Of a stretch of 64,000 nt of DNA, positions 1 to 64,000 are shown piece by piece. Below the pieces are notes generated by a model, which was given only the letters and a program-made list of their open reading frames with translations, made no database searches and had not been told where the DNA came from. The stretch is taken from the NCBI GenBank assembly GCA_022825385.1, contig JAJDWX010000012.1:107501-171500 (forward strand). Direction: 5' to 3'. This DNA comes from Rhodothermales bacterium (GTDB lineage Bacteria; Bacteroidota; Rhodothermia; Rhodothermales; VXPQ01). Every line of letters begins with the position of its first letter. The first letter of the stretch is position 1. Both the position numbers and the translations under genes were made by a program.

Positions 1-442
1 TTGCATGATCTGCTTGACTCGTATGTATGTCTGTCTCATCGTGCGCGCCGTGGGTCCGGCGCACAGGAATCAACGGGACTCGCTATGCTTCCATTCTCAT
101 CAAAGAACACGGCTTTGCGCCCGCAGCCCGCCCGAAAGCAGGCGAACCGACCGCGCCGCCGCCGCGCAAAACCAGGCCGGAGAACCGGCTGGAAAAAAGC
201 GCGGACAGATAAAATACGCCAACAAATCCATAATGTCAAGGGCTTGCGGCGTAAATTTCGGCGGCCTTAGACCGGAATCCCAAGGAGTAGTTCCGCATCT
301 GAATTATGAAATGTGCGTTGAGACGGTTTTCGCGGCGCCTCGATTCGCCGACGAGCGCGCAAAACGTCCATCCTTGAGAACCGGGAAAACCGCATTGCGT
401 ACCTTGTTGCAATTCCATCTGTAACACCCCAAACCCCGGATC
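1..442. other. Left-edge stretch without a recognisable gene
   Basis: Open frames exist on both strands but none shows a domain, a credible start or the codon pattern of the neighbouring genes. They are basic, arginine/proline-rich translations typical of GC-rich non-coding DNA. I see no tRNA cloverleaf and no clear terminator. The stretch presumably holds the promoter of the PASTA gene at 443, but I cannot point to a convincing -35/-10 pair. Confidence 0.4.
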
Positions 443-1312
443 ATGCTGCCGGAAACCGTCCAGCGCGTCTTTTCAGGATCATGGGCATACGTCCGATCCC
501 TGCTGCGCAATCCGTACTGGTGGGGAGGGCTTATCCTTTTGGGCGTCCTCCTTGGAGTCTGCTACCTGCTTGTGAATCAATGGCTTATGCCAAAGATCAC
601 GCGCCAGGCGGACGATCTGCTTGTCGCGGTCCCCAGCGTAATCAATCGACCGCCCGAACAGGCCAGCAGCGACCTGGAGGCGCTCGGACTGCATGTCGTG
701 GTGGAGACGGAACAATACAATCCGGCCTACCCCGCCAATGTCATCGTGGATCAAAACCCGGAACCGTCCGCCCTGGTAAAGCCGGATCGGCACATTTACC
801 TGACGGTCAACAGCGGGGAATTGCGGCGCGTGGTCGTCCCCAACGTATTCGGCTTTTCCATCCGCGAAGCCGAAAACCGCCTGCGCGTACAGGGCTTGCG
901 CATAGAGGAAGCGCTGCCCGACTCCATCCCGGCGCCCCACCGCAATACCGTCACCGGGCAAGAGCCGCCCGCCGGAGACACGCTGGAGGCGGGCGCTTCC
1001 GTGACCTTGTGGTACAGTACGGGCCTGGGCGCAGCGTACAGCGCGATACCGGATATCGTCGGCATGGATATCGAACAGGCGCGCGACAGCCTGCTCGCGC
1101 TACAATTGCGCGCTATCGTAATTGGCGCGCCGGACAGCCTCGCCGACCCGAATGCGCCCGATACGCTGGTGCTGCGCCAGAGTCCCGGCCCCGGAATGCA
1201 GGTGCGCGCCGGATCCGAAGTGCGGCTGCATACCTGGCTGAACGTACAAACCGAACCGGATACGCTGCTCCGCGCGCCATACGAGGAGAACGAGCCGGAC
1301 GAGGACCTGTAA
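443..1312 (+). CDS. Membrane-anchored protein with three PASTA domains
   Basis: A 289-residue protein with a short cytoplasmic N-terminus, one membrane segment (about 28-48) and three extracytoplasmic PASTA repeats (about 62-124, 130-192 and 201-266), followed by an acidic tail. Each repeat has the usual form of a V-P-x-(V/I) opening, a helix rich in A/L, and a Q-x-P-x-(P/A)-G turn. PASTA domains in penicillin-binding proteins and Ser/Thr kinases bind muropeptides or the cell wall. Here there is no kinase or transpeptidase domain, so it is a stand-alone PASTA protein of the kind common in Bacteroidota and relatives. A role in envelope or peptidoglycan sensing is inferred. It is followed after 88 bp by a DinB-like gene on the same strand. 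Confidence 0.88.
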   Translation: MLPETVQRVFSGSWAYVRSLLRNPYWWGGLILLGVLLGVCYLLVNQWLMPKITRQADDLLVAVPSVINRPPEQASSDLEALGLHVVVETEQYNPAYPANVIVDQNPEPSALVKPDRHIYLTVNSGELRRVVVPNVFGFSIREAENRLRVQGLRIEEALPDSIPAPHRNTVTGQEPPAGDTLEAGASVTLWYSTGLGAAYSAIPDIVGMDIEQARDSLLALQLRAIVIGAPDSLADPNAPDTLVLRQSPGPGMQVRAGSEVRLHTWLNVQTEPDTLLRAPYEENEPDEDL

Positions 1313-1400
1313 ACGAGCCGGGCGCGGAACGCGCGGCGGACGCTATCTCGCCGAATATCCTTCATTCCCAAGTCATTCCCACGTAATACAGAGAACCTCC

Positions 1401-1892
1401 ATGAACGGCCAATACCTGCTCCCCGAATTCGATCAGGAAATCGCAAAAACCCGCAAAATGCTTGCCCTGATACCCAACGAAAGCCTGGACTATCGTCCGC
1501 ACGAAAAATCGTGGAGGCTACGGCGGCTCGGCGAACATGTGGCCAACATCCCGACCTGGACCGGCCCGACGTTCCATATGGACGAACTGGATATAGCGCA
1601 ACCCTTCAAACTCGTCGAGGCGGAAAACGTGGACGGAATCCTCGCCGCATTCGACAAGGCGGCCGCGGAAGCCCGCGTCGCGCTGGAAAACGTATCGGCG
1701 GATACGTTCCAGGAACCCTGGACGCTAAAGGCGGGAGACCGGGTGCACTTCACCCTGCCGAAAGGCGTCGTATTTCGCAACTTCGTGCTGAACCACCTGA
1801 TCCATCATCGCGCCCAGGTTGGCCTGTACCTGCGGATGTGCGACGTGGCGATCCCGGGCATGTATGGCCCTTCCGCCGACGAAGCGATGTAG
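1401..1892 (+). CDS. DinB/YfiT-family putative metal-dependent hydrolase
   Basis: A 163-residue protein with the four-helix DinB fold pattern. The likely metal-binding histidines are visible: H46 in LGEHVANI, and H132 plus H136 in the motif NHLIHHRAQVGLYLR, which is the hallmark C-terminal helix of the family. Members act as thiol-dependent transferases or stress proteins, and most remain unassigned. Length is typical (150-170). The start ATG at 1401 is preceded by an A-rich leader, and the gene ends 29 bp before the convergent TonB-receptor gene. The substrate cannot be predicted from sequence alone. Confidence 0.85.
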   Translation: MNGQYLLPEFDQEIAKTRKMLALIPNESLDYRPHEKSWRLRRLGEHVANIPTWTGPTFHMDELDIAQPFKLVEAENVDGILAAFDKAAAEARVALENVSADTFQEPWTLKAGDRVHFTLPKGVVFRNFVLNHLIHHRAQVGLYLRMCDVAIPGMYGPSADEAM

Positions 1893-1920
1893 CGGCGACG
1901 GCGGACTGCCGCAACCCGGC

Positions 1921-4900
1921 TCAACGAGCGGCGCCGAGGTTCCAGGTAAGCGACAACTTCAGGCGGCGGCCTTTCGGGCTGTGCGTAAAGCCGTCGAACG
2001 CCGTTTCCCAGTTCACGAAAGGCGGATCGCTATCCAGCAGATTGAGCACGGAAAACGACAGGTCGAACCCGCCGGGAAGATTCCGGTAGGCGGTCACGTC
2101 AAGGGTCGTAAACGAACCGACGTCGATGGGATCGCCGTTGTCGTCCGCATCGTCCGCATTCGTGTAGGCAGGCACGTAATTAAGGTAGCTGACCACCGAG
2201 TAGCGGCTCCGATGGTAGCCGACGTTGGCCCGGGATTTCCATTTCGGAATGGGCGGGGCGGACGGATTGTACCGGTTCAGGTACCCGGCCCCCTCCAGTT
2301 CGCCTGCCAATTCCACCCCGCCTACGTCCAGTGCCTTCACAAAGTAGGAACGGGTCCAGGTGCCTTCGAATCCCCCTGAAATAACCCCGGCTCCGGCGGC
2401 GAAGCGCGTACTGACATGCCAGTCGAGCCCGGAGGTCGTAATGCCCGGCCAATTGGCTGCCGTGACGCGGATGCGCTCGATAAGCTGGGTATCGCACCCT
2501 TCGGCGCCGCCGGGACAGCTAATGTACTGTTGCACCGCTTCGCGGGCAGCGCCGCCCTCTCGGTACAGCGCCGTAATTCCGCTATGCGGCAACACGCCGA
2601 TGGCGTGCTCGAAATCGTAGGACCAGTAATCGAGGCTCGCCTTGAGGTGCTCCCGGGAAAATACGGCGCCGATATTGTAGGTCACGGCGTGTTCGGGCTT
2701 CAGGTCGGCGTTTCCGAACGTATCCACCGGCTTGTACGTGCCCGTTTCGGCGACATAATCCAGCGCCGTCGCGCGATCCTCGTTCAATTCGTCCACGGAC
2801 GGGACCCGAAGCGTGGACTGCAACGACCCGCGAAGAACCAGGTCGTCCGACGCCTGTACGCGCACGGCGAGCTTGGGATCGAAGCCGCGCACGATTTCGT
2901 GAAATTCGTAGTTCGCCGCAACCTGGGCGTCGAACCGCGTCCCTATCGTAAGCGGAACCTCGGCGAAGAACCGATGGACCGTGCGCGCATCGTCGTAGGG
3001 ATAATAGCCGGTGGTGAACGTATAGGGACCTACCTTGTCCCTGCACCCCGTGTCGCCGGGCACCGCGCAAGGGTTCGTATTCAGGTTGGCGGGATCGTTC
3101 GGCGTGGCGGAAACGGCGTTCCGACGGAACTGATACCCGATTGCATACGCCGCCAGTCCTTCGACCAGGCCGCCGCTCAATACGGCGTCGGCCACGAACA
3201 ACTGGGCCGTGTTCTCCAGATCCAGTTCTTCGTTAATCCAGTCTATCAACGCAGGGCTGTTCGCAAGATGCGCGGCATGGTCGGGATTTACCGTATTCTC
3301 GAAGGCGGCGTTGGGCTGCGCGGCATGCTGGTGCGCATTGCTGAACGGATTGTAATACATACATGCGCCCTGTCCCGCCGCGGCGCCATTGAGCGAGCCA
3401 AGCCGCATGCCGGCGGGCGCGGCGTGGTCTACCTCGACGCCCACGCCGCAATCGGGGCCGCCGAAACCGCGGAAGGCGAGAAATTTCCTGTAGGCGTATT
3501 CCGCAGGCAAATTCACGTTGTTGGAAGCGCGGGCGTAGCTAACCGCTACGTCCAGCTTGGCGGCGCGGCCGCCGAACGCCTCGAACGCATGGTCGAGCGA
3601 GGCGGAAACCCGCTGCGTGCCGGATGCGCGACCAAGAAAACGCGCCGGTCCGCTGTTGCCCACCAGACGGCCAAAGAAATACCAGTCGTCTTCGAGGCAT
3701 GCGTCCTCGGAAGCAAAGCCTGCCTGGCTCGCGTACGCGCCGCAAAAGGCTTGCCGACCGGGATTGCCGGAGGGCACGATCTGCGTGCCGTCGTACGGAG
3801 AAATAGGGGGGAACGACGGCGTAGTCCGCCATTCGGGCGTTTCGGAATGGGCCCAGAGCCCTTCCAGACGATAATTGGAACGGTCCGAAAAACTTCCGGA
3901 GACTTCCCCGAAAGCCCGGATATACCGGCTTTGTTCGATCAGGTTATCCCAGGGCGCATAGCGGAAACGGCAGGTGACAGATCCGACGACATACCCGCCA
4001 AATTCCTCGCACCGGGGATCAAGGAAGCGCTGCTCCTCTTTGCCATGGGCGTCGACCAGGGCGGCGACGAAAGCGTCCGCATCTTCGTTGCCCTCCAGCG
4101 AAGGCTTGTAAAAAGCGCCCGGATTGCCGGTGTACGACCAGCCGCCCGCCTGGGGATACGGACGCAAGGCCCACGCCCGCTCTTCGGTTTTCAACTCCTG
4201 GCGATACATCATTTCCGCCGAAAGCACGGCATGGGCGCCGCCGCCGATGCCGCCGCCCCAGATGGCGCCGGCGTACGTATCGCCGGCGTCGGCGTAGTAC
4301 TCATGGGAGGTCGAAACCTCCAACCCCTCGAAATCGCTGCGCGTCACAAAATTGGCGACGCCCGCCACTGCGTCCGATCCGTACACGGCGGAAGCCCCCT
4401 CTTTCAACACCTCTATGCGACGGATCGCGATGGAAGGCACCGCATTCACGTCCACGAAACGACCGCCGATCAGGCGGGCCGGGACATACACCTGCCGCCG
4501 GCCGTTCAACAGCACGAGCGTACGGGAAGCTCCCAGGCCGCGAAGATTTACGTTGGCCACCGTTTCCGGCACGGCGGTAGGCGGTCCGGCGGCATTGTAC
4601 CAGCTCTGCCGCTCGCCGATGACGCCATGGGCCACGCTCAGATTCTTGAACAACTCGGCCATCTGCGGCGCGCCCTGTTCCGCCAGCGCGGCCCGGTCGA
4701 TCGCCGTAACGGCGTACGGCAAATCGATGGGAAATTCCTCGATGGACGTGCCGGTCACAACGACTTCCTCAAGATTCAGCACGGTGGGCGTAATGCGCAC
4801 CGACAAGGTCGTCGTTTCGCCTGGGGTCACGATAACCTCGCGCACCAGCGTGGCGTAGCCGATGAGCGAAACGCGCAGGGTCTGCTCGCCCGAAGGCACG

Positions 4901-5184
4901 AAAGAAAAACCGAAGGTCCCTTCCACGTCCGTATATACGACAGCGTCCAGTCCGGTGATATACACTTCGACGGCCTCCAGGGGGCGCCCGTCCGAGGCGT
5001 CCAGCACGGTCCCGGTAACGTCGCCAGTCGATTGGGCATGGACCGGCGGCGCTTGCAGAGCAAGGAACGCGATCAGAAAAACAGACAGGACGCTGCGGGA
5101 AAACCCGACGAAACGCCGCCAGTCATACGCGGCGGGCGACCCAGAAATTGCATGGAAGCGAGACGAATCGGGGGACAAAGGCAT
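1921..5184 (-). CDS. TonB-dependent outer-membrane receptor with N-terminal carboxypeptidase-like domain
   Basis: A 1087-residue outer-membrane transporter. Residues 1-50 look like a long signal peptide with predicted cleavage after VHA-50. Residues about 54-135 form a CarboxypepD-regulatory-like beta domain (GTVLDASDGRPLEAVEVYI). A TonB-box-like EEVVVTG lies near 139-145. The plug follows to about 275 (NVNLRGLGASRTLVLLNGR, then IEVLKEGASAVYGSDAVAGV). The remainder is the 22-strand barrel. Several Cys pairs in the extracellular loops probably form disulfides. No SusD partner lies next to it, so it resembles the stand-alone, iron/vitamin or oligopeptide type of receptor rather than a SusC of a polysaccharide locus. 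The ligand is unknown. Confidence 0.93.
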   Translation of the reverse strand: MPLSPDSSRFHAISGSPAAYDWRRFVGFSRSVLSVFLIAFLALQAPPVHAQSTGDVTGTVLDASDGRPLEAVEVYITGLDAVVYTDVEGTFGFSFVPSGEQTLRVSLIGYATLVREVIVTPGETTTLSVRITPTVLNLEEVVVTGTSIEEFPIDLPYAVTAIDRAALAEQGAPQMAELFKNLSVAHGVIGERQSWYNAAGPPTAVPETVANVNLRGLGASRTLVLLNGRRQVYVPARLIGGRFVDVNAVPSIAIRRIEVLKEGASAVYGSDAVAGVANFVTRSDFEGLEVSTSHEYYADAGDTYAGAIWGGGIGGGAHAVLSAEMMYRQELKTEERAWALRPYPQAGGWSYTGNPGAFYKPSLEGNEDADAFVAALVDAHGKEEQRFLDPRCEEFGGYVVGSVTCRFRYAPWDNLIEQSRYIRAFGEVSGSFSDRSNYRLEGLWAHSETPEWRTTPSFPPISPYDGTQIVPSGNPGRQAFCGAYASQAGFASEDACLEDDWYFFGRLVGNSGPARFLGRASGTQRVSASLDHAFEAFGGRAAKLDVAVSYARASNNVNLPAEYAYRKFLAFRGFGGPDCGVGVEVDHAAPAGMRLGSLNGAAAGQGACMYYNPFSNAHQHAAQPNAAFENTVNPDHAAHLANSPALIDWINEELDLENTAQLFVADAVLSGGLVEGLAAYAIGYQFRRNAVSATPNDPANLNTNPCAVPGDTGCRDKVGPYTFTTGYYPYDDARTVHRFFAEVPLTIGTRFDAQVAANYEFHEIVRGFDPKLAVRVQASDDLVLRGSLQSTLRVPSVDELNEDRATALDYVAETGTYKPVDTFGNADLKPEHAVTYNIGAVFSREHLKASLDYWSYDFEHAIGVLPHSGITALYREGGAAREAVQQYISCPGGAEGCDTQLIERIRVTAANWPGITTSGLDWHVSTRFAAGAGVISGGFEGTWTRSYFVKALDVGGVELAGELEGAGYLNRYNPSAPPIPKWKSRANVGYHRSRYSVVSYLNYVPAYTNADDADDNGDPIDVGSFTTLDVTAYRNLPGGFDLSFSVLNLLDSDPPFVNWETAFDGFTHSPKGRRLKLSLTWNLGAAR

Positions 5185-5252
5185 AAAAATCCAGATTGAT
5201 GAAAAGGGGCGAACCGTTCCTGAATAATGATAAAATACAAAAAGTCGGGAAA

Positions 5253-5768
5253 TTATTCCACCACATGGATCGCAAACCGTTCGTTCACGTCCACATCCAC
5301 GCGCTCGCGGTGCTTCGTTTGCAGAAAAAGCCCTATGTAATCGGGCTGAATGGGGTATTCCCTGTGTCCCCGATCAACCAGCGCCGCCATTTGCACGCTC
5401 CGCGGACGACCGTAGCGCGCCAGCGCGTCAAGGGCTGCGCGGGCCGTGCGCCCGGTAAAAAGCACATCGTCCACCAGCACGATGTCCCGATCCGTCATAT
5501 CGCGCGTCATGCGAGACGTATCGGCGATTTCCTCGGCGGGGTCCCTGTCGTCCCGATACCCGGATACGTCCAGATCGCTGATTTCGAAGGGGCGGCCTTC
5601 AAGCATTTCCATCTCGCGGGCGATGGCTGCCGCCACGACAGCGCCTCGGCGGCGGATACCCACCAGCTCCACGTTGGACGCGCCGCGATTGCGTTCGACG
5701 ATCTCGCAGGAAAGCCGCACCAGCATGCGCGCTACGCGCTCCGGTGACATGATGAGCCTGCGCGCCAT
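5253..5768 (-). CDS. pyrR: PyrR bifunctional pyrimidine regulator / uracil phosphoribosyltransferase
   Basis: A 171-residue type I phosphoribosyltransferase. The PRPP-binding motif IVLVDDVLFTGRTARAAL spans about 96-112, and the hood region DLDVSGYRDD is the PyrR form. PyrR converts uracil plus PRPP to UMP and, in many bacteria, binds pyr mRNA to control attenuation. No pyr operon gene lies next to it here, so whether it regulates RNA is open. Length and motifs match the family closely. It lies on the minus strand, between the TonB-receptor gene and a small exported protein. Confidence 0.93.
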   Translation of the reverse strand: MARRLIMSPERVARMLVRLSCEIVERNRGASNVELVGIRRRGAVVAAAIAREMEMLEGRPFEISDLDVSGYRDDRDPAEEIADTSRMTRDMTDRDIVLVDDVLFTGRTARAALDALARYGRPRSVQMAALVDRGHREYPIQPDYIGLFLQTKHRERVDVDVNERFAIHVVE

Positions 5769-5819
5769 ACGCCAAAAACAGGGAAAGGAGGGCGAACGTA
5801 TCTGCGAGAAATTATCGCC

Positions 5820-6272
5820 TTACTGAAACATCGCCTTGATGCTGCCCCAGGTGCGTCGAACGGCGGTGGGCGTATACGCGATCTGCCGGGACCCTACGAT
5901 CTGCCTTCCCCCATCGTCCAGCACGGCGTACAGGGTGTACCGCACTGCTTCGGCCCCCTTGTACAAATCATCGTCCCGATATACATACGGATGTTGCGCT
6001 CCGCGCGGCGCGATCTCGACCACTCTTGCGCCCGCGCCCGATTCCGCGCTCACTTCCACCTCGTAATGCTCCAGGCCGTCTTCGGATTCCGCCGCCCATT
6101 CCACGACGGGTATGCCTTCCTCCAGCAAGACGTCGAAGCGAAGCGCCTTGAAACCGCTGGCGTAGTCAAGACGGGCGTCCGCCTGCGACGCCGCATCGAA
6201 AGGAAGCGCCGTAAAACCGGGAAGGCTTCCCGTCGCCGCCAGGGCAAGCGCTATGAGAACGAATCGTTTCAA
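5820..6272 (-). CDS. Small exported protein of unknown function
   Basis: The frame is open from 6407, but the first 45 codons overlap the end of the Fur-family gene and are basic and unlike a secreted protein. The TTG at 6272 gives LKRFVLIALALAATGSLP, a normal signal peptide, so I prefer it; the start is uncertain. The mature part (about 130 residues) has alternating hydrophobic strands and segments such as GLEHYEVEVSAES and AVRYTLYAVLDDGG that resemble a fibronectin-type-III-like beta sandwich. It probably follows the Fur-family gene in one transcript. Nothing in it suggests catalysis. Confidence 0.6.
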   Translation of the reverse strand: MKRFVLIALALAATGSLPGFTALPFDAASQADARLDYASGFKALRFDVLLEEGIPVVEWAAESEDGLEHYEVEVSAESGAGARVVEIAPRGAQHPYVYRDDDLYKGAEAVRYTLYAVLDDGGRQIVGSRQIAYTPTAVRRTWGSIKAMFQ

Positions 6273-6366
6273 GAAAGACCAAAAGGTGGAACCGGGTTTC
6301 GAAGGTACATCCTGCGCAATATACGCACAATGTATTATAACGTCAAGACGTAGCGAGCGTTCCGCC

Positions 6367-6846
6367 TCACGCCCCTTGCGGGACGGGCGTTCTGTTCGGG
6401 CACGCATCCCGGATGCACCGACCGTACATATTGAGCGAATGGTGCTTGATCTCGAACTGGTATATTTCCGCGACCATTTCCTGTATGCTCTGTATGCGCG
6501 GATCGCAGAATTCGAATAATTCGTTGCAGTCCATGCAAATCAGGTGGTCGTGCTGCCAGTAGCTGAAGGCCCGTTCGTATTTCGCCTGGTTTCTGCCGAA
6601 CTGATGCCGGACCACCAGATTGCAGTCTATCAAGAGTTCCAGCGTGTTGTACACGGTCGCGCGACTGACCCGATGTCCGCGGTCTTTCAGGCGGATGTAG
6701 AGTTCGTCGGCGTCCACATGATCGGTCGTGGCATAGATTTCCTCCAGAACAACGAAGCGCTCGGGCGTCTGCCTGCGACCGCGTTTCTGGAGGAAAGCGC
6801 CGAAGATGCGGCGAACTTCTTCCATTTGTTGGGCGGGGACGGACAT
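6367..6846 (-). CDS. Fur-family metal- or peroxide-responsive transcriptional regulator
   Basis: A 159-residue Fur-superfamily repressor. The winged-helix recognition helix is SRATVYNTLELL (about 61-72). The regulatory metal region HDH at 99-101 is followed by the structural zinc cysteines C104-x2-C107 and C144-x4-C149. The family binds DNA as a dimer when loaded with Fe, Zn or Mn, or senses peroxide (PerR). The residues visible do not separate Fur from PerR with certainty. It sits upstream of a small exported protein on the same strand and downstream of tmk. Confidence 0.9.
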   Translation of the reverse strand: MSVPAQQMEEVRRIFGAFLQKRGRRQTPERFVVLEEIYATTDHVDADELYIRLKDRGHRVSRATVYNTLELLIDCNLVVRHQFGRNQAKYERAFSYWQHDHLICMDCNELFEFCDPRIQSIQEMVAEIYQFEIKHHSLNMYGRCIRDACPNRTPVPQGA

Positions 6847-6966
6847 GGCAGGGCCGGATGCGCGAGAGGTCTGACCCTGTTCTCAACCCTTGTCGGGGAG
6901 ATACGGTTCCGAAAAAATCCGGCGGCAAAACGCCAAAGGCTTCGGATGGCGCCGCCTTGCATTGCC

Positions 6967-7653
6967 TCAGCCGGCGGACCGTCTGGCCAGCAAACGTCGC
7001 GCGTCGCGCCAAATCGCGTCGGCGAGATCGTCCTCGCGCAACGTACCGTCAAGACGCGCGATGCGGTCCGGCTCCGCCGCCGCCAGGTCGTCGAATGCTT
7101 TCGCTACGCGGTCGTAGAACGCCTGCCCGGCCTGTTCCATGCGATCCGGCTCGGTCCGCAACGCCTGCTCGGGCGGTACGGATCCTTCTTCCTTGAAAAG
7201 CGGCGTGGACCGGCGGGCGCGGCGACGCGCGGCCTCTTCGGGGGGGAGCGCAAGCAGCCAGGTTCGATGCGGACGAAGCCCGTCCGCAGCCCGCGCGTTC
7301 AGGGACGATATCCAGTCCAGATCCGCAATTTCGCGGCCTGCGCCCTGGTACGCCGTGGTCGAATCGTAGAACCGGTCGCACACCACGACCTTGCCCGTGG
7401 CCAGCGCCGGGCGAATGCGATCTTTAACCAGTTGCGCCCGCGCAGCGGAAAAAAGCAACAATTCCGGCAAGGGGGCGATGGCAAGGTCGGGCGCGTCAAG
7501 GAGAAGGGATCGAATCTTATCGGAAAGCGGCGTGCCCCCGGGCTCGCGAAAAAGAACGGCCTCGTATCCCTCCTTTTCCAGTCGATTGACCAGCCGGCGC
7601 GCCTGGGTGCTTTTTCCAGCCCCGTCAACTCCTTCGATCGTTACGAAAATCAT
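6967..7653 (-). CDS. tmk: Thymidylate kinase
   Basis: A 228-residue dTMP kinase (dTMP + ATP to dTDP + ADP). The P-loop GVDGAGKST is at residues 8-16, the DR(Y/F) motif appears as CDRFYDSTTAYQG, and a lid region rich in Arg follows (EEAARRRARR). The frame is open for 61 codons upstream of the ATG at 7653, but that part is low-complexity, and the family starts with a strand leading directly into the P-loop, so 7653 is chosen. A 20-bp repeat shared with 53582 lies immediately upstream of the start (7657-7676). Confidence 0.93.
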   Translation of the reverse strand: MIFVTIEGVDGAGKSTQARRLVNRLEKEGYEAVLFREPGGTPLSDKIRSLLLDAPDLAIAPLPELLLFSAARAQLVKDRIRPALATGKVVVCDRFYDSTTAYQGAGREIADLDWISSLNARAADGLRPHRTWLLALPPEEAARRRARRSTPLFKEEGSVPPEQALRTEPDRMEQAGQAFYDRVAKAFDDLAAAEPDRIARLDGTLREDDLADAIWRDARRLLARRSAG

Positions 7654-7656
7654 AGG

Positions 7657-7676
7657 AATACGCTGATCAAAACCGC
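7657..7676 (+). repeat. Copy 1 of a dispersed short intergenic repeat
   Basis: AATACGCTGATCAAAA followed by CCGC. It matches 53582-53601 at 19 of 20 positions and resembles, on the other strand, the repeat at 25015-25044. It lies 4 bp upstream of the tmk start codon, oriented against tmk. Confidence 0.45.
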
Positions 7677-7861
7677 GTCGCTTTCGCAAGGTCGGGGCGC
7701 ATGATCGCATCGTTGAAATCAGCGGGAAACAGGGCGGCTTCGCGGCGGCGCGCCCGGAACGCGCCCTTCGGAGGCTGCGAGGAGCGCGCGGCCCCGGGAA
7801 TGCTTTTTCCGAGCATGTCGCTGCTTGCGCCCGCATTCCGTAGCCAGAGAAAGCGAACTCT

Positions 7862-7890
7862 TTGCAAATTGGAAAGTACCCTGTTATAAT
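7862..7890 (+). promoter_or_regulatory. Sigma-70-like promoter for the TPR gene
   Basis: TTGCAA at 7862-7867 and a perfect TATAAT at 7885-7890, separated by 17 bp. It points rightward, and the TPR gene starts 88 bp downstream of the -10 box. The layout is the canonical primary-sigma form rather than the TAnnTTTG form described for Bacteroides. Confidence 0.6.
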
Positions 7891-7978
7891 ACGGCGAACT
7901 TTTTTTCCGCTTCATCTTTTATTTCCCGGGCGGCGACGCCCTGTACGCCTCTCTTGCAACCTGTATTGCTACGCCTGC

Positions 7979-9361
7979 ATGAGCATGTTTGATTTCGAGT
8001 TCGAGGACTACGACGAGCCTGCCGACGAAAAACGAATGAGCGCGCTGCTCTCCGCCTACGAGGGCAATACGCCTGCGTGGCTCGATTCGGATTCGTTGGA
8101 GGATATTGCCAATCACTACTTCGAACAGGGACGCTACGAAGACGCGCTGCGCGTCATTGACCGCTTGCTGGGCCTCACGCCCCACTCTTCGGACGCCTGG
8201 ATGCGACGAGGCGTTCTCCTGAACAACCTCGAACGACACGAGGAAGCGCTGGAAGCCTACGACAAGGCGCTGGCCCTGAATCCGGTGGACGCCGAAACGC
8301 ACGTCAACCGCGGCGCCACGCTCAATGCGCTGGGCCGGAACCGGGAAGCGCTGCACGCTTGCGAAGAAGCCATCCGAATCGATCCGATCCATGACGAAGC
8401 GTTCTTCCAGCGCGGCGTAACGCTGGAGCATCTCGATTCCCTGGAAACAGCCATCGCCTCGTTCCATCGATGCGCGGAACTGAACCCCGAACATCCCGAA
8501 ATATGGTACGAACTCGGGTTCTGCTACGACTGCCTCGAAAAAGACGCGGAAAGCATTGCCTGCTACGAACGGCATATCGACGTCGATCCCTACTCCCAGG
8601 ACGCCTGGTACAACCGGGGCATCGCGCTCAGCCGAATGTCCCGCTTCGAGGCCGCCGTGGCTTCCTATGAAATGGCCATCGCCATACAGGACGATTTCGC
8701 CTCGGCGTGGTATAACCGGGGCAATGCGCTGGCCAACATGGACCGCCCGGAAGAGGCGGCGGAAAGTTACCAGAAAGTGATTGCCCTCGAAGGCGGCGAC
8801 CCGGCGACCTGGTACAACCTCGGGCTTGCGTTCGAGGAGATGGAGGCGTACGAACAGGCCTTCGAATATTTTGGGAAAGTCGTTGAGAAGGAGAAAACGC
8901 ATCCCGAAGCCTGGTACGGCATGGCGTGTTGCCTCGACGCGCTCGAACGATACGACGATGCGCTGAAATTATTCGACCAGGCGCTGGCGCTGAAACCCGA
9001 CATTGCGGAGTTCTGGCACGCCAAGGCGGATTGCCTGTATAACGCAGGCAATATTGCGGAAGCGTTGCAAACGTATACGCAGATCGTAACCGATCATCCC
9101 GACAACAGGGACGCCTGGCTGGATCTGGCCGAAATCCACCTGGAAACGGATCATCCCGAAGCGGCGCTGAACGCCTGCGAAACGGCCCTCGCGTTGCATC
9201 TCGACGCGGACGGGTATTTTCTTCAGGCGCGGGTATTTTTTGCGCTGGAGCAAACGGACGAGGGCCTGCAGTCGCTGAAGAAGGCGCTCCATATGGATCC
9301 GGACATGCGAGAAGAATTCCGCCGCAGTTGTCCGGATATGTGGCGCGACATCCAGCGCTGA
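7979..9361 (+). CDS. Tetratricopeptide-repeat protein
   Basis: A 460-residue protein made almost entirely of about twelve TPR units of 34 residues, recognisable by repeats such as AWYNRGIALSRMSRFEAAVASYEMAI and EAWYGMACCLDALERYDDALKLFDQAL. The N-terminus (MSMFDFEFEDYDEPADEKR) is very acidic. The ATG at 7979 is preferred because the upstream open frame overlaps the promoter and encodes an unlikely basic/Cys stretch. There is no signal peptide, so it is probably a cytoplasmic protein-protein scaffold. The DUF368 gene follows after 19 bp and is likely co-transcribed. The partner is unknown. Confidence 0.88.
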   Translation: MSMFDFEFEDYDEPADEKRMSALLSAYEGNTPAWLDSDSLEDIANHYFEQGRYEDALRVIDRLLGLTPHSSDAWMRRGVLLNNLERHEEALEAYDKALALNPVDAETHVNRGATLNALGRNREALHACEEAIRIDPIHDEAFFQRGVTLEHLDSLETAIASFHRCAELNPEHPEIWYELGFCYDCLEKDAESIACYERHIDVDPYSQDAWYNRGIALSRMSRFEAAVASYEMAIAIQDDFASAWYNRGNALANMDRPEEAAESYQKVIALEGGDPATWYNLGLAFEEMEAYEQAFEYFGKVVEKEKTHPEAWYGMACCLDALERYDDALKLFDQALALKPDIAEFWHAKADCLYNAGNIAEALQTYTQIVTDHPDNRDAWLDLAEIHLETDHPEAALNACETALALHLDADGYFLQARVFFALEQTDEGLQSLKKALHMDPDMREEFRRSCPDMWRDIQR

Positions 9362-9380
9362 CGCACGCCGGGATTCGGAA

Positions 9381-10295
9381 ATGGACCTGCCCCGCGGGCA
9401 TACGCTCCGAAAAAGCCTGACGCACGCCGCACAGGGCCTGCTGATGGGCGCCGCCGATATTGTGCCGGGCGTGAGCGGGGGCACCGTTGCATTCATTGTC
9501 GGCATTTATCCCCGGCTTATTGCCGCTATTGGCCATGGCTTTTCGATGCTGACCGCGCTGGTCCGGGGCCGATTCGGCGCCATGCGGCGACACGGCGCCC
9601 TGCTCGAATGGGGGCTGGCGCTGCCGCTTGCCGCGGGAGCAGGCATAGCGATTCTCGTCGGCGCAAAAGTCATTCCGATCCTGCTGGAAACCTGGCCTCA
9701 TCGAATGCTGGGACTGTTCCTGGGCCTGGTGGCGGGATCGGCGATCATTCCCTGGAAACGAATCGAACGGAAAAACCTGCCCGCGCTGTGCATGGTTGCG
9801 GCGGCGGGCGCGGCGGCTTTTTTGCTGACGGGCATTCCGGCGGCGGGGCATTCGGCAACGCCTTCGGGCCTCCGCGTGTTCGCCTCGGCGGCCATCGCCA
9901 TTTGCGCCATGATCTTGCCGGGCGTCTCCGGGGCGTTCCTGCTCAAGGCCATGGGCATGTACGAAACGACCCTGCATGCGCTGAACGACGGGAATGTCGC
10001 ATATATCGCGCTGTTTGCGGCGGGCGCGACGGCGGGCCTGGGATTGTTTTCGCGCTTGCTCAACCACCTGCTCAGGCAATACGCCGACCTGACCATGGCG
10101 GCGCTTACGGGCTTGATGATCGGTGCGCTGCGGGCGCTTTGGCCATGGCAAACGGCGGAACGCGCGCTTGCGTGGCCCGGCGAAGGCGAGCCGGTCGGAA
10201 CGGTTGTGTTGCTGGCGGCGGCGGGCTTTGCGTTCGTAGCAAGGATGGCGCTGCGGGCGCGCCGCGCGGAACGCCCGGAAACAAGCGGCCCCTGA
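9381..10295 (+). CDS. DUF368 membrane protein, undecaprenyl-phosphate translocase type
   Basis: A 304-residue polytopic inner-membrane protein. The two conserved re-entrant motifs of DUF368 are present: ADIVPGVSGGT near residue 25 and MILPGVSGAFLL near 178, an internal repeat. DUF368 proteins (PopT) have been shown experimentally to return undecaprenyl phosphate across the membrane for peptidoglycan and glycan synthesis. The assignment here is by family. It follows the TPR gene by 19 bp and is convergent with menC. Confidence 0.88.
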   Translation: MDLPRGHTLRKSLTHAAQGLLMGAADIVPGVSGGTVAFIVGIYPRLIAAIGHGFSMLTALVRGRFGAMRRHGALLEWGLALPLAAGAGIAILVGAKVIPILLETWPHRMLGLFLGLVAGSAIIPWKRIERKNLPALCMVAAAGAAAFLLTGIPAAGHSATPSGLRVFASAAIAICAMILPGVSGAFLLKAMGMYETTLHALNDGNVAYIALFAAGATAGLGLFSRLLNHLLRQYADLTMAALTGLMIGALRALWPWQTAERALAWPGEGEPVGTVVLLAAAGFAFVARMALRARRAERPETSGP

Positions 10296-10316
10296 ACAGG
10301 CGCCTTAGGGTATCCT

Positions 10317-11438
10317 TTACAAAGCCAGCCGCTCGGAGCGATGCGTGAGGCGCGCAATCCGGTCGCGGTCTGCCTCGACGCCTAATCCGGGTTGCTCGAA
10401 AGGCGGCTCCACAAAACCGTCGGGGGACATAGTCCATGCGGGCCGCACGATATCCTGCGCCCAGTAGCGACTGCCGGGGGCAAGATCGCCCGGCAGGGTA
10501 AAACCGGGAAGCGAAGCCAGCGCCGCGTTATAAGCGCGGCCTATGCCTGTTTCAAGCATGCCGCCAACCCAGGCGTCCAGACCATGCTTCTGGCACAGGG
10601 CGTGAATGGAAAGCGCGGCGGACAATCCGCCCACGCGACCCGGCTTCACATTGACGATGCGCCCGCTGCGCAACCGGACCATATCTTCCGCCCGATCCGG
10701 GCCGGTAATGGATTCGTCGAGGCAAATGGGCGTAGCAAGCTGCTCCTGCAAATCCGCATGGCGAACCAGGTCGTCGTGCGCCAGCGGCTGCTCGATCATG
10801 GTTAGTCCATACCCGTCAAGCGCGCGCAGAAGTTCGATGTCGGCCAGCGTATAGGAAGCGTTCGCATCGACGGACAGCGGAATGTCCGGGCCGAACGCTG
10901 CCCGCACCGCCTCCACGAAACGCGCGTCGGCGGTCGGTCCTATCTTGATTTTCACATTCCGATAGCCTTGCGCCAGGCGTTCTCGTACGCGCTCCACAAG
11001 CAGCCGCTCCTCGGGCTGCACGCCAATGGCGATCCCGACGGGAACGCGGCGGCGGACGCCGCCAAGCAGCGCGGCAAGCGAGACCCCGGCTTGCTGCGCT
11101 GCGAGATTCCAGCAGGCCATCTCCAGGGCCGCTTTCGCCATCCGGTGCCCGCGAAACACGGCCAGCCGGGCCAGTACGTCCGAAGGAGCGGCGAGCGCGC
11201 AACCCCTGAGCGCCGGGACGAACCATTCCCGAATGGCGAACCACGCCGTGTCGATCGTTTCGGGACTGTAGCGCGGCGTTTCCTGCGCCACGCATTCGCT
11301 CCATGCGGTTTCCCCGGTGCGCGCAGTGATTTCGAGCAATAAGATGCGGCGGCTATCCTGTACGCCAGAGGCGGTCCTGAACGGCTGCTTCAGCGGCAAC
11401 CGGATCTCGCGCATCTCAATGGCGTCGAGCGTCAGCAT
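10317..11438 (-). CDS. menC: o-Succinylbenzoate synthase (enolase superfamily)
   Basis: A 373-residue muconate-lactonizing-type enolase superfamily member. The active-site set is complete: K163-x-K165 (NVKIKIG), the metal ligands D191, E216 and D241 (SVDANAS, EQPL, CLDES), and the opposite base K265 (NVKPGRVGG). This pattern fits the MenC/N-succinylamino-acid racemase group. MenC dehydrates SHCHC to o-succinylbenzoate in menaquinone synthesis. An epimerase activity cannot be excluded because other men genes are not adjacent. The start ATG at 11438 overlaps the end of aroE by 7 bp, so the two are translationally coupled. Confidence 0.85.
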   Translation of the reverse strand: MLTLDAIEMREIRLPLKQPFRTASGVQDSRRILLLEITARTGETAWSECVAQETPRYSPETIDTAWFAIREWFVPALRGCALAAPSDVLARLAVFRGHRMAKAALEMACWNLAAQQAGVSLAALLGGVRRRVPVGIAIGVQPEERLLVERVRERLAQGYRNVKIKIGPTADARFVEAVRAAFGPDIPLSVDANASYTLADIELLRALDGYGLTMIEQPLAHDDLVRHADLQEQLATPICLDESITGPDRAEDMVRLRSGRIVNVKPGRVGGLSAALSIHALCQKHGLDAWVGGMLETGIGRAYNAALASLPGFTLPGDLAPGSRYWAQDIVRPAWTMSPDGFVEPPFEQPGLGVEADRDRIARLTHRSERLAL

Positions 11439-12331
11439 GACCCTCTGCGATGCAGCGCCTTCGACCGTTTTCGCAAGGCGTCCGTAACCACATCGACGGG
11501 CATCTTGCGCCCGGTCCATTGCGCATAGGCCACCGCTGCCTGCTCCACCAGCATATCGAGCCCGCCAACAGGCGTTGCGCCCCGCCGGGCGGCGTCGGCA
11601 AGCAAGCGCGTCTCCTCGGGATTGTACACGATGTCGTACACGATATGGTCCTCGCCGAAATCGGCGGCGTCCGGCCAGGGGGACGCGTCCACGGCAGGAT
11701 ACATGCCCACCGGCGTCGCGTTCGCCACAAGCCGGGCGTTGCGAACCGCAGTCCGGGCAGACGAAAAGGGGCATACGCCAAGCGCCTTGTTCTCGTCGAA
11801 TGCAGTCAGGTCTTTGGCCAGAATATCTGCCTTCGAAGCGCTCCGCGCAACGAGCGTGAGACGCTTGGGACGAAACGTAACGAGCAGCGCGTAGGCGACG
11901 GCGCGCGCCGCGCCCCCGGACCCAAGCACCGCCATCTCGGCGCCCCGGAGCCGATCCGTCAGGGGCAGAAGCGGAGCCAGAAAACCGGGCACGTCCGTAT
12001 TGTCCCCGAACAGCGCGCCATCGGGGCGGCGGACAATCATATTCGAAGCGCCGACGGCGCGCGCCCGCGGAGACAATTCGTCCAGATAGGGAAGCACGGC
12101 CTGCTTGTGGGGGATGGTGACGCCTGCGCCCGCGAAATGCAGCGACGACAAGCCGCGGACCCCGTCCCCTATGCGTTCGGGAAGTACGGGAAAGGCGGCG
12201 AACGCAAAATTGAGGCGCTGGGCAGCGAAAGCCGTGTTATGGATGAACGGAGACAGCGTTTGCCCCAATGGATAACCGAGCAGGGCGATGAGGCGCGTGT
12301 TCGCGTCAATATGTACGGCGGGAGACGCCAT
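11432..12331 (-). CDS. aroE: Shikimate dehydrogenase
   Basis: A 299-residue NADP-dependent enzyme that reduces 3-dehydroshikimate to shikimate. Visible are the substrate motif GYPLGQTLSPFIHN (19-32), catalytic K76 in VTIPHK, D113 in GDNTDVPGF, the nucleotide-binding GSGGAARAVAYAL (138-149) and the C-terminal GGLDMLVEQ helix. It lies between the antiporter gene (8 bp upstream) and menC (7-bp overlap), all on the minus strand. This would join chorismate supply with its use in menaquinone synthesis. Confidence 0.93.
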   Translation of the reverse strand: MASPAVHIDANTRLIALLGYPLGQTLSPFIHNTAFAAQRLNFAFAAFPVLPERIGDGVRGLSSLHFAGAGVTIPHKQAVLPYLDELSPRARAVGASNMIVRRPDGALFGDNTDVPGFLAPLLPLTDRLRGAEMAVLGSGGAARAVAYALLVTFRPKRLTLVARSASKADILAKDLTAFDENKALGVCPFSSARTAVRNARLVANATPVGMYPAVDASPWPDAADFGEDHIVYDIVYNPEETRLLADAARRGATPVGGLDMLVEQAAVAYAQWTGRKMPVDVVTDALRKRSKALHRRGSC

Positions 12332-12339
12332 GGGATACG

Positions 12340-14199
12340 CTACCGGGCCGGCGTCTCGCCGGACGCCGCCGCGTCTTCCGTCGAGCGGGCGGATGGCGCA
12401 ATGAGCGCGACCAGCAGGTTGCCCGGCTCGAGGCGGGGCGGGCCATTGTCTATGGAAAGCACCTGCAACTGATTTTTTCCGCGCGCGATAAAAAGCGGCG
12501 TCATGCTGGAGCCATATTCCTTCTCCAGCCTGGAATAGGCGCCTTCGTCCTTGATGGCGAACGTCTTGACCGCCGCCCCCGCCGCGAATTGCGCGGTAAG
12601 CGACGCATGGTTTATGCCCGCCCCGAAGAGGGGGCGGCCCCGCAAGTGCTGCACCGGTATCTCGCCTGCGTCCTCGCCTTGCTGGTTGTTCCGCGTAGCC
12701 AACTGGTACATCTCCGCGCTGTCGAAAACTTGCGCGAAACGCACCACGGTAAGCGAATTCACTTCGTCGTTGGGCGTAAGCACAACAAGCCGCCCGATTC
12801 CGCTCAAGTCCAGTTCGTCCATAATGGATTCGGACAATACGTTGCCCCGCAACGCATGCAGGCCCGCCTCGCGGGCGCTGGCGACATTCCCGGCGTTGGC
12901 GTCTATCATCAGCACGCTGACGCCGACCTGATCGAGGGCAGAGGCAATGTGGCGGGCCCAGTCGTGGGCGCCAATGAAGAGTACGCCCTGGGGATCGGGC
13001 TCCGCAAGCCCAAGCCAGCGCGCAAGCGGCGAAATCGTAAGACCATAGATAGCCACCGTACCCACGATCACCAGAAATATGATGGGAACGATAAATTGCG
13101 ATTCTTCCGGATAGAGCTCCGCGATCCGGAACGTGAAGAGCGACGCCACGGCCGCCGCCACAATGCCGCGCGGCGCCAGCCAGGACAAAAACACCTTTTC
13201 CTTGACGTACAGGCGCGTGCCAAGCATCGACAGGAAAACCGCGACGGGGCGCACGAGCAACATGAGGATCAGCAGGAAGACGATAGCTTCCCAGCCGAGA
13301 TATTGTATATCGGTCAGGTCAAGTTGCGCCGCCAGCATGATAAAGAGCGCGGCGATCAGCAAAACCCGCAAATCTTCCTTGAACTCCACGATGCGACGCA
13401 CCGCCACGAGGCGCTGATTCGCAACCGCAAAACCCATGATGGTGGTGGCCACCAGGCCGCTTTCCGGTTGCAGGGCGTCCGAAACCGCGAAAACGGCAAT
13501 GACCACCATGAGCGCCATGGGATTCTGAAGATAATCCGGCACCATGCGGCGGCGAAGCAGGAACACAAGGATGCCTGCGCCAGCGACGCCCACGCCCACG
13601 CCCACGAAAAATTCCAGCAACAGCCCACTGAGCGCATGCGACGCCACGCTGCCGACGGTCCCTCCGCCCGTCTCGCCGATCAGCAAAAGCGTTTCGAGCA
13701 CCAGCAAGGCGAGAATCGCGCCGATCGGATCAATGGTAATGCCTTCCCATTTTGCGAGCGCGGCAATGCGCCCCTTGGGCCGGATGTGCCGGAGAATGGG
13801 AACGATGACCGTGGGACCCGTAACCGTCAGAATGGCCCCGATGAGCAAGGAAATGCTCAGGCTCAGCTTCAGCACGAACAAGGAAGCAAGCGACGCCAGA
13901 ACCCAGGTGATCAATACGCCGATACTGATCAGGCGCCCCACGGCGCCGCCCACCTCGCGCAGTTCGTCGAGGCGCAGGCTTAGCCCGCCCTCGAACAGAA
14001 TAATCCCGATCGAAAGCGCCACGAACGTAAAAACCCATTCGGCGCGCATCGCCTCCGGGTCCAGTACGCCAATGACCGGCCCGGCGATAAAACCGAACGT
14101 GAGCAGCAGCAAAATGGAGGGTACGCGATACCGCCACGCAATCCATTGGGCGCTTACGCCAAGTACGAAAACCGCTGCTATGCTGAAAAGGGCGGACAC
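12340..14199 (-). CDS. Cation:proton antiporter (CPA type) with TrkA-N domain
   Basis: About 619 residues from the GTG at 14199. The first about 400 residues hold roughly twelve membrane segments with CPA antiporter features (FEGGLSLRLDELREVG, TVTGPTVIVPILRHI, WEGITIDPIGA). The C-terminal third is a Rossmann-type RCK/TrkA-N domain (GVLFIGAHDWARHIASALDQ) that usually binds nucleotides to gate transport, followed by a TrkA-C-like tail. The frame stays open to 14607, and an ATG at 14340 is an alternative start, but that extension is Arg-rich and not membrane-like. It ends 8 bp before aroE. Ion specificity (Na or K) is not evident. Confidence 0.87.
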   Translation of the reverse strand: MSALFSIAAVFVLGVSAQWIAWRYRVPSILLLLTFGFIAGPVIGVLDPEAMRAEWVFTFVALSIGIILFEGGLSLRLDELREVGGAVGRLISIGVLITWVLASLASLFVLKLSLSISLLIGAILTVTGPTVIVPILRHIRPKGRIAALAKWEGITIDPIGAILALLVLETLLLIGETGGGTVGSVASHALSGLLLEFFVGVGVGVAGAGILVFLLRRRMVPDYLQNPMALMVVIAVFAVSDALQPESGLVATTIMGFAVANQRLVAVRRIVEFKEDLRVLLIAALFIMLAAQLDLTDIQYLGWEAIVFLLILMLLVRPVAVFLSMLGTRLYVKEKVFLSWLAPRGIVAAAVASLFTFRIAELYPEESQFIVPIIFLVIVGTVAIYGLTISPLARWLGLAEPDPQGVLFIGAHDWARHIASALDQVGVSVLMIDANAGNVASAREAGLHALRGNVLSESIMDELDLSGIGRLVVLTPNDEVNSLTVVRFAQVFDSAEMYQLATRNNQQGEDAGEIPVQHLRGRPLFGAGINHASLTAQFAAGAAVKTFAIKDEGAYSRLEKEYGSSMTPLFIARGKNQLQVLSIDNGPPRLEPGNLLVALIAPSARSTEDAAASGETPAR

Positions 14200-14500
14200 G
14201 ATGCAGAAAAAAGCGCTGCGAAAGAAGGCGGGGCGACCGGGTTGCGTCCGCCCGAAAACGCTTGCTCTAACTCTGCGGGATACGCCCTCGGTTCCGCAGG
14301 GGCGAAGATTGCGGCCCGATCCCGCCGCAACAATGGGCATGGCGCCGCCCCGATCCCGTCGCCGAATCGTGAATTCGCGTCTTCCCCCGAATGCCCGCTG
14401 CATATTTATCGTCGCTTCATCGTAACATGCGCAAGGGGCCGCAACGGACCCCGGCCATGTTGGCGAAATCCCCTTTCTTGCCCGAAAAACAGATTGCCGT
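14200..14500. other. Divergent intergenic region between antiporter and gdhA
   Basis: It should hold the promoters of both genes. I see no clear operator or hairpin. Part of it would be coding if the antiporter used the ATG at 14340. Confidence 0.35.
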
Positions 14501-15910
14501 ATGCCACACACGTCAGACTTTCTGGGAGACGTAAACCGATCCTTTACGAAGGCGGCCCGCCTCACGAAGCATCCCAAGGGCCTGCTTGAACAAATTTGCA
14601 TGTGCAACAGCGTCTATGCGATGGAATTTCCCCTGGTGCGGGACGACGGGTCTATTCGCGTCATTCAGGCGTTTCGCGCCGAGCATAGCCACCACAAGCA
14701 ACCGTCGAAGGGCGGCATCCGCTATGCTCCGACCGTGTCGAAAGACGAAGTGGTGGCCCTGGCCGCGCTGATGAGCTACAAGTGCGCCGTGGTCAATGTG
14801 CCGTTCAGCGGCGCCAAGGGCGGCGTGAAAATAAACCGAAACAATTTCTCGAACAGCGAGCTGGAGCGAATCACGCGGCGCTACACATTCGAACTGGTGC
14901 GGAAAAATTTCATCGGGCCGGGCATCGACGTACCGGCTCCGGATTACGGAACGGGCGCCCGGGAAATGGCGTGGGTCTTCGACACCTACAATCAACTCTC
15001 CCACAACCCGCTCGACGCAGCGGCTTGCGTGACCGGAAAGCCGGTCGGACAGGGGGGCGTGCACGGGCGCAGGGAAGCTACGGGCAGAGGCGTCTTTTTC
15101 GGTATCCGCGAGGCGTGCCACAACAAAAAGGCCATGAAGAAACTGGGACTGGACATCGGGCTGGAAGGAAAGCGCGTCATTGTGCAGGGCCTGGGAAATG
15201 TGGGATTCCACGCAGCGTATTATCTCCAGGAAGCCGGGGCTCGCATCGTAGGCATTGCGGAAATGAACGGCGCACTCGTCAGCAAAGACGGCCTGGACGT
15301 GCGGGACGTGGGCATCTGGCGACGAGAACGCGGCACGATCGAGGGATACCCGAAGGGACGCCTTGTCCAGCCTTCTTCGCAAGCGCTGGAAATGGATTGC
15401 GACATCCTGATCCCCGCCGCCCTCGAAGGACAGATTTCGAGCGAAAATGCGGAACGCGTTCAGGCGCGCATCATTGCCGAAGCCGCAAACGGGCCAACCA
15501 CCTCCGAAGCCGACGAGATACTTCGGAAACGCAACGTGCTCTTGCTGCCGGACTTGTATCTCAATGCGGGGGGCGTAACCGTATCGTATTTCGAATGGCT
15601 GCGCAACCTTTCCCACGTGCGGTTCGGACGCATGAGCAAGCGATTCGAAAGCAATACGCAGCAAAAAATACTGGCCGCCATCGAAACGGCCACCGGAAAA
15701 TCGTTAGCGCCGGACGTACTGGCGACGATCGGCAAGGGAGCCGACGAAATCGACATTGTGAATTCGGGGCTCGAAGAAACCATGGTGTTCGCCTACAACG
15801 AGATCTACGAAATCGCGCAGCAGAAGAAAACCGATCTCCGCACGGCGGCCTTCGTCAGCGCCATCGACAAGATCGCCGTGCTCTATAACGAAATGGGAAT
15901 TTTCCCGTAG
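14501..15910 (+). CDS. gdhA: Glutamate dehydrogenase
   Basis: A 469-residue hexameric-type Glu/Leu/Phe/Val dehydrogenase interconverting glutamate and 2-oxoglutarate plus ammonia. Substrate-binding K94 (MSYKCAVV), catalytic K106 (GAKGGVK), the PAPDYGTG segment and the Rossmann motif GLGNVG are visible. Length matches the clostridial/Bacteroidota type. It is monocistronic, with a strong hairpin terminator just after the stop. The next genes, on the opposite strand, belong to an AT-rich restriction-modification island. Confidence 0.94.
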   Translation: MPHTSDFLGDVNRSFTKAARLTKHPKGLLEQICMCNSVYAMEFPLVRDDGSIRVIQAFRAEHSHHKQPSKGGIRYAPTVSKDEVVALAALMSYKCAVVNVPFSGAKGGVKINRNNFSNSELERITRRYTFELVRKNFIGPGIDVPAPDYGTGAREMAWVFDTYNQLSHNPLDAAACVTGKPVGQGGVHGRREATGRGVFFGIREACHNKKAMKKLGLDIGLEGKRVIVQGLGNVGFHAAYYLQEAGARIVGIAEMNGALVSKDGLDVRDVGIWRRERGTIEGYPKGRLVQPSSQALEMDCDILIPAALEGQISSENAERVQARIIAEAANGPTTSEADEILRKRNVLLLPDLYLNAGGVTVSYFEWLRNLSHVRFGRMSKRFESNTQQKILAAIETATGKSLAPDVLATIGKGADEIDIVNSGLEETMVFAYNEIYEIAQQKKTDLRTAAFVSAIDKIAVLYNEMGIFP

Positions 15911-15941
15911 GGGGAAAGGCGGAACGAATACATTGCCAAAC

Positions 15942-15973
15942 GGAGTCATTCAGCCGAATGGCTCCAGTTTTTT
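15942..15973 (+). terminator. Intrinsic terminator of gdhA
   Basis: Stem GGAGTCATTC (15942-15951) pairs with GAATGGCTCC (15956-15965) through 10 bp including one G-T pair, with a 4-nt loop, followed by AG and six T residues. The hairpin also contains the last codons of the convergent nuclease gene. Confidence 0.75.
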
Positions 15974-16525
15974 GTATTCCGTTACCCATCGATTCCAATG
16001 ATCTGAATCGATGAGTAAAGTCATCCGTAATTCGTTGCGCTCGTTCAACGCTGTTACGCTCTTGGTCCCATGCGCGGAACTTGCCTTGCAACGAATGGAT
16101 TCCTGAGTCATCTGATCATGCGTAAGGACAAACGTAATGACATCATAACTGGAGATGGATTGAACAATATAATCACAATTTTGCCAGAGTCTTATCTGGA
16201 CTATGTGCAATGCGTTGTCTCGATTGAAACCCGATGCCTTGTACTCATAATATCTGCTATCTTTTTCAAGATCGCCGCGATCTTCATTACGGTTCACTGG
16301 ACGGCAACTATGTTTCCGGATAAAATATTTTTCCCAGAGCGGGCTTCTGGATTGCGGCGAAAGAGCGCTCGTAATATTATAAAAATCCATCTCCTCCAAA
16401 AAACCGTCCAGAACAAGATCAATAAGGTAATCCTTGATCTCGTAGGCAGCGCGAACAATTTCATCTTTGACATGCAGGCTATCAAGAATAAATCGTGCCT
16501 GACGCAAGGCTTCATGGCTACTCAT
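15950..16525 (-). CDS. Putative type II restriction endonuclease partner of the adjacent methyltransferase
   Basis: A 191-residue protein that I do not recognise at family level. A plausible PD-(D/E)xK nuclease core is D85 followed by E94-Y-K96 (RYYEYKASG). The sequence is AT-rich compared with its neighbours. Its start overlaps the end of the methyltransferase gene by 8 bp, the usual coupling of a modification gene followed by its restriction gene. The inference of endonuclease function rests on that pairing and the E-x-K motif. The recognition sequence is unknown. Its 3' end lies inside the gdhA terminator hairpin. Confidence 0.6.
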   Translation of the reverse strand: MSSHEALRQARFILDSLHVKDEIVRAAYEIKDYLIDLVLDGFLEEMDFYNITSALSPQSRSPLWEKYFIRKHSCRPVNRNEDRGDLEKDSRYYEYKASGFNRDNALHIVQIRLWQNCDYIVQSISSYDVITFVLTHDQMTQESIRCKASSAHGTKSVTALNERNELRMTLLIDSDHWNRWVTEYKKLEPFG

Positions 16526-17333
16526 GGCTTATCCTGTATTGTTCTACGAATTCGTATTTCGTCAACCAGAAAACACCGCCATTCGCACACGAATTACCTT
16601 TCCATTCTACATTCTTTATTCTTTCTATAAGGAGCGGAATAGGTATTTTGGATTTCAAATAATATCCCCTGTTATTCGGCGTTGGACTTTGGATTACCTT
16701 TCTGGGCGATGCGCCAAAAACGAATACATCAAAGTCCTGTGGACCAGAAAAATCGAAATCTCGCGTGCCTGTAACTACCGATGGATGCTTGACCCTGAGA
16801 TCTACGCCGGGAGATTTGTCAAATACGAAAAAACTGGTTGGCACATGATAATCCATGCCATCCAGCGTAAAACAGTCGCGTCCCAGATCCGTGATAGACG
16901 CTATACGCCAATATTGGGGAATTATGCGCTGCCGCGTGTGTTTTCTGTACACGTTTGGCAGTATGAAAGCAACGGTATGGATGTTATGAAACAACATGGC
17001 TCTGCGAATGAATGCAGACGACAGCTTGTGATATTGTCCGTATGGCGGGTTACCGATAACCAATGCGCTGCCGCACCCCTCGTCTACCTCATATTTGAAC
17101 CAGTCGGCCTGGATCACATCCGGGTGCTGCGGATCGATATCGATCCCGACCTTGTTCGGGTGTTTGATTGCGTCCAGGAATACCCCATTGCCTGCGGACG
17201 GTTCTATCACCAGGTCGAATCGCGACAGGCTACCCAGTTCAGCCAGGCATCGGCGAACTACTTCGGGCTTGGTAAAGTACTGATCAAGCGCCTCGCCGGT
17301 CGTGGCCGGAGCAATTCGGTTTAATTGATGCAT
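16518..17333 (-). CDS. Adenine-specific DNA methyltransferase of a type II-like system
   Basis: A 271-residue N6-adenine methyltransferase. The AdoMet motif EPSAGNG is at 44-50, an acidic strand follows (VGIDIDPQHP), and the catalytic motif NPPY is at 95-98, giving the gamma-type order. The C-terminal part (about 150-271) is a short target-recognition region. Composition is AT-rich relative to gdhA and nrdJ, a sign of horizontal transfer. It is followed by the overlapping putative nuclease gene and preceded by nrdJ 81 bp upstream on the same strand. Confidence 0.85.
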   Translation of the reverse strand: MHQLNRIAPATTGEALDQYFTKPEVVRRCLAELGSLSRFDLVIEPSAGNGVFLDAIKHPNKVGIDIDPQHPDVIQADWFKYEVDEGCGSALVIGNPPYGQYHKLSSAFIRRAMLFHNIHTVAFILPNVYRKHTRQRIIPQYWRIASITDLGRDCFTLDGMDYHVPTSFFVFDKSPGVDLRVKHPSVVTGTRDFDFSGPQDFDVFVFGASPRKVIQSPTPNNRGYYLKSKIPIPLLIERIKNVEWKGNSCANGGVFWLTKYEFVEQYRISHE

Positions 17334-17414
17334 CTTCCCGGTTCCGTTTATGCCTGCTGGAGCAGAGACTCGTGCAAACCAAACACATGCCTGAACGACC
17401 TGATACGGCGGGCT

Positions 17415-20400
17415 TTAGCCGCACCCGCTGGTGGAGCCGCAGTTGGGGCAGGAATAGCAGGCGCCGCTGCGGACCGTGATGGAGCCGCAGTTGGGGCAAG
17501 CCGGGCTATCTTCCTGGTTGCGAAACGTAGCCGTATTCGACTTGCTCGCGCGCCCCCGCTCCATGGTTTCCATGAACGCTTCCACGGTGCTTCCCACCAA
17601 GGCGTCCACCGGTTCGGGCGGCGCGGAAAGTTCCGTCTGCATCCGGGTCATATCGCCGGAAGCAGGCGACGCCTCGGCGGAAGCGTCGCTGCCCGCCGCC
17701 TCCTCGTCCTTGCGCGCCCGGATAAATTTCAGGGACAAATACCGGAAAATGTAGTCCATAATGGACTTCGTGATCGGAATCGCCTTGTTTTGGGTAAAGC
17801 CGTTCGGCTCGAAGCGCATGTGGCTAAACTTGTTGCAGAGGTCCTCCAGCGGAACGCCGTACTGCAAGGCGATGGATATCGAAGTCGCAAACGCATCCAT
17901 CAACCCGGAAATCGTAGAGCCCTCCTTCGCCATCGTAATGAAGATTTCTCCGGGCATGCGCGATTCGGGATACAAGCCGATATGCAAGTATCCCTCGTGT
18001 CCGGCGATAGAGAATTTATGCGTCATGGACGGGCGTTCGTCCGGAAGCCGGTTCCGAATCGGCTGATATACGATCTTTTCGATAATTTGCGGCTCGGACG
18101 TCGCCATGCCGTCGCCCGCCGCTTCCTCGTCCCATTCCTGCTTTTTCCTGGTGTTGCCGTCCTTCGAGGTGGAAAGGGGCTGGCTTCGCTTGGAATTTTC
18201 GCGGTAAATGGCCAGCGCCTTGAGCCCCAGTTCCCAGCCCTGCATATAGGCGTCGGCGATCTCCTCGACCGTCGCGCTTTCGGGCATGTTGACCGTCTTG
18301 GAAATGGCCCCGGAAATAAAAGGCTGCGTGGCGGCCATCATCCGGATGTGGCCCATGTGGTGAATGGAGCGTTCTCCCTGGAACGGCTTGAAGGCGCAGT
18401 CGAAAACCGGGAGATGCTCCTCCCGCAGCTCCGGGGCGCCCTCGATCGTATCGTTTTCGTCGATATACCGAATAATCGCCTCGATGTCCGCAACCGCGTA
18501 GCCAAGGCGAGTAAGCGCTTCGGGTACGCTGCGGTTCACGATTTTCATCATCCCGTCGCCCTGCCCGGCCAGCAGTTTGTACTTGACCAGCGCAATATCC
18601 GGTTCGACGCCCGTCGTGTCGCAATCCATCATGAACCCTATGGTGCCGGTCGGCGCCAGCACCGTGGCCTGGGCGTTCCGGTACCCGGCCTGTTCGCCGG
18701 CGGCGAGGCAGTAGGTCCACGTTTCCCGGGCAGCCTTGAGCAGATAGTCCGGGCAACTGGCGTGAATCGTATCGACGGCCGCCGCATGCATGCGCATGAC
18801 CTCAAGCATGGAAGCGCGGTTCGGAGCAAAGCCTGCGAAGGGGCCGATCCTGGGGTTGGCGGCGATTTCGGCGCTGCGGGCGTACGCTTCGCCATGCTCG
18901 ATAGCCATGAGCGCGCCCGCCACGGCGCGGCCTTCGTCGCTGTCGTAGGGGAGGCCCATGGCCATCAGCAAGGCGCCAAGGTTGGCGAACCCGAGTCCAA
19001 GCGGACGATAGGCATGGGAGTTCTCGGCGATCGCGCGCGACGGATACCCTGCATTGTCCACAAGAATTTCCTGCGCCGTAATAAAAATGCGGGTGGCGGC
19101 CCGATAGCGCGCCACATCGAACGAGCCGTCTTCCCGCTGAAACTTGCGCAGGTTCAAGCTGGCCAGATTACAGGCCGAATCGTCGAGGAACATGTATTCC
19201 GAGCAGGGATTGCTCGAATTGATCGGCCCCGACTCCTTGCAGGTATGCCAGCGCTGGATCGTATCCTCGTACTGTACGCCCGGATCGCCGCATACATGGG
19301 TGCCTTCGGATATCTTGCGCAGGATGGCCTGTCCGTCGATCGTATCGACCGCGTCGCCGCTGAGCACGCCCCGCAATGCGTACGAGCTGTCGGACTGCAC
19401 GGACTCCATGAGCGCGTCGTCCACGCGCACGGACTGGTTGACGTTCTGGAACGCTACGCTGCCGTACGCCGGACCATTGAACGAACCGTCGTACCCTTCC
19501 TCGATCAGCGCCCACGCCTTCCGTTCCTCTTCCTGCTTCGCCGAAACGAATTCGAGAATGTCCGGGTGCCAGGATTTCAGCGTCTGCATGATGGCGGCGC
19601 GGCGCGTTTTGCCTCCGGACTTGATGGTCCCGCCGGTGGCGTCCTGTACGCGCATGAAACTAACCGGCCCGGACGGCTGCCCGCCGCCGGAAAGTTTTTC
19701 TCTGGAAGAACGCAGTTTCGACCAGTCGGCGCCGACGCCCGACCCGAACTTGAACAGCCGGGCGCTTTCCCCCATCAACTGCCAAATGTCGTCAATGGAA
19801 TCCTCCACCGATATAATGAAGCAGGCAGAAGCCTGCGGACGGCGATAGGGATCCACGGCGATGGCCCGGCCCTTCTTTTCGTTCCAGCCGGATATCTTCT
19901 TGCCGCCCGTGTCGCGAACGCCGTACTGCTGATGCAGCCCCACATTGAACCATACCGGACTGTTGAACGCGCCGTATTGATGCAGGCATAGCCAGGTCAG
20001 TTCGTCGTAGAAGCGCTCGCCGTCTTCGGCGGTGGCGAAGTACTGCTGTTCGACGCCCCAGTCGGCGATCGTGCGCGTGACGCGATGAATGAGTTGCCGG
20101 AGCGAATCCTCGCGTCCCCCTTTCGCCGGATCGACGCCGGACTGTTCGACGTCTCCGTAGAAATACTTGCTGGCCACTACGTTCGTGGCCAAAGGGCTCC
20201 AGGATTCCGGGAACGCCACGTTTTTCTGCTCGAAAACCGCCTCGCCCTGCTGGTTCTTGATGGCGGCGTCGCGGCGATCCCACTCGACCGTGTCGAAAGG
20301 CGACTGCCCTTCCCGGGAGAATACCCGGTCGATATGCAGTCCCTGGGCGAATCGCTCGGGCGCAAAGTCTGCGGCGTCGGACGCGGCGGAAGATGCCTTG

Positions 20401-20495
20401 CCGCTTGCGTTGTCGGTCTTCAATCCGGAAAAAAGGCTGGAGGCGCGGCCTTGCTCGGGGGCGAATCCGTTCCGGGGAGCGTTGCTATCCTGCAT
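17415..20495 (-). CDS. nrdJ: Adenosylcobalamin-dependent ribonucleotide reductase (class II)
   Basis: A 1026-residue class II reductase that makes deoxyribonucleotides with a B12-derived radical and needs no oxygen. The reductase core contains NPCSEYMFLDDSACNLASLNL (active-site Cys, Asn and Glu region) and GTIGFMMDCDTTGVEPDIALVK. A C-terminal Cys-rich tail (CPNCGS...CYSCPNCGSTSGC) supplies the redox-relay/zinc-ribbon cysteines typical of NrdJ. The ATG at 20495 is chosen; the open frame upstream is not conserved-looking. No B12 riboswitch box is visible upstream. The leader has recurring CCGTTATTGC-like motifs. Confidence 0.93.
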   Translation of the reverse strand: MQDSNAPRNGFAPEQGRASSLFSGLKTDNASGKASSAASDAADFAPERFAQGLHIDRVFSREGQSPFDTVEWDRRDAAIKNQQGEAVFEQKNVAFPESWSPLATNVVASKYFYGDVEQSGVDPAKGGREDSLRQLIHRVTRTIADWGVEQQYFATAEDGERFYDELTWLCLHQYGAFNSPVWFNVGLHQQYGVRDTGGKKISGWNEKKGRAIAVDPYRRPQASACFIISVEDSIDDIWQLMGESARLFKFGSGVGADWSKLRSSREKLSGGGQPSGPVSFMRVQDATGGTIKSGGKTRRAAIMQTLKSWHPDILEFVSAKQEEERKAWALIEEGYDGSFNGPAYGSVAFQNVNQSVRVDDALMESVQSDSSYALRGVLSGDAVDTIDGQAILRKISEGTHVCGDPGVQYEDTIQRWHTCKESGPINSSNPCSEYMFLDDSACNLASLNLRKFQREDGSFDVARYRAATRIFITAQEILVDNAGYPSRAIAENSHAYRPLGLGFANLGALLMAMGLPYDSDEGRAVAGALMAIEHGEAYARSAEIAANPRIGPFAGFAPNRASMLEVMRMHAAAVDTIHASCPDYLLKAARETWTYCLAAGEQAGYRNAQATVLAPTGTIGFMMDCDTTGVEPDIALVKYKLLAGQGDGMMKIVNRSVPEALTRLGYAVADIEAIIRYIDENDTIEGAPELREEHLPVFDCAFKPFQGERSIHHMGHIRMMAATQPFISGAISKTVNMPESATVEEIADAYMQGWELGLKALAIYRENSKRSQPLSTSKDGNTRKKQEWDEEAAGDGMATSEPQIIEKIVYQPIRNRLPDERPSMTHKFSIAGHEGYLHIGLYPESRMPGEIFITMAKEGSTISGLMDAFATSISIALQYGVPLEDLCNKFSHMRFEPNGFTQNKAIPITKSIMDYIFRYLSLKFIRARKDEEAAGSDASAEASPASGDMTRMQTELSAPPEPVDALVGSTVEAFMETMERGRASKSNTATFRNQEDSPACPNCGSITVRSGACYSCPNCGSTSGCG

Positions 20496-20998
20496 AGCCA
20501 AAAAACGGGTTAAGGGAGGCGAAAATAAATAACGGAATACCAGCCCGGCGCCAACCAAACGCTGCAAAGGCAGGAACCGGAGCATACAATAAACAAGATA
20601 AAGAACCGTTATGCAAGGGCCTGCGACAGTTTTTTGTCCCGCCGAGGCGGATTTCACAATTCTCGTCTCCGATACGCATTCCAGCAAACCCGCGGCGCGT
20701 ATCTCTCGCCTGGGCAATATTTTACATAAAGACCGTTATTGCGCGTATCTCTTTCCCCACACCCCGATCACAGGTTATCCACGCCTTTTCCCACGATTTG
20801 GGGAAAAATCGTCTTTATGTATTTTATGCAATAACGGATATTAAATGGGCGAGGCGGGCGCGTACGCAGCGGAATTCCGCGTCCGAATCAGAAATAAGGA
20901 ATCCAAAAGGGCGCTTCGTCGTTTACAGCGGGCGTCTTTTCCGACGGCGCGCAGGAATAAAATAGCCCGGCATAAACCCAAATCGACGGCGGATAAAT
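20496..20998. other. Long nrdJ upstream region with recurring AT-rich motifs
   Basis: The 503-bp divergent region between nrdJ and a hypothetical gene is AT-rich for this genome. It holds several copies of a CCGTTATTGC-like motif: CCGTTATGCAA near 20606, ACCGTTATTGC near 20735, and the inverse TTATGCAATAACGG at 20825-20838. A second pair, ACATAAAGAC and its inverse GTCTTTATGT, flanks the same stretch. I find no adenosylcobalamin riboswitch and no tRNA. These repeats are candidate regulator sites. Confidence 0.4.
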
Positions 20999-21406
20999 AT
21001 GTTGCAGGACCACATTGAGCACAGCGCATACCCTCATCCAGAGGAATTCGAGGTCATGCGCCCGGAGTATTCCGAGATAGAGGACGCCTATTTTCGGGCG
21101 GTCATCACCATTTCGTCGTTTCGCGTGACGGGCGAAAGCCGCACGGAGGCGGGCGCCCGCCGGGCCGCGCTCTACGAAGCGGAAAAAACCTACCGCTCCT
21201 ATCACCCCTCCTACAGGGTGCGCAATCCGTACCCGGACGATTTTTCGGATCGCGAAGGCACGAAGTGGTCCCGCGTTCCGCCGTCGAAACGCGACCAAAT
21301 GGGAGACTATCGATTCGTGGACGCGGAGGACGAGGAAGATTTCGCGGATATCGAATCCATGCTAACGTGGGACGTGCGTCCGGGCGACGCGAATCCGGAA
21401 GATTGA
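20999..21406 (+). CDS. Hypothetical acidic protein
   Basis: A 135-residue soluble protein with no signal peptide or membrane segment. It is acidic at both ends (SEIEDAYF, DAEDEEDFADIESML) with a central Tyr/Arg-rich part (YRSYHPSYRVRNPYPDDF). Codon use with GC-rich third positions supports coding, and the reverse frames are featureless. I do not recognise a family. It is divergent from nrdJ and convergent with the ThuA exoprotein gene. Confidence 0.6.
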   Translation: MLQDHIEHSAYPHPEEFEVMRPEYSEIEDAYFRAVITISSFRVTGESRTEAGARRAALYEAEKTYRSYHPSYRVRNPYPDDFSDREGTKWSRVPPSKRDQMGDYRFVDAEDEEDFADIESMLTWDVRPGDANPED

Positions 21407-21467
21407 CCCGCGGGCGGCGAGGCGGAAGCGACGCGGCGGAATGCGCGCGCGACGGTTTGCGGCAGCA

Positions 21468-24400
21468 TCATCGGGCTACTACGAAGGCCCGCGCAAAACG
21501 CTCCCGGCCAATGCGAAGGCGGCAGACGTAGGTCCCGCTGGCCAAATGACCTGTCTGCATGGTCAGGGTATGCGTTCCGCCCTGTTGCATTTCGTCGACG
21601 AGCGTCGCCACGCGCGCGCCCAGGACCGTGTAGACCTCCATGCGCACGCGTTGCGGTTCCCGGAGCGCGTATTGAAATTGCACAGCGGCGTTCGCAGGAT
21701 TCGGGAATGGAGGGAAGAAGCGATTCTCGACCTCCGGCGGCGCGGCGGACGCAGAGACGGTCCCGTCCCGCAGGAAGTCCACGTAATTCAACGTCCCCAG
21801 CATGGTTCCGCGGGCATCGTTTTCGAATACGAAATAAAGCGCATGGGTCCCGCCGGGATCGACCAGGGACGCTTGCACGTCCACGTATCCCTTGCCCGTA
21901 TGCTCGTCGGCAATGGAGACAACGCTGACTTGCGGTCCGCCCGCCGAACCGGCGCGCACCGAAATTTTCGTTCCCGCGACCGTCGGGTTGAATCGATACG
22001 ACAGGGCCTCGATACCAGCGAGATTCGCGGGGTCGAGCACAAGATATTCTCCCGCCGCAACGCTGGTTACGGCCTGCAAGCCTTGCGCATCGTTCGCGGA
22101 TACGACGGCGAGTCCATCCGATAGCCGGAAATGCTCCGCTTCCTTGCGCAGGGGCTGGAGTATCGAAATGGTTTGTCCCGAGAGCGGAACGTTGGCGTCG
22201 CCGCCCCGATCCGTCCAGGTGGTTTCGACCAGATAGAACACATTGGATCCGTCCGCCCCATGGGACGAGGCCAACGTAAACGTTCCGGCGCACCCGGAAT
22301 GGATGCGTTCCGCGTGGCTATGGTCGTCATGGCCAATGGCGGGCTGCGTGCGCACCTCCTGGCAATCGATCCCGGCGTCCGTGGAGCCGTCTTCCGCATC
22401 CTCTACCCGGACGACATACGAGACGGACTGCCCCCATGCAAAAAAGGAACCGTGGGCCGGTTCGACAATGGACAGAACCGGACGCGAATTGCCCGCCACC
22501 ACGGGAATGGTGGTTACGCCGACGCCATCGGATCCGTCGCGCGCCGTCAGGCGCACGTCGTAGCGGCCCCCCTGCGCGAACGTCCAGGTCGGCGCAGGGC
22601 CGGTGGCGTCGGGCTGCCCGTCGTTCGTGAAATCCCATGCGTACTCCAGCTCTTCGAACGAATCCGGGTCGTACGAATTGCGGGCGTCGAACTGCACGGT
22701 CAAGGGCAGGGGGCCTGTGTCGGGGGACGCGCTCGCCACAGCCACCGGAGCCCTGTTCAGGGGCGTAAAGGCTATGCGCAAGAGGCGGGCGTCCGTGTTG
22801 TTCCGCCCGAATTTGTCGCTTCCCCATTCCAGCAGGTAGAGTGCGCCATCCGGTCCCAACTCCACGTCGATCAGGGAATTGAAGCCAAAACTCGGCAGAA
22901 ACGGCTGAATGGCGAGAATATCTCCCTGGTCGTCGAATTTTACTTCCTTGATCCAGTTTCGAGACCATTCGTAGATAAAAAGCGTCTTGTCGAAATAGCG
23001 GGGCAGTTTGCCGGCCGACGGCGCGTCGGGATCGAAATGATACACCGGCCCCGCGGCGGCGGCGCGCCCTCCGTTGCCTACGTCAATATGAGGAAAATCG
23101 TCGGACGGCCCGTAAGGATACCATATCCAGGCTTCCCGGGCAGGCGGCAGATTCCGCAAACCGGTGTTGTTCGGGGAATCGTTTACCGGAGCGGCGCAGT
23201 CAAAGAAATTCCCGCTGCGGCCCGTACTAAAATCGTAGTCCCGGTACGGCTTGTTGTCGGCGATGCAATACGGCCAACCGAAATGGCCTGCCTCTCGGGT
23301 TCGGTTCCATTCGTCGTAGCCCCGGGGGCCGCGCGACGGATTGTCTGCTCCGGCGTCCGGCCCGATGTCGCCCCAATAGAGCCAGCCCGTTTCGGGATCG
23401 ATCGAAAAACGAAACGGATTCCGAAGGCCCATAATATAGATTTCCGGGCGCGCCCGGTCCGTGCCGACCGGAAACAGATTGCCTTCGGGAATCGCATAGG
23501 TTCCGTCGGGCATGGGTTTGATCCTGAGAATCTTGCCGCGCAGATCGTTGGTGTTGGCGGCCGATTTCTGGGCGTCCCACGGCAACCGGCCGGCTCGCTC
23601 GTCGATAGGCGAAAAGCCGTCCGATTCGAACGGATTCGTATTGTCTCCGGTCGAGATAAGCAGATTGCCGTCCGGATCGAAGGCAAGCGCGCCCGCCGTA
23701 TGGCAACACTGATCCCGCTGCACGGGAATTTCGAGCAGAATCCGTTCGCTCCGCGGATCGATCTTTTCGCCGTCGAACGCGAAGCGCGAAACGTGCTGCA
23801 CCGCATTATTTCCCGCCGGCGAATAGAACAGATAGACCCATCCATTGGACGCGAACGCCGGGTCCAGCGCAATGCCGGTAAGCCCATCCTCGAACTCGTG
23901 AAAAACATTCAGTTTCAGCGCAACAGAGGTGGTTTGCGTGGCGGGATCGTATTTCTTGACGGTTCCATACAACTCGACGTAAAGGATCGCGCCACCCGGC
24001 AGGACGACCAGTTCCATGGGATTCACGGGGCTTTCGTCCAGTACGGTTCGTTCGTACCAGATATCCTGCGTAGCGGAGCAATCGCCCCCCTGGCCCATGG
24101 CGTAGGCAATGCCTCCCTGCAAGTGTTCGAGAAAACTGGATTCCGAATAGGTCCCCGCCGTATGTCCCATGCCGGTATACCACGACCTGCCGCCCCCATA
24201 CTCATGGCACCACGAAATGGGATGGTCGGCCGGCTGGGAACCCCCGGTATACGTACGCTCGTCAAGCACGGCGAGCACATGCACCGCGTCGCGGGGGTTG
24301 TTTGTGTAGTTGTACCATTCGTCCACGCGGCGCCAACGGCGGGGAAGAGACGCCGTGGAAGGGTGCGCATCGTCCGGGACAAGCACCGTGGCTTGTTGTA

Positions 24401-24842
24401 TGTGCGGGTGGCTGGCGAAATACGCGCCGACCAGCCCGCCGTACCACGCCCAATCGTATTCCGTGTCGGCCGCCGAATGGACGCCGACGAAACCGCCGCC
24501 CCCGGCAATATAGTTTTCGAAGGCGGCCTGCTGCGATCCGTTCAGCACATTGCCCGTCGTGTTCAGGAAAACGACGGCGTCGAAGGCCGCAAGTCCCTGA
24601 TCCGAAAAGATAGCCGGGTCCTCGGTGGCCGTTACCTCGAAGTCGTTGGCTTGCCCCAGCTTGCGAATCGCCTCGACGCCCGCGCCAATGCTGGCGTGCC
24701 GGAATCCTTGCGTACGGGAGAAAACGAGAATGTGCGCGTCGGCCTGCGCAATCCTCTGCCCGGAGGTTCCGTAATCATGCGGCCCGGGCGCGTGCCCGGA
24801 CAAGGCAACGAGAAGGATAAATGGAACAAGACGCCGCTTCAT
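21468..24842 (-). CDS. Secreted ThuA / sugar-dehydrogenase / PKD / CBM multidomain protein with T9SS signal
   Basis: About 1124 residues. An N-terminal export signal is followed by a ThuA-like glutamine-amidotransferase-fold domain (about 37-265: ILVFSRTQGFRHASI, VFLNTTGNVL). Next is a glucose/sorbosone dehydrogenase beta-propeller (about 285-640: EFEDGLTGIALDPAF, GLRNPFRFSIDPETG). Then come a PKD domain (about 655-745, APVAVASASPDTGPLPLTV), a second Ig-like segment, a CBM6-like carbohydrate-binding region (about 870-1015) and a C-terminal T9SS type A sorting domain (about 1040-1124: FPNPANAAVQFQYAL, VYTVLGARVATL). It is probably a cell-surface or released sugar oxidoreductase. The ATG at 24842 is used; 24857 is an alternative. 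Confidence 0.88.
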   Translation of the reverse strand: MKRRLVPFILLVALSGHAPGPHDYGTSGQRIAQADAHILVFSRTQGFRHASIGAGVEAIRKLGQANDFEVTATEDPAIFSDQGLAAFDAVVFLNTTGNVLNGSQQAAFENYIAGGGGFVGVHSAADTEYDWAWYGGLVGAYFASHPHIQQATVLVPDDAHPSTASLPRRWRRVDEWYNYTNNPRDAVHVLAVLDERTYTGGSQPADHPISWCHEYGGGRSWYTGMGHTAGTYSESSFLEHLQGGIAYAMGQGGDCSATQDIWYERTVLDESPVNPMELVVLPGGAILYVELYGTVKKYDPATQTTSVALKLNVFHEFEDGLTGIALDPAFASNGWVYLFYSPAGNNAVQHVSRFAFDGEKIDPRSERILLEIPVQRDQCCHTAGALAFDPDGNLLISTGDNTNPFESDGFSPIDERAGRLPWDAQKSAANTNDLRGKILRIKPMPDGTYAIPEGNLFPVGTDRARPEIYIMGLRNPFRFSIDPETGWLYWGDIGPDAGADNPSRGPRGYDEWNRTREAGHFGWPYCIADNKPYRDYDFSTGRSGNFFDCAAPVNDSPNNTGLRNLPPAREAWIWYPYGPSDDFPHIDVGNGGRAAAAGPVYHFDPDAPSAGKLPRYFDKTLFIYEWSRNWIKEVKFDDQGDILAIQPFLPSFGFNSLIDVELGPDGALYLLEWGSDKFGRNNTDARLLRIAFTPLNRAPVAVASASPDTGPLPLTVQFDARNSYDPDSFEELEYAWDFTNDGQPDATGPAPTWTFAQGGRYDVRLTARDGSDGVGVTTIPVVAGNSRPVLSIVEPAHGSFFAWGQSVSYVVRVEDAEDGSTDAGIDCQEVRTQPAIGHDDHSHAERIHSGCAGTFTLASSHGADGSNVFYLVETTWTDRGGDANVPLSGQTISILQPLRKEAEHFRLSDGLAVVSANDAQGLQAVTSVAAGEYLVLDPANLAGIEALSYRFNPTVAGTKISVRAGSAGGPQVSVVSIADEHTGKGYVDVQASLVDPGGTHALYFVFENDARGTMLGTLNYVDFLRDGTVSASAAPPEVENRFFPPFPNPANAAVQFQYALREPQRVRMEVYTVLGARVATLVDEMQQGGTHTLTMQTGHLASGTYVCRLRIGRERFARAFVVAR

Positions 24843-25179
24843 TTGATCGGATATCATGTAGCGAATTTGCAAATCCTTCAAAATGTAACAAGTCCCGCCC
24901 GTCCTATGTTCAATAATCAATAATATATTACGTGTCCTCGTTGCATGGGGCCTGCCCTGCTGCTTCGTTATTCCTTGCCAGCGCACCCCTCGCATGCCTC
25001 TGAGCTTCGCGGATTTAATCAGCGTATCCTTAACCAGCGTATCCGGCGTTCCTCCGGGGGCGCAACGATTCGCGGCCCAGGGGAAACCGGCGGGCTTCCT
25101 TGTACGTCCATGAGCGTCGCTCCGCAACCTGGCGCATCCCGATCCCGACACGCAGCGCGGCAGATACGCGCGTACGCTC
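24843..25179. other. Divergent intergenic region with a 15-bp tandem repeat
   Basis: It separates the ThuA exoprotein gene and the CCA-enzyme gene. The left part is AT-rich (runs such as AATAATCAATAATATATTA near 24912), consistent with promoters. The middle holds two 15-bp repeat units at 25015-25044. No RNA gene was recognised. Confidence 0.4.
25015..25044 (-). repeat. Two 15-bp tandem units, copy 2 of a dispersed intergenic repeat
   Basis: Read on the minus strand, the units are GGATACGCTGGTTAA and GGATACGCTGATTAA, followed by ATCCGCG. The second unit and its flank resemble AATACGCTGATCAAAA at 7657 and 53582, and the two-unit arrangement is seen again at 53564. Confidence 0.5.
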
Positions 25180-26862
25180 TTGCATTCCCGAAAAGACATA
25201 GCGTCCAGCCTGCCCGACGCCTTGCGCGCGGGCCCCTTTGGCTCGCTGTTGCGCGCGGTCGGACGCGTGGCCGACCAGGAACGCCTCGACGCATGGCTGG
25301 TAGGCGGCGCCGTGCGCGACATGCTCCTGAAGAGAACGGTCCCGGAACTGGATTTCGTTACGGTCGGGCCGGGCAGCGGCATTCGCCTGGCCAAAGCCCT
25401 TGCGAAAGAACTTGGCGGACGCACCGTGCATGTATACAAAACCTATGGCACCGCCGCGATTCGCGTCCCCCATCCCCGGAGCCGCGAAAAATCCGGGAAC
25501 GCAAGGACGCTTTCGCTGGAATTCGTAGGGGCGCGAAAAGAAAGTTACCGCCGCGAATCCAGAAAACCGGTCGTCGAGGACGGCTCGCTGACGGACGATC
25601 TGCATCGCCGCGATTTCACGATCAACGCCATGGCGATTTCCGTCAACCTGGATCGTTTCGGGCTGCTGGAGGATCCTTTCGACGGGCAGGCGGATTTGCG
25701 GAGGGGCCTGCTCCGCACCCCGCTCGACCCCGACGTTACGTTCGAGGACGATCCGCTCCGGATGATTCGCGCCGCCCGGTTCGCCACCCGGCTGCGGTTT
25801 CGGGTCGACGCCGAGGCGCTGAACGCCATGAAGCGCAAGGCCGGACGCATCGGCATCGTGAGCCGGGAGCGCATTACGGACGAATTGCAAAAAATCGTCT
25901 GCGCCGCCGTGCCCTCGGTGGGGTTCCGGATTCTTTTCGAGGCAGGCCTGCTGCAACGCATTCTGCCGCCGCTGGCCGCATTGCAGGGCGTCGAAACCGT
26001 GGACGGCCACCGGCACAAGGACAATTTCTTTCATACGCTGCAAGTCCTTGACAATCTTTCGACGATGACCGCGGACCGGGACGGGACAGAAACCTGCTAT
26101 TTGCGCTGGGCGGCGTTGCTGCACGACATTGGCAAGCCCCGCGCCAAACGCCTGGCGCGCGGCGCGGGATGGACCTTTCACGGACACGAGGAAATTGGCG
26201 CGCGAATGGCGCCGGGCGTTTTCAAAAAACTCCGGCTTCCCTCTGGCGAGCCGGTAAAATACGTGCAGAAACTGATCCGGCTGCATCATCGCCCCGTATC
26301 TCTGGTGGACAACGAAGTCACCGACTCCGCCGTGCGGCGGCTCCTGTTCGAGGCCGGGGACGACATCGACGATCTGATGACGCTGGTTCGAGCGGACATT
26401 ACATCGAAGAATCCGCAGCGCGTACGACGCTATCTCGCCGCGTTCGATCTTGTCGAAGAGAAAATGCGGCGGGTGGAGGAAAAGGACCGGCTTCGCAATT
26501 TTCGCCCCCCCGTGGACGGACGCGAAATCATGGAAACGCTGGGCATCGGGGAATCCGTGGCCGTGGGCATCGTCAAGGAAACGATCCGGGAAGCGATTCT
26601 GGAAGGAGAGATTCCCAACGAACACGACGCCGCGTTCCAGCTGATGATGGAAATCAAGGACGACGCCCTGCGGCGCGGCGCGCTTTTCGAGGAATTTATC
26701 GCGCAACTGGAAGGCCCGGAACACGCCGCCATCGGCGCGATCAAGGAGGTCGTGTTTTCCGGGGATTTGCCGCAGGACCGCGACGCCGCCTGGCAATGCC
26801 TGACGGACGTCAAGAACCGCGCAGGGGCAGGCCGTGTAGAAGAGGATTATACAGGAAAGTAA
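25180..26862 (+). CDS. CCA tRNA nucleotidyltransferase / poly(A) polymerase family with HD domain
   Basis: A 560-residue class II nucleotidyltransferase that should add or repair the tRNA 3' CCA or add A tails. The head has LVGGAVRDMLL (about 40-50), then ELDFVTVG where the family normally has DxD, so the first carboxylate is Glu. The RRDFTINAMA and EDDPLRMIRAARF motifs are intact. An HD-type phosphohydrolase domain follows (about 285-405: GHRHKDNFFHTLQ, LLHDIGKPR, HGHEEIG, IRLHHRP). The start is probably the TTG at 25180. A long helical C-terminal tail (about 450-560) is unassigned. CCA-adding rather than poly(A) activity is assumed. Confidence 0.85.
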   Translation: MHSRKDIASSLPDALRAGPFGSLLRAVGRVADQERLDAWLVGGAVRDMLLKRTVPELDFVTVGPGSGIRLAKALAKELGGRTVHVYKTYGTAAIRVPHPRSREKSGNARTLSLEFVGARKESYRRESRKPVVEDGSLTDDLHRRDFTINAMAISVNLDRFGLLEDPFDGQADLRRGLLRTPLDPDVTFEDDPLRMIRAARFATRLRFRVDAEALNAMKRKAGRIGIVSRERITDELQKIVCAAVPSVGFRILFEAGLLQRILPPLAALQGVETVDGHRHKDNFFHTLQVLDNLSTMTADRDGTETCYLRWAALLHDIGKPRAKRLARGAGWTFHGHEEIGARMAPGVFKKLRLPSGEPVKYVQKLIRLHHRPVSLVDNEVTDSAVRRLLFEAGDDIDDLMTLVRADITSKNPQRVRRYLAAFDLVEEKMRRVEEKDRLRNFRPPVDGREIMETLGIGESVAVGIVKETIREAILEGEIPNEHDAAFQLMMEIKDDALRRGALFEEFIAQLEGPEHAAIGAIKEVVFSGDLPQDRDAAWQCLTDVKNRAGAGRVEEDYTGK

Positions 26863-26914
26863 ATCCTGAACTCGTACACAACCCTTCCAACCCAACAGAG
26901 GAGGACGCCCGGAC

Positions 26915-27310
26915 ATGAGGATTCACCTGACCAGCGTCGTCGTAGACGACCAGCAGAAGGCGCTACAGTTCTACACGGAGACCCTTGGGTTCCGTGTGAA
27001 GCACAACATCCCGCTGGGAGAATACGCCTGGATCACCGTCGTATCCGAGGAAGCTCCCGAAGGCACGGAGTTGCTGCTGGAGCCTGCAGGGCACCCCGCA
27101 GTCGTTCCGTACAGGAAGGCGCTGGTGGAGGACGGAATCCCCTTTACCGCCTTCGCGGTCGACGATGTCGAAGCCGAGCACGAGCGCCTCGTGGCAATGG
27201 GCGTGCGATTCGTACAGCCGCCAACCGACATGGGAACTGTCGTCACCGCCGTCTTCGACGATACATGCGGCAACCTGATCCAGATCATGGAGGAAAAGGC
27301 CCAGCCGTGA
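26915..27310 (+). CDS. VOC-superfamily (glyoxalase/bleomycin-resistance fold) protein
   Basis: A 131-residue single-domain vicinal-oxygen-chelate protein. The two beta-alpha-beta-beta-beta modules are clear: IHLTSVVVDDQQKALQFYTETLGF and PFTAFAVDDVEAEHERLVAMGV. The candidate metal ligands are H4 and the C-terminal Glu region (NLIQIMEEKA). The family covers isomerases, dioxygenases and resistance proteins, so the substrate cannot be assigned. The gene begins 52 bp after the CCA enzyme on the same strand. Confidence 0.87.
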   Translation: MRIHLTSVVVDDQQKALQFYTETLGFRVKHNIPLGEYAWITVVSEEAPEGTELLLEPAGHPAVVPYRKALVEDGIPFTAFAVDDVEAEHERLVAMGVRFVQPPTDMGTVVTAVFDDTCGNLIQIMEEKAQP

Positions 27311-27640
27311 CGCGACCGCCGCTGATGGCCGCATGTCTTGCCCTCTTCGCGCGTCGCGGCGGCCAGACGGACGCGAACCCCGGCGGGCTAGCTCACAAGG
27401 CATAGAAGCCATTTGACATAGCCTGTTACGACAGGCAAAGCGGTGCAAAAACGCTGCATTTCCTCTGGAAAAAGGGCAAATTCCCTGCCTGGCGGGAAGC
27501 CGAACCTTAATTTTTTAAGTTGAAATTTTCGCGCCTAAATTATTTAGGTTGCGTATACTTGAGCATGGAAAACAGTCAAGCGAGCCGCCGCCGGCCCACG
27601 GATGCGCGGGTTTTGAGAAGACCCCTTTTCGCCCATCGCC
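27311..27640. other. Intergenic region with paired palindromes
   Basis: No gene is seen. It contains two AT-rich dyads at 27506-27519 and 27534-27548, listed separately, about 95 bp upstream of the TfoX C-terminal-domain gene. Confidence 0.4.
27506..27548. promoter_or_regulatory. Two palindromic operator-like sites upstream of the TfoX-like gene
   Basis: CTTAATTTTTTAAG (27506-27519; 5-bp arms, 4-bp centre) and CCTAAATTATTTAGG (27534-27548; perfect 7-1-7 dyad). Their centres are 28-29 bp apart, and both are followed by GTTG. Two like-shaped dyads on one face of DNA suggest cooperative binding of a dimeric repressor. The regulator is unknown. Confidence 0.45.
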
Positions 27641-27913
27641 ATGGATGTCGAAAACCTGAAAAACATTGGCCCGAAGAGCGCCGCGTGGCTGCGCGACATG
27701 GGCATACATACGCGCGACGACCTGCAGGAAATGGGCGTGGTCATGACTTGGAAAATACTCAAGCACAGGCGACCGGAGGAGGTTAATCTGCTGTTGCTTT
27801 ACGCCCTGGAAGGCGCCTTGTCCGACCGCCACTGGAACGCCCTGGACCCGAAGCGCAAGACAGCGCTCAAGCAAGCCGTCGACGGACGGCTGAAGGTGGG
27901 GGCGCGGGTGTAG
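27641..27913 (+). CDS. TfoX C-terminal-domain protein
   Basis: A 90-residue protein matching the stand-alone TfoX/Sxy C-terminal domain: LKNIGPKSAAWLRDMGIHTRDDL is a helix-hairpin-helix-like opening, followed by LLLLYALEGALSDRHWNALD. Full-length Sxy/TfoX is a competence co-activator, but the single C-terminal domain has no established function. It lies 53 bp upstream of the CRISPR cmr operon on the same strand and may share its transcript. The inferred role is nucleic-acid or protein contact only. Confidence 0.8.
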   Translation: MDVENLKNIGPKSAAWLRDMGIHTRDDLQEMGVVMTWKILKHRRPEEVNLLLLYALEGALSDRHWNALDPKRKTALKQAVDGRLKVGARV

Positions 27914-27966
27914 GGAGGCAATAAAGATGGGATAGAAAAGCGTCTCCATATTTCGGGTCGCGGGAT

Positions 27967-30660
27967 TTGCAAGAGCAAAAATTCGACATTATATTCTGCG
28001 TCCATAACGACAATACCCGCTTTGCAGAAACAGTTTTGAGCCTGAAATCCCCCGCTTCCCCTGAATTCTGGGAGGACCTTCTCCTTTGCTGGCTCCACGA
28101 TCCTTTCGACAAGGCACTGGATATCCCGGACCATGAAAACCGCGCAGCACGATATGCCTCTGCAGCGTTAGGGCGAGCAGTTTCTAAAAGCGACATACGC
28201 AATGTGGCAAGATCGGCAGACCCAAGCGCAGCGATTGCCGAGCGCATTCCCATGCCGACTGCCGGAAAACCTGCCATTCGGGCGGTCGGACCGCAAGATG
28301 GCCTTTGCCTCATACACCCAACCAGCGCGAAAAAAATCAAACTGGGAACGTGCGACCCGAACCACCTCTTTGATCGGGGCGTCCATCTCATCGAATCCCT
28401 TGTCGATGGACTGGGCGGACCTCGTGAGCGTTTTCTTACGCTCTGGAGACTATTGCCTGATCGGATTGCGGAAGAATTTGGCGAGGATATGGCGTGGTTG
28501 CCAGCCGATTCGCGCATTCCAGATCACACCTTGTTTCAGCACACTGACATCGCGGCAGGTCTGTACGCAGCGCTCTCTGGCGGACATGGCGCAGCCTTTT
28601 TGTCTTTTGCGCTGGGTCCTGTGCAGCCTTTCATTGCGGCGGCGCGAAGCGTCCGGGACCTGTGGTCTGGAAGCGCCCTGTTGTCCTGGCTTACCTTTCA
28701 GGCGATGACGCCTGTTCTTGAACAACTTGGTCCGACCGCCTTCGTCTACCCTTCGCTTCGGGGGGCGCCGCTGGCGGATTTGTGGCTCAGGGAAACAGGC
28801 GTGCAAAACGCTCCCTCGCCCTCCCGGACTGCGCGAAAAGCGCCGTCGTTACCCAACCGTTTCGTTGCGGTAGCACCTTGGGGCGCAAACGGCGGCTATG
28901 CCGAAAAACTCCGCCGGGCATGCATTGAAGCAGCGCAAAAAGGATGGCGGGAACTGGCCCATGAGGTGCGCGAAAGATTGGCGGCGAAATGCTCTTCGCT
29001 TGCCCCCGACTGGGACCGGCTCTGGGATGAACAGATTGAAAACGCGCTGGATTTTCAGGCGACGGTCCTTCCGGAACGCGAGATACGAGACGATAACGAG
29101 CTCGCTAATTATCTCTGTGGCGAACAGAATTTTAAGAAAGCCTGGCCCAATGCAAACCATGTTCGTTCGCTTGCGGACGCCATTCCGACCGGTCACCGGC
29201 ACAATTATTCCCAGAACAATACAGGACGCTGGCAAGCGTTCATGGAGATGTCTGCACGGCTTATGACCGCTACGCGGTCCGTACGTCATGTGCCTGAAAC
29301 CAGCGCCGCCAATGACGGCGGACCCGTTCCCGGAAAATGCACGCTCTTTGGAAGTTGGGAGCAAATGGGTCCCGCTGAACTCAATGCATCGCGTACGTTC
29401 TGGGAAAGCGCCTCTCAGGCAATATCCATTGGCAGGGTACACATCCGACAAAAAAGGGAGCGACTCAGCGCCGTTGCGCTCGCAAAACGATTTGCAGGAC
29501 CGGTTTTCCTGGCGCGCGAACTTGGTCTTGCGCCTGACGACTTGCGTTTCCCGGATACGGCAACCGTAGCCGCCACCAAATGGCTTGAGGATGCGGGAAT
29601 CGATCCCGAAACAGAGCGGCGCAAGAACAAAGACGGCTGGAATGGACAATGGATGCACTGGCGTACGCAAAACCAAGACGCCAATGAACCACCTGTTCCT
29701 CCTGATCTGTGGCAGTGCCTTCGCGAGGCAAAAAAACGATGCGGGCAGCCGCCAACCTACTATGCCGTGATCGCCATGGACGGCGACGAGATGGGACGCT
29801 GGCTAAGCGGGGCAAAAATGCCCGTACTGCGCGAACTCCTGCATCCGAAAATACGCGCATACTTTGAAGAAATCGACGGTGCAGAACAAGGGCTTAACGC
29901 GCAGCGTCCCGTCGGACCCGCGTTGCATGCGGCGATAAGCAGTGCTCTTTCCACCTTTGCATCCGAAATTGCGCCGGCAATAGTGGAAAAACACTACGGA
30001 ACCGTAATCTATTCCGGCGGAGACGACGTACTGGCGCTCTGCCCTGTTTCGACCGTATTGCAGTGCGTTTGCGCCCTGCGCAAGGCCTTCTCGGGCGAGG
30101 ACGACGATTTGCAAAACGGGTGGAGAAGTTGCAACGGCAGACGGCGGATCACCATGGGACCAGAAGCGTCCATGTCGGCGGGGGTTGCGCTTGTCCACTT
30201 CAAGGAGGATTTGCGCGAAGCCTTACAACATGCGCACTCCGCAGAGGAGCAAGCCAAAGAGGCGGGACGCGACTTGCTCGCGCTGACGGTCGCCCGCCGT
30301 TCCGGCGAAACAAGTAAGGCAATCTGCCCATGGCCCTCGGCAAGTTGGCTTGACGATCTTCGCGACGCGTTCGTGCAAGGAGCCTCTAACCGCTGGACCT
30401 ACAAACTCCGAAGCGAATTGCCCACCCTCTCGTTCGATCAAATGCCACCCGGCGCGCAAAAAGCAGAAATACGTCGTCTGATTGATCGCGGAGGCGAAAA
30501 TTCCAGCGGCGTAATATCCGGCGAAAAAATTGCAGCGGCGTTCCAAGACTATTGCGAGCGCTGCGACCGGCGTAAGGACGCCCCCAAAAATAAATTCCTT
30601 CAGGATTTTGTCACCTTGTGCCAATCCGCCGCTTTTATAGCCCGAGGCCGTGATGCGTGA
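27967..30660 (+). CDS. cmr2: Type III-B CRISPR Cas10 (Cmr2), HD nuclease and cyclic-oligoadenylate synthase
   Basis: An 897-residue large subunit of the Cmr effector. The N-terminal HD pair is H44-D45 (WLHDPFDKAL), the usual ssDNA nuclease site. The palm-domain GGDD is intact at 684-687 (YSGGDDVLAL), and the other palm strand is AIAMDGDEMGRWLSG. The complex should therefore be able both to cut DNA and to make cyclic oligoadenylates, which fits the CARF gene downstream. The start is likely the TTG at 27967. The stop overlaps the start of cmr3, so the cmr genes form a tightly coupled operon. Confidence 0.93.
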   Translation: MQEQKFDIIFCVHNDNTRFAETVLSLKSPASPEFWEDLLLCWLHDPFDKALDIPDHENRAARYASAALGRAVSKSDIRNVARSADPSAAIAERIPMPTAGKPAIRAVGPQDGLCLIHPTSAKKIKLGTCDPNHLFDRGVHLIESLVDGLGGPRERFLTLWRLLPDRIAEEFGEDMAWLPADSRIPDHTLFQHTDIAAGLYAALSGGHGAAFLSFALGPVQPFIAAARSVRDLWSGSALLSWLTFQAMTPVLEQLGPTAFVYPSLRGAPLADLWLRETGVQNAPSPSRTARKAPSLPNRFVAVAPWGANGGYAEKLRRACIEAAQKGWRELAHEVRERLAAKCSSLAPDWDRLWDEQIENALDFQATVLPEREIRDDNELANYLCGEQNFKKAWPNANHVRSLADAIPTGHRHNYSQNNTGRWQAFMEMSARLMTATRSVRHVPETSAANDGGPVPGKCTLFGSWEQMGPAELNASRTFWESASQAISIGRVHIRQKRERLSAVALAKRFAGPVFLARELGLAPDDLRFPDTATVAATKWLEDAGIDPETERRKNKDGWNGQWMHWRTQNQDANEPPVPPDLWQCLREAKKRCGQPPTYYAVIAMDGDEMGRWLSGAKMPVLRELLHPKIRAYFEEIDGAEQGLNAQRPVGPALHAAISSALSTFASEIAPAIVEKHYGTVIYSGGDDVLALCPVSTVLQCVCALRKAFSGEDDDLQNGWRSCNGRRRITMGPEASMSAGVALVHFKEDLREALQHAHSAEEQAKEAGRDLLALTVARRSGETSKAICPWPSASWLDDLRDAFVQGASNRWTYKLRSELPTLSFDQMPPGAQKAEIRRLIDRGGENSSGVISGEKIAAAFQDYCERCDRRKDAPKNKFLQDFVTLCQSAAFIARGRDA

Positions 30661-31738
30661 ACAAAAAAAGACCATTTCCGTAGAGATTGAGCCGCTCGAC
30701 ACCCTGTTTTTTCGGGATGGACGGCCTTTCGAATCGGGTATGCCGGCACAAGGAGGCCTGCCCATGCCGCAAACCATAGCGGGCGCTTTGCGAACCTGGC
30801 TGCTCCGACGGGAAGGCGTTGACTTTGGCGTTATGGCCGCCGACATCAAAAAGGGCGATTCCTTTGCGGAAGCAACCGCCAGACAGGGAACGAACATCGC
30901 ATCCATAGGCCGCCTCGAATTCAGAGGACCGTGGTTCGCGAAGGGCGGCGAGCGACTCGTCCCGCTTCCCGCTACTATCGAAATCGACAAAAAAGACGAT
31001 AATATTATATATCGGCTGGACCCGCTCGAATATGGCCTGCCGGGATGGAAACCGCGCATGAACGGGCTGCTCCCGCTGTGGAGAAGAAGCCGAAAGCCTG
31101 CCGGGTCGGCGAAGGGATATCTCACCCCAACCGGACTTCAGCGTTTTCTCGCAGGCGGCGTCCCGAAACCGGACGAAATCATCCCGAACGAGGAAATATA
31201 TGTCTACGAAAAGCGAACAGGCATTGGCTTAAATCCCAAAAAGAGAACCGCTGAGGACGGCCTGATCTATTCCGTACGCATGCTTCGCCTTCAGTCCGAC
31301 GTAACGCTCTCGGTCGATATTGTGGGCGCTTCCGAAGATATGGCTATCTGCCCGAATGAGGAAGACGTCCTCTCCCTCGGCGGCGAAGCAAGAAAGGCTA
31401 TCGTCCGCCGGGCCGCTTCCCGCTGGGAATGGCCTAACGTACCGGCAGAAAAAGGAAGCAGACGACTTATTTTGCTTACAACCCCTGCCCCATTTAATGG
31501 CTGGAAACCACCAGCGCTGACCCCTGTTGCAGCCGCCGTCCCAAGCAACATTCCGGTTTCCGGTTGGGACCTTGCCCGCGGCGGGCCAAAACCAAATCGC
31601 TTCGCTGTTCCTGCGGGCAGCGTATATTTTCTGAACGAAACCTCGAATCTTTCCAATAGCGACCAGCCCTTGTGCACAGCCGAAGACGCCGTGCTTGGCT
31701 GGGGCGCATACGTTGGAGGAATATGGAATTATGCCTGA
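30653..31738 (+). CDS. cmr3: Type III-B CRISPR RAMP protein Cmr3
   Basis: A 361-residue RAMP subunit that binds the crRNA 5' handle next to Cmr2. The diagnostic N-terminus is IEPLDTLFFRDGRPFESG, with a Gly-rich loop GLLPLWRRSRKPAGSAKGYLTPTG and the C-terminal AVPAGSVYFL. The ATG at 30653 overlaps the end of cmr2 by 8 bp; a GTG directly before it (30650) is also possible. The gene ends overlapping cmr4 by 8 bp. Confidence 0.92.
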   Translation: MREQKKTISVEIEPLDTLFFRDGRPFESGMPAQGGLPMPQTIAGALRTWLLRREGVDFGVMAADIKKGDSFAEATARQGTNIASIGRLEFRGPWFAKGGERLVPLPATIEIDKKDDNIIYRLDPLEYGLPGWKPRMNGLLPLWRRSRKPAGSAKGYLTPTGLQRFLAGGVPKPDEIIPNEEIYVYEKRTGIGLNPKKRTAEDGLIYSVRMLRLQSDVTLSVDIVGASEDMAICPNEEDVLSLGGEARKAIVRRAASRWEWPNVPAEKGSRRLILLTTPAPFNGWKPPALTPVAAAVPSNIPVSGWDLARGGPKPNRFAVPAGSVYFLNETSNLSNSDQPLCTAEDAVLGWGAYVGGIWNYA

Positions 31739-32624
31739 CGCAAAACTGTTGTTCATACATGCCCTGACAGGCTTGCATCCCGGTAGCGGTTCAGCGCTCG
31801 GGGTAGTTGACATGCCCGTCCAGCGGGAACGCCATACCCGATGGCCACTGATCCCTGGATCAAGCCTGAAAGGCGTTCTGCGAGATACCTGCCGCCCCGG
31901 GGATAGCCACGGTGACGAACATGAGGCATGGCTTGCGGCTTTCGGCCCGGAAACAAACAATGCTTCGGATTTCGCCGGGGCGCTCGCCCTTACCGACGCG
32001 CGTTTGCTTGCCTTTCCCGTGCGGTCGTTGCATGGCGTATTCGCCTGGGCAACTTGTCCGGCAGCGCTGGCGAGGGCAAAACGGGACGCCAATCTGCTTC
32101 TAAAGAATACGGATACGCCCGACACTCCTTGCCCAAAACGCGGCACAGCGCTCTGTGCAAACGCCTCCAACCTTCGTATAGGAGAAGAAAATCGACTATT
32201 GCTGGAGGAATTCGAGTTTCAATGCGACGGCGCAGGTCAGGAACTGGTTGACCAGTGGGCGAAACGGCTGGCCCAAGCCGTGCAAGACAAAGCAACGCAA
32301 GAACGCCTCCAGGGCCATCTGGTAATTCTGCACGACGACGATTTTACGTATTTCACGCGGCATGCAACCGAGGTAATTGCGCGGGTCGGGCTGGATTACG
32401 AAACGAAAACCGCCTCGACTGGAGCGCTTTTCTATGAGGAGTTTCTGCCCACCGAGACACTTTTTTACGCCGTGGTTATGGGAAGCGACAGTCGTAATAA
32501 CAACGTGGACCGTGACGCAGCAGGGATGCTCGCATGGCTGGAAGACAAACTGCCCCAAACCTTGCAGATCGGCGGCGACCAGACCATCGGCAAGGGAATT
32601 TGCGCCATTAAAATCAGCCAATAG
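31731..32624 (+). CDS. cmr4: Type III-B CRISPR RAMP protein Cmr4, target-RNA backbone nuclease
   Basis: A 297-residue Cas7-type backbone subunit. The N-terminal LHPGSGSALGVVD places Asp27 at the position of the catalytic Asp that cleaves target RNA at 6-nt steps in Cmr4 homologues. The Gly-rich loop is PLIPGSSLKG, and the C-terminal Gly-rich stretch LQIGGDQTIGKGI is also typical. The ATG at 31731 is chosen over an upstream frame start because the family begins directly with the first beta strand (KLLFIHALTGLH). It overlaps cmr3 by 8 bp. Confidence 0.93.
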   Translation: MPDAKLLFIHALTGLHPGSGSALGVVDMPVQRERHTRWPLIPGSSLKGVLRDTCRPGDSHGDEHEAWLAAFGPETNNASDFAGALALTDARLLAFPVRSLHGVFAWATCPAALARAKRDANLLLKNTDTPDTPCPKRGTALCANASNLRIGEENRLLLEEFEFQCDGAGQELVDQWAKRLAQAVQDKATQERLQGHLVILHDDDFTYFTRHATEVIARVGLDYETKTASTGALFYEEFLPTETLFYAVVMGSDSRNNNVDRDAAGMLAWLEDKLPQTLQIGGDQTIGKGICAIKISQ

Positions 32625-32637
32625 CCGGTAGAAACCG

Positions 32638-33039
32638 ATGTCTGAACAAAATCAACCCACGCTGGACCAGCGGCGCGCCAAACATGCATGGGACGCCGTG
32701 GAGAGAATGGCCAAAAACAAAAAAAACGAACAGGAAGAATATCAACGGGCGACGAAGCAATTGCCTGTGCGCATTTTGACTGCTGGTCTGGGACATGCGC
32801 TGGCTTTTCTGCGTGCAAAAGGCAGAAATGCAAATGATGCCTTGTTGCAAGACCTTGCAGATTGGGTGCTCAACAATCGAAACAGTCTGGAAAATTCGAA
32901 GGAACAGCCAAAAGCAGATGCATTGATTCAGGAGATCATCAAGCGAGACAGCGCCTTTTTACGGGTGACTACAGACGAGGTACTGGCCTACCTGCAGTGG
33001 CTCACCCGATTCGCCGAGGCGGAACTGAAAGACTCGTAA
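32638..33039 (+). CDS. cmr5: Type III-B CRISPR small subunit Cmr5
   Basis: A 133-residue, largely helical protein. TLDQRRAKHAWDAVERM at the N-terminus and VRILTAGLGHALAFLRAKG in the middle are characteristic of the Cmr5 (Cas11-type) filament subunit lining the target strand. It lies 13 bp after cmr4 and 2 bp before the next RAMP gene, inside the operon. Confidence 0.92.
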   Translation: MSEQNQPTLDQRRAKHAWDAVERMAKNKKNEQEEYQRATKQLPVRILTAGLGHALAFLRAKGRNANDALLQDLADWVLNNRNSLENSKEQPKADALIQEIIKRDSAFLRVTTDEVLAYLQWLTRFAEAELKDS

Positions 33040-33041
33040 AA

Positions 33042-35345
33042 ATGCAAAGGAACGCGCACTTCAATCCTGTGAAGATGATTCTGCCCCAGAGCACTCGCGA
33101 ACTCTTGCGCAATGCTACGGGCAGCAGGCGGCATCCCGGCTTGTTGCTGGACAAGTTTTCGCCCCCCGGCGATCAGGAAAAACAGCGGGACGCCATCAAA
33201 AAAGTATGCGAGGCGCATAGGGATCCTGATCTCCTTAAATCGCTTCGGGAACGACGGACCCGCATGTTGCAAACGGCCCGCGCGCAATGCTTCGAAGCCG
33301 CGACCGCCGGACCCTTGACTTTGCATCTCGCGCGAGCATCGGCGCTGGAAAACGCGGGAATTCATTTGCACCCGGTCTATGGGTTCGCGTGCCTGCCGGG
33401 AAGTGGGCTGAAGGGCATGGCGCGAGCCTATGCAGAAACGATCTGGCTACCTGGACAGTCGGATCCAAAAGAAGCCTGGAAGAAAATTCTGGACGTGTTC
33501 GGCTGGTCTCCGGGAACGGACGCTCGAAAAAAATGGAAACCGAATAATGCGGAAACTCCGCCCGGTTTGCAAACAGGCACCATCGTATTTCATGAGGCGT
33601 GGCCCACGAAATGGCCCCGGCTCGAACTCGACATTGCCAATAGCCATCACGGGAAATACTACGAAGGCGGCGGCGAACCCGGAGATTGGGACAGTCCCAA
33701 CCCGATATCTTTTCTTTCGGTTGCGATGGATACAGTGTTCGATTTCGCCGTATCGCTCCGGGGAACAGGTAGAGACGACCTGCTTGGCCTTGCTTGCGAA
33801 TGGCTGCAAGGCGCGCTGGTTCACGAAGGCGCCGGCGCTAAAACCCATGCAGGCTATGGCCGCTTCCGGCTCACCGGTACGGTGCATGTTGCAGAGCCGC
33901 CGAAACAAGCCCGAAGCATCTCTCGACATCGGCTCAAACTGGTGACGCCCGCCTTTCTGGCTGGCGCAGAGCAAGAAAAGCGCGATTGCGACTTGCGACC
34001 CGCTACATTGCGCGGATTGCTACGCTGGTGGTGGCGCACCATGCACGTAGCGCACCTCGCAACCGATAATCTCCGGCGCCTGGAAACGGCAATCTGGGGC
34101 AGCGCTGAACAGGGCGCGGCATTGGCCTTGGCGGTGCAGTGGGACAAGGACGATACCGAGTTGGCTATGCGTCCTGCGTCACATGTATACGACAAACAAG
34201 GGATTGCACAGAATTCCAAATTGCTGAGCCCTTCTTCTCGTAAAACCGCGCAAGGACTGTTTTATACTTCCTACGGCATGGACGAGAAAAAACGAGGCGA
34301 AAGAGCACAACGTTACTATGTCGCCCCGGGAGCCGCCTGGAATGTGGTTTTGAGCGCACACAAAGGCTCCACGCTGGATCATAAAACGATTGAAGCCTCG
34401 GAAATACTGCGCCAGGGAGAAGCAGCGCTCTGGTTGCTTTGCCACTATGGAGGCGTGGGATCCAAGGCCCGCAAGGGATTCGGCTCGTTTGCGGACATTC
34501 CGATAAACGGGATTCTCGACATTGAAGACTGCAAGCGCATCGGACAAGAACTGCGCCAAAAACTTGGTCTATCCTCTCAGCCTGGATCCGAAGAATGTTC
34601 CAGTCTCGACAACATGCTTGGGGTGCTGGAAATACCTACGCCATGGATCAACTACTGGTTCGCGCTGGATCAATTGGGTGCAGCGGCACAAGGGTTTGCG
34701 CAACTGTACAAGCACCAGGCAAGGAAGACGGCGCTTGGATTACCTCGCAAAATTCATGGACCAACGCATAAACCATTGAAAAATCAGAATTTTGCTTCGC
34801 ATCGACCACCAGAAACACTGAGAAACAAAAGAAATCAAGTCCGCCACGCTGCGCCGGTTCACTATCATGTGGCGCAGGACGAGGATGGAACATTAACGAT
34901 TCGCATGGTGGCCTTTCCTTCATCCGTCCTGCCGGATATGGAAACGAGCCAAGAGGTGCTCGGAGAACTCAGGAAGCATGTTTCGGACGAAATCAAAAAA
35001 AGCGCGAATGAAAATGCACGTAAAGGCCAAAAACCTTTTGAGTCTGAGCCTGTTCAGTCGATAACCGCACAGGCAGGAACCCACTTTCCCAAAGCCAAAG
35101 ACCGTGTCCGGGCGACCCTCCTTGAGGAAAAAACAAGGAAGGGCGCCTGGAAGGCACGGCACGACGATTCGGAACTGGAGGGGGCCATACAAAACAGTCC
35201 GGCAATGCCTGCGGACTGTACGCCCGGGCAGCAGGTCGATCTCCTCGTAGCCTTTTGTAACCCAAATGAACCGAATGAAAATAATCGAATTGCTTTCCGG
35301 TGGGCTTCCCAAGGAAAACCGAGCGAATCGGGAAAAGGCGCATAA
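33042..35345 (+). CDS. Fused Cmr6-Cmr1 RAMP protein of the type III-B complex
   Basis: A 767-residue protein whose first about 290 residues are a Cmr6-like RAMP (GPLTLHLARASALENAG, FACLPGSGLKGMARAYAE, VHEGAGAKTHAGYGRF). The rest is Cmr1-like (RLKLVTPAFLAGAEQ, LRPATLRGLLRWWWRTMH, GAEAxxGG-type loop GGVGSKARKGFGSF). In most systems these are two separate genes for the subunits at the crRNA 3' end, and neither occurs separately here. The joint lies near residue 290 (VHVAEPPKQARSISRHRL), with no stop or frameshift. The ATG at 33042 lies 2 bp after cmr5. The C-terminal about 170 residues belong to the second Cmr1 half but are divergent. Confidence 0.88.
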   Translation: MQRNAHFNPVKMILPQSTRELLRNATGSRRHPGLLLDKFSPPGDQEKQRDAIKKVCEAHRDPDLLKSLRERRTRMLQTARAQCFEAATAGPLTLHLARASALENAGIHLHPVYGFACLPGSGLKGMARAYAETIWLPGQSDPKEAWKKILDVFGWSPGTDARKKWKPNNAETPPGLQTGTIVFHEAWPTKWPRLELDIANSHHGKYYEGGGEPGDWDSPNPISFLSVAMDTVFDFAVSLRGTGRDDLLGLACEWLQGALVHEGAGAKTHAGYGRFRLTGTVHVAEPPKQARSISRHRLKLVTPAFLAGAEQEKRDCDLRPATLRGLLRWWWRTMHVAHLATDNLRRLETAIWGSAEQGAALALAVQWDKDDTELAMRPASHVYDKQGIAQNSKLLSPSSRKTAQGLFYTSYGMDEKKRGERAQRYYVAPGAAWNVVLSAHKGSTLDHKTIEASEILRQGEAALWLLCHYGGVGSKARKGFGSFADIPINGILDIEDCKRIGQELRQKLGLSSQPGSEECSSLDNMLGVLEIPTPWINYWFALDQLGAAAQGFAQLYKHQARKTALGLPRKIHGPTHKPLKNQNFASHRPPETLRNKRNQVRHAAPVHYHVAQDEDGTLTIRMVAFPSSVLPDMETSQEVLGELRKHVSDEIKKSANENARKGQKPFESEPVQSITAQAGTHFPKAKDRVRATLLEEKTRKGAWKARHDDSELEGAIQNSPAMPADCTPGQQVDLLVAFCNPNEPNENNRIAFRWASQGKPSESGKGA

Positions 35346-35381
35346 CAAGGCCCCTCGAGGCGGAAAATCACGGAGACCCAG

Positions 35382-36674
35382 ATGAATCAAAAAAACGTCC
35401 TGGTGCTCACTGTGGGCACCGGGAATGTAGAAAAACTTGAAGAAAGTTTGCTCAAGCCGCTAAGCAAGAGCATTGCGCAAGGCAAATGGAACGAGGCGGT
35501 CTTGTTGCCTTCTACAGTCACGGAAACCCATGCCGTACGACTCCATCAGCAATTTCCCGACCTGCCGCTTCGGATTAAACCACTGCCGAAACCAGGAATG
35601 GAAAACGATGCCGATGCATGTTTTGGGTATTTTGACGAAGTACTCGGCGATTTGATCAAGAAGGAATATAAAAGCGAAAACATCACAGTTGATTTCACGC
35701 GGGGCACCAAAGCCATGAGCGCAGCCCTGGTGCTTGCAGCGGTGCGACGGGATATTCCTCAATTGCGTTATATTCAGAGCGAGCAACGAGATGAACGTGG
35801 CATGGTTATTCCCGGTAGAGAGGAAATTGCCGAACTTTCTACTACCCTTGCCACCGCCCGCCGACAACTGGATACGGCGATTCATCTTATGCACCGCGGA
35901 AATTTCGCCGCTGTACTCAAATTGATACCGGAAAAGCCTGAACAATTAGCTGAAAGATTTCCCGAAACATTTCGCAAGGAAGCTGCCGGGTTACGGCGGC
36001 GAGCATATTTCTATGCCGCCTGGGATAGGCTAGACTACAAGGAAGCCATGCGACGCGCCAAGCGTTTATTACCAGAAGATGACCTTGCCGATCACAAGGC
36101 ATGGGTATGTGACTTGGGGAGCGAATCCGACGAATCTCAACATGGAGCCATGGCGAAGTGGCTACAAATCATCTGTTGCGATCTTTTGGCGAATGGCCGC
36201 CGTCGCATCAAGAACCGTCATTATGAAGATGCCTTGTTGAGAGGCTACCGCGTACTTGAACTCATAGGGCAGTTTTTGCTGTTTGAACGGGGCATGGACA
36301 GCGCATGTCTTGATTCCAAACACCCTGCTGTTCAATGTTTGCAAGAAAAATTAAAAAAAGGAGGAAGCCACGGATTGGGGCATGTCAAGAAAGGGTGCCT
36401 TACAGCTGGACGAGACAATACAGCTCGCCTTCTCAAAATACTGAATGAACCATTGGCCACAGAGTTGCTTCGTTTTGACAAAAAACACCCCAAAATCAAG
36501 GCTAAGCAAAGAAACCATAGCATTCTGATCCATGGTTTTACTGCTACTTCTGGCTCAGATGCCTCCGCTCTTGAGGACCTTTACGATCACCTGGAATCGC
36601 TATTAACCAGGTCGTGTCCAAAAGCAGTCGCCACCAAGGCCAAGGCTGTCACCGATCCATTTCCCAGACATTGA
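35382..36674 (+). CDS. CRISPR-associated CARF-domain protein (TIGR02710-like), probable cOA-activated RNase
   Basis: A 430-residue ancillary protein. The N-terminal CARF sensor has VLVLTVGTGNVEKLEESL and DFTRGTKAMSAALVLAA, the ligand-binding loops for cyclic oligoadenylate. The C-terminal helical part contains R377-N-x5-H384 (RNHSILIHG), compatible with a HEPN RNase motif of the R-x(4-6)-H kind. It follows the Cmr6-Cmr1 fusion by 36 bp and precedes cas1 by 6 bp. Function by family: activation by cOA from the Cas10 palm, then non-specific RNA cleavage. The HEPN assignment is by motif only. Confidence 0.85.
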   Translation: MNQKNVLVLTVGTGNVEKLEESLLKPLSKSIAQGKWNEAVLLPSTVTETHAVRLHQQFPDLPLRIKPLPKPGMENDADACFGYFDEVLGDLIKKEYKSENITVDFTRGTKAMSAALVLAAVRRDIPQLRYIQSEQRDERGMVIPGREEIAELSTTLATARRQLDTAIHLMHRGNFAAVLKLIPEKPEQLAERFPETFRKEAAGLRRRAYFYAAWDRLDYKEAMRRAKRLLPEDDLADHKAWVCDLGSESDESQHGAMAKWLQIICCDLLANGRRRIKNRHYEDALLRGYRVLELIGQFLLFERGMDSACLDSKHPAVQCLQEKLKKGGSHGLGHVKKGCLTAGRDNTARLLKILNEPLATELLRFDKKHPKIKAKQRNHSILIHGFTATSGSDASALEDLYDHLESLLTRSCPKAVATKAKAVTDPFPRH

Positions 36675-36680
36675 TCCGGC

Positions 36681-37712
36681 ATGCCTACGCTTTACGTCAC
36701 CCTTCCGGGCGCCGTCGTACGCAAATCGGCAAAGTCGCTGGTCATCACGGTCGATTCAAACGATGCCGACGGAAACGCCCGCCGAGAAGAAATTGAAGAG
36801 GTTGAGCCACACCATGTAGACCTAATCATGCTTTTTGGCCGGACGCATATCACGTCTTCGGCCACAAAATTTTGCCTGCGGCAAGGTATCGATCTGGCCT
36901 GGCTTACCCGTAACGGACGCTTGCTCGGGCGCGTCGTATCAGAAGCCTCGCGTTCGGCGGAAGTGCGTCTCGCGCAATATCGTCGCGCCACGGACGAAAA
37001 CCATTGTTTCGCCCTCGCACGCAAAATTGTTGCAGCCAAGACGCAAAATGGCCTTGCTGTGCTCCGCGCCCTGCAAAGCAATCGCCACGGCGACGAAATG
37101 CTTATGGCGGCCATCGACGATCTTCAGGACAGCATCAATAACATTGATAATGCAAAAAATATGGAAATGCTTTTGGGCTTTGAAGGCATTGCGGCGCGAC
37201 ATTACTTTGCTGGTCTGGAGAGAGGATTCGTGGGCGACATCCTGTTTACCGGTCGAGCCAAAAGGCCCCCGCCAGATCCGGCCAATGCCCTGCTTTCCTT
37301 CGGCTATGTGTTGCTCGGCAATCGAATCGCCAGCCTGATCGAGGCGAACGGCCTTGACCCTGCCATTGGATTTTACCATGAACTGCGGCCCGGTCGCACC
37401 AGTCTGGCCCTGGACATCATTGAGGAGCTGCGCGGACCCGTAGTGGATCGGTTCGTTCTTCGTTTGTGCAATCTAAGAATCGTTCGTCCGGACATGTTCG
37501 TCGAAAACACCGAAGACGGCGGCGTACAACTAACCCGCCCAGGATTGAGAACTTTCTTCGCGCACTGGGGAAAAAACCTTGCTCGCCCCATGCGCGAAGA
37601 GGGAGTTGAAGTTCCGCAACCGGCCGATAAAATCATCCGCCGGCAGGTCGAGCGACTCGCTTCTGATCTGCGAGGCGGCCTGCCGTACGAACCCGTGCGT
37701 ACGCTGCGCTGA
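36681..37712 (+). CDS. cas1: CRISPR adaptation integrase Cas1
   Basis: A 343-residue Cas1. The metal-binding set is visible: E168 in LLGFEGIAARHYF, H233 in GFYHELRPGRTSLALD, and D245 in the same helix. The N-terminal beta domain begins LYVTLPGAVVRKSAKSLVI. With Cas2 it inserts new spacers at the leader end. There is no reverse-transcriptase domain. It lies 6 bp after the CARF gene and 26 bp before cas2. Confidence 0.95.
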   Translation: MPTLYVTLPGAVVRKSAKSLVITVDSNDADGNARREEIEEVEPHHVDLIMLFGRTHITSSATKFCLRQGIDLAWLTRNGRLLGRVVSEASRSAEVRLAQYRRATDENHCFALARKIVAAKTQNGLAVLRALQSNRHGDEMLMAAIDDLQDSINNIDNAKNMEMLLGFEGIAARHYFAGLERGFVGDILFTGRAKRPPPDPANALLSFGYVLLGNRIASLIEANGLDPAIGFYHELRPGRTSLALDIIEELRGPVVDRFVLRLCNLRIVRPDMFVENTEDGGVQLTRPGLRTFFAHWGKNLARPMREEGVEVPQPADKIIRRQVERLASDLRGGLPYEPVRTLR

Positions 37713-37738
37713 ACCTCTACGCAAAGTGCAACCAAGCC

Positions 37739-38020
37739 ATGCGCTACGTCATCTGCTACGACATCCCTTGCGATAAGCGACGGCGCAGGATAGCGGATTG
37801 CCTTGAGGGCTATGGAGACCGCATCCAGGGCAGCGTATTCGAAGCGGTCTTGGATACCGACCTGTTCGACATCTGCATGGAAGAACTCGACGATCTGCAA
37901 AAACCGACAGAGGACAGCATTGTCGCGTACAGGCTTTGTGCCGCATGCGAGAAAGAAATTATCCGACTGGGGCTGGCCAAGGGACTTGACATTGGCAATG
38001 AGGAAATGTATTTTGTGTAG
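37739..38020 (+). CDS. cas2: CRISPR adaptation protein Cas2
   Basis: A 93-residue ferredoxin-like protein with the first-strand Asp8 (RYVICYDIP) and the RRRRIADCLEGYGDRIQGSVFEA motif. It is the dimeric bridge of the Cas1-Cas2 integrase. It ends 201 bp before the first CRISPR repeat. Confidence 0.95.
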   Translation: MRYVICYDIPCDKRRRRIADCLEGYGDRIQGSVFEAVLDTDLFDICMEELDDLQKPTEDSIVAYRLCAACEKEIIRLGLAKGLDIGNEEMYFV

Positions 38021-38221
38021 GTTATGTGCTTCAACGTAACCGCTTTGCAGCCCGCAGGCCACACAGGTTACGATTTGGACATAAATTATTATTTTTCAAA
38101 TATTTATACAAAAATATCATTAAAAATAAAAGTTTTTGTTCATTTTTTTGATAAAAATATATTATAATTACGATTATTATATTAAAAATTCATTGTGCGA
38201 CATTATTTTACAAATAATACT
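38021..38221 (+). promoter_or_regulatory. CRISPR leader
   Basis: A strongly AT-rich stretch (about 38081-38221), unlike the surrounding GC-rich DNA, lying between cas2 and the first repeat. It is expected to carry the pre-crRNA promoter and the site for new spacer entry. The opposite end of the array carries a mutated repeat, which confirms this side as leader-proximal. Confidence 0.8.
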
Positions 38222-39674
38222 ATTTCATATATTGCCCCGACCACAAGGGGATTGAAACCGTCCATTCCGTGAACGGAGTAAATGCGGTCGTCTTCAAGAT
38301 TTCATATATTGCCCCGACCACAAGGGGATTGAAACCTTTCGTAGTTCCAGCGACAGGCGTGAGCCGTATGTATTTCATATATTGCCCCGACCACAAGGGG
38401 ATTGAAACTGAAAGCGCAAGTTTGCGATCTCGAAGTGCACACTCCACAAATTTCATATATTGCCCCGACCACAAGGGGATTGAAACTCCCACAGGCGGCG
38501 CAAGCCGCGCGAGAGGCTTTTCTTAGATTTCATATATTGCCCCGACCACAAGGGGATTGAAACTGCGGCGGTGAGGGCGGGGTTCGGGGTCGGGGTCGTC
38601 ATATTTCATATATTGCCCCGACCACAAGGGGATTGAAACTCTTCAGGCGTATATTTCGTCGGGCGTCGGCCATAGGATTTCATATATTGCCCCGACCACA
38701 AGGGGATTGAAACCGGGCGTAATGGGTGGACCACACCTCGGCGAGGCCGATTTCATATATTGCCCCGACCACAAGGGGATTGAAACCGGACGCTTTAACG
38801 CTACCGTGTTATCCGAAGTCCCTGAATAATTTCATATATTGCCCCGACCACAAGGGGATTGAAACAGAGTTCTTACGCAACGTCGAGACAATTCGAGTGC
38901 AACTTGAAATTTCATATATTGCCCCGACCACAAGGGGATTGAAACCCTTCCTTCTTCTCGCGTTCTACCTGCTCAGGGTCTACGACATTTCATATATTGC
39001 CCCGACCACAAGGGGATTGAAACCTTATGACGAGCAGCTTTCTCCTTCGCTCGCTGCTCATAGATTTCATATATTGCCCCGACCACAAGGGGATTGAAAC
39101 TTTGCTAACCATTCTGCGAATGCTTTAACGTCAGCGTTATTTCATATATTGCCCCGACCACAAGGGGATTGAAACATCACGCCTTGGGTAAGGTGATCTG
39201 GACACTGCCATAACATTTCATATATTGCCCCGACCACAAGGGGATTGAAACATGGAACCCACGAACTTAATCGTGCGCTCTTCCTTGCCAAATTTCATAT
39301 ATTGCCCCGACCACAAGGGGATTGAAACCGAACCGGCTCCCGAACCTCTCAAGGTCGAATTTAGGATATTTCATATATTGCCCCGACCACAAGGGGATTG
39401 AAACCAGTATCAATATGAGAATGAGATCAAACATGATAACAAATTTCATATATTGCCCCGACCACAAGGGGATTGAAACGTGGTACACTGTCCAGTCAGT
39501 GCCTGGTATGCGGGTTGAATTTCATATATTGCCCCGACCACAAGGGGATTGAAACCCATTCTTGGGGTATGAACGCCGCGCCCGCCAAATGCCATTTCAT
39601 ATATTGCCCCGACCACAAGGGGATTGAAACTTCTTAAAGTACTTAAGAAGTGCCTTTGCGTTGTCATATTTCAT
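38222..39674 (+). CRISPR. CRISPR array, leader-proximal part (19 repeats plus a broken one)
   Basis: Nineteen 37-bp repeats beginning ATTTCATATATTGCCCC and ending GGGGATTGAAAC, at 38222, 38299, 38372, 38450, 38527, 38603, 38677, 38750, 38829, 38909, 38987, 39064, 39139, 39215, 39292, 39368, 39443, 39519 and 39594. Spacers are about 36-43 bp. After the nineteenth repeat and one spacer (39631-39667) only ATTTCAT of the next repeat remains (39668-39674), because a transposon begins at 39675. The GATTGAAAC 3' end is the common 5' handle source for type III/I crRNAs. Confidence 0.98.
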
Positions 39675-39700
39675 GGGACTTATACGGAAAACTATCCAAA
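39675..39700 (+). repeat. Left terminal inverted repeat of outer element
   Basis: 26 bp starting GGGACTTATACGG, identical to the reverse complement of 44512-44537. It is preceded by the 8-bp target duplication at 39667-39674. Confidence 0.95.
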
Positions 39701-39789
39701 CCCCATCTTCCCTATAAAAAATAACGGATATAACCTTTCCAAAAAATACCGTATATTCTCTGACCCCCTTCACGTAAAGCCCTACTGAT

Positions 39790-40604
39790 ATGACGATGAA
39801 TAGCCCCCCCCCCTCGGACAACTGAACGTCCAGAACCGTTCTCTGTACATATGCGACAACCTGAGGGTTATGCGGGGCATCAACTCGGAATCCATTGACC
39901 TGATAGCCACAGATCCCCCGTTCAACTCCAAGCGGATCTACAACGCCCCGCTTGGCTCCAAAGCATCCAAGCAACGCTTTGACGACCGTTGGAAGTGGGA
40001 TGACGTAACCGACGATTGGTACGACGTACTCTCGTCAAAATACCCAGCTATTAAAGAAATAATAGAGGCTGCGGTAGTCATTGAAGGCGGAACGGTTGAC
40101 AAAGACACGGGAGCGATAGATACGGGGCCAGCCGAGAACAGCGTAGCGGCTTTCCTTGCCTGGATGGCTCCCCGATTGATAGAGATGAGGCGTATCCTTA
40201 AACCAACTGGCTCAATCTATCTGCATTGCGATCCATCCGCTAACTCGTATCTCAAGCTTTTGATGGATGCTATCTTTGGCCGCAATCAGTTCAGAAACGA
40301 GATTATATGGCATTATCAAGCTGGAACGAAGCCCCGTACGGCGTTCGGTAGAAAACACGATACCATATTGGGTTATTCGGTTGGTAGAAAGTGGATACAT
40401 AACCGCCAGGGGCAACCCGTCAGGAATCCAGAACGATATACGGAGATTGACGATGATGGAAGAAAGTTTCTCTGGGGCGGCAACTGGGATAAGGCATTGA
40501 AGAGGGGAAGCAAGAAGTATTATCTGGATGAAGGCAGGGCTTGCGATGATGTTTGGACTTGGATAGACGAGCCAGAACTTAGTTCGCTGAACTCTCAATC
40601 CAGA
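39790..40604 (+). pseudogene. 5' part of the outer element's DNA methyltransferase-HNH gene, interrupted
   Basis: It encodes the N-terminal half of a beta-class DNA methyltransferase (DLIATDPPFN motif IV; IYLHCDPSANSYLK). It is closely similar to the intact inner copy at 42392. Two lesions are present. The ATG at 39790 is followed by a run of 10 C (39804-39813), which throws translation out of frame; 11 C would restore it and give a start like the inner copy. At 40604 the gene is cut by the inner element. The downstream half resumes at 43875. Joining the halves across one copy of AATCCAGA restores an uninterrupted frame (NSQSRERTGWSTQK). Confidence 0.9.
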
Positions 40605-40630
40605 GGGAATTATACGGAAAACTATCCAAA
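40605..40630 (+). repeat. Left terminal inverted repeat of inner element
   Basis: 26 bp starting GGGAATTATACGG, the reverse complement of 43849-43874. It follows target duplication AATCCAGA. Confidence 0.95.
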
Positions 40631-40847
40631 CCACAAATCACGTATAAAAAATAACGGCTATACAAATCATTACTCTGGTCCAGATCACAAAAAATATAAA
40701 TACAAAAAAGACATAACTCACCCTAACCAAACTCCTTAATGAGTTTGATATTTATCAAGAAAAAAGAAATGAAACCAAAAACCAAATTAGCTATACAGGG
40801 ATTGATAATAATTCATCTATTCCCTATATATCTTCTATTGATCTGGC

Positions 40848-41114
40848 TTATGGCTTCACTTTTTCCTCTACCCGTAAATTTGTCTCTACTTCTACCTTAG
40901 CCTTTTCCTTGCCGTGATCGGCAATGCCTTGACCTACAACATAAGCCATTAAAGGCGATAGAATTGTTAGTATGGTTTCGGTATCCATATCTAACCCAAG
41001 TTCAGCGAAAGCTGCCACCAAGAACGCTGCCACTGCAGCTACAAATTTCTTAGAACCAAAAAGTTGTTCAAACATTGCACCTTGAAGGTTTGTTGGTTTA
41101 GCACGAGAACTCAT
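40848..41114 (-). CDS. Small holin-like membrane protein carried by the inner element
   Basis: An 88-residue protein with a hydrophobic segment (FVAAVAAFLVAAFAELGL), a second amphipathic/hydrophobic segment (TILTILSPLMAYVVGQGIADHG) and a charged Lys/Glu tail. The layout and the MAYVVGQGIADHGKEKA segment resemble small phage holin-like proteins. M14 (41075) is an alternative start. It lies 82 bp downstream of the transposase gene on the same strand. Why an insertion sequence would carry it is unclear; capture from a phage is an inference. Confidence 0.6.
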   Translation of the reverse strand: MSSRAKPTNLQGAMFEQLFGSKKFVAAVAAFLVAAFAELGLDMDTETILTILSPLMAYVVGQGIADHGKEKAKVEVETNLRVEEKVKP

Positions 41115-41196
41115 CGTTCTATCAAACTACGTTTTCAAGAACGATAAGGAAACACAATATACGCAGACCGTCATATAAAGTCAAGTTTTTTCCGTA

Positions 41197-42177
41197 CTAA
41201 GCAATCAAATCCCTATACCGAAGCCGCTTGTTATCCATCTTTTCCACGACATAGGCCATCTGATCGCAAGTATCCAGTTTCCGAATGTTGTGCTTCCCAG
41301 CGAACTCGTTGACGTAGCGGTGCAGGTGCTTGTAGCTCATCTTGTGGTACGTTCCGTGATAGCCCCGCTTTAGCATAGCCCAGAAACTCTCAATGCCGTT
41401 CGTGTGCGCCTGTCCATTCACGTATTCGCCTACCGAGTGCTGGACTGCCTCGTGCTCGTAGTCCTCCTTCAACCGATTGTACCCCTTGTGCCCGTCCGTG
41501 TAGACGGTTTCGCCTTCCTTGACGTTCTCCCGAACGAAGCCAGCCAGCGTTTCCCCAGGCTCCCATCCCAAAGGACGGGCGATGACCCGGCCTGTCTCCC
41601 GCTGCTTGACTCCCAGAACGGCAGCCTTGCCCTGCGTTCCGCCGCCTATGTGAAGTTTCTTGCTGGCGTGCTTGTTGCCTTCCTTGCCGCCAATGTAGGT
41701 TTCGTCTACTTCCACCGGGCCGCAGAACTTCAGGTCGCCTTCGTCAAAGGCTTCACGGATGCGCTGGAGCATATGCCAGGCCGAGGATTGCCGGATGCCC
41801 AGGTCTCGGTGCAGTTTCATACTGGACACGCCTTTAAGGTTGGTAAGGAAGGCGTAAATGGCGATTGCCCATTTCCGCAAACCGATTTTGCTGGACTCCA
41901 TAACCGTTCCCTTGCGGACGCTGAAATGCTTGCGGCAATCCTTGCAGCGGTAAGGCATAGGCTTCCTGTTCTTGACGACTGCATAGCGGCAAGAGCCGCA
42001 TTCGGGACAGCCGGGGCCTCCCTCGCCCCAGCGCATATGCTCAAACCAACGTTCGGCGGTTTCGTCGTCGGGAAACATATCAAACAAGTCAATAATCGTC
42101 ATTCCCTCTCTCCAATGCTTTCCGGGCTTCCTGAACGTACGGTTTTTGTTGGCTTTATCTTTCTTGTCTTTGGTCAT
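41197..42177 (-). CDS. IS1595-family transposase
   Basis: A 326-residue transposase. The N-terminal zinc ribbon has C57-x2-C60 and C78-x2-C81 (CPECGSC, YRCKDCRKHF). The catalytic domain carries D158 (VEVDETYIGG), D228 (VYTDGHKGY) and the HTNGIESFWAMLKRGYHGTYH signature, in which N260/E263 supply the third residue. These are hallmark IS1595 (ISXO2-like) features. The reading frame is complete, so it should be able to move both the inner element and, because their ends differ by one base, the transposase-less outer element. Confidence 0.95.
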   Translation of the reverse strand: MTKDKKDKANKNRTFRKPGKHWREGMTIIDLFDMFPDDETAERWFEHMRWGEGGPGCPECGSCRYAVVKNRKPMPYRCKDCRKHFSVRKGTVMESSKIGLRKWAIAIYAFLTNLKGVSSMKLHRDLGIRQSSAWHMLQRIREAFDEGDLKFCGPVEVDETYIGGKEGNKHASKKLHIGGGTQGKAAVLGVKQRETGRVIARPLGWEPGETLAGFVRENVKEGETVYTDGHKGYNRLKEDYEHEAVQHSVGEYVNGQAHTNGIESFWAMLKRGYHGTYHKMSYKHLHRYVNEFAGKHNIRKLDTCDQMAYVVEKMDNKRLRYRDLIA

Positions 42178-42391
42178 TTTCTTGTCCGTTCAAGTGCTTG
42201 TTTTAACTATACATAATGTAAGAAAAATATATGAGAAAGTCAAGGGCTTTTTTACAAAAAGGCAAGTTTTTTATGGGTTTTTTTGATGTTTTTTTGTGGT
42301 TATTTTTTGGAGTAAATGGAGTGTCGGGAACATTTTATTTGGGGATGGGGTATAAATACTTTCGTGAAACCGAAAAACATACATCAAAGCA

Positions 42392-43777
42392 ATGACAATA
42401 GCCCCCCCCCCCACGAACGTCCAGAACCGTACCCTGTACATCTGCGACAATCTACCTGTACTCCGAGGCATTAACTCGGAATCCGTTGATCTAATAGCCA
42501 CAGACCCCCCGTTTAACACGAAGCGTTCCTATAACGCCCCCCTAGGTTCAAGGTCGGCCAAGCAGAAGTTTGACGACCGCTGGAAATGGGATGACATCAC
42601 CGACGACTGGTACGACGTGCTGTCTTCGGACTATCCATCCATCAAGGAATTGATTGAAGCAGCCGTAGTGATTGAAGGCGGTACGGTAGACAAAGACACA
42701 GGGGCGATAGACACTGGCCGTACTCAGAACAGCATAGCCGCTTTCCTTGCCTGGATGGCTCCCCGTCTTATTGAGATGCGTAGGATTCTAAAGCCGACAG
42801 GTTCAATCTATCTACATTGCGATCCAAAAGCCAACTCATATTTACGGCTTTTGCTGGATGCTATATTCGGGCGGAAATTGTTTCAGAATGAAATAGTCTG
42901 GCATTATGCCAAAGGACACGGACCATCTAAAAGATTTAGAGGAAAGCACGATACTATATTATTTTATTCCCCAAAAACGAAAGGGACGTTTAATATACAA
43001 AAATACAAGCACCTAGAAAGTCAACTTTACAGATTCAACAAAGTAGACGAATCAGGGCGCAGGTACAGAATAAATCACGTACGAAACAACGAAGGCGAAT
43101 ACAAGCGATTCTATCTTGATGATGGCGTACCTGTAGACGATGTATGGTCTTTCATCCGTGAACCAGAATTTGATCAGATACCCCATAACGCCAAAGAACG
43201 CACTGGCTGGAGCACCCAGAAACCATTGGCTTTATATGAACGCATCATAAAGGCTTCAAGCAACGAGGGCGACCTTGTATTAGATCCCTTTGCAGGATGC
43301 GCTACGACTTGCGTAGCAGCTGAACGACTAGGGCGTAAATGGATAGGTATAGACATAGATCCTGTTGCCGAAACCATTACGCAGGACAGGCTTTGGAATG
43401 CCGCAGGACTTGATCAACATATAGATTATTCATATGTAGATGCAAAAAAACGTCCCCCGAAACGAACGGATATTCCAAAGCTTGATAAAGCCGTAGTGCG
43501 GGAAACACTTTGGAGGAATCAAAATTTCGGTTGCGGAAATCTTGCTTGTACTTCATACCAATCACGTGAAGGTTTACGTAAGGAAGATATAACTATTGAT
43601 CATCGGATACCCAGAGTAAGAGGAGGCTCCGACGATATGGAGAATTTTATCGGTTTATGCCATAACTGCAACAGCCGAAAAGGTGGCCACACGTCGTTCG
43701 CCAAGTTCGTAGAGGATTATCTGATTGACAAGGCAAAGGCGGAGGCGAAGGAGATGTTGGCATCGCAGAAAAAATAA
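42392..43777 (+). CDS. Intact DNA methyltransferase fused to an HNH nuclease domain (transposon cargo)
   Basis: A 461-residue protein. The catalytic motif DPPF is at 38-41 and the AdoMet motif VLDPFAGCATTC at about 295-306, giving beta-class order, so it is an N4-cytosine or N6-adenine methyltransferase. Residues about 380-445 form an HNH domain with two Cys pairs (CGNLAC, CHNC) and DHRIPRVRGGSD. The start is followed directly by 11 C (codons for Ala-Pro-Pro-Pro), keeping the frame. One polypeptide could modify and cut DNA, or the HNH part may only bind DNA; the sequence does not decide. The stop codon overlaps the subterminal motif of the element. Confidence 0.9.
   Translation: MTIAPPPTNVQNRTLYICDNLPVLRGINSESVDLIATDPPFNTKRSYNAPLGSRSAKQKFDDRWKWDDITDDWYDVLSSDYPSIKELIEAAVVIEGGTVDKDTGAIDTGRTQNSIAAFLAWMAPRLIEMRRILKPTGSIYLHCDPKANSYLRLLLDAIFGRKLFQNEIVWHYAKGHGPSKRFRGKHDTILFYSPKTKGTFNIQKYKHLESQLYRFNKVDESGRRYRINHVRNNEGEYKRFYLDDGVPVDDVWSFIREPEFDQIPHNAKERTGWSTQKPLALYERIIKASSNEGDLVLDPFAGCATTCVAAERLGRKWIGIDIDPVAETITQDRLWNAAGLDQHIDYSYVDAKKRPPKRTDIPKLDKAVVRETLWRNQNFGCGNLACTSYQSREGLRKEDITIDHRIPRVRGGSDDMENFIGLCHNCNSRKGGHTSFAKFVEDYLIDKAKAEAKEMLASQKK
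42401..42412 (+). repeat. Poly-C tract at the start of the inner methyltransferase gene
   Basis: G followed by 11 C, starting three codons after the ATG. The sibling outer gene has 10 C at 39804-39813 and is out of frame. Homopolymers of this length next to a start codon are classic sites for slipped-strand switching. Confidence 0.75.
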
Positions 43778-43848
43778 CGGATATAGGAAAGCGGGTTTGT
43801 TGGGTTGTGATTTGCTTAAGTCTTTGTTTTATAGCGGTTTAGGGGTGT

Positions 43849-43874
43849 TTTGGATAGTTTTCCGTATAATTCCC
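43849..43874 (-). repeat. Right terminal inverted repeat of inner element
   Basis: 26 bp ending CCGTATAATTCCC, followed by target duplication AATCCAGA at 43875-43882. Confidence 0.95.
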
Positions 43875-44440
43875 AATCCAGAGAACGTACGGGATGGAGT
43901 ACCCAGAAGCCGCTTGCTTTATATGAACGTATAATCAAGGCTTCCAGCAACGAAGGAAGTACGGTGCTTGATCCATTCTGTGGATGCGCTACTACTTGTA
44001 TTGCAGCGGAAAAACTTAATCGCAAGTGGATAGGCATAGACATAGATCCCGTCGCTGAATCCATTACGAAAGAGCGGCTTTACGAAACATCGGGGCTTAT
44101 TCAGCACATAGACAACGAGTTTGTGAAGGTTAAGAAAAATCCGCCAGGACGAACGGATATTCCGAAAGTCAAGGATGACGTGCTTCGGGAAAAGTTGTTT
44201 AAGGATCAGGGTCTTAAATGCGGAAATCCAGAATGTACTTCAATGGGGTTAAGAATGGAAGACATAGAACTTGATCACCGGATACCGAAAGTTCGGGGCG
44301 GGTCAGACGAGCTGTCTAACCGGATAGGGCTTTGCGGAAACTGCAATCGCAGGAAAGGGAGCAAGTCGTACGCCAGGTTCCTGGAAGAGTATATGGTAGA
44401 AAAAGCTAAAGCGAAAGCGAGGGAGTATGTTGGAAAATAA
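43875..44440 (+). pseudogene. 3' part of the outer element's methyltransferase-HNH gene
   Basis: It continues the gene broken at 40604: ERTGWSTQKPLALYERIIKASSNEG, motif I VLDPFCGCATTC, then an HNH domain (CGNPEC, DHRIPKVRGGSD, CGNCNRRKG). The frame is open to the stop at 44440. On its own it has no start with a complete methyltransferase domain. It is similar to the inner copy throughout but clearly diverged, so the two elements are related, not identical, copies. Confidence 0.9.
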
Positions 44441-44511
44441 CGGATATTGGAAAATGGGTTTGTTAGAATGTGCTTTGCTTAAGTTGTTGTTTTATAGGAG
44501 TTTATGGATGT

Positions 44512-44537
44512 TTTGGATAGTTTTCCGTATAAGTCCC
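44512..44537 (-). repeat. Right terminal inverted repeat of outer element
   Basis: 26 bp ending CCGTATAAGTCCC, followed by target duplication TATTTCAT (44538-44545), which re-forms the start of the next CRISPR repeat. Confidence 0.95.
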
Positions 44538-44538
44538 T

Positions 44539-45420
44539 ATTTCATATATTGCCCCGACCACAAGGGGATTGAAACTTCTTAAAGTACTTAAGAAGTGCCT
44601 TTGCGTTGTCATATTTCATATATTGCCCCGACCACAAGGGGATTGAAACCGGGCATAGCCGTTTTTGTTTGCGGTTGACAGTTTGCCGTATTTCATATAT
44701 TGCCCCGACCACAAGGGGATTGAAACTGTAACGAAGGTCTCGAGGCGGTACTGTACGGGGAAGTTAATTTCATATATTGCCCCGACCACAAGGGGATTGA
44801 AACTCCACGCCCGGATTCCATTTCGTCGCGTCCGCGTCGTCGATATGATTTCATATATTGCCCCGACCACAAGGGGATTGAAACGGATCAGGGTTTTCAT
44901 TGAATCAGGGGTCAAGGTGAATCCGATTTCATATATTGCCCCGACCACAAGGGGATTGAAACCTCTTCCGGCGTTGCGGCGGCGCGTGTTTCGGCCTGTA
45001 TATATTTCATATATTGCCCCGACCACAAGGGGATTGAAACTGATCATCGTATTGCGGGTTTTTTGTCAAGGGTCGAGCGATTTCATATATTGCCCCGACC
45101 ACAAGGGGATTGAAACTTGTTTTGCCGTGGCCTGCAGGGCCAAGAAGTTGTATAAATTTCATATATTGCCCCGACCACAAGGGGATTGAAACCTCGCCTT
45201 TGAGTCGCTTAACGCACTCGTCTATTTCCATTTCATATATTGCCCCGACCACAAGGGGATTGAAACGTGTTGAGCGCTTGGTTGTACGTTATGCTGTTTA
45301 CCGTGTATTTCATATATTGCCCCGACCACAAGGGGATTGAAACCTTAAAATGGATCGCGATCGTGATGGATACGCCTGTGAAAATTTCATATATTGCCCC
45401 GACCACAAGGGGATTAAAAG
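44539..45420 (+). CRISPR. CRISPR array, leader-distal part (12 repeats, last one degenerate)
   Basis: The same 37-bp repeat starts at 44539, 44613, 44690, 44767, 44848, 44926, 45004, 45080, 45156, 45230, 45307 and 45384. The last copy ends GGGGATTAAAAG instead of GGGGATTGAAAC, as expected for the trailer end. The first spacer (44576-44612) is identical to the last spacer before the transposon (39631-39667). The two parts were one array of 31 repeats and 30 spacers. The transposon now separates these 11 spacers from the leader promoter. Confidence 0.98.
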
Positions 45421-45615
45421 GGCCTTGAGGTTCTCGAGGGATCGCCGACAATCTGCACACTCGGCGATACCCCTTCTCTTCTGAAACCACCTCGCTTCCA
45501 AGAGGGTATGAGTTGTCTTGCACTGGAAATGACGACCCAGATGGCCCGGCGCGGCGACGCAATGAAATTGTAGCAGGCGCTCGTCAATATTAGGTTTCGC
45601 CTTTTCCGCATACAC
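45421..45615 (-). pseudogene. Possible gene remnant cut off by the CRISPR trailer end
   Basis: Read leftward from 45615, an open frame gives about 65 plausible residues (CKTTHTLLEARWFQKRRG, AECADCRRSLENLK) and then runs straight into the terminal repeat. The two Cys clusters suggest a small zinc-binding domain. I do not recognise it, and it has no normal end, so it may be the 5' remnant of a gene displaced by the array, or chance. Confidence 0.25.
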
Positions 45616-45662
45616 AACAGGCCGCCTGTGCCACCCTCTTCCGAAAGCACCCCCTAACCCGG

Positions 45663-47063
45663 ATGGATTCCGTTGCCCTTTTCCTGCTCCTTGTCGCCGC
45701 CATCTTCCTGATCGGCGTCATTGGCGAGCTGATCTTTGAGCGAACCGGAGTGCCGGATGTGGTCTGGCTCCTTGGCGTGGGCATTCTGCTTGGCCCGGTG
45801 TTCCATGTCGTGGATCGGGAGACGCTCGGCGACGTCGCCCCCTACTTCGGGGCCATTACGCTGGTGATCGTGCTGTTCGACGGCGGGAGCGAACTTCGGG
45901 TGGGCGACGCATCGCGGGCGGCGCCCCGGGCCACCTTCCTGGGCCTGGTCAGCTTCGTCATATCCAGCGGCGCCGTAGCCCTGATTTCCATGCTGGCCGC
46001 CGCAGTAGGCTGGCTTCCAGAGGGCTGGTCGTGGCTTCACGGCGTCACGCTCGGCGCCATTTTGGGCGGATCGAGTTCGATCGTGATCATGCCGGCCATC
46101 CGCCAATTGAAACTCCCGTCCTCCCTGTCGAACCTCGTGAGCCTGGAATCGGCCCTGACCGACGTGCTGTGCGTGGTCGTTGCGGTGGCGTCCATTCATA
46201 TAGCCGTCACCGGCGCCACGGAACTGACGGCCACCATATCTACCCTGTTGCGGGCGTTCGGCATCGGACTGGGCGGCGGGCTGGCGGTGGGCCTGCTGGC
46301 GCTGCTGGCGCTCAAACGGCTGCGGCAAAGCGTACACGCCTACCCGCTGCTTCTCGGCATGCTGCTCATCACCTACGTAGCGCTCGACGCGCTGGGAGGA
46401 AGCGCGGCGCTCGGCATCCTGGTCGTGGCCGTACTCGTCGGCAACGCATCGGAGCTGTCCGACGCCCTTGGACTCGTGCGCAGCGCCCGGCTGGGACAAG
46501 ACGTGGTCTACACGCACGACCAACTGACCTTCTTCGTAAAATCGTTCTTTTTCACCTTCATGGGCGCCATGCTGGGACCGCCCTGGGGCCTGGTAGCGCT
46601 CGGCGTAGGACTGGGCGTACTGCTTGTGGCGGCGCGGATTCCAGCCGTCCTGATCGGGATGCTGGGCACAGGCCTCGGGCGAACGGAGAAAGGACTCCTT
46701 ACGGTGTTGCTGCCCCGGGGCATGGCCGCCGGCGTCCTCGCCATCCTGCCCGCCCAGCAAGGCATGACCGCCTCGGACGACATGCCGGTCGTGGTCTTCG
46801 CCGCCGTGCTGACGACCATTCTCCTTTTCACGGTCGGGGTTTCCGTATTCCGCCGCCAACTCCCGTCCGAACCAGAGGAGACCACGGCGGCAGAGCCTTC
46901 CATGGAAGACGCCGCCGAAAAGGATGCAATGCCGCTCGCGTCTTCCCCTGCCGACGCGGAGTCAGCAGAATCGTCGGAATCTCCTGCCATTGTCCCGGAA
47001 CCGCCGGAAGAACCTCCCGGCGAGGACCCCGCACCGTTGCCGCGGACGGACGATACGCTCTGA
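45663..47063 (+). CDS. Sodium/proton antiporter, CPA1 type
   Basis: A 466-residue membrane protein. About twelve hydrophobic segments fill residues 1-400, with antiporter features GILLGPVFHVVD, VLFDGGSELRVGDA, LGAILGGSSSIVIMPAIRQL and the paired SLESALTDVLCVVVAVA motif containing the membrane Asp. The C-terminal about 65 residues are a Pro/Glu/Ala-rich cytoplasmic tail without TrkA domains, unlike the antiporter at 12340. It lies between the CRISPR array and cas6, interrupting the CRISPR-Cas locus. Ion specificity is unassigned. Confidence 0.88.
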   Translation: MDSVALFLLLVAAIFLIGVIGELIFERTGVPDVVWLLGVGILLGPVFHVVDRETLGDVAPYFGAITLVIVLFDGGSELRVGDASRAAPRATFLGLVSFVISSGAVALISMLAAAVGWLPEGWSWLHGVTLGAILGGSSSIVIMPAIRQLKLPSSLSNLVSLESALTDVLCVVVAVASIHIAVTGATELTATISTLLRAFGIGLGGGLAVGLLALLALKRLRQSVHAYPLLLGMLLITYVALDALGGSAALGILVVAVLVGNASELSDALGLVRSARLGQDVVYTHDQLTFFVKSFFFTFMGAMLGPPWGLVALGVGLGVLLVAARIPAVLIGMLGTGLGRTEKGLLTVLLPRGMAAGVLAILPAQQGMTASDDMPVVVFAAVLTTILLFTVGVSVFRRQLPSEPEETTAAEPSMEDAAEKDAMPLASSPADAESAESSESPAIVPEPPEEPPGEDPAPLPRTDDTL

Positions 47064-47117
47064 ACAGGGTAGCGCTGTACGATGTACGAACCGCCCCGCC
47101 TGTAAGGGGATTAACGC

Positions 47118-48011
47118 ATGAGCCAGGCAATATCCCGGAACGACATTGAATCGACCGTCGATTTCAAAGACGCCCTTCAGACCGTTCTATCGCATATTCC
47201 CGTTCGCGCGCGCCGCCTCCTGCTAACCACGCCCGGCGTAACAGCGACCGTGCCCATGATACGAGGCGTGTGGGGCGCCGCCTTGCACCAGCTGGATCGT
47301 CAAACGTATCGGGATGTGTTCGAGGGCGGCGCGAGTACATCGGGCCGCACCCCCGAATACATACTTCGCCCGGCCCCGCCCGACCCCGAGACGGCCCCGG
47401 CGATCGAATGGATATCGCTGGGCTCTGCGCTTGACCGCGATTCCATACTTGTAAACGCCTGGAAGATGGCTGCCCAAATGGGCTTGGGGGCAAACCGCAG
47501 CCCTTTCGATATCCGTTCCGTCGTTGCATTGCATCCCGAAAAAGATGTACGCCCCGACAAAGCGCCTGCCCCTGTATGGACGCTCGACAAAACGCTTTCC
47601 GCTGTGGCGCTCAAGGAAAATACGCCCTGTGCGCTGATCTTTAACGCCCCGCTGCGATTGATACGCAAAGGCCGTATAGTCAGCAGGCCTTCGCTGAGAG
47701 ACATTGCGATAGGCGGTCTTCGCCGGTTGCGTGCGCTGGCGCCCGAACCTGTTCAATCCGACGTAAATAAAATATGGGGACCATCCCTTGATATCGCCGA
47801 ACAAACGAAAGCGCAAGCATGGCGCGGCCAACGCCTGGACCTCGTTCGATGGTCGGCCCGACAGCAAACCGAAGTCGAAATGCGAGGAATCGCAGGCTCC
47901 ATAACGCTTCCTGACGGCCCTGGCCCCCTCCTTCCCCTGTTCGCCGCGCTCCAATGGATTCATGTCGGCAAAGGCGCCACCATCGGTCTCGGCCAATTGA
48001 TTGTCCAATAA
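47118..48011 (+). CDS. cas6: Cas6-family pre-crRNA processing endoribonuclease
   Basis: A 297-residue RAMP of the type III-associated Cas6 kind. The C-terminal Gly-rich loop LQWIHVGKGATIGLGQLIV and the preceding ARQQTEVEMRGIAGSITLP match the pattern 'R.R..T...L.G..G.......F..LL....HVGK.T.FGLG'. The centre has APLRLIRKGRIVSRPSLRDI. A candidate general base is H57 in the N-terminal domain (WGAALHQLD). It would cut the CRISPR repeat upstream of GATTGAAAC to make 8-nt handles. It is detached from the other cas genes by the array, the transposon and an antiporter gene. Confidence 0.85.
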   Translation: MSQAISRNDIESTVDFKDALQTVLSHIPVRARRLLLTTPGVTATVPMIRGVWGAALHQLDRQTYRDVFEGGASTSGRTPEYILRPAPPDPETAPAIEWISLGSALDRDSILVNAWKMAAQMGLGANRSPFDIRSVVALHPEKDVRPDKAPAPVWTLDKTLSAVALKENTPCALIFNAPLRLIRKGRIVSRPSLRDIAIGGLRRLRALAPEPVQSDVNKIWGPSLDIAEQTKAQAWRGQRLDLVRWSARQQTEVEMRGIAGSITLPDGPGPLLPLFAALQWIHVGKGATIGLGQLIVQ

Positions 48012-48115
48012 AAAAGGATACAGCCCACCCGCCCTTTTCTCCTTCCGACGCGGAACCCCCCACCAAGGCGCATGTAGCAACTTTGAGGATACCCTGATTA
48101 CGTCCGCATTGCAGA

Positions 48116-48721
48116 ATGGCTGAATCCACACCAGTCGATGCCGGGATCCCCGACAGGTTTGTCAACCCGGAAGTACCGCCCGATTCCCTTCCCGACCCCG
48201 AAACCCTTGACTGGACGCCGCTGCACCCGCGGTTTGCAAGGCGCTCCCAGGTTGGCGCGCTGATCCCGGCGCTCGTCGTCGGGGCGGTCGTTGGAACATG
48301 CCAGTTCCTTTTTTTCGCGGGAGGCTCGTTCATGGCGCAGCGCGCTGGGTGGCTGCCCGCGCTCGGCTGGATGATCGTCGGCGCGCTCTTGTTCCGCTCC
48401 CTCGTTTGGCCGCTCGTTGCAACGCCGCGCCGGGGGTATGTGGCGCGCGAAAAAGACCTCCTGTACAAGTCGGGGGTATTCTGGCGCTCCGTGCAGGCGT
48501 TTCCCTTTAACCGCATACAGCACACCATGATAGACAGCGCCCCGCTCGACCGCCGGTTCGGCCTGGCCAACCTGTCCGTCTTCCCGGCAGGGGCAAACGC
48601 GGGGCACAAGATTCGGGGTTTGGGAGAGGAGACCGCCGAACGGCTGCGGGCGTACATCTCGGAACGAATCAAGAACGAGGCGGCGACCGAGCCCGCGGAA
48701 TATGGCCATGAACCCGCATGA
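48116..48721 (+). CDS. Bacterial PH-domain membrane protein, YdbS-like
   Basis: A 201-residue protein with two membrane segments (about 50-70 and 80-100) and a bPH2 domain (about 105-175: GYVAREKDLLYKSGVFWRSVQAFPFNRIQHTMIDSAPLDRRFGL, described here in part). The conserved (F/Y)xRIQ(H/N) core is intact. Such proteins occur in pairs with a larger YdbT-like partner, as here, where the next gene overlaps by 20 bp. Their function is not established; envelope stress resistance is reported for some pairs. Confidence 0.85.
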   Translation: MAESTPVDAGIPDRFVNPEVPPDSLPDPETLDWTPLHPRFARRSQVGALIPALVVGAVVGTCQFLFFAGGSFMAQRAGWLPALGWMIVGALLFRSLVWPLVATPRRGYVAREKDLLYKSGVFWRSVQAFPFNRIQHTMIDSAPLDRRFGLANLSVFPAGANAGHKIRGLGEETAERLRAYISERIKNEAATEPAEYGHEPA

Positions 48722-50318
48722 CCCCGAGGATTGGCAGCGCTCGTCGCCGTTCGCGATCGTCTTCTTTGTCGGCAGCGCCTTCAAGGTGTTCAGACAGATA
48801 CTGATTCAGGGGGGACTCCCGGTCGCCGCGCTCGTTATCGCCTTTTGGGACAATTTGGGACGCATGGACGTCCTGCTCTTGCTGGCGGCGGCGGCCATCC
48901 TCATGGTCCTTGCAGGCGCAATAATTCAATGGGCGTGTTTCAGGTTCAGGATCGGCGAAGACCGCCTGCTCATCCGCAAGGGCTTCGTCAAAAAGACCAG
49001 GGTTGACCTGCCCTACGAGCGCACATTGGGCGTCAACGTCCAGCGTTCCCTCGTAGACCGGATCATTGGCCTGGTCACGGTGACGCTGGATACGTCTGGC
49101 TCGACGCAGGCGGAGGGCAGGCTGCCGTCCATCAGGACGGAAGTAGCCAATCGCCTGCGGGCGCGCGTAGCCGCCGCCTTGCCAACGGATGCAGGCGCCG
49201 ACGCGGCACGGGACGCATCGGACGCCGCGGACGGGCGCCTGGCCGCCCCATCGCGCCGGGGACGCGTACTCATAAAGCTGGGACCCGCCGACATGGTCCG
49301 CATCGGCCTCGGCAGCCGCAACTTCCTCTTCGTGGCAGCCACGATTGGCATACTTGCCGACCTGCTCCAGCCCGGGAACCTGGCCGACCCGATCCGGGAG
49401 GCAGTCGTAGCCGGCGCGGGCCGCGCAACCAGCGCAGTGTTCGGGCTGGGCGCGCTCGCGCGGGCAGCGCTGGCGACCATGGCGATCCTCGCCGTCCTGA
49501 CCACGGCGCTGATCCTCACGGTCACGGCGGCGTTCCTGCGCCACCACGCCTTCGCCCTCTGGCACGACGGCAGCACGTTCCGCTCGCGCTCCGGCCTCTT
49601 CACGCAGCGAGAAGTCGTCGTCGAGACCCCCAAAATCCAGCAACTGAGCGTGAGCCAGGATATCGTGATGCGATGGTTCAAAAGATTCCGACTGTGCGCG
49701 CTGCCGGCCGCGGCGAACGCAGCGCAGGGCGGCGGTTCCCCCGGCAATCTCGACACAGCGGGCGCCCTGGACATTCCCCTGCTAAGCGACCGGGCTGTCG
49801 AAGATCTCCATGCGCGGGTATTCGGGGAGGAAGCGCAAAACATCGTGGCGCTCCCCCATAGCACGGCGTTCAAGCGCGTCTCTCCGTACTATATTCGCAC
49901 GCTGACCCTGCGCATCTGGTTCATTGCGGGCCTTTGCCTCGGACTTGTCTCTCTGGCGCTGCTGCCGTCGGGGGGTTTTCCGAACACGGGGATACTGATC
50001 GGGTGGATCGCATCCCTCCCGATCGCGGCAGGCGTCGCATGGCAAGTATGGCGGCGACGGGGATACGCGCGCGACGAAGACGGCGTGGCGACCCGCAGCG
50101 GGTTCCTTGGAAGCAAGACGAACGCGTTCCTGATGCGCAAGGCCCAGTCGGCGATCCTGAAACAATCGCCGTTCCAGCGACGGAAGGGGCTGGCTACCCT
50201 GCAAGTCCAACTGGCGTGCGGGAGCGTCACGGTCCCGTACATCGACGAGGGCGCGGCCCGTCGGCTGCGCGACTATATCCTCTACAAGGTCGAAACGTCG
50301 CAGCGCCGCTGGCATTGA
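48702..50318 (+). CDS. Bacterial PH-domain membrane protein, YdbT-like
   Basis: A 538-residue protein with three bPH2 modules separated by paired membrane segments: about 75-145 (LLIRKGFVKKTRVDLPYERT), about 285-350 (FRSRSGLFTQREVVVETPKIQ) and about 455-520 (GVATRSGFLGSKTNAFLMRKAQ). Between the first two is an Ala/Asp-rich linker. The start ATG at 48702 overlaps the upstream YdbS-like gene; 48708 is an alternative. Its stop codon lies inside the first unit of the 12-bp repeat that leads into the next gene. Confidence 0.85.
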   Translation: MAMNPHDPEDWQRSSPFAIVFFVGSAFKVFRQILIQGGLPVAALVIAFWDNLGRMDVLLLLAAAAILMVLAGAIIQWACFRFRIGEDRLLIRKGFVKKTRVDLPYERTLGVNVQRSLVDRIIGLVTVTLDTSGSTQAEGRLPSIRTEVANRLRARVAAALPTDAGADAARDASDAADGRLAAPSRRGRVLIKLGPADMVRIGLGSRNFLFVAATIGILADLLQPGNLADPIREAVVAGAGRATSAVFGLGALARAALATMAILAVLTTALILTVTAAFLRHHAFALWHDGSTFRSRSGLFTQREVVVETPKIQQLSVSQDIVMRWFKRFRLCALPAAANAAQGGGSPGNLDTAGALDIPLLSDRAVEDLHARVFGEEAQNIVALPHSTAFKRVSPYYIRTLTLRIWFIAGLCLGLVSLALLPSGGFPNTGILIGWIASLPIAAGVAWQVWRRRGYARDEDGVATRSGFLGSKTNAFLMRKAQSAILKQSPFQRRKGLATLQVQLACGSVTVPYIDEGAARRLRDYILYKVETSQRRWH

Positions 50319-50350
50319 AAAAAGGATTGAAACAGAGATTGAAACAAAAA
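50315..50350 (+). repeat. Three 12-bp tandem units directly before the oxidoreductase start
   Basis: TTGAAAAAAGGA, TTGAAACAGAGA and TTGAAACAAAAA in perfect 12-bp register. They span the stop codon of the YdbT-like gene and end 5 bp before the next start codon. The form matches the TTGACAAA/TTGAAAAA units at 61139. Confidence 0.6.
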
Positions 50351-50355
50351 AACCC

Positions 50356-51837
50356 ATGCCCACAGACTACGACCTCATTGTTATCGGCGGCGGCGCAGCC
50401 GGCCTCACGGCTTCGGGCGTGGGAGCCAGCCTGGGGGCCCGCACCCTCATGGTGGAGCAAGCCCGCCTCGGCGGGGATTGCACCTGGTACGGCTGCGTAC
50501 CCAGCAAGGCCCTGCTGAGCGCCGCGCACGCAGCCCACGCCGCCCGCCGCGCCGGCGCGTTCGGCGTCCGGACAGGCGACGTATCGGTGGATTTCCCCGA
50601 AGTCGTCGCCCGCGTGCATGCATTGCGCGAGCAAATTTACGAAGAGGCGGACGCCCCCGAGATTTACGAGCAGATGGGCATAGACGTGAAGCAGGGAACC
50701 GCCCGGTTCGCAAACCCCCGCGCCATTGAAATCGCCTCGAACGGAACAGTCGAACGGTACTCCGCCCGAAAATTCGTCATCGCTACGGGAGGGCGCGCCT
50801 TCGTTCCGCCGATTCCGGGCCTTCGGGAAGCGCCCCATCTCACGAACGAAACCCTCTTCGAAGAGACCGAACAGCCCCGACGCCTCCTCGTGCTCGGCGC
50901 CGGACCCATCGGCACGGAAATGGCGCAAGCCTTTCGGCGGCTCGGCTCGGAAATCGCCGTGATCGACCAGGCGCCCCGCATTCTGTTTCGGGACGACGAG
51001 GAACTCTCGGCCATGCTGCAAGCCCGCCTCGAAGCAGAAGGCGTCCGGTACGCGCTGAACGCCAACGTATCCTCCGTGCGGCAACAGGACGGCGGCGGCA
51101 TCGAAGTCCGCATCGACAAGGACCCTCCCGAAGAACCCCTCGTCCTCCAGGGCGACGCCCTCCTTGTGGCCACCGGGCGGCAGCCGAACGTCGCAGCCCT
51201 CAATCTGGAAGCCGCGGGCGTGGCGTACGACGCGCGGGGCGTCCAGGTAAACGACCGGTGCAGGACGTCCCGCTCCGGGATCTACGCCGCGGGGGACGTA
51301 ACCGGGCGGTTCGCCTTTACGCACATGAGCGAGCACATGGCCAAGGTGGCGGTGATGAACGCCCTCCTGAAAGCGCCCGCCAAAATCGACGCGGCGCATC
51401 TCCCCTGGACCACCTACGCGGACCCCGAACTGGCCCATGTGGGCGCCACCGAATCCGCCCTGCGCGCATCGGGCAGGAAATTCGAAACGCTCCGGTTTCC
51501 GTACGACAGGATCGACCGGGCCATAACCGACCGGGAGGACGATGGCCTCATCAAGATTCACGCCCGCCCCCGGGACGGGAAAATACTCGGCGCGTCCATT
51601 CTTGGCGCCCGGGGCGGCGATCTGATTTGCGAACTGGCCCTGGCCATGCGCCGGGGCGTCTCCTTGCGGCATATTTCGGATACGATCCACCCGTACCCGT
51701 CCTATGGACTGGGCGTGCGGCGGGCAGCGGACCAGTGGTACATCAAGCGGTACTCGCCCGCCTTCGTCCGCGTATTGCAACGGCTGTTCGGCTACCGGGG
51801 CAAGGTCCTGGAGTACGGCCCGGACGAAATCGTCTGA
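50356..51837 (+). CDS. FAD-dependent pyridine nucleotide-disulfide oxidoreductase (mercuric-reductase/lipoamide-dehydrogenase-like)
   Basis: A 493-residue class I flavoprotein. FAD motif GGGAAGL, redox disulfide C-x4-C in GGDCTWYGCVPSK (about 38-50), second dinucleotide motif LGAGPIGTEMAQAFRRLG, and ATG motif LLVATGRQPN are all present. The C-terminal interface has IHPYPSYGLGVRR, where close relatives have HPxPTxxE: the His is kept but the Glu of the catalytic dyad is Leu. There is no MerA N-terminal metal domain. The substrate is unknown. Its start follows a 12-bp repeat tract, and it is convergent with the biotin carboxylase gene. Confidence 0.88.
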   Translation: MPTDYDLIVIGGGAAGLTASGVGASLGARTLMVEQARLGGDCTWYGCVPSKALLSAAHAAHAARRAGAFGVRTGDVSVDFPEVVARVHALREQIYEEADAPEIYEQMGIDVKQGTARFANPRAIEIASNGTVERYSARKFVIATGGRAFVPPIPGLREAPHLTNETLFEETEQPRRLLVLGAGPIGTEMAQAFRRLGSEIAVIDQAPRILFRDDEELSAMLQARLEAEGVRYALNANVSSVRQQDGGGIEVRIDKDPPEEPLVLQGDALLVATGRQPNVAALNLEAAGVAYDARGVQVNDRCRTSRSGIYAAGDVTGRFAFTHMSEHMAKVAVMNALLKAPAKIDAAHLPWTTYADPELAHVGATESALRASGRKFETLRFPYDRIDRAITDREDDGLIKIHARPRDGKILGASILGARGGDLICELALAMRRGVSLRHISDTIHPYPSYGLGVRRAADQWYIKRYSPAFVRVLQRLFGYRGKVLEYGPDEIV

Positions 51838-51863
51838 TCGAGGCGGGTTGCGACCGGCGCAGC

Positions 51864-53405
51864 CTACCGGTATTCCCTGCGCCCGATCCAGCGGCTTGCC
51901 GCCTCGCCCCCGCGGTCCTTCCCGCGCGCAAGATCGGCAGGGCCCGCAGCGCCGCCGGTTCCGGAAGCAGACCCGTCGATATGATGCAGGGCCGCCGCAA
52001 GCGCCGCCGCTTCGATCAGTTCGGCGCGCTCCGGCGCGGGCAGTTCGCCAGAGAAATGCCGGGCGACGAAGTGCGTGTCGAACTGCCCGGAGAGGTACGC
52101 CTCGTGCTCCATGACATATCGGCAAAACGGAATCGTGGTGCGAACCCCTGCCACCTCGTACTCGTCCAGCGCCCGCGCCATGCGCCGGATCGCTTCCGGG
52201 CGCGTTTCGGCCCAGGTCGAAAGTTTGGAAATCATGGGATCGTAATGCATTTCCACGCGATCCCCCGATTCCACGCCCGCATCCACGCGCACGCCGGGAC
52301 CGGAAGGCGGAACGTGGCGGGTCAGGTCGCCCGGATCGGGAAGAAAATCGTTTTCCGGGTCTTCCGCGTACACCCGGCACTCGATGGCGTGTCCGCGCAT
52401 ACGCAAATCCTCCTGTTTCAGTCGCAGGGGTTCGCCCTCGGCAATGCGAATCTGTTCGGCCACGAGATCGACGCCCGCAATCCATTCCGTAACCGGATGC
52501 TCCACCTGCAAACGGGTGTTCATCTCCATGAAATAAAAATTCAGGTCCGCATCCACCAGAAATTCTATCGTCCCCGCGTTTGCGTACCCGCAGGCGCGCG
52601 CGGCCTCAACAGCCGCCTCCCCCATGCGCGCCCGCGCTTCGGGCGTGAGCGCAGGCGAGGGCGCCTCCTCGATCACCTTTTGATGCCGCCGCTGGATGGA
52701 ACATTCCCGCTCGAAAAGGTGCACCGTCCGCCCCGCCTCGTCCGCCAGCACCTGAAACTCTACATGCCGCGGCGCCGCGATGTATTTCTCCAGGAAAATG
52801 CGCCCGTCGCCGAACGCCGCCCGGGCTTCGCTTTGCGCGGCGGCGACAGACCGCAGGAGATCCTCCCTGGAGCGCGCGACGCGCATGCCCTTGCCCCCGC
52901 CGCCCGCCGCCGCCTTCGCCAGCACGGGAAAACCGATCGCCGCCGCCATCTTCGCCACCTCGCCTGGCGCCGCATCCTCCGCGATGGCCGGGGAGCCGGG
53001 CGTAACGGGCACGCCCGCCTGCTGCATCGTCGCCCGCGCCGCGGTTTTGTCCCCCATGGCCCGAATGGCTTCCGGCGGCGGCCCGATAAACGCGATCCCC
53101 GCCTCGGCGCACGCCTCGGCGAACCCCGCGTTCTCCGAAAGGAATCCGTACCCGGGGTGGATGGCGTCCGCCCCGCAGCGCCGCGCCGCCTCAATGATTT
53201 TCGCGCCGTTCAGGTAGGACTGCGCGGCGGGCGCCGGCCCGATGGCGAAGGCTTCGTCGGCGTGGCGGACATGCAGGGCATGGCGGTCCGGCTCGCTGAA
53301 AACGGCGGCGGCGCCAATGCCCAGTTCCCGGCACGTTCGAAAAACGCGCACGGCGATTTCGCCCCGGTTGGCGACCAGTATTTTACGAATCGGTTTGCGG
53401 CGCAT
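51864..53405 (-). CDS. Biotin carboxylase subunit of an acyl-CoA carboxylase
   Basis: A 513-residue ATP-grasp biotin carboxylase that carboxylates BCCP-bound biotin. The N-terminus is IRKILVANRGEIAVRVFRTC, the Gly-rich lid AAAGGGGKGMRV is near 160-171, then EKYIAAPRHVEFQVLAD, ECSIQRRHQKVIEEAPSP and the catalytic MEMNTRLQVEHPVTE. It is slightly longer than AccC (about 450) and ends in an Ala/Arg-rich tail without a biotin-binding MKM motif, so the carrier must be another protein. A propionyl- or methylcrotonyl-CoA carboxylase role is as possible as acetyl-CoA. The ATG at 53405 is chosen because the upstream frame is not conserved-looking. Confidence 0.9.
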   Translation of the reverse strand: MRRKPIRKILVANRGEIAVRVFRTCRELGIGAAAVFSEPDRHALHVRHADEAFAIGPAPAAQSYLNGAKIIEAARRCGADAIHPGYGFLSENAGFAEACAEAGIAFIGPPPEAIRAMGDKTAARATMQQAGVPVTPGSPAIAEDAAPGEVAKMAAAIGFPVLAKAAAGGGGKGMRVARSREDLLRSVAAAQSEARAAFGDGRIFLEKYIAAPRHVEFQVLADEAGRTVHLFERECSIQRRHQKVIEEAPSPALTPEARARMGEAAVEAARACGYANAGTIEFLVDADLNFYFMEMNTRLQVEHPVTEWIAGVDLVAEQIRIAEGEPLRLKQEDLRMRGHAIECRVYAEDPENDFLPDPGDLTRHVPPSGPGVRVDAGVESGDRVEMHYDPMISKLSTWAETRPEAIRRMARALDEYEVAGVRTTIPFCRYVMEHEAYLSGQFDTHFVARHFSGELPAPERAELIEAAALAAALHHIDGSASGTGGAAGPADLARGKDRGGEAASRWIGRREYR

Positions 53406-53563
53406 GCGCAAGGGTTCCCGACGCGCGTGGGCGCCGGACGTTGGTTCGCGAAGAAGAAACGGATGCGTCCATGCACCAATGTACAATGTTTTTACGGGAT
53501 AAGGGGGATGGGAAAGGCGGGGGCAACCTACGATTCGCCCTCAACCCAACAGGGAACACGTAA

Positions 53564-53601
53564 AACACGCTTACGGTTAAGAATACGCTGATCAAAAGCG
53601 C
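53564..53601 (+). repeat. Copy 3 of the dispersed intergenic repeat
   Basis: AACACGCTTACGGTTAAG followed by AATACGCTGATCAAAA and GCGC. The second half matches 7657-7676 at 19 of 20 positions, and the two-unit layout parallels 25015-25044. It lies about 90 bp upstream of the DUF262 gene. Confidence 0.45.
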
Positions 53602-53688
53602 TGCGGATTCGGGACGGCGCACCCATTCCGCCCCCGAATCCGACGCGCATCGACTCCAGAGCCAAACATCTTTTGCCGTGAAAACGCA

Positions 53689-55392
53689 ATGGGTACGACA
53701 AACGCCCTGAATACCGCGACGATCAATTTCCTGGAGCTGATCGGCAACGGCAAAACGTACACGGTCCCGCCATATCAACACGACTACGCATGGACGGAAG
53801 CGGATTGGGACGATCTGTGGAACGACATCCTCGAACTTCGCCGAAACCCCGATAGCCGACACTACATGGGCGCCCTGGTAGTTCAGGGAGAAACCGACCG
53901 GGAATTTGTCGTAATCGATGGACAACAGCGGTTGGCGACGATCAGCATTCTGGCGCTGGCCGTGATCGACCGGCTCCAGCGCATGGCCGAGCAGGGAATC
54001 GACGCCGCGCAGAACCGCGAGCGCGCAACGGAACTGCGCAACCGATTCATTGGCGAGAAGGACCCTGCCTCGCTCATCGAGCGCAGCCGGCTCGCGCTGA
54101 ACAAGACGGACGACGGATTTTATCAGGATTATCTGGTTCAGATCAGAGCGCTCCTGAATCCCCGAGGCTTGCCCAGGTCCAACAAACTCCTGCACAAGTG
54201 CTTTGCATATTTTTCCGCCGCCCTTGAGCAGCTGACCGACGCGCAAGACGACGGCGTCGCGCTCGCCAGCTTGCTTTCCGAAACGGTCGCCAGAAAATTG
54301 CTGTTCATTCTCGTCACCGTAGAAGACGAAATGAATGCGTATACCGTGTTCGAAACGCTGAACGCGCGGGGCCTGGAACTGACCACCACGGACCTGCTGA
54401 AAAACTATCTCTTCTCCAAAGTAAACACGGCGGCAGACCTGCGCGCGCTGCAACGACGCTGGCAAACACTGATCGCTACGGTTACGCAAGAACGTTTCAC
54501 GGAATTCCTGCGCTACCATTTGCTGTGCGAGCAGCCTAAAATCCGCAAGGAACGCTTGTTCAAACTGATCCGCGAGCGGGTTGCGAATACGCAGGACGTG
54601 TTTGCGCTTCTTGACGCGCTGGAGGGTCGCGGAGAAATGTTCGCCTCCTTTTTCGACCCCAATCACGGAGACTGGATCGATTTGCGCGAAGCGAAGCCCT
54701 TGATTCGCGAACTGGTTCTGTTTCGGACGCGGCAAATGACGCCTCTGTTGTTCGCGGCGCGCGAGCGTTTTTCCGACAGGGATTTCGTGCGCGTATTGAA
54801 ACTCGTAAACGTACTATCCTTTCGTTACACAATCGTGGGCAGCCTGAATCCCAACCAGCTCGAACCAGTCTACCATGGCGCAGCCAAGGCCATTCTGGAC
54901 GGAAAGGCTGCTACGCCCGCGAACGTTTTCGACCGCCTGCGCGGCATTTACGTAACGGACGCGCAGTTCATGGAAAATTTCGCAGCGCTTTCCATGGGCA
55001 TGCGGCGGCGGAAACTCGCCAAATATATTCTGTGCAAACTGGAAAAAGAGGCGGGCGGCGCGGACCGGGACCCGGAAACCGATCCGGGTTCGCTCGAACA
55101 TATTTTGCCGGCGAACCCTACGGAGGACTGGATCGACGTCTTCGGCAGCGACCAGTGGGAGGCGGCGACGAATCGCATAGGCAATTTGACGCTGCTCGAA
55201 CCGGCGAAAAACCGCGACATAAACCACGCATCCTTTGCGGAAAAACGGTCCGCATACGCAACAAGCGAGTACGCGCTAACGCAGCGCATCCCGGAACGCG
55301 CGCCGGAAGACTGGACCTTCGCCTTGCTGGAAGAACGCCAGAGGCGGCTTGCCCAAAGCGCCGTACAGGCGTGGCGTTCGGATTTCGCCTGA
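53689..55392 (+). CDS. DUF262/DUF1524 (GmrSD-like) protein, probable anti-phage restriction nuclease
   Basis: A 567-residue protein with an N-terminal DUF262 domain (about 10-230: YTVPPYQHDYAWTEADWDDLWNDI, then the nucleotide-binding DGQQR in VVIDGQQRLATI) and a C-terminal DUF1524 HNH domain (about 460-540: SLEHILPANP, NRIGNLTLL, plus the NRDINHASFAEKR stretch). The same two-domain design is found in GmrSD, a type IV enzyme cutting glucosylated hydroxymethylcytosine phage DNA. Defence function is inferred from the family. It is single-gene, next to an orphan higA, in a mini accessory region. Confidence 0.87.
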   Translation: MGTTNALNTATINFLELIGNGKTYTVPPYQHDYAWTEADWDDLWNDILELRRNPDSRHYMGALVVQGETDREFVVIDGQQRLATISILALAVIDRLQRMAEQGIDAAQNRERATELRNRFIGEKDPASLIERSRLALNKTDDGFYQDYLVQIRALLNPRGLPRSNKLLHKCFAYFSAALEQLTDAQDDGVALASLLSETVARKLLFILVTVEDEMNAYTVFETLNARGLELTTTDLLKNYLFSKVNTAADLRALQRRWQTLIATVTQERFTEFLRYHLLCEQPKIRKERLFKLIRERVANTQDVFALLDALEGRGEMFASFFDPNHGDWIDLREAKPLIRELVLFRTRQMTPLLFAARERFSDRDFVRVLKLVNVLSFRYTIVGSLNPNQLEPVYHGAAKAILDGKAATPANVFDRLRGIYVTDAQFMENFAALSMGMRRRKLAKYILCKLEKEAGGADRDPETDPGSLEHILPANPTEDWIDVFGSDQWEAATNRIGNLTLLEPAKNRDINHASFAEKRSAYATSEYALTQRIPERAPEDWTFALLEERQRRLAQSAVQAWRSDFA

Positions 55393-55406
55393 GACAAACG
55401 CAGCGT

Positions 55407-55706
55407 TCAGGCGCCGGCGTACGCGGCAGCGGGCGCAACGCGCTTGACCTTGATCCGATCCGCCTTTTTCATGGCTTGGGCCAAGTCATAGTTTGCCTGG
55501 AGCCGGTACCAAGCGTCTGCGCCGCCTCCGAACGCTTTATCGAGGCGAATGGCCATCTCGGGAGAAATGCGGGAACGACCGTTTACAAGGTCTGATATCT
55601 GACTGCGGCTGACGTCGAGCTTCCCCGCTGCCTCCGTCACGCTAAGTCCCAACGGCTCCAAACAGTCATGGCGAACGGACAGGCCTGGATGAGGCGGATT
55701 CTTCAT
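55407..55706 (-). CDS. higA: HigA/VapI-family antitoxin (orphan)
   Basis: About 99 residues from the ATG at 55706 (55739 and 55712 are alternatives). [23 protein letters not shown] followed by an Xre helix-turn-helix ([29 protein letters not shown], given in part) and [18 protein letters not shown] is the HigA signature. It normally represses the higBA operon and neutralises the HigB mRNA nuclease. Here the toxin gene upstream is reduced to its last codons, so the antitoxin is unpaired. It is convergent with the DUF262 gene. Confidence 0.88.
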
Positions 55707-55725
55707 GGGCATGGGTTTCGCCGCT

Positions 55726-55760
55726 TTAGTGATAATCAACGAGGTCTATTTTGCTTTGGC
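55726..55760 (-). pseudogene. 3' remnant of a higB toxin gene
   Basis: The codons immediately upstream of higA on the minus strand read KIDLVDYH followed by TAA, which is the usual HigB C-terminus (VDYxDYH or VELVDYH). Before that the sequence no longer resembles HigB and reaches the end of ruvA at 55794 within about 35 bp. The toxin body is therefore deleted. Confidence 0.55.
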
Positions 55761-55793
55761 ATAATTGTATCGATCCATACAGCGTCAATCCCC

Positions 55794-56387
55794 TCAACGT
55801 TCCCGGAGCGCGAGGCGTACCATCTCTTCTACGGTTCCGGCTTCGGGATGCTGCTGGAGCGTCTTGCGCAGGGCTTTTTCGGCGGCGGGCCGGGCGTAGC
55901 CCAGCGATTCGAGGGCGGCCAGCGCATCCGTGCGCGCAGACCGATCCGGCTCGTCCGCCGCCGCCTCCGATTCCGGCCATTCCATGGCGGAAAACCGATC
56001 CCGCAACTCCAGAATCATGCGCTGGGCCATCTTGCGCCCGACGCCCGGAATCCTCGTGAGGAGCGCCTCCTCGCCCTGCATCACATGGTCCCGCAGATCG
56101 CCCGGACGCATCACCGAAAGCGCAGCCAGCGCCAGTTTGGGGCCAATCCCCGATACGCTCAACATCACTTCGAACACCTGCTTTTCCCGTTCGGAAAAGA
56201 ATCCGTACAAGAGCGCCGCATCCTCCCGCACATGAAAATGGGCGGCAAGCCGCACCGTCTGGCCGGTTTCAGGCAAGCGCTCGAAGGTCGAGGTGGAAAT
56301 AAACAGTTCGTAGCCCACCCCCTGCACGTCGAGCACGGCGCGCGTGGGTTGCTTTTCGGCCAGTTTCCCGGAAAGGTAGGCGTACAT
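55794..56387 (-). CDS. ruvA: Holliday junction DNA helicase subunit RuvA
   Basis: A 197-residue protein. The OB-fold domain I opens MYAYLSGKLAEKQPTRAVLDVQGVGYEL, and domain II holds the two helix-hairpin-helix motifs (VSGIGPKLALAALS and IPGVGRKMAQRMILEL). Domain III (about 150-197), which contacts RuvB, follows a short acidic linker. It tetramerises on four-way junctions and loads RuvB. Its stop is followed closely by the truncated higB-higA remnant. The leader contains an 11-bp-phased repeat. Confidence 0.95.
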   Translation of the reverse strand: MYAYLSGKLAEKQPTRAVLDVQGVGYELFISTSTFERLPETGQTVRLAAHFHVREDAALLYGFFSEREKQVFEVMLSVSGIGPKLALAALSVMRPGDLRDHVMQGEEALLTRIPGVGRKMAQRMILELRDRFSAMEWPESEAAADEPDRSARTDALAALESLGYARPAAEKALRKTLQQHPEAGTVEEMVRLALRER

Positions 56388-56427
56388 GGATAAACGTATT
56401 TAATTTCCGTTATTGCATAATGCAAAA

Positions 56428-56480
56428 TTTCCGAAAAGGTCTCCCAAAGATTTCCCGCACATTTCCCAGAGGTTTCCCGG
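56428..56480 (-). repeat. 11-bp-phased TTTCCC/GGGAAA repeat in the ruvA leader
   Basis: CCC triplets of (T)TCCC occur at 56443, 56454, 56465 and 56476, exactly 11 bp apart, with a weaker unit before them. On the ruvA strand this reads GGGAAA every 11 bp. Confidence 0.5.
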
Positions 56481-56586
56481 AAAATGAACCCCTGCGCGTA
56501 TCGTTGACAAACAATATAGGGCACAAAGCGGCAAAAACGCTTCCTGCGACGAGCGAAACATGACAGATTGCGCCCGCCTTTCCCAT

Positions 56587-56719
56587 CTATGCAAAATTTG
56601 CATAGAAACCCCTTTCATTATGCAAAATATGCATAACAAGCCGTCTTGTCGCGAACCAAAGCCTTCCATCTATGCAAAATTCGCATAAAAAGCCCCCGCA
56701 TTATGCAAAAATTGCATAG
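56587..56719. promoter_or_regulatory. Array of four 19-bp palindromic operators (duplicated pair)
   Basis: CTATGCAAAATTTGCATAG (56587-56605, perfect 9-1-9), TTATGCAAAATATGCATAA (56618-56636), CTATGCAAAATTCGCATAA (56670-56688) and TTATGCAAAAATTGCATAG (56701-56719). Centres are 31, 52 and 31 bp apart, so sites 1-2 and 3-4 form an 83-bp tandem duplication with conserved flanks (CCATC before, AAACCCC-like between). The spacing is near whole helical turns (3 and 8), suiting cooperative binding of a dimer. It lies about 130 bp upstream of the amidohydrolase start. Confidence 0.75.
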
Positions 56720-56847
56720 ATAGATTTTTCCGGGTTCGTTCGGACAAGAATTTCTATACTGTTTGCTGTTCGGCCCATGACGTCCGCCTGTGTCCCGGCG
56801 CCGCCATCCGCCCGATCTCCCTTCAATGTAACCATAGAGGCCATACG

Positions 56848-58170
56848 ATGCGTCACGTTACGTTATTCCTTGCGATGGGGTGTCTGTTCCTTGCATGCCT
56901 GATCGCGCCCCGCCCCGCGCAAGCGCAAATCGCGTTTGAGCGCGTCCATGCCCTGACCATGACGGACGACGAAGTCCGAGCCGACTGGACCGTCCTCGTG
57001 GAAGGCGACCGGATCGTGGCCGCCGGTCCCGCCGGGGAGGTGGACGTCCCCGCGACGGCGCAACGAATCGACGGCGCCGGAAAATACCTGATGCCCGGCC
57101 TGGCCGAAATGCACGGGCATGTGCCCTCCCCGAACGAATCCGGGGAATATATCGAATCCCTGATGTTTCTGTACGTCGCCAATGGGGTTACGACCGTCCG
57201 CGGCCTCCTGGGCGAACCGGGCCAGCTGGCGTTGAAGGAAGCCACGGCGGACGGAAGCCTGCTTGGCCCGGCGCTGTACCTTGCGGGCCCGGCTTTCAGC
57301 GGAGGAACGATTTCTTCGCCGGAACAGGCGGCGCGGCGCGTCCGGGAGCAGGTCGCCGAGGGGTGGGATTACCTGAAGGTGCTGCCCGGACTGACCCTTG
57401 AGGAGTTCGACGCCATGGCCCGCGCCGCAAACGAGGAGGGCATTCCCTTCATCGGACATGTCACCGCCGAGGCGGGGCTGCTCCACGCCATCGAAATGGG
57501 GCAGCAAACGATCGACCACCTGGACGGCTACATAGAATATGTTACCGAAGGGGGCGACGCGATCGACCCGGAACGCCTCGAAAACGCCATCGCCCTGACG
57601 AAGGAGCGGAACGTATGGCTCGTCCCCACCATGGCGCTCTGGGAAACCATCCTCGGCGCCCCGTCCTCCGAGGATATGGCGCACTACGAAGAACTGCGAT
57701 ATATGCCGCCGGACATGGTGGCTTCGTGGGCCCGGTCGCAGGACCGGCGGCGGGCCGGAAGCGGATTCGATCAGGCGCGGGCGGACCGGATTGCGGCCCA
57801 GCGCATCGAACTGCTTGGCGCGCTGAACGAGGCGGGCGCGCGCATGCTCATGGGCACGGATTCTCCGCAGGTGTTCAGCGTGCCGGGTTTTGCGCTCCTG
57901 CGCGAACTGCCGCTCATGGCCGACGCGGGCATGTCGCCGTACGAAATTCTCGTTTCCGGGACCCGCGCGGTGGGGGAATATCTGCGCGAAGAAGATGCGT
58001 TCGGAACGATTGCGACGGGAAGCCGGGCGGACCTGATCCTGCTCAACAGCAACCCGATGGAGGACGCCATGCGCGTGTTCGACCGGGCCGGGGTGATGGC
58101 GCGCGGACAGTGGATACCGGAATCGGAGATACAGGAGCGCCTCGCAGCGATTGCCGCGGGATACCAGTAG
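56848..58170 (+). CDS. Exported amidohydrolase (imidazolonepropionase-like family)
   Basis: A 440-residue TIM-barrel amidohydrolase with a signal peptide (cleavage after about A26, AQA). Metal motif H89-x-H91 (MPGLAEMHGHV), the Lys bridge in WDYLKVLPG, metal histidines in FIGHVTAEAG and TIDHLDGY, and the catalytic Asp in MGTDSPQVF are all visible. Periplasmic or secreted members are often dipeptidases or prolidases. The substrate is not assignable. Control by the palindrome array upstream is likely. A diverged 28-codon copy of its residues 103-130 lies at 60349-60433. Confidence 0.87.
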   Translation: MRHVTLFLAMGCLFLACLIAPRPAQAQIAFERVHALTMTDDEVRADWTVLVEGDRIVAAGPAGEVDVPATAQRIDGAGKYLMPGLAEMHGHVPSPNESGEYIESLMFLYVANGVTTVRGLLGEPGQLALKEATADGSLLGPALYLAGPAFSGGTISSPEQAARRVREQVAEGWDYLKVLPGLTLEEFDAMARAANEEGIPFIGHVTAEAGLLHAIEMGQQTIDHLDGYIEYVTEGGDAIDPERLENAIALTKERNVWLVPTMALWETILGAPSSEDMAHYEELRYMPPDMVASWARSQDRRRAGSGFDQARADRIAAQRIELLGALNEAGARMLMGTDSPQVFSVPGFALLRELPLMADAGMSPYEILVSGTRAVGEYLREEDAFGTIATGSRADLILLNSNPMEDAMRVFDRAGVMARGQWIPESEIQERLAAIAAGYQ

Positions 58171-58208
58171 CGCCGCCGCAAGCGCCCGAACAATACGCCG
58201 CAAACAGG

Positions 58209-58324
58209 CCCTTTCACCGCTTGCGGGCGAGCGTTACACCGTCTGCGATGGGCGCCATGCAGCAATCCACGCGCTCGTCGCGAATAATGGCGGCGTTCAG
58301 CGCCGCAATGGCGCGGGTGCTGGC
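58209..58324 (-). pseudogene. Duplicated 3' fragment of the O-methyltransferase gene
   Basis: 116 bp almost identical to 60438-60553, the end of the O-methyltransferase gene (RAIAALNAAIIRDERVDC and onward to LARKR). It lies just after the amidohydrolase stop, in the same convergent arrangement the full gene has at 60443. Similarity stops abruptly at 58324, where AT-rich island DNA begins. Confidence 0.85.
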
Positions 58325-58399
58325 CGCTTGCCCAACCATGAGAAATAAATCCGCTCGCGCGCTTCAGAGCGGAGCAAGATGCGGATTTACAAAATTCGG

Positions 58400-59092
58400 C
58401 TATTTCTCAAGGAGCTGTTCAAGATGCTGAACGCCAGAACCCATTTCAGCATGGATTCTCGCCGAACTTTCTTGCAAATTCTCTACGGGAACATCGGTAG
58501 ACCCATGATCCTCTGCTGCTTTAGAGGCAGCGTGCGCATTATTTTTACCAAGATAATATTCGGCGTTTTCTATGGCTTTTTCAGCCACAGTCTGGATTTT
58601 TTCGGCATCCCAATAATCGTCAAGCATCGTAAGCGCTTGCGATATTTCATCGGCATGCGGCGAGTCGTTATCCACGAGCATTTGGGTATGGCGCGCTATG
58701 TACGAATCGAGATTTTCTGTATCCTCGCTTGCCAGGAAAGCATGCAGCGCAGGAAGCGATACAACCTGGGGAATGGCTACTCGCAAAAAAGGATCTTCAG
58801 CGTGGCTTGAAATTATTTCGTTCGCCGCGTCATTGAGTTCTCCAGCGGTTATGCCCTTTTCTTCGTAGCGATTCACCAAGGCGTTGATTTCGTCGCGAAC
58901 GGCATCCAGCCTCTCCAGCGCTTCGTCACTGAGTTCGTAACCCTGAAATACTTCGCTGGGCTTCACGACAAGAACCGTACTGGACGAAGGAGCCGAGCTA
59001 CTTACAACAGGAGAGGTGGAATCGGTTGCCGTACCGCATCCTGCGATAAGCAGCAGCGCAACGAGGCCGAGTGCGTTTCGGGTGGAAATCAT
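58400..59092 (-). CDS. Lipoprotein of unknown function
   Basis: A 230-residue protein with a lipoprotein signal and lipobox LLIAGC (lipidated Cys19), a Ser/Thr-rich linker (24-40) and a helical body rich in Glu/Ala/Asp (ELSDEALERLDAVRDEINALV, EISQALTMLDDYWDAEKIQ). No family recognised. It is the last of three exported genes on the minus strand in an island bounded by gene fragments, starting 4 bp after the upstream outer-membrane-like protein gene. Confidence 0.75.
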   Translation of the reverse strand: MISTRNALGLVALLLIAGCGTATDSTSPVVSSSAPSSSTVLVVKPSEVFQGYELSDEALERLDAVRDEINALVNRYEEKGITAGELNDAANEIISSHAEDPFLRVAIPQVVSLPALHAFLASEDTENLDSYIARHTQMLVDNDSPHADEISQALTMLDDYWDAEKIQTVAEKAIENAEYYLGKNNAHAASKAAEDHGSTDVPVENLQESSARIHAEMGSGVQHLEQLLEK

Positions 59093-59096
59093 GATT

Positions 59097-59732
59097 TTAC
59101 CTTGGTTTTGCGTTGTTCAGCGGAGGCTTCGAAACTTGTCGAGTAAAAATGTGCGATAACTTTAAGCCAATGGAATAATTAATATGTCCAATATCTTCAT
59201 GAAAAGCCTTTTTTATACCAAAATGTGTGATTATTGGAATGCCTTTAAATGATTTCCATACAGGTATATTAAGACTTGTTGATATAGCAAAACTATTTAT
59301 ACTACTCTCGTCACCTAAATCAAATTCCCCAAAATCGTATATATGCCTATTTAATCCCAAGAGTAAATCCCAAAAAATAGATTGATTGGGGTCTTGTAAT
59401 TTTAACCCCCCCATAAATTCCCATATTTGAGTTTCTGAAACAAAATCAAAAGATGGATGAAGAGGCTCTTCTATTTCATTGGAGCTCACGTGAATTACGC
59501 CGTTTATAAAAGTATCAAATGCCGTACCAGCACCAATGGTAATACCCAATAAGGAATTAAAATTCTTTGTACGCTCATCCAGAGGAGTATGAAATCTTGT
59601 CAATGAGGCATCATACATTATGTACACCATAGCAATGCCTTCTTTGTCCTTTGTAGTACCATCTACCCCCTGTGCATTCGCATAAGAAGGCATGAATAAT
59701 AGTAAAAACATGAAGAGTATAAACTTGCGCAT
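59097..59732 (-). CDS. Putative outer-membrane/exported beta protein
   Basis: A 211-residue protein from the ATG at 59732, chosen because it opens with a clean signal peptide (MRKFILFMFLLLFMPSYANA). The mature part alternates hydrophobic and polar residues with many aromatics and Gly (GITIGAGTAFDTFINGVIH, LLLGLNRHIYDFGEFDLG, YSIGLKLSHIF), suggesting an eight-stranded outer-membrane barrel. It is strongly AT-rich compared with the genome, indicating recent acquisition. No family assigned. Confidence 0.7.
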   Translation of the reverse strand: MRKFILFMFLLLFMPSYANAQGVDGTTKDKEGIAMVYIMYDASLTRFHTPLDERTKNFNSLLGITIGAGTAFDTFINGVIHVSSNEIEEPLHPSFDFVSETQIWEFMGGLKLQDPNQSIFWDLLLGLNRHIYDFGEFDLGDESSINSFAISTSLNIPVWKSFKGIPIITHFGIKKAFHEDIGHINYSIGLKLSHIFTRQVSKPPLNNAKPR

Positions 59733-59782
59733 GGTGTGATTCCTCCAAGTAGGGTTTGTGATGCAGGTATTATAATGAATCG

Positions 59783-60238
59783 CTAATGAATAGCTCTGCA
59801 CGTAACATAAATGTATATCCATGTCAATGCCGACCATGCAGCACTTATTCCAAGTTTAGGTAATAATTGTACTGCTAGTGTATGGCTCGCAAGGGCCCTC
59901 GTTGCTAACTTGGAACAACTCCAACAAGAAGAACCTGTCCATACGTGATTGTTCTTGTTTTTACATGTTCTCTCCGGCGAAGAACCATGAGAAGTGTTAT
60001 TAGAAGAAAATGCTTGATTTGAAGCAGGTTGAATACAATAAGAACTATCTATTGCACATTGACACTTTTCACGAGGACTTTCAGAATGAGCATTGGGTCT
60101 TACATCTGAATATCTTTCACAATATGAAATGTCTTGCGCATTAGCATCATGCGAAGGCGTAAAGGTCAAAAATAACAGGCCCAATGCAAAGCAAGCGGTC
60201 AAGTAAAACGAGGAGCGAGAAACGGATTCGGTACGCAT
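59783..60238 (-). CDS. Small Cys-rich exported protein
   Basis: A 151-residue protein from the ATG at 60238, which gives a typical signal peptide (FYLTACFALGLLFLTFTPSHDANAQ). About ten Cys remain in the mature part, clustered as C-Q-C, C-K-N-K and C-W-S-C, then a hydrophobic C-terminal third (ASHTLAVQLLPKLGISAAWSALTWIYIYV). The composition is AT-rich. A short secreted, disulfide-rich protein with a membrane-active tail could be a toxin- or bacteriocin-like effector, but that is speculation. Same strand as, and 50 bp upstream of, the barrel protein gene. Confidence 0.55.
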   Translation of the reverse strand: MRTESVSRSSFYLTACFALGLLFLTFTPSHDANAQDISYCERYSDVRPNAHSESPREKCQCAIDSSYCIQPASNQAFSSNNTSHGSSPERTCKNKNNHVWTGSSCWSCSKLATRALASHTLAVQLLPKLGISAAWSALTWIYIYVTCRAIH

Positions 60239-60348
60239 CGCGACAACGAGGTTTGAACGTATGTAAGCACGGAACGCCCGCCCTAAAGCAGGCATCTGCC
60301 TACGTAAATAATGCACCGCCCGGACAATGTCAACCCCTTCGCCGAATT

Positions 60349-60433
60349 TTCACAGAGTCCCTTATATTTCCGTACTTCGCCAATGGGATTACGACCGTCC
60401 GCGGCCTCCTGGGAGAACCGGGCCAGTTGGCAA
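60349..60433 (+). pseudogene. Internal fragment of an amidohydrolase gene
   Basis: It encodes ESLIFPYFANGITTVRGLL followed by GEPGQLA, matching the amidohydrolase at 56848 at 22 of 28 residues over its residues 103-130. It joins directly to the 3' end of the O-methyltransferase gene. It is the counterpart of the fragment at 58209 and marks the right edge of the inserted island. Confidence 0.85.
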
Positions 60434-60442
60434 GCGCCCCTT

Positions 60443-61105
60443 TCACCGCTTGCGGGCGAGCGTTACGCCGTCTGCGATGGGCGCCATGCAGCAATCCACG
60501 CGCTCGTCGCGAATAATGGCGGCGTTCAGGGCCGCAATGGCGCGGGTGCTGGCGTCGTCGGCGGCAGGCTTCAGGACGCGGCCGTCGCGCAACATGTTGT
60601 CCAGCGCGACCACGCCGCCCGGGCGAAGGAGTTTCAGAACCTGTTCGTAGTAGACCCCGTACGACGTCTTGTCCGCATCGACGAAGGCAAAATCGTACGT
60701 CTCCCCGCGCCCTTCCTCCAGCAAGGCGCGCAGCGTATCCGCCGCGTCGCCCGCGCGAAATTCAATCTTCTCTTCCACGCCCGCCTCGCGCCAGTGGCGG
60801 CGAGCCATGCGGACGTAGTCTTCGTTCGCGTCGCAGGCCGTCAGGAGACCGTCGTCCGGGAGGGCTTGCGCCACGACCAGGGAACTGTATCCCGTGAACA
60901 CCCCGATTTCGAGGGCGCGGCGGGCGCCGGTCATGCGCACGATCATGGCCATGAACGCCCCTTGCTCCGGGGCAATCTGCATATCGGCCTCCGCCATGGG
61001 CGCCGTCTCTTCCCGCAACCGCCGCAGCGCGGGCGTCTCCCGGACCGCGTGGCGGACCAGGTATGCATGGAGTTCGGGCGAAAGCCCTATGCTTCGGTTG
61101 GACAT
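60443..61105 (-). CDS. Class I SAM-dependent O-methyltransferase (CCoAOMT-like)
   Basis: A 220-residue methyltransferase of the caffeoyl-CoA/catechol O-methyltransferase type. AdoMet motif ALEIGVFTGYSSLVVAQALP, metal-binding FAFVDADKTSYGVYYEQ, and LRPGGVVALDNMLRDGRV are present. Its small-molecule acceptor is unknown; bacterial homologues methylate catechols or hydroxyphenols with a divalent metal. The ATG at 61105 is used because the open frame further upstream runs through the 12-bp repeat tract. Pgm lies upstream on the same strand. Confidence 0.9.
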   Translation of the reverse strand: MSNRSIGLSPELHAYLVRHAVRETPALRRLREETAPMAEADMQIAPEQGAFMAMIVRMTGARRALEIGVFTGYSSLVVAQALPDDGLLTACDANEDYVRMARRHWREAGVEEKIEFRAGDAADTLRALLEEGRGETYDFAFVDADKTSYGVYYEQVLKLLRPGGVVALDNMLRDGRVLKPAADDASTRAIAALNAAIIRDERVDCCMAPIADGVTLARKR

Positions 61106-61138
61106 AAACGCTCCGTACGAAATCCGGCGAATACTTTC

Positions 61139-61258
61139 TTGACAAATCCCTTGACAAAGGTATTGAAAAATCCCTTGACAAACCGCTGGACAAAACCCTT
61201 GAAAAAATCCGTGACAAACCTCTTGACAAACTTCGTGAAAAAACGCTTGACAAAATTC
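61139..61258 (+). repeat. Ten-unit 12-bp minisatellite with TTGACAAA core
   Basis: Units start at 61139, 61151, 61163, 61175, 61187, 61199, 61211, 61223, 61235 and 61247. Eight fixed positions read TTGACAAA (variants TTGAAAAA, GTGACAAA, TGGACAAA, GTGAAAAA), followed by four variable bases. There are no indels across 120 bp. It fills the gap between the O-methyltransferase start and the pgm stop. TTGACA equals a -35 hexamer, but no regularly placed -10 follows. Confidence 0.85.
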
Positions 61259-61292
61259 GCCGGGGCGAAAACGCCGCAGATTCCCCCTGCGA

Positions 61293-62954
61293 TTACACGC
61301 CCGCCTCTTCGAACGCCCGGCGAACCATCGCCTGCGCTTCCTCCTGGATTCGGCGGAGGTGGTCCTCTCCGAGAAAGCTCTCCGCGTAAATCTTGTAGAG
61401 TTCTTCCGTGCCGGAGGGCCTCGCTGCAAACCACCCGTTCTCCGTAACCACCTTGAGGCCGCCGATGGGCGCGCCGTTGCCGGGAGCATGCGTACGTTTC
61501 GCAAGGATCGGCTCGCCAGCAAGGTCCGCCGCTACCGCCTGGTCCGGGGAAAGATTCGCAAGCGCCGCCTTCTGCGCGCGGGTGGCGGGCGCATCCATGC
61601 GTTCGTATACGGGCGCCCCGAAACGCTCCGCCAGCAGCGCATACCGCTCGGCGGGATCCTGGCCCGTCGCGGCGGTAATCTCGGCGGCCAGCAGGTTCAG
61701 CAGGAGGCCGTCCTTGTCCGTCGTCCATACGGAACCGTCCTTGCGCAGGAACGAGGCCCCGGCGCTCTCCTCTCCGCCAAAGCCGCAGGACCCGTCGATC
61801 AGGCCGTCCACGAACCATTTGAAACCCACCGGAACCTCCGCAAGCGGTCGCCCCAGGTCCTGCGCCACCCGGTCGATCATGGAACTGGACACAAGCGTCT
61901 TGCCGATGGCGGCGGCCTGGGGCCAACCTTTGCGGCGGCGGAACAGATACGCGATGGCCACGGACAAATAATGGTTGGGCTGCATCAGTCCGCCGGTTTT
62001 CGCAACCACGCCGTGGCGGTCGAAATCCGGGTCGTTGCCAAATGCGATATCGAACCGATCCTTCAGCCCGACGAGGCCCGCCATGGCGTACGGCGACGAA
62101 CAATCCATGCGCGTTTTGCCATCCCGGTCAAGCGTCATGAACGAAAAAGTCGGGTCCAGGGCCGGGTTGACCACCTCAATGTCGATCCCGTACCGATCCG
62201 CAATGGGTTCCCAGTACGCCGCGCCCGCCCCGCCCATGGGGTCGGCCCCTATTTTCAGGCCGGAGGCGGCGATGGCTTCCATGTCCAGCGCCTGGCCAAG
62301 GTCCTCTACGTAGGGGGTCATGAAATCCACTTCGCGGGTGGTGGCGGCCCGGCGCGCCTGCAGGATCGTCGTGCGGCGGACGCCCCGCAAACCGGCTTCG
62401 AGCAATTCGTTCGCCCGATCCTGAATCTGTCCGGTCGTGGCGGCGTCCGCCGGACCGCCCGTCGGCGGATTGTACTTGAAGCCGCCATCCTCCGGAGGAT
62501 TATGGGACGGCGTTACGACGACGCCATCCGCCAGGCCGCCCTCGCCGCGCGCATTGTAGCGAAGAATAGCGTGGGACAGCGCGGGCGTAGGGGTGTACGC
62601 AGGACCCGAATCCCCCTTGTCCACATGCACCGTTACGCCGTTCGCAGCGAACACTTCGAGGGCCGTCGTATAAGCCGCTTCCGACAGGGCGTGCGTATCC
62701 ATCCCCATCAGGAGCGGCCCCTCGATCCCGTTGGCGGCGCGCGTCTCGGCGACGGCCTGGCATATCGCAGCGATATGGTCGTCGTTGAACGACCCTTCGA
62801 GCGACGTGCCGCGATGCCCGGACGTACCGAAGGCCACGCGCTGCAACGGCTCGCGCGGATCGGGCCTTACCGAATAATACGCGGCCATGAGCCGGGGAAT
62901 ATGAACGAGGAGATCGCGGGGAACCGGCTTGCCCGCAAGGGGATGATGCGCCAT
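61293..62954 (-). CDS. pgm: Phosphoglucomutase (alpha-D-glucose phosphate specific)
   Basis: A 553-residue alpha-D-phosphohexomutase interconverting glucose-1-P and glucose-6-P. N-terminal FGTSGHRG (42-49) identifies the bacterial Pgm class. The phosphoserine loop is [14 protein letters not shown] with S150, the metal loop is [10 protein letters not shown], the sugar loop is GGEESAG, and the phosphate-binding loop is [14 protein letters not shown]. Length matches E. coli Pgm. It is divergent from the porX-like gene. Confidence 0.95.
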
Positions 62955-63158
62955 AATCCGGTGAAATATCAGGTGCGTCCAGAATGCGTAGTGCCGAACG
63001 CAAGGTACGACAATATTCCCTTTTTACAGGAACACAAAGGGCCTTTCGGCATGTATGAACGACGGCTCGACGCGCCACCCGAATGCAACCCGATGCGCAA
63101 CCCGGCGCGCGAAAAAAATCGCCCCCGCGCCCCAGCGAACGCCAATGCGCCCCGCCTT

Positions 63159-64000
63159 ATGCCCGGCAAGCCCCAAATCCTGTGGGCGGACGACGAAATA
63201 GACCTTCTGCGCCCGCACATTCTTTTTCTGGAAACGCGAGGGTACGACGTGACCAGCGTGACGAACGGCGCGGACGCCATCGGGGAGGCGGACCGCGCGC
63301 GCTACGACGTGATCCTGCTGGACGAACAGATGCCGGGCCTGGGCGGCATAGACATTCTGGAAGAAATCCGGAGAAAAGCCCCGGAAACCCCGGTGGTGAT
63401 GGTCACCAAAAGCGAAGAAGAACGCCTCATGGAAGAGGCGCTGGGCGGTCAAATCAGCGATTACCTGACCAAGCCGGTCAATCCCAGCCAGATATTGCTT
63501 ACGATCAAGCGGCTCCTGGACCATAACCGGCTGCGCACCGAAAAAGTCTCCCGCGATTATTTGCAATCCTTCAACCGGATTACCCAGGCCCTCATGAATC
63601 CGCTTACGCACGCGGAGTGGATCGAGGTGTACAGGCAGCTGGTGCAGTACGATATCGAACTGAAAGGGGACGAGGGCGCCCGCAACATTCTCGAAGACCA
63701 GTATCGGGAAGCGAACCGGGCGTTCGGCAAGTTCGTCGAAACGCGCTATCCGGCGTGGATTCGCGCGCGGCCGGGAGAAGACCGCCCGACGCTTTCGCAC
63801 GACGTGATTCCGAAATACGTCATTCCGAACATGGAACCCGGAACGCCCGTCGTATTCCTGGTCATCGACTGCATGCGCTACGACCAGTGGCTGGAGCTGG
63901 AAACGCTGCTGTACGACTTGTTCGACATAGAAAAGGATTTCTACTACTCGATCCTGCCGACGGCGACGCCGTATTCCCGCAACGCGATTTTCAGCGGCCT
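63159..64000 (+). CDS. porX: PorX-like response regulator with PglZ alkaline-phosphatase-type domain (partial, runs off window)
   Basis: 280 codons are visible and the gene continues beyond 64000. The N-terminal receiver domain has the acidic pair D11-D12, phosphoacceptor D55 (VILLDEQMPG), and TKSEEER and Lys in LTKPVNPS. A helical linker (about 125-205) leads to a PglZ domain beginning GTPVVFLVIDCMRYDQW, with ILPTATPYSRNAIFSG carrying the likely nucleophile Thr. PorX with PorY/SigP controls T9SS genes in Bacteroidota and has phosphodiesterase activity. Its presence agrees with the T9SS-tagged exoprotein at 21468. The ATG at 63159 gives the family's usual N-terminus. Confidence 0.88.
   Translation, partial: MPGKPQILWADDEIDLLRPHILFLETRGYDVTSVTNGADAIGEADRARYDVILLDEQMPGLGGIDILEEIRRKAPETPVVMVTKSEEERLMEEALGGQISDYLTKPVNPSQILLTIKRLLDHNRLRTEKVSRDYLQSFNRITQALMNPLTHAEWIEVYRQLVQYDIELKGDEGARNILEDQYREANRAFGKFVETRYPAWIRARPGEDRPTLSHDVIPKYVIPNMEPGTPVVFLVIDCMRYDQWLELETLLYDLFDIEKDFYYSILPTATPYSRNAIFSG

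Follow-up and report, generated by a model that had tools for sequence, protein, structure and literature searches.

Helically phased pairs of ATGC-N7-GCAT dyads at an amidohydrolase gene and across a Rhodothermales genus: candidate operators of a LysR-type regulator

Paired dyads in known systems and at the amidohydrolase locus

Tetramers of LysR-type regulators (LTTRs) commonly occupy layouts of two turns as well as of three turns. The sites of BenM and CatM read ATAC-N7-GTAT with the T-N11-A element, and tetramers of these proteins bind two sites at once (PMC6628147). Lrp-type sites are inverted repeats of 13-17 bp that cluster at intervals of two or three turns, with wrapping of the DNA (PMC2995911). 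REP and BIME repeats form dispersed palindromic clusters that are often found after stop codons. NrdR boxes are paired on the same helical face, with a spacing of about three turns. A published study (PMC12051234) reportedly treats the helix-phase dependence of NrdR.

The stretch of DNA analyzed here (the window; 64,000 bp) is part of G000, a genome of 3.02 Mb in 49 contigs. Between the divergent genes of a predicted exported amidohydrolase and of RuvA it contains four dyads (Table 1), which a sequence-only reading had described as near-identical, with one perfect 9-1-9 palindrome and steps of 31, 52 and 31 bp. Coordinates and shuffles agree with this description: four matches to TATGCAAANTTTGCATA with at most three mismatches occur in the window, compared with a mean of 0.15 in dinucleotide shuffles (n = 100), none of which reached four or more. 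The 83-bp duplication proposed in the same reading is borne out by the two 48-bp pairs of the array, which are offset by 83 bp and identical at 40 of 48 positions. The sister genome G001 has the same four dyads at the amidohydrolase gene, and G002, G003 and G004 have one pair at this place, which makes it plausible that the quad in G000 and G001 is a lineage-specific duplication of one pair. A search of window positions 55000-58000 gave no Rfam match at the gathering threshold.

Table 1. Positions of the array, its neighbouring genes and the LTTR gene of the genus (window coordinates unless a locus is given)
Feature	Position	Strand	Description
Dyad 1	56587..56605 (56588-56604 without extension)	.	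Perfect 9-1-9, CTATGCAAA-A-TTTGCATAG
Dyad 2	56619..56635	.	TATGCAAAATATGCATA; 31 bp from dyad 1
Dyad 3	56671..56687	.	TATGCAAAATTCGCATA; 52 bp (5 turns) from dyad 2
Dyad 4	56702..56718	.	TATGCAAAAATTGCATA; 31 bp from dyad 3
-10-like TATACT	56755..56760	+	Putative amidohydrolase promoter
Predicted exported amidohydrolase (Amidohydro_1)	56848..58170	+	Likely controlled gene
ruvA, divergent neighbour	55794..56387	-	Name from the sequence-only reading and the translated sequence
LTTR gene of the genus, BenM/AlsR-like	L087:4701-5606	-	Pfam HTH_1 and LysR_substrate

In all five genomes with an array at the amidohydrolase gene, the TATACT box and the centre of the dyad closest to it are 46.5-47.5 bp apart; a promoter search upstream of this gene found no consensus sigma-70 -35/-10 pair. 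The position of the box beyond the nearest dyad speaks for an operator that acts from upstream on the amidohydrolase gene, and the window array is probably such an operator. The array is upstream of the -10-like box, with the nearest dyad at about -57 relative to the inferred start; this location would suit an activator, or a repressor that acts by looping or wrapping. Conservation upstream of amidohydrolase orthologues, proposed earlier as a check, was found within the genus; more distant orthologues have no such dyads upstream. The suggestion that ruvA may be co-controlled did not stand up. It had drawn on a related half-palindrome at the ruvA end of the region (TTGCATAATGCAA, 56413-56425), but this site shows the opposite arrangement (GCAT..ATGC), is without a partner at 31 bp and is absent even from the sister genome G001, which leaves co-control of ruvA by the array or by this site unsupported. 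A HigA-like XRE protein encoded beside ruvA was likewise rejected as the regulator, as it is found at that place in two of six genomes, yet all six carry arrays. The respective HigA-family antitoxin-like gene adjoins ruvA (window 55407-55739, minus strand), and within the genus an HTH_3 match occurs there in G000 and G001 only.

Distribution and conservation of the arrays

Genome-wide, the dyad is ATGC-N7-GCAT inside TATGC-N7-GCATA and occurs in arrays of 2-5 dyads with a step of 31 bp (three turns). Many further sites thus exist in the genome, a point that the sequence-only reading had left to be checked: in G000 the dyad was found with up to three mismatches at 41 places, compared with 7 for the reversed control pattern, and a second dyad lies at 31 bp from every one of the 20 places with at most one mismatch, a spacing that was not part of the search. 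The pair pattern with a 31-bp step matched at 26 places in G000, and its control at none. A stricter pair pattern gave 9-24 places per genome in the six sampled genomes of the genus and none in 93 other genomes of the order, the control pattern giving one match across the 99 genomes. Chance matches were controlled with reversed patterns and shuffles; the assemblies are partly fragmented. A literature search for the motif as text (ATGC-N7-GCAT or TATGCAAA) returned no relevant paper.

Inside the catalogued arrays the step is 31 bp in 100 of 110 cases (the rest being 32, 52, 53, 63, 73 and 83 bp), a count that leans towards 31 because imperfect dyads were retained in the catalogue only if a 31-bp partner was present. 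At six loci, the pair-to-pair offsets of 52/53, 63, 73 and 83 bp correspond to whole turns of about 10.4-10.5 bp, with a resultant of 0.995 and no equally good fit among 20,000 random sets; the phasing at whole helical turns noted earlier is well supported. The recognized unit would consist of two ATGC-N7-GCAT dyads with a 31-bp step, which at three turns puts both on the same DNA face, and larger arrays would carry a second pair added a whole number of turns away. The earlier proposal of an operator array for a dimeric regulator is well supported as well. What that reading lacked is that the basic unit is a pair with a 31-bp step, which implies a tetramer and not a single dimer, and that many copies lie outside promoters.

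Identity between genomes amounts to 97% in the arms, 78% in the cores, 58% in the spacers and 54% in the flanks, although the arms were part of the search key and part of their contrast with spacers and flanks thus reflects ascertainment. When the arrays of the six genomes were grouped by flanking homology, many groups were found at the orthologous place in four to six genomes; recurrent places are amidohydrolase/ruvA, the egtD 3' end, ddc-yceI, lysR, adk, gyrA/aminotransferase, hyuB, lptD, fic-sbcB and DUF5916-TPR.

The arrays might alternatively be a dispersed palindromic repeat, either of the REP type or of the 3'-UTR hairpin type, that functions as RNA or is mobilized by a transposase. Many arrays are located directly after stop codons, the window array folds well as RNA (z -6.35), and a few arrays have short repeats common to their flanks. 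However, spacers and flanks are mostly unrelated between loci, so that there is no transposing unit, and a transposing repeat was rejected on this ground. In addition, the 31-bp step and the whole-turn offsets are constraints of a DNA face, the arrays are kept in place at 75-83% surrounding identity, and no terminator-like site was found. In contrast to REP and BIME repeats, the arrays are without a common spacer or flank, keep a strict phase and also occur inside genes. Such a repeat is a very improbable explanation.

Candidate binding proteins

The genus encodes an LTTR (Table 1) for which AlsR and others were the closest profile models, below the cut-off, and BenM was among the closest proteins of known structure in a sequence comparison. 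Its helix TQPTLSRHIQRLE is invariant across the genus. An array precedes the LTTR's own gene in five genomes, with dyad centres at -31/-38 and -62/-69 from the start codon, the perfect dyad being gene-proximal and the degenerate dyad 31 bp further out; in G005, where the gene was not found, its expected place falls in an assembly gap between the ends of contigs C328 and C140. Three LTTR orthologues (L199-L201; about 50% identity), from three genomes of two other families, show ATGC-N7-GCAT in perfect form at -21/-22; a degenerate partner follows 22 bp further upstream, a step of two turns and not three, in the same order as in the genus. The upstream regions of these three are homologous and therefore not independent; the chance that an LTTR dyad with 4-bp arms reads ATGC is about 1 in 256. 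A pair-pattern search of the order's genomes detected no genome-wide arrays with a 31-bp step in the other families that carry LTTR orthologues.

The array dyad agrees with the LTTR form, T-N11-A in an interrupted dyad with 4-bp arms and N7, and the 31-bp step places two dyads on one helical face, as expected for the site of an LTTR tetramer. The same features are found in LysR-type operator pairs (BenM/CatM sites 1-3; RBS/ABS), where one tetramer occupies two dyads and the site at the regulator gene combines one perfect and one degenerate dyad. In contrast to these, most pairs of the genus have two near-perfect dyads at a fixed step of 31 bp; they occur in groups of up to 4-5 dyads and are dispersed throughout the chromosome, also in coding sequence and in the space between convergent genes. 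Dyads, phasing, orthologous conservation throughout the genus, the array at the LTTR gene and the homologous dyad at the genes of its orthologues are all computed directly. They suggest, with somewhat better than even confidence on our part, that the array is an operator cluster of a sequence-specific, symmetric, probably tetrameric DNA-binding protein, most likely the LTTR of the genus. This LTTR would bind the arrays including the one at its own gene, and the dozen or more identically built arrays over the chromosome are most likely bound by it as the genus's single LysR-type regulator. Binding by the LTTR and its oligomeric state, as well as the direction of regulation and the effector, are what we infer. 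Against a reading as LTTR operators, several arrays lie away from promoters and the adjacent genes have no common pathway; another DNA-binding protein of the genus may be the binder instead.

One such protein is the single member of the Lrp/AsnC family, of which exactly one is encoded in each of the six genomes and for which the arrays would be operator or nucleoid sites with DNA wrapped round an octamer. Multi-site arrays of this family (e.g. of Ss-LrpB) also consist of short A/T-centred palindromes clustered at two- or three-turn spacing, the AT/GC content along the array alternates with a period of about 10 bp, and array positions outside promoters would be in keeping with a nucleoid-like protein. 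Nevertheless, we consider Lrp/AsnC an unlikely binder: the lrp gene is without a comparable dyad pair in all six genomes, the basic array unit is a pair and not four, the dyads are near-perfect whereas Lrp sites are degenerate, and the motif is better explained by an LTTR whose own gene carries a homologous dyad.

The possibility that the arrays are NrdR binding sites can practically be dismissed despite the same two-box, same-face architecture. The NrdR model matched none of the six genus genomes, compared with 9 of 14 controls, and NrdR was rejected as the binder for this reason; the motif and its odd centre differ from the NrdR box, and the arrays occur at many more loci than NrdR box pairs. 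Although NrdR was not found, each of the six genomes has a ribonucleotide reductase gene, which in G000 lies in the window at about 18204-19829 (minus strand).

Array settings and possible roles

Gene calls based on codon composition and Pfam place arrays in co-directional, divergent (amidohydrolase/ruvA) and convergent intergenic regions as well as within lptD and adk. The convergent pairs are gyrA/class-III aminotransferase, glgX/malQ (named from the translated sequence) and ribBA/coaE. In lptD, 12 of 15 codons for invariant residues are identical at the array versus 284 of 650 (p 0.005), with one other segment of equal size also reaching 12 and one of the six genomes having dropped out; this supports the view that the lptD sequence would be conserved beyond the needs of the protein. 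For the adk array, selection on synonymous codons received no support (p 0.28). The arrays within lptD and adk, and those that separate convergent genes, make a role outside promoters possible.

One such role would be that of chromosome-organizing sites, similar to those of Noc, SlmA or MatP, bound by another protein and without a direct role in transcription. The arrays are indeed spread over closed chromosomes, are found within genes as well as between the ends of convergent ones, and keep their place across species. However, the skew sampled in G004 showed no convincing bias of the arrays towards origin or terminus, and patterning of this kind was rejected; by our own estimate, a largest gap of 874 kb between arrays, as in G004, is unremarkable when there are 11-13 sites. 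Together with the many arrays shortly upstream of start codons and the link to the LTTR gene, this renders purely organizing sites improbable, to much the same degree as Lrp/AsnC sites.

Alternatively, and speculatively, the LTTR itself might have turned from a local autoregulator, which in relatives has one two-turn pair at its own gene, into an architectural protein acting across the genome. Its three-turn double-dyad arrays, which keep their place across species even in coding sequence, would then bend or loop the chromosome and not only switch promoters; we regard this as rather unlikely. If the assignment to the LTTR holds, the arrays show how its site changed layout, from two turns to three, before multiplying over the chromosome, also outside promoters. 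They also represent a clean natural case of helically phased operator pairs with one step length and about a hundred examples, and are thus usable to test how a tetrameric regulator reads spacing.

Several minor observations concern the surroundings of individual arrays. The flanks of otherwise unrelated arrays (L086, L133, L144, L155, L180) have common repeats of about 60-165 bp. In G004 (L156:3962-7473), about 3.4 kb of extra DNA is located between direct repeats of about 80 bp, each with a complete array pair, and part of the neighbouring decarboxylase gene is also repeated, over 327 bp. A tRNA-Arg (acg) gene (L087:6352-6430, minus strand) adjoins a four-dyad array. Finally, in G003 a 45-bp element (L176:3892-3937) lies about 60 bp from the LTTR array and has dozens of copies in G003 and G005.
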